From Acidobacteriota bacterium (GTDB lineage Bacteria > Acidobacteriota > Terriglobia > Terriglobales > Acidobacteriaceae), in assembly GCA_021798235.1 (NCBI GenBank), contig JAJZMO010000194.1:1-10489 (forward strand): DNA of 10,489 bases, in the 5' to 3' direction. Below the pieces are notes generated by a model that had not been told where the DNA came from, searched no databases, and worked only from the letters and a program-made list of their open reading frames with translations. Shown piece after piece: positions 1 to 10,489 of this stretch (its first letter is position 1; every line of letters starts with the position of its first letter). Made by a program: the position numbers and the translations under genes.

Positions 1-30
1 CCTTGCCGCCTTCATGCTCCGCTATAGTGA

Positions 31-38
31 AGAAAGAG
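31..38 (+). promoter_or_regulatory. Shine-Dalgarno-like site of ptrB
   Basis: The purine run AGAAAGAG ends 6 nt before the ATG at 45. It decides the start: the reading frame is open back to a TTG at position 3, but that TTG has no visible ribosome binding site within the window, and the extra 14 residues do not resemble the family N-terminus. Confidence 0.6.
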
Positions 39-44
39 CCTCTC

Positions 45-2156
45 ATGGAATCCAAAAACATTCTCAACCCTCCCAGCGCGCGCAAGCAACCCACCACGAC
101 ACAAATCCACGGCCACACCTTGCAGGATGACTACGCATGGTTGCGCAATAAGGAAAGCGCTGAAGTCCTCGCATATCTGGAGGCAGAAAACGCCTACACC
201 GCTGCCATCATGCAGCCTGCGCAGCCCTTGGCCGACACACTTTACGCGGAGATGCTCAGCCACATTCAGCAAACGGACGTCTCCGTTCCCTACTTCAAAC
301 ATGGATTTTTTTATTACTCACGCATCGTCGAAGGCCAGCAGTACATGCTGTACTGCCGCATTCCAGCGCCTGCCGGTTCCAACGCCGACACGCTCCCTAC
401 GCTGCCTCCGCCCGAGGGTTTTCCCAACGAGCAGGTGCTGCTCGACGTCAATCAGCTCGCTCTTGGCCAAGCCTTCCTGTCTCTCGGTGCCTTCGCCGTC
501 TCGGACGACGGCCTCCGCCTGGCCTACACCACAGACAACACCGGCTTTCGCCAATACATCCTCTTCGTCCGCGATCTGCGCAGCGGCATCACCACACCCG
601 CACTGGCCGAGCGCGTCGGCTCCATCGAGTGGGCCGCCGATAACCACACGCTCTTCTACGCCATCGAAGATGAAGAGACCAAGCGCCAGCACCAACTCTA
701 CCGCTTGAACCTTACAGATCCGCAGTCGCAAAGCACGTTGCTCTACGAAGAGCCAGATGAGCGCTTCAACATCGCCATCAACCGCACCCGCGATGGAGAA
801 TATCTTCTGCTGGAAATCTCCAGCCACACCACCAGCGAACTGCGCTTTCTCTCCGCGCAACAGCCGCTCGGCTCTTTCCAAATCCTCGAAACTCGCCGTG
901 ATGCAATCGAATACTACGCCGATCACTGCGAAGGCCACTGGTACATTCGGGCCAACGATACGGGTAGAAACTTTCGCCTGGTCACCGCGCCCGTCACCGC
1001 ATGCCGCCGGGAAAACTGGCGCGAAATTTTGCCCCACCGTGCGGACATCATGCTGGAGGATGTTGATCTCTTCCGCAGCTTCTTCGCCGTTACAGAGCGC
1101 ATCCACGGGCTACCCCACCTGCGCATCTTTGACCGCAGCAGCGCGCAGCCGCTCCAAGAGATTGCCTTTCCAGAGCCAGCCTATCGCGCCGCAGCAGAGA
1201 TCAACGCGGAGTTCGACGCGACCACCTATCGCTACAGCTATCAGTCGCTGGTCACTCCCGCCTCTGTCTACCTATATGATGTGACCGCCGCCAAAAGCAC
1301 GCTGCTCAAGCAAGCCATAGTCCCCGGTGGATTTGATCGTTCGCTCTACACATCCGAACGCATCTTTGCGCCTGCACAGGACGGCGTGCTGGTGCCTGTT
1401 TCCCTCGTCTACCGCAAGGACATATTCGCAAGCGGAAACAACCCAATCTACATTTACGGTTATGGATCCTATGGCTACTCGCTGCCCATCGGCTTCAACT
1501 CCAACCGGATCAGCCTGCTCGATCGCGGCCTGGTGCTCGCCTACGCACACATTCGCGGCGGTGGAGAAATGGGCAAACCCTGGCATGATGCCGGACGCCT
1601 GATGCAAAAGCAGAACACCTTCTCCGACTTCATCGCCGTTACAGAACACTTGCTTGCGCAGGGTTATGGCGCACGCGACAAGGTGGCCATCGAGGGCGGC
1701 AGCGCGGGCGGCTTGCTGATGGGCGCCGTGGTCAATCAACGCCCCGATCTCTTCCGCGTGGTGCTCTCGCACGTCCCATTTGTGGATGTAATGAACACCA
1801 TGCTCGATGCCTCCCTGCCGCTCACCGTGCCCGAGTATGAGGAGTGGGGCAATCCCAACGAACAGCCTGCATTTGATTGCATGTTGGCATATTCGCCGTA
1901 TGACAATCTGCGCGCACAGGCCTATCCAGCCATGCTGGTCAAGACCTCGCTGCATGACAGTCAGGTGATGTATTGGGAGCCGGCAAAGTACGTGGCCAAA
2001 CTGCGCACGCTCAAGCAGGATGCGAATCTCTTACTGCTGCACACCAACATGGCCGCAGGCCACGGCGGAGCCTCAGGCCGCTACGACTACTTGAAAGAGA
2101 TCGCCTTCGACTATGCTTTTCTGCTCTGGCAGCTTGGCGTGGAGCGCATCGCGTAG
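45..2156 (+). CDS. ptrB: Oligopeptidase B (protease II), S9A serine peptidase
   Basis: This is a 703-residue cytosolic serine oligopeptidase that cleaves short peptides after Arg or Lys. The length is normal for the family. The N-terminal part (about residues 1-70 plus a beta-propeller to about 410) gates access; the C-terminal alpha/beta hydrolase carries the active site. The nucleophile lies in GGSAGG (Ser553), the acid in LHDSQ (Asp638) and the base in GHGG (His673). Spacings of 85 and 120 residues equal those I recall for E. coli Ser532/Asp617/His652. The S1 glutamates E576/E578 of the enterobacterial enzyme correspond to Glu597 and Glu599 in the PEYEEWGNP segment. At the positions of the S2 aspartates D460/D462 there are Pro481 and Gly483, so P2 preference may differ. 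There is no signal peptide. The gene stands alone on the plus strand, convergent with the next unit. The start was chosen at ATG 45 because of its ribosome binding site. Identification is firm; the substrate detail is inference. Confidence 0.95.
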   Translation: MESKNILNPPSARKQPTTTQIHGHTLQDDYAWLRNKESAEVLAYLEAENAYTAAIMQPAQPLADTLYAEMLSHIQQTDVSVPYFKHGFFYYSRIVEGQQYMLYCRIPAPAGSNADTLPTLPPPEGFPNEQVLLDVNQLALGQAFLSLGAFAVSDDGLRLAYTTDNTGFRQYILFVRDLRSGITTPALAERVGSIEWAADNHTLFYAIEDEETKRQHQLYRLNLTDPQSQSTLLYEEPDERFNIAINRTRDGEYLLLEISSHTTSELRFLSAQQPLGSFQILETRRDAIEYYADHCEGHWYIRANDTGRNFRLVTAPVTACRRENWREILPHRADIMLEDVDLFRSFFAVTERIHGLPHLRIFDRSSAQPLQEIAFPEPAYRAAAEINAEFDATTYRYSYQSLVTPASVYLYDVTAAKSTLLKQAIVPGGFDRSLYTSERIFAPAQDGVLVPVSLVYRKDIFASGNNPIYIYGYGSYGYSLPIGFNSNRISLLDRGLVLAYAHIRGGGEMGKPWHDAGRLMQKQNTFSDFIAVTEHLLAQGYGARDKVAIEGGSAGGLLMGAVVNQRPDLFRVVLSHVPFVDVMNTMLDASLPLTVPEYEEWGNPNEQPAFDCMLAYSPYDNLRAQAYPAMLVKTSLHDSQVMYWEPAKYVAKLRTLKQDANLLLLHTNMAAGHGGASGRYDYLKEIAFDYAFLLWQLGVERIA

Positions 2157-2348
2157 CTCGATCGTTTTTTGTGCTCGACGTCCACCAGATTCAGCCGTAG
2201 TGCAATTTGAAAAACAAGAGAGTAGCGAGTAATCCAACATTCTTAAAACGAACTCACGATCGAAAATTTCTGGATCCCCATTCCAGCCGCACTGCTTGCG
2301 GCCAGAGGGGAAGACTACGCTTCCATTCCCGCTGTAAATACCCGGCAA
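2157..2348. other. Convergent intergenic region between ptrB and the ABC exporter
   Basis: This is 192 bp between two convergent stop codons, with no credible gene. Just after the ptrB stop, a weak GAGC/GCTC 4-bp pairing spanning the stop is followed by a run of six T (2165-2170). This could be a poor Rho-independent terminator for ptrB. The palindrome CGATCG occurs twice (near 2159 and 2257). A better stem-loop lies at 2286-2302. Confidence 0.5.
2286..2302. other. GC-rich stem-loop, possible transcript-end structure
   Basis: GCCGCA pairs perfectly with TGCGGC over 6 bp around a 5-nt loop. It lies about 46 bp past the stop of the minus-strand ABC gene. On neither strand is it followed directly by a T-run; on the minus strand the first T-rich stretch (AAATTTT) begins about 15 nt later. 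It is therefore not a textbook intrinsic terminator. It could stabilise 3' ends or work with Rho. Confidence 0.3.
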
Positions 2349-4295
2349 TCACACGCCGCGCAGTGCCTGCGAAAAACTCACCTCACGCTGCTTCTTATCC
2401 CGCGCAGATTTCTCCTCTTGGGGGATGCTATCGCCTTCGCCGGGCGCAAGAAATAGATTCGCCTCCAGCCCATGCTGGCGCGTGTAGAGATCCCAATAGC
2501 GTCCGCGCTTGGCAAATAATTCTTCGTGATTGCCTCGCTCAGCGATGCGTCCCTCTTCGATCACAAGAATCTGATCCGCACGCCGAATGGTGGAGAGCCG
2601 GTGCGCGATCACAAACGTTGTGCGCCCACGCATCAGATAGCTGAGTCCCTCTTGAATCAACGCCTCACTTTCAGAATCCAGGCTGGAAGTGGCCTCATCT
2701 AGAATCAAAATTCTGGGATCGGCCAGAATCGCACGCGCAATGGAGATGCGCTGGCGCTGCCCGCCGGAGAGCTTCACGCCGCGCTCGCCAACAATGGTCT
2801 CGTAGCCTTCAGGAAAACGCTCGGCAAACTCATCCACGCGCGCAATGCGGCAGGCCGCGAGCACTTGCTCCTCGGTGGCCTGCGGACGCGAAAACTGAAC
2901 GTTATCCCGAATGCTGCCATCAAACAGAAATGATTCTTGCAGCACCACGCCCAACTGCGTGCGATAGTCGCGAAGCCGCACCGTCGCCAGATCCACACCA
3001 TCAATACGTACACAGCCAACATCCGGCACATGAAAGGCGCAGAGTAAACTGATGATCGTCGACTTGCCCGATCCCGAAGGCCCGATCAGTGCTGTCACCG
3101 TGCCCGGCTGCGCATCGAGCGTAATGCTGCGCAACACCGGCTTATCTGGCTCATAGGAGAAGCTGACATCTTCATAGCGCACCTCGCCACGCAAGGGGCC
3201 GATGGATACCGTGCGGCGCGGGTCGCGCTGTTCATCGGTCTCCGCAAGAATCTCACTGGTGCGATCCAGTCCAGCCAGGGCCTCCGTAAGTTGCGTGCCA
3301 ATGGCGACGATCTGGAAAACGGGTGCAATCATGTACGCGAGAAACATGACGTATTCCAAATAATCGCCGCGTGTCATGTGATGCGCCACCACCTGTTGCG
3401 CGCCCAGATACATAACCAGCGCACCCACCACACCCAGTACCACCGTGGAGGCCAGCCCCATCACCGACTGTGCCGTCAACGTGCGGATCACATTCTCCAA
3501 GAGCCGCAACACTCCACCTGCAAATACCTTGGCCTCGCGTTCTTCCGCGTGGTATCCCTTCACCACGCGCACGCCGCCCAAGGATTCCGTGAGTCGACCG
3601 GTCACCTCTGCGTTGATGCGCGCGCGCTCGCGAAAGATGGGCCGGATGGTCTTGAAGGCCGTGCGCAATATCAACGTGAAGATGGCGAGAATCACAAAGG
3701 CCAGCAGTGTCATTCGAGCGTTGATGTGCAACAGCCAGCCAAAGGCCAGCGCCGCAGCCAACAGTCCGCCCACAAATTCCACCAGCCCTGTGCCGATTAA
3801 ATTGCGCACGCCCTCCACATCCGTCATGATGCGTGAGACCAGCGTGCCCGTGCGATTGGCATCGTAAAATGCGACAGGCAGTCGCCCCACATGCTCCTGC
3901 ACCTGCACACGCAAATCGGCAATCAACCGTTGCGCAGCTTTGGAGAGCAACTGCGTCAGCGCGTAAGACGTGATTCCCTGAATCGCCGTCGCCAGCAGCA
4001 CGGCTCCAATGATCCAACGCAGCAGGCCCATTTCCTGCTTACCCATCACGTCGTCCATCAGATATTTCGTGCTGGCGGGCAACACCAAGCCTGCGACCCG
4101 ATTGATCGCCATCAGCACCAAGCCGACCGAGAGCAAGACCCGCCGGGGGCGTACCAGCTTCCAAATCTCTGGCAACACCTTGCGCAGTTCGGTGCGCTTT
4201 TTTGTATCGGTGACGGCGCGTCCGCCAGCGGACTCCGACTTGCGCCCGCTGCGCGCTCCATGCGTACCGCCCACCCACGCTGGCCGAATCGACAT
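2349..4295 (-). CDS. ABC exporter half-transporter (permease fused to ATPase), MsbA/BmrA-like
   Basis: This 648-residue inner-membrane protein has a type-1 ABC exporter transmembrane domain (about residues 45-325, six predicted helices) followed by a nucleotide-binding domain (about 350-600). It would act as a homodimer pumping lipids, drugs or another hydrophobic substrate outward; the substrate cannot be read from the sequence. The ATPase motifs are complete: Walker A GPSGSGKST with Lys411, Q-loop Gln453, signature LSGGQRQR with Ser510, Walker B ILILDEATSSLD with Asp533 and catalytic Glu534, and H-loop His565. About 50 charged residues follow the ATPase, a tail I would not call a domain. 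The start is ATG 4295, which is 1 nt after the stop of the upstream gene (TAG-G-ATG), implying translational coupling. A longer reading from a TTG at 4328 would overlap the upstream gene by 32 nt and is less likely. The gene is last in the minus-strand unit. Confidence 0.93.
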   Translation of the reverse strand: MSIRPAWVGGTHGARSGRKSESAGGRAVTDTKKRTELRKVLPEIWKLVRPRRVLLSVGLVLMAINRVAGLVLPASTKYLMDDVMGKQEMGLLRWIIGAVLLATAIQGITSYALTQLLSKAAQRLIADLRVQVQEHVGRLPVAFYDANRTGTLVSRIMTDVEGVRNLIGTGLVEFVGGLLAAALAFGWLLHINARMTLLAFVILAIFTLILRTAFKTIRPIFRERARINAEVTGRLTESLGGVRVVKGYHAEEREAKVFAGGVLRLLENVIRTLTAQSVMGLASTVVLGVVGALVMYLGAQQVVAHHMTRGDYLEYVMFLAYMIAPVFQIVAIGTQLTEALAGLDRTSEILAETDEQRDPRRTVSIGPLRGEVRYEDVSFSYEPDKPVLRSITLDAQPGTVTALIGPSGSGKSTIISLLCAFHVPDVGCVRIDGVDLATVRLRDYRTQLGVVLQESFLFDGSIRDNVQFSRPQATEEQVLAACRIARVDEFAERFPEGYETIVGERGVKLSGGQRQRISIARAILADPRILILDEATSSLDSESEALIQEGLSYLMRGRTTFVIAHRLSTIRRADQILVIEEGRIAERGNHEELFAKRGRYWDLYTRQHGLEANLFLAPGEGDSIPQEEKSARDKKQREVSFSQALRGV

Positions 4296-4296
4296 C

Positions 4297-4680
4297 CTAA
4301 GCCTGCGTACGCGCCTTACGCGCAGCAATGAAGGAACGAACGAAAAGCACCGTGAGGATTAGGCATAAGGCAGACATGGCCAGTTCCTCCCACATGGCCA
4401 GTGGACGCAGCACCGCTTGACCGTGCATCTGCTTCAGCACATCGCCCATCGCGCGGATACCAGGAAACAAAAATCCCAACAAGGCGATGGTAACGGCAAT
4501 GTGCATCACGAGCATTCTGCGCTTGCTATCTTCGGTTCCAGCAAAGATTCCGCAGATCCAAAGTGCAACGCCAAAAAAGGCTGGGATCAGCGCCGTGGGC
4601 GCGTGGCTTCCCGTAGCCACAAAAAATCCAGCGCCCAAAAGAATCAGAACGACTGCAAACAAAATCGTGGTCTTCGCCAT
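4297..4680 (-). CDS. Small four-helix membrane protein of unknown function
   Basis: This 127-residue protein has four hydrophobic segments at about residues 4-22, 28-47, 56-74 and 95-117. A short Lys/Arg loop (SKRR) lies between the second and third, and the C-terminus is basic (ARKAR). After the first helix it reads GSHAPTALIPAFFG. I recall this kind of Ser/Pro-Thr-Ala-Leu-Ile-Pro-Ala-Phe-Phe-Gly segment from uncharacterised membrane proteins of acidobacteria and planctomycetes, but I know no function. There are no catalytic or metal-binding motifs. It sits 17 nt after gluconokinase, with a strong ribosome binding site, and its stop is 1 nt before the exporter start. Co-translation with the exporter could mean an accessory role, but that is inference from position only. 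Confidence 0.85.
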   Translation of the reverse strand: MAKTTILFAVVLILLGAGFFVATGSHAPTALIPAFFGVALWICGIFAGTEDSKRRMLVMHIAVTIALLGFLFPGIRAMGDVLKQMHGQAVLRPLAMWEELAMSALCLILTVLFVRSFIAARKARTQA

Positions 4681-4687
4681 AAAATTT

Positions 4688-4693
4688 CTCCTT
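4688..4693 (-). promoter_or_regulatory. Strong Shine-Dalgarno site of the four-helix membrane protein
   Basis: On the minus strand a perfect AAGGAG lies 7 nt before the ATG at 4680, inside the 17-nt gap after the gluconokinase stop. It fixes the start codon and shows that this gene has its own translation initiation rather than depending on read-through from gluconokinase. Confidence 0.8.
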
Positions 4694-4697
4694 ATCC

Positions 4698-5219
4698 TTA
4701 TTCTGAACTCTTCCCATCAGCATAGCGTTCGGGCGCAATCTTCGCGCAGATGGCCTGGACGATTTCTGGAACGCTCTGTGCAATCGAGACGTGCAGCGCA
4801 TCGGCAGGCGGCTCCAGTGTGGCGAGCTGGCTGGGCAGCAGCGCTGGATTCATGTAATGCCCTGCGCGTTGGCCCAACCGCTGCGCAATCAAATCCGCAG
4901 GCCCATCCAGCCATACGAAGCGAATCTGCGCTGCATCCATTGCCTCCATCAATCGCTCGCGGTATTGCCGCTTCAGCGCCGAACAGGCCAGAACACTGTT
5001 CACATCCGCAGCAATCCATGCACCCACCTGCGCATGCAACGCATCCAACCACGGCGCGCGATCGGCATCAGTCAGCGCAACGCCTGCCTGCATCTTGGCG
5101 CGATTCTCTGCAGTGTGAAAATCATCCGCGTCGACAAATTGCCATCCCATGCGCTGCGCCAAGGCGTGGCCTACCGTAGTTTTCCCGCTGCCGGTTACGC
5201 CCATCAAAATCACAACCAT
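4698..5219 (-). CDS. gntK: Gluconokinase (carbohydrate kinase, GntK/IdnK type)
   Basis: This 173-residue cytosolic P-loop kinase phosphorylates D-gluconate with ATP to 6-phosphogluconate, feeding the pentose phosphate or Entner-Doudoroff routes. The length is normal for the family. It has Walker A GVTGSGKT at residues 7-14, the DADDFH substrate-site block at 30-35 followed by N..KM..G..LTD.DR.PWL (39-58), CSALKRQYR at 79-87, and the lid-like GHYM...LL.SQ.ATLE block around 120-136. That block is usually GHFMP in relatives; here it is GHYMN, a mild variation. The ATG at 5219 has AGGTGG 7 nt upstream (5227-5232). The gene starts 40 nt after the SCO gene and ends 17 nt before the membrane protein, so it is probably co-transcribed. 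No gluconate permease, regulator or dehydratase lies nearby, so gluconate use would depend on genes elsewhere or on salvage of internally produced gluconate. Confidence 0.93.
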   Translation of the reverse strand: MVVILMGVTGSGKTTVGHALAQRMGWQFVDADDFHTAENRAKMQAGVALTDADRAPWLDALHAQVGAWIAADVNSVLACSALKRQYRERLMEAMDAAQIRFVWLDGPADLIAQRLGQRAGHYMNPALLPSQLATLEPPADALHVSIAQSVPEIVQAICAKIAPERYADGKSSE

Positions 5220-5259
5220 TGCATAACCACCTGCATCCTGTTTTCACCGGATCGTATCG

Positions 5260-6180
5260 CTACTTCCCCGCCTGCACTGCGCCCCGCACCACCTGCAACA
5301 CCTGCTCCGGCGTCCAGTCATTTGTCGGATACCACGCGAGCACTTTGCCGTCCGGCCCAACAATGGCGGTGGAAAGCGAGTGCTGCAACGTCTTGCCTGG
5401 CCCCGGCGTCACACCCACACCAAACCACTGCAATACAGATGCACGATTGGTCGCTTCCGGTGCGGCAAACTCCCAGTGTTGAAACTTTTCCTGCGTGTAG
5501 CGCCCTGTGTAGGCCTCGCCATAGCTGCGCAACACGGCTGGCGTGTCATACTTCGGATCAAAACTAATGCTGAGCAGGTGCGTCTTGGCGTAGAGCTTCG
5601 GATCTGTTGCCAAGCTCTTGTCGATCGCGGCAAAGTTGCGGCTCATCAACGGGCAGTAATTGGAAAGTGGGCAGCGCGTGTAGATAAATGTCAGCAGCAA
5701 AACCCTGCCGCGATATTGATGCAGATGAATTTTTCTTCCGCTTTGATCCACCAACGCGAAATCCGGAACCGCATCTCCGGGCTGCGGCATGTGATATTGC
5801 ACGGTCGGCTTGCGGTTTAGCTGCGACTGCTGCAGAATGACGATCTCATCCAGCGTGGCTCCGCCCGAACCGCTCAGAGCAAGCTGCGCTCGAATCTTGT
5901 CGCCCGGATGCAGCGCGCCCGCATCCGCAGGATTGGCCAGCGTGTATATCATCGTCATTGGCTCCATCACGCCGGGAATATTTTCGTTGGCCATCTCCAC
6001 AGAGCCATGCTCAACATCCACAGATGCAATCACTCCGCGCACCATGTACGTCTTCGCATGTGCAGATTGCGCATCCTGCGTCCGTGCCGCTGGGGTTGCC
6101 CGCTTGCATCCCGGCAATCCGGCTGCGGCCACAAAAATCACCCCTGCGACAACTCCACGCCGCTTCCTGCGCCAGCTCAT
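5260..6180 (-). CDS. SCO1/SenC-family lipoprotein with N-terminal CusF-like copper-binding domain
   Basis: This 306-residue predicted lipoprotein probably carries copper in the periplasm. A basic N-terminus and a hydrophobic stretch end in the lipobox LPGC with Cys25. Residues about 45-115 resemble the CusF/copper-binding periplasmic fold (PMTM with Met75 and Met77, plus Met72, then PGD). Residues about 133-306 are a thioredoxin-like SCO domain with PDFALVDQSG, the pair Cys170 and Cys176 in TRCPLSNYCP, ISFDP (the usual ISVDP element) and a conserved-type His267 in LQHSLST before GPDG. In classical SCO proteins the cysteines are CxxxC; here five residues separate them, a spacing I recall from acidobacterial and planctomycete members. 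Asn65 stands where CusF-type domains normally have a His ligand. SCO proteins deliver copper to the CuA site of cytochrome c oxidase; that role is inferred. The start overlaps the receptor stop as ATGA, with GAGGG 8 nt upstream. Confidence 0.92.
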   Translation of the reverse strand: MSWRRKRRGVVAGVIFVAAAGLPGCKRATPAARTQDAQSAHAKTYMVRGVIASVDVEHGSVEMANENIPGVMEPMTMIYTLANPADAGALHPGDKIRAQLALSGSGGATLDEIVILQQSQLNRKPTVQYHMPQPGDAVPDFALVDQSGRKIHLHQYRGRVLLLTFIYTRCPLSNYCPLMSRNFAAIDKSLATDPKLYAKTHLLSISFDPKYDTPAVLRSYGEAYTGRYTQEKFQHWEFAAPEATNRASVLQWFGVGVTPGPGKTLQHSLSTAIVGPDGKVLAWYPTNDWTPEQVLQVVRGAVQAGK

Positions 6181-8558
6181 TGCGATTTCCCTCTATGCAA
6201 CAGCCTACCGTAGTGAAAGCGGTATCGAAGCTCGGCATAAATCTCGCGCGGCGCGTTGTAGTGGAATCCGCCAAAGGTCAGGCTGTTATCCAGTAGCACG
6301 CGATGATTGGTCACGTTCGTCGCATCCACGGATGCGGTAATGCGCTTGCGCCACGTCTTGCCCGCCGACAGGCTCAGATTGGTATCGTGCGGCAAATATT
6401 GCCCCGGATATTGCGCGTTTGGATCACCATTGTCAAAACCCGAACCATAATACAGATTGACCGACGCAAAGGATTGCGCAGGCAGCTTTGCATCCATGCC
6501 CACGTTCAGAGTGTTGCGCTGGTCATGGTCCATCGGCGTGTAGTTGAAGCCTGCATTGCACTGCGGCGCACTGATTGGAACGCAAACCAGTCCGCCCGTA
6601 ATCGCTCCGCGCTGCTCGGCAAGCTGGTTGGAGTACGCCAGATGCACCTGCCCAAAGCGCCACGCAACCGGAGAATGAATCGTCAGCTCCCAGCCCTGAA
6701 TCAACGCACCATCAATTGAAATTGGGAAAAATATGTTCGACTCGCCCACATTCGAGTGATCGAGAAAGTTATTCGCGCGCGTTTCAAAATTATCCGCATC
6801 AATCAACCATCCCCGCAGCGGAATCTGAACACCAAATTGATGCTCCTCATCCCGCTCCCCATGCAACGGCAAAAATGAAGAGTTCGTGCTGTTGGCATAT
6901 CCCAGCACCGGGCCGGAGAGTGTCTCCAACGGCGGCGGCTGGTAATACCGCCCATAAAATGCCCGCAAGACCCAATGAATCTTTGGCACCTGCACAGATA
7001 GCCCCAAGCGCGGATCCGTCTCCACCTCAGTGAACGCGGCCACATATTGCGAAGCGCGCACTCCGGCCAGCACCGTAATCCACCGGTCCAGCTTGTAATT
7101 ATCGGAGACATATTCCTCCGTCACGCCCCCGGCGTTGGCTTGCTGCATTTGGAAATTCGGATAAGCTCCGTTCGCAAAGTTCGCGCCAAAGGCGTCGCTG
7201 TCGTGCTGACCAAATCCATACAATCCGGCCTGCACCGTGTGATTCTTGATCTGCGTGGTTAAAGATGCCTGCGCGCCTGCATAGTTCGACGCGCGATCCG
7301 ACATGGCGGCAATCGGAGTGTCCTGCGCACCCGGAACATAATCCGCGCTGTTGTAGTGGTAGAAGGGAGAAACCTGCAACAACGTTGCCGCGTTCAACGT
7401 ATGCACCCACGAGAATGCGGCAAATCCATCCGTCTCGTGCTGCCCATCTCTCAACCCGCTGGAGTCATACTGCAAATTTTCGTAATCGTTCGGATTGGGA
7501 TCATACGGGATCTGAAAATAATCTGTGCGCAGTTGCGCAACCAGCCGGAACTGATCCTTGGGCGTGCGGTTGTACACCAGCGAAGTAAATCCGCCATATC
7601 CATTGGCGGCATCGTGGTATGGCTGCGCAATCGGCGGCATCAGGCCATAATTCGTCCGATTTCCATTGGCGCTGGCATAGTAGGCAAATCGCTCCGTGTG
7701 GCCGCCAAAGTTGATCTGGTCGTTGGTCTGGTCATAACTGCCGCCACTGGCGATCAACTCGGCTTCGTTGTTGCGCTCAAACCCCGTGCGTGGAGAAACA
7801 TCAAAAACTCCATACGTCCGGTCACCCACATCTGCGTTATAGCTGCCCCGCTGCACTTCGAGATAATCAATATCTTTGGGATCGATCTGCGGCCCCAGAT
7901 TGCTGGCGATTTCCGTATTCGGAATGGCGACGCCATCAATCTCCCAGCTCACCTGATGCCCGCCGCGCACATGCAGCATGTCATGCACCATATAGGCTCC
8001 GGGCACATACTCCGTAATCATGGCCATGCTGTCGGTGCGATCGGCTCCCGGCGTGCGCGCAATATCCGTGCGATTGACCAACGTCGTGGGCGTAACGGAA
8101 TTGGGATTGGCCGCATCCACCTCCGTGCTTACCTGCACCGACTGCCGCACCGTGCCCACCTGCAAAGGAAAATGCAGAATCGGCGACGTGTCGGAATACA
8201 CCGTCACCGTTTGCATCAGCACATCAAACCCATGACTTCGAATGGTGATCGTATACCCACCCAGTGGCACCGATAAAAAGGAAAAATACCCACTGGCATT
8301 TGTTCGCGCGCGCAAGATCAAGCTGGAATCCAGCGCCTGCATCTCGACCGCTGCACCGGCTACCGGTCTGTGCCGTGGATCATGCACAATACCCTGCACC
8401 TGTCCAAACACAGTGGCGTGGGCATAAACACTGCAACCAATCAGCAGCGCGCCTATGAGAAATGTAAACTTTCGCAACACAAGCATCCTCTTCGCTGGAA
8501 AGCGCATCCGCGCAAATACCAAGCTGCTCGCCGCAGCAATGGCTGCCACGGACGACAT
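6177..8558 (-). CDS. TonB-dependent outer-membrane receptor with carboxypeptidase-regulatory-like domain
   Basis: This is a 793-residue outer-membrane transporter as called from ATG 8558. Residues about 52-135 form a carboxypeptidase-regulatory-like beta-sandwich (VQGIVHDPRHRPVAGA), typical of acidobacterial and Bacteroidetes receptors. Residues about 145-258 form the plug (LHVRGGHQVSWEIDGV, then GDRTYGVFDVSPRTGF). The rest is a beta-barrel with alternating hydrophobic and aromatic strands, ending near REIYAELRYRFHY. A signal peptide (MLVLRKF, hydrophobic core, then VYAHA) begins only at residue 25, so the true start may be lower: GTG 8480 has GAAGAGG with ideal 6-nt spacing. ATG 8558 has AGAAAAGG 4 nt upstream and lies 21 nt after the upstream stop. 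No clear TonB box is visible. The last ten residues after the final strand appear to exist because that DNA holds the ribosome binding site of the SCO gene. The substrate is unknown; copper is suggested by the neighbours only. Confidence 0.93.
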   Translation of the reverse strand: MSSVAAIAAASSLVFARMRFPAKRMLVLRKFTFLIGALLIGCSVYAHATVFGQVQGIVHDPRHRPVAGAAVEMQALDSSLILRARTNASGYFSFLSVPLGGYTITIRSHGFDVLMQTVTVYSDTSPILHFPLQVGTVRQSVQVSTEVDAANPNSVTPTTLVNRTDIARTPGADRTDSMAMITEYVPGAYMVHDMLHVRGGHQVSWEIDGVAIPNTEIASNLGPQIDPKDIDYLEVQRGSYNADVGDRTYGVFDVSPRTGFERNNEAELIASGGSYDQTNDQINFGGHTERFAYYASANGNRTNYGLMPPIAQPYHDAANGYGGFTSLVYNRTPKDQFRLVAQLRTDYFQIPYDPNPNDYENLQYDSSGLRDGQHETDGFAAFSWVHTLNAATLLQVSPFYHYNSADYVPGAQDTPIAAMSDRASNYAGAQASLTTQIKNHTVQAGLYGFGQHDSDAFGANFANGAYPNFQMQQANAGGVTEEYVSDNYKLDRWITVLAGVRASQYVAAFTEVETDPRLGLSVQVPKIHWVLRAFYGRYYQPPPLETLSGPVLGYANSTNSSFLPLHGERDEEHQFGVQIPLRGWLIDADNFETRANNFLDHSNVGESNIFFPISIDGALIQGWELTIHSPVAWRFGQVHLAYSNQLAEQRGAITGGLVCVPISAPQCNAGFNYTPMDHDQRNTLNVGMDAKLPAQSFASVNLYYGSGFDNGDPNAQYPGQYLPHDTNLSLSAGKTWRKRITASVDATNVTNHRVLLDNSLTFGGFHYNAPREIYAELRYRFHYGRLLHRGKSQ
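6189..6193 (-). promoter_or_regulatory. Ribosome binding site of the SCO gene, embedded in the receptor 3' end
   Basis: GAGGG on the minus strand is 8 nt before the SCO ATG at 6180 and inside the receptor coding sequence. Together with the ATGA overlap (6180-6177) it indicates translational coupling, which would keep receptor and lipoprotein output linked. Confidence 0.75.
8487..8493 (-). promoter_or_regulatory. Alternative internal ribosome binding site in the receptor gene
   Basis: GAAGAGG directly abuts ATG 8486 but is 6 nt from GTG 8480. Initiation at 8480 would give a protein beginning at the lysine/arginine-bearing start of the signal peptide and remove the 26-residue extension. It competes with the site at 8563-8570 serving ATG 8558. 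Confidence 0.4.
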
Positions 8559-8579
8559 GAAACCTTTTCTGGAGGATTG

Positions 8580-8942
8580 TTAGAGCGAAAGCTGCGGAGG
8601 ACTCCGCGGAGCATGGGAGAAAATCTTTAGGGTTTGGGGCGCGACAAGTTCGGCATTGACGCCCAACCGTGCTTGGAAGCTCTGCACGCCACAGGCCAAC
8701 GGAACCAGCAGACCCAACTGCGCCGAGGCCACGGCATGATGCAACCGCGCGTACGGACAAGGCTGCGCCATCCAGGATCGCGGCATGTCCATGCCCGCAG
8801 CCATGTGCATCATCATGCAATGGTGCTTGCCATCCCTGCGGCAGCACGCAGGCACTCCCGCCTGCGTCTCCGCCCGCAGCAAAGGCTGCATGGGCAGCGC
8901 ACACAGCAGCAATAACAGCGCCGCAGCTGCGATCCTTCTCAC
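8580..8942 (-). CDS. Small secreted Cys/His/Met-rich protein, putative periplasmic metal binder
   Basis: This 120-residue protein is called from GTG 8942. Residues 1-24 form a signal peptide: two arginines, a Leu/Ala-rich core, and a cleavage site near LLRA-ET. The mature part begins with a ligand-dense block, PACCRRDGKHHCMMMHM (residues 31-47: Cys33, Cys34, His40, His41, Cys42, Met43-45, His46, Met47), then Met51, Met53, a CP pair at Cys62 and His68/His69. A hydrophobic segment lies at about 74-85, and the C-terminus is Pro-rich (APRSPP). I recall similar CCRR...KHHC small proteins ahead of receptor genes in acidobacteria, and a comparable design in DUF2946 proteins next to copper receptors of proteobacteria. 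Neither has an established function that I know. There is no in-frame ATG upstream; a TTG at 9050 would reach into the opposite gene and break the signal peptide. No Shine-Dalgarno precedes GTG. It is the first gene of the minus-strand unit. Confidence 0.75.
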   Translation of the reverse strand: MRRIAAAALLLLLCALPMQPLLRAETQAGVPACCRRDGKHHCMMMHMAAGMDMPRSWMAQPCPYARLHHAVASAQLGLLVPLACGVQSFQARLGVNAELVAPQTLKIFSHAPRSPPQLSL

Positions 8943-9008
8943 AAATTCAGTGTAGCAGCGGCAGTCAAAGACGTGCGTTCCCACCGCAAAATCGCGTATA
9001 AATTGCAC
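8943..9008. promoter_or_regulatory. Divergent promoter region, probable leaderless starts on both sides
   Basis: These 66 bp separate two divergent start codons. On the minus strand TACACT (8954-8949) is followed by exactly 6 nt and then GTG 8942. On the plus strand TATAAA (8997-9002) is followed by exactly 6 nt and then ATG 9009. A -10 hexamer placed there would put transcription start on the first base of each start codon, and neither gene has a Shine-Dalgarno sequence. Convincing -35 elements are not visible at 16-18 bp spacing on either strand. I see no clear inverted-repeat operator. Confidence 0.45.
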
Positions 9009-10489
9009 ATGCTGCCTCACTCGGCCCCGCCTGCACGCATCCGCACCCAAGAACTGTTTGCGCGCATGGACGCTGGGCCATCTCCACTTGTGCTGACAGG
9101 AAGCGCACGCACCGCACGCACACTATTCCAGCACTACAACCAGTGGCAGCACAAAAACGGCCTGCGTGCCTGGCCCACGCCGCGCATCCTGACTTGGGAT
9201 GCCTGGCTGCATGAGTTGTGGGATGCACTCGTGCTCTTGGGCGTCGCCGAACAAACGCTCCTCACCGAGGAGCAAGAGCGCAGCTTGTGGCGCTCCATCT
9301 TGGACTCGTCCAGCGTTCCCTCTCTGCACCCAGTCAATTCGCTGCTGGAAACGGCGCTCCAATCTGCGCGCGTCGCGCAATCCTATAATCTTTCACTGAA
9401 TCAAATCCAACAACAAGCTGAAGGCATCGACGCGAACAGTTTTGCTCGTTGGCTGCACCTCTTTGCCGCGGATTGTTCCCGCCTTCAGCTACTGCCTTCC
9501 GCGCATCTTCCCGACGCCATTCGCACCCACGCGCACCGCGATCGGCTGCCTTGGCCACAAGAGATAATCTTGGTTGGCTTCGACCGGCTCACTCCACAAC
9601 AAAATTTATTTTTCGACGACCTGCGCACACAAGGCCACACCGTCACCAACGTTTGGCTTGCGCCAGACGATCCATCCTCCGACCCTCCACTCATACTCGC
9701 TGCACGCACAAATCAGGAAGAACTCTACGCCGCAGCCTTCTGGATTCGGCAGCGCTTGCAGCAAAATCCATCCGCGCGCATCGGAGTCATCGCTCCTTCC
9801 ATCTCGACCATCCGTCCGGCGTTGGATCGTATCTTCCGCCGCGTCCTGGCTCCGGCCAGCCTGGATCTCTCCAACGCATCTTCGCCGCTACCCTATGAGT
9901 TTTCCCTGGGCGAACCACTCCACACGCTGCCGCAAATTCGCACCGCTCTTCTTTTTCTGCACTGGCTCATAGCGCCTATCGCGTGGGAACAAGCATCCTT
10001 TCTGCTCACCGCAGGCAATCTCGGCGACGCATCGTCAGATCTGCTTGCACGCATTGATGCAGAGGTTCGCACACACCTTCACAACGCAAGCGGCACCCTC
10101 TCTCTAGCGTGGATGCAGCGTTTTTTGCAGAGCCATCCCAGCGCGGCAAACAGTCCGTTCACGCTTGCATTGCACAAAGCCACACAACAGGCTCGAGATG
10201 GAAACATACTCTCGCGTACGGGGGAAAAGCCGCCTGCCCGCAGCCATGCCGACTGGCGCGCGCAAGCCGAAGCAACGCTGCGCGCCATCCAATGGCCGCT
10301 ACTTCAACCCAGCAGCAGTGCGGAGTTTCAACTTCTGCGCAGATGGAATTCCGTCCTCGAATCCATCGAATCCATCGATGCAGTCGCTGCGCCGATTCCA
10401 TTTTCTACATGGCTGGACACCCTGCAAAACGCTGCCCACCGAACACTCTTTACCCTCGAAAGCCACGGTGCTCCAGTGCAGATTCTCGG
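9009..10489 (+). CDS. AddB-like DNA repair protein, N-terminal part (PD-(D/E)XK nuclease family), cut by window edge
   Basis: An open frame runs from ATG 9009 to the window end (493 codons) with no stop. The N-terminal segment has the style of the 'probable DNA repair protein' family (TIGR03623-like, related to AddB): LVLTGSARTARTLF at about residues 28-41, AWPTPRILTWDAWLHELW around 58-75, then EEQERSLW, VGFDRLTPQQ near 190, and an ISTIRPALDRIF block near 265. The last residues, APVQILG, match the segment that in relatives continues into LEA-G--FD-LWV. In the family this half is a degenerate helicase-like fold, and the PD-(D/E)XK nuclease lies in the missing C-terminus. The complete protein would be roughly 850-900 residues and act with a UvrD-like helicase-nuclease in double-strand-break processing; such a partner often follows but is outside the window. 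ATG 9066 is an alternative start that would remove 19 residues; neither has a good ribosome binding site. Confidence 0.82.
   Translation, partial: MLPHSAPPARIRTQELFARMDAGPSPLVLTGSARTARTLFQHYNQWQHKNGLRAWPTPRILTWDAWLHELWDALVLLGVAEQTLLTEEQERSLWRSILDSSSVPSLHPVNSLLETALQSARVAQSYNLSLNQIQQQAEGIDANSFARWLHLFAADCSRLQLLPSAHLPDAIRTHAHRDRLPWPQEIILVGFDRLTPQQNLFFDDLRTQGHTVTNVWLAPDDPSSDPPLILAARTNQEELYAAAFWIRQRLQQNPSARIGVIAPSISTIRPALDRIFRRVLAPASLDLSNASSPLPYEFSLGEPLHTLPQIRTALLFLHWLIAPIAWEQASFLLTAGNLGDASSDLLARIDAEVRTHLHNASGTLSLAWMQRFLQSHPSAANSPFTLALHKATQQARDGNILSRTGEKPPARSHADWRAQAEATLRAIQWPLLQPSSSAEFQLLRRWNSVLESIESIDAVAAPIPFSTWLDTLQNAAHRTLFTLESHGAPVQIL

Follow-up and report, generated by a model that had tools for sequence, protein, structure and literature searches.

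A Candidate CruR-like Arrest Leader Ahead of a TonB-Dependent Receptor and a CusF-SCO Fusion Gene in Acidobacteriota

Genes at the Locus

The window analyzed here is a stretch of 10,489 nt of acidobacterial DNA, in which a sequence-only reading had described three minus-strand genes with an ATGA overlap. ORF prediction and Pfam confirmed these genes, their positions and their domains. The first is a small ORF of 120 amino acids (GTG at 8942 to TAA at 8580), which we regard as a candidate CruR-like, copper-responsive arrest peptide and term the leader. Its earlier characterization as secreted and rich in Cys, His and Met holds, as seen in an N-terminal hydrophobic signal and in CCRRDGKHHCMMMHM. 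It is followed on the same strand by a gene for a TonB-dependent receptor with an N-terminal CarboxypepD_reg domain (6177..8558, 793 aa) and by a gene for a CusF-SCO fusion, a putative lipoprotein (5260..6180, 306 aa). The stop and start codons of the latter two genes overlap in an ATGA (6177..6180, minus strand), by which their translation is likely coupled. A gluconokinase gene of the GntK type (4698..5219, minus strand; TIGR01313, 160.1 bits, cut-off 113.75) begins 40 nt downstream of the CusF-SCO gene and is possibly the last gene of the operon transcript, with an unrelated function. The order of SCO and gluconokinase genes is retained in several relatives. In L003, L008 and L011, the spacing between the two is about 3 nt according to crude ORF calling.

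For comparison, the best 80 of 228 confirmed receptor loci were combined with the window to a set of 81. Four of these are cut on the 5' side (L012, L036, L039 and L065), leaving 77 readable loci. The start of the receptor gene of the window is either 8558 or 8486. Similarity to the receptors of the eight best loci starts at residues 16-30, and in some more distant loci (e.g., L017, L025, L026) it starts at residues 1-7. The third in-frame ATG at 8486 (MLVLRKFTFLIGALL) gives a plausible signal peptide and may be the true start. The intergenic region between leader and receptor would then span 93 nt (8487..8579, minus strand), compared to 21 nt from 8558.

The CusF-SCO Fusion Protein

Both domains of the third gene product score above their Pfam cut-offs (CusF_Ec, 49.5 bits, cut-off 27; SCO1-SenC, 59 bits, cut-off 22.8). 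Its conservation was assessed in the best 120 of 6,709 homologues. The lipobox-like Cys25 is conserved without exception in the 116 of 120 listed homologues in which this position is occupied. Within the CusF domain, each Met of the motif MEPMTM (M72, M75, M77; 5950..5967, minus strand) is kept in 119-120 of the 120 listed homologues, and so is H91. The ligands of E. coli CusF are a Met pair and a His. M75 and M77 may represent this pair, as read by eye with the E. coli CusF sequence outside the alignment; on inspection of the alignment, no counterpart of the His ligand was seen before the IPG motif. Compared to CusF, the Met residues of the domain appear to be kept, and CusF and SCO are fused here.

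The copper site of SCO1/SenC proteins consists of CX3C plus a His. Both Cys and the His are kept in the fusion protein, but CX5C (C170-C176; 5653..5673, minus strand) replaces CX3C, and the alignment with Bacillus subtilis Sco1 has a two-residue gap between the cysteines. The CX5C as well as His267 (codon at 5380..5382, minus strand) are present in 120 of the 120 listed homologues. The cysteines were read from alignment columns, as an initial motif pattern had failed to pick them up in 98 of the 120. Conservation and genomic context suggest that the protein handles periplasmic copper, and the conserved CX5C variant of SCO fused to CusF represents a further oddity that can be tested. In locus L077, a VKOR gene (11424-11867) follows the CusF-SCO gene, and six similar ORFs of other loci cluster with it (the L077 ORF alone was scanned). 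The presence of VKOR beside CusF-SCO suggests a link to thiol chemistry.

The Receptor and Its Possible Substrate

The receptor contains CarboxypepD_reg (52.7 bits) and Plug (25.2 bits), both above the Pfam cut-offs, and displays a plug domain together with the fold of TonB-dependent transporters. The fold is generic, with PqqU, siderophore and cobalamin receptors as best structural matches. CrtA and OprC are absent among the best 50 structure matches listed, and the OprC-type family TIGR01778 is not among the NCBIfam matches up to an E value of 0.1. The receptor profile matched two sequences of solved structures, NOMO2 and a tail fibre, both via the N-terminal region.

The receptor family is rich in His, with an average content of 3.4% compared to about 1.8% in 29 other receptors, the highest of which reaches 3.34% (the 29 are the 30 listed of 92 Plug matches in three genomes, minus the family itself). 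Such a high His content (3.34%) is seen in receptor L155 of the Acidipila rosea genome. Of the 26 His aligned across 78 receptor sequences, 14 reach a conservation of 97% or more (P 4e-4 when compared with all residues), with Pro and Trp being as conserved as His.

From conservation and context, we posit that the receptor probably imports a copper chelate. Alternatively, it may take up a non-copper substrate such as a siderophore or a glycan, its control by copper being incidental. This alternative agrees with the structural matches to siderophore, cobalamin and PQQ receptors, with the large number of Plug-bearing receptors that these genomes encode (three of them have 23, 26 and 43 matches) and with the finding that no Cys or Met is 97% conserved in the 78 sequences (M180 reaches 94%). 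We consider it unlikely, albeit worth keeping in mind, in view of the leader, the nature of the third gene and the 14 conserved His. Moreover, the copper transporter CrtA is likewise described as conserving two His and neither Cys nor Met, its ligand-site residues being Y130, W265, E337, Q356, H358 and R395 (PMC9426467, PMC12914433).

Distribution of the Leader across Receptor Loci

A leader-like ORF lies upstream of the receptor on the same strand in 74 of the 77 readable loci, usually within about 200 nt and at most about 490 nt away (crude ORF calling); it was not seen in the remaining three (L026, L033, L037). HMM searches contributed 61 of the leaders, and another 13 were selected by visual inspection of ORFs flagged for RxPP or for three or more Cys. 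R.PP is located at most 15 residues from the C-terminus in 64 of the 74 leaders, in a search that was not blind to this motif since most of the 39 sequences underlying the HMM end in RxPP. The variable residue is only G (37), A (25) or S (2). The leader of L061 carries RAPP with a longer tail. As a control, an R(A/G/S)PP end was found in 2 of 1,013 further ORFs predicted in these loci and in 0.36% of shuffled leaders. A protein search with the small ORF returned 38 relatives; in 36 of these, the C-terminal motif is RxPP with A, G or S.

Another proline motif ends nine of the 74 leaders (L023, L032, L041, L042, L046, L050, L051, L052, L056). These nine loci have the same receptor family, and their leaders form a second class with a signal peptide, a Cys/His cluster and mostly PF(E/Q/H)PPR or LSPPPR ends. 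PPR or PPQ is located at most 12 residues from the C-terminus in 117 of the 120 listed of 371 homologues of this class, and the ending is possibly another arrest motif. No DUF2946 match was found for the second class. The contig of L051 is labelled Betaproteobacteria and carries an otherwise acidobacterial receptor with a second-class leader; it is perhaps misbinned.

Tandem RGPP leaders precede one operon in L124, L125, L127, L128, L131, L132 and L133, with 8-230 nt between the stop of the first leader and the open frame of the second. They may represent a double sensor or a recent duplication.

On the genome level, the leader is present in 16 of the 18 genomes reached through the loci, in 15 of them as a single copy, and the two genomes without an RxPP leader carry the other proline class. 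The genome of L013 additionally contains a leader-like fragment with two internal TGA stops (L097, E 0.0019), perhaps a decayed copy. Leader matches at E<=0.001 occur in at least 46 of 396 acidobacterial genomes, a number that probably falls short of the true one, as scoring was limited to 11 candidates per genome. From the matching genomes, 20 leader regions were fetched, chosen partly for multiple hits. The leader is followed by the same receptor family in nine of them and by another outer-membrane receptor in nine (four by eye only); one of the remaining two contains a receptor-like fragment and PepSY_TM, and one is unclear. Among the downstream genes scanned, Pfam identified PepSY_TM in three (E<1e-60), CopC in one, and CarboxypepD_reg plus a barrel in two.

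Conserved Features of the Leader and Kinship with DUF2946

An alignment of 65 leaders, with 16-54% identity to that of the window, revealed a common architecture of signal peptide, CC..G.HHC and R(A/G/S)PP, with the stop usually 4-5 residues later. C34, R113, P115 and P116 are invariant, and R3, C33, H40, C42 and C62 are nearly so. In the window, the putative metal motif CCRRDGKHHC comprises residues 33-42 (8817..8846, minus strand; C33 95%, C34 100%, H40 94%, C42 98%). The putative ribosome-arrest motif RSPP is encoded by CGG AGT CCT CCG four residues before the stop (8595..8606, minus strand). Cys62 (in CPY; 8757..8759, minus strand), which we term the anchor Cys, lies 51 residues before R113 and thus, if the ribosome stalls at this motif, probably outside the exit tunnel.

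In 65 of 65 leaders, the anchor Cys precedes R by 49-55 residues (mean 51.7, sd 1.18), a spread that is bounded by our definition of the anchor as the outermost Cys 45-55 residues before R; 46% of shuffled leader bodies contain a Cys in this range. Independently of this limit, the C62 column is 98% Cys. The spacing from CC to the anchor Cys is more variable (sd 3.95, n=62), and conservation is low over residues 65-106 (majority frequency 0.27 on average). The conservation pattern would fit a nascent-chain sensor.

The RSPP of the window is shared by the relatives P0001-P0004 and P0007, and it is thus apparently a lineage variant rather than a sequencing error. RGPP, RAPP and RSPP have been repeatedly swapped on the receptor tree, with 15 changes of leader label in total and 10 for RGPP alone. 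In the arrest peptide ApdA, Gly is reported to be fully and Ser, Asp and Pro to be partially permissive for arrest as the second motif residue (PMC12992588, PMC10951233). Neither Asp nor Pro was found at this position among the leaders of the loci surveyed.

CruR is a copper-sensing leader of Bordetella with a RAPP arrest motif and Rho-mediated control of a TonB-dependent copper transporter (PMC9426467, PMC12914433). The leader of the window did not match any Pfam or NCBIfam family at E 0.1. Against PF11162 (DUF2946) it scores 11.8 bits, below the cut-off of 23.7, in an alignment that extends over almost the entire profile and places RSPP at the profile end. PF11162 matches at E<=1 in 21 of the 65 leaders (best 1.5e-5), against a background given by the Orexin matches of the same scan (18 of 65, best 0.0012), which are surely due to chance. 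CopL_fam matches two of the 65 (best 1.6e-5). The relatives P0027 and P0028 carry PF11162 and CPYC; CXXC is absent from the leader of the window, which has C62-P-Y-A instead. We regard the leader as a probable diverged relative of DUF2946 that works like CruR, not as a member by the curated cut-off.

Operon Composition

The order of the three genes recurs in relatives. CusF-SCO is found within 400 nt after the receptor in 24 of the 77 loci with room for it, where it is directly adjacent, and CusF alone in five. In the receptor clade of 12 that holds the window, CusF-SCO is adjacent in 11, and one contig has no room; an addB-like gene lies divergently on the other side in 11 of the 12. Among the 32 ORFs scanned by Pfam (31 of the 40 listed third genes, with nine left out, and the L077 VKOR ORF), no common third gene was seen in loci without SCO; PASTA was found in three, a thioredoxin-like domain in two, and the other matches were single.

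SCO is located far from the leader in nine of the 18 genomes. Seven regions fetched from these nine genomes (L192-L198) were compared with positions 2349-8973 of the window. All seven contain an island of an addB-like gene, SCO, a small membrane protein and an ABC transporter that matches the order of the window, with gluconokinase interposed in four, and none has a leader or receptor between addB and SCO. The distance between the matched points of addB and SCO is 64-138 nt in five regions, and about 1.3 kb with another ORF in two. An island without leader and receptor in seven relatives suggests that the pair may have entered it together as a cassette. This direction of change is our inference, and the adjacency needs 10 or 11 changes on the tree.

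According to this comparison of sequences, the core unit is the leader plus the receptor. A fixed three-gene pathway as the core was rejected, given that CusF-SCO is adjacent in 24 of the 77 loci only and apart in all seven regions examined. Of the shared copper pathway proposed earlier, the link to copper is supported by context, while a fixed hand-over from receptor to SCO finds no support as a general rule.

RNA Signals and Proposed Mode of Control

The 3' end of the leader coincides with a C>G bubble with weak local folding (8513..8699, minus strand), a possible rut site comparable to the unstructured rut region with a C>G bubble described for cruR (PMC9426467, PMC12914433). The highest C minus G of the operon (0.256) occurs in the 78-nt window 8648-8571, which covers the RSPP motif, and the weakest local fold of 18 windows tested (8942-8355) is located at 8642 (-9.8 kcal/mol; the other 17 range from -17 to -44). 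The longest C>G run is a different one, located in the SCO gene (5747-5514) with a peak of 0.154. Across the loci, the leader 3' end and the next 60 nt show a stronger C skew than the receptor stretch used for comparison in 57 of 74, with 17 lacking this difference, and the leader peak tops every peak of that stretch in 27 of 74 only. The bubble is partly a consequence of the motif, since Pro and Arg codons are C-rich.

We consider it likely that the operon is under cis control by its small ORF, acting as a leader peptide of the CruR type, with stalling, copper sensing, the role of Rho and the direction of control posited by analogy to CruR. In such a scenario, the ribosome would stall on the leader once RSPP at the C-terminus reaches the peptidyl-transferase centre. 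In this position it would cover the C-rich, weakly folded stretch, so that Rho could not bind or reach RNA polymerase, and with Rho kept off, the receptor and CusF-SCO genes would be transcribed. Binding of copper to the Cys/His cluster of the nascent chain (CC..HHC and Cys62) would relieve the stall; the ribosome would leave, Rho would terminate transcription, and the operon would be turned off. Family leaders elsewhere precede PepSY_TM and CopC, both known CruR partners in proteobacteria (PMC9426467, PMC12914433), which counts in favor of the CruR-type reading. Counting against it are the score below the DUF2946 cut-off and the lost CXXC, the only partial permissiveness of the RSPP form in ApdA as reported, the nine of 74 leaders with other proline ends and the three leaderless loci.

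The same elements could operate in the opposite direction, as in CutF, with copper prolonging the stall, the ribosome opening a stem-loop that otherwise masks the receptor's ribosome-binding site, and copper turning the operon on. CutF-like leaders are reported to precede TonB-like and CusF genes as well (PMC9973294), and folding after the leader stop is on average slightly better than in shuffles (mean z -0.83 over 74 loci for the 120 nt past the stop, vs +0.20 for a control region). In the window, however, the leader-receptor region folds no better than shuffles (8440-8640, z -0.10), and z is below -2 in just 12% of the 74 loci past the stop and in 19% for -30 to +90. As the genes moreover resemble a system of import and delivery, repression by copper fits better, and we regard a CutF mode as improbable.

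It also appears doubtful, to a similar degree, that the leader arrests in response to another metal (Zn, Ni, Co) or to the state of protein export. CutF-like leaders are thought not to be all copper-specific (PMC9973294), RAPP-type arrest peptides are described as first found upstream of protein-localization genes, and a Caulobacter Zur-regulon table, in its available part, lists two downregulated DUF2946 proteins with a TonB-dependent receptor and czr efflux genes nearby. Copper is nevertheless favored by the copper-type third genes (CusF-SCO in 24 and CusF alone in five of the 77 loci), by the PepSY_TM and CopC genes that family members precede elsewhere, and by the conserved Cys/His cluster.

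The sequence-only reading had proposed the small protein as scavenger or sensor, of which the sensor persists in the form of a nascent leader with R(A/G/S)PP and a near-constant spacing; a stable secreted copper-binding scavenger or periplasmic chaperone acting in trans with receptor and SCO would account for the signal peptide, the Cys/His/Met-rich CCRRDGKHHCMMMHM and the conserved C33, C34, H40, C42 and C62, yet is probably not what the gene encodes and has a slim chance at best, because the best conserved feature outside the metal motif is R(A/G/S)PP near the stop at a near-constant distance from Cys62, and because CruR was reported as undetected in earlier proteomics and CutF as undetected in whole cells (PMC9426467, PMC12914433, PMC9973294). 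Such leaders are an annotation trap, being read as small metal-binding proteins.

Taken together, a CruR-like arrest-leader operon would be a better reading of these genes than a pathway of scavenger, receptor and chaperone, with their functions being proposed by analogy. Going beyond this, we tentatively suggest a portable acidobacterial cassette in which a copper-sensing arrest leader and a receptor move as a unit and place the following genes under nascent-chain copper control. Its sensor would be a two-part site, with CC..HHC at a variable distance from the stall and one Cys at a near-constant one, and some lineages would have tandem doubling or the second class with FxPPR/LSPPPR ends. The divergent acidobacterial branch, with 65 aligned natural variants, yields testable rules on residues, spacing and the second RxPP residue, and the natural RSPP version may help with the question of how copper relieves the stall.

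Comparison with Known Systems

TonB-related uORFs of the RxPP class have been reported throughout Gram-negative bacteria (PMC12992588, PMC10951233). Searches of the main text of open-licence PMC papers showed none that names an acidobacterial case, and such cases may be present in the EMBO J set of TonB-related uORFs. The small exported proteins with C-terminal R(A/G)PP known as ApdA/ApdP, together with the in silico uORF set, resemble the leader of the window, while an RSPP lineage, cassette behaviour and a second proline-motif class do not feature in the available text of these accounts (PMC12992588, PMC10951233). CutF of Rhodobacter capsulatus is similar in that it heads an operon, is exported, senses copper as a nascent chain and has a proline motif at its C-terminus. 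It differs in that copper raises the production of a multicopper oxidase via a stem-loop (PMC9973294), and none stands out in the window.

The closest resemblance is to the operon of CruR (bp2923), crtA/bfrG and bp2921 in Bordetella pertussis. CruR was presented in 2022 as the first characterized uORF to regulate genes in response to a transition metal; its arrest at RAPP in vitro has been demonstrated by others, and its CXXC is required for the copper response (PMC9426467, PMC12914433). Both operons begin with a small exported leader that has metal-binding Cys and, three or four residues from its C-terminal end, an RxPP, followed by a TonB-dependent receptor, and both have a C>G bubble at the leader 3' end. 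C90 and C93 of CruR are located 49 and 46 residues before R139 (PMC9426467, PMC12914433), compared to 51 for the window, and the family range of 49-55 includes 49 but excludes 46. The window differs from CruR in its phylum, in scoring below the DUF2946 cut-off, in RSPP instead of RAPP, and in having CC..HHC and a single Cys in place of CXXC. Its receptor, unlike that of the CruR operon, has a CarboxypepD_reg domain and many conserved His, and the third gene encodes CusF-SCO instead of PepSY_TM. As a kind, the CruR-like arrest-leader operon is already known; within the literature searched, novelty seems to lie in the metal motif, in the near-constant spacing of a single Cys, in the lineage with RSPP, in a receptor rich in His and in the cassette-like behaviour of leader and receptor.
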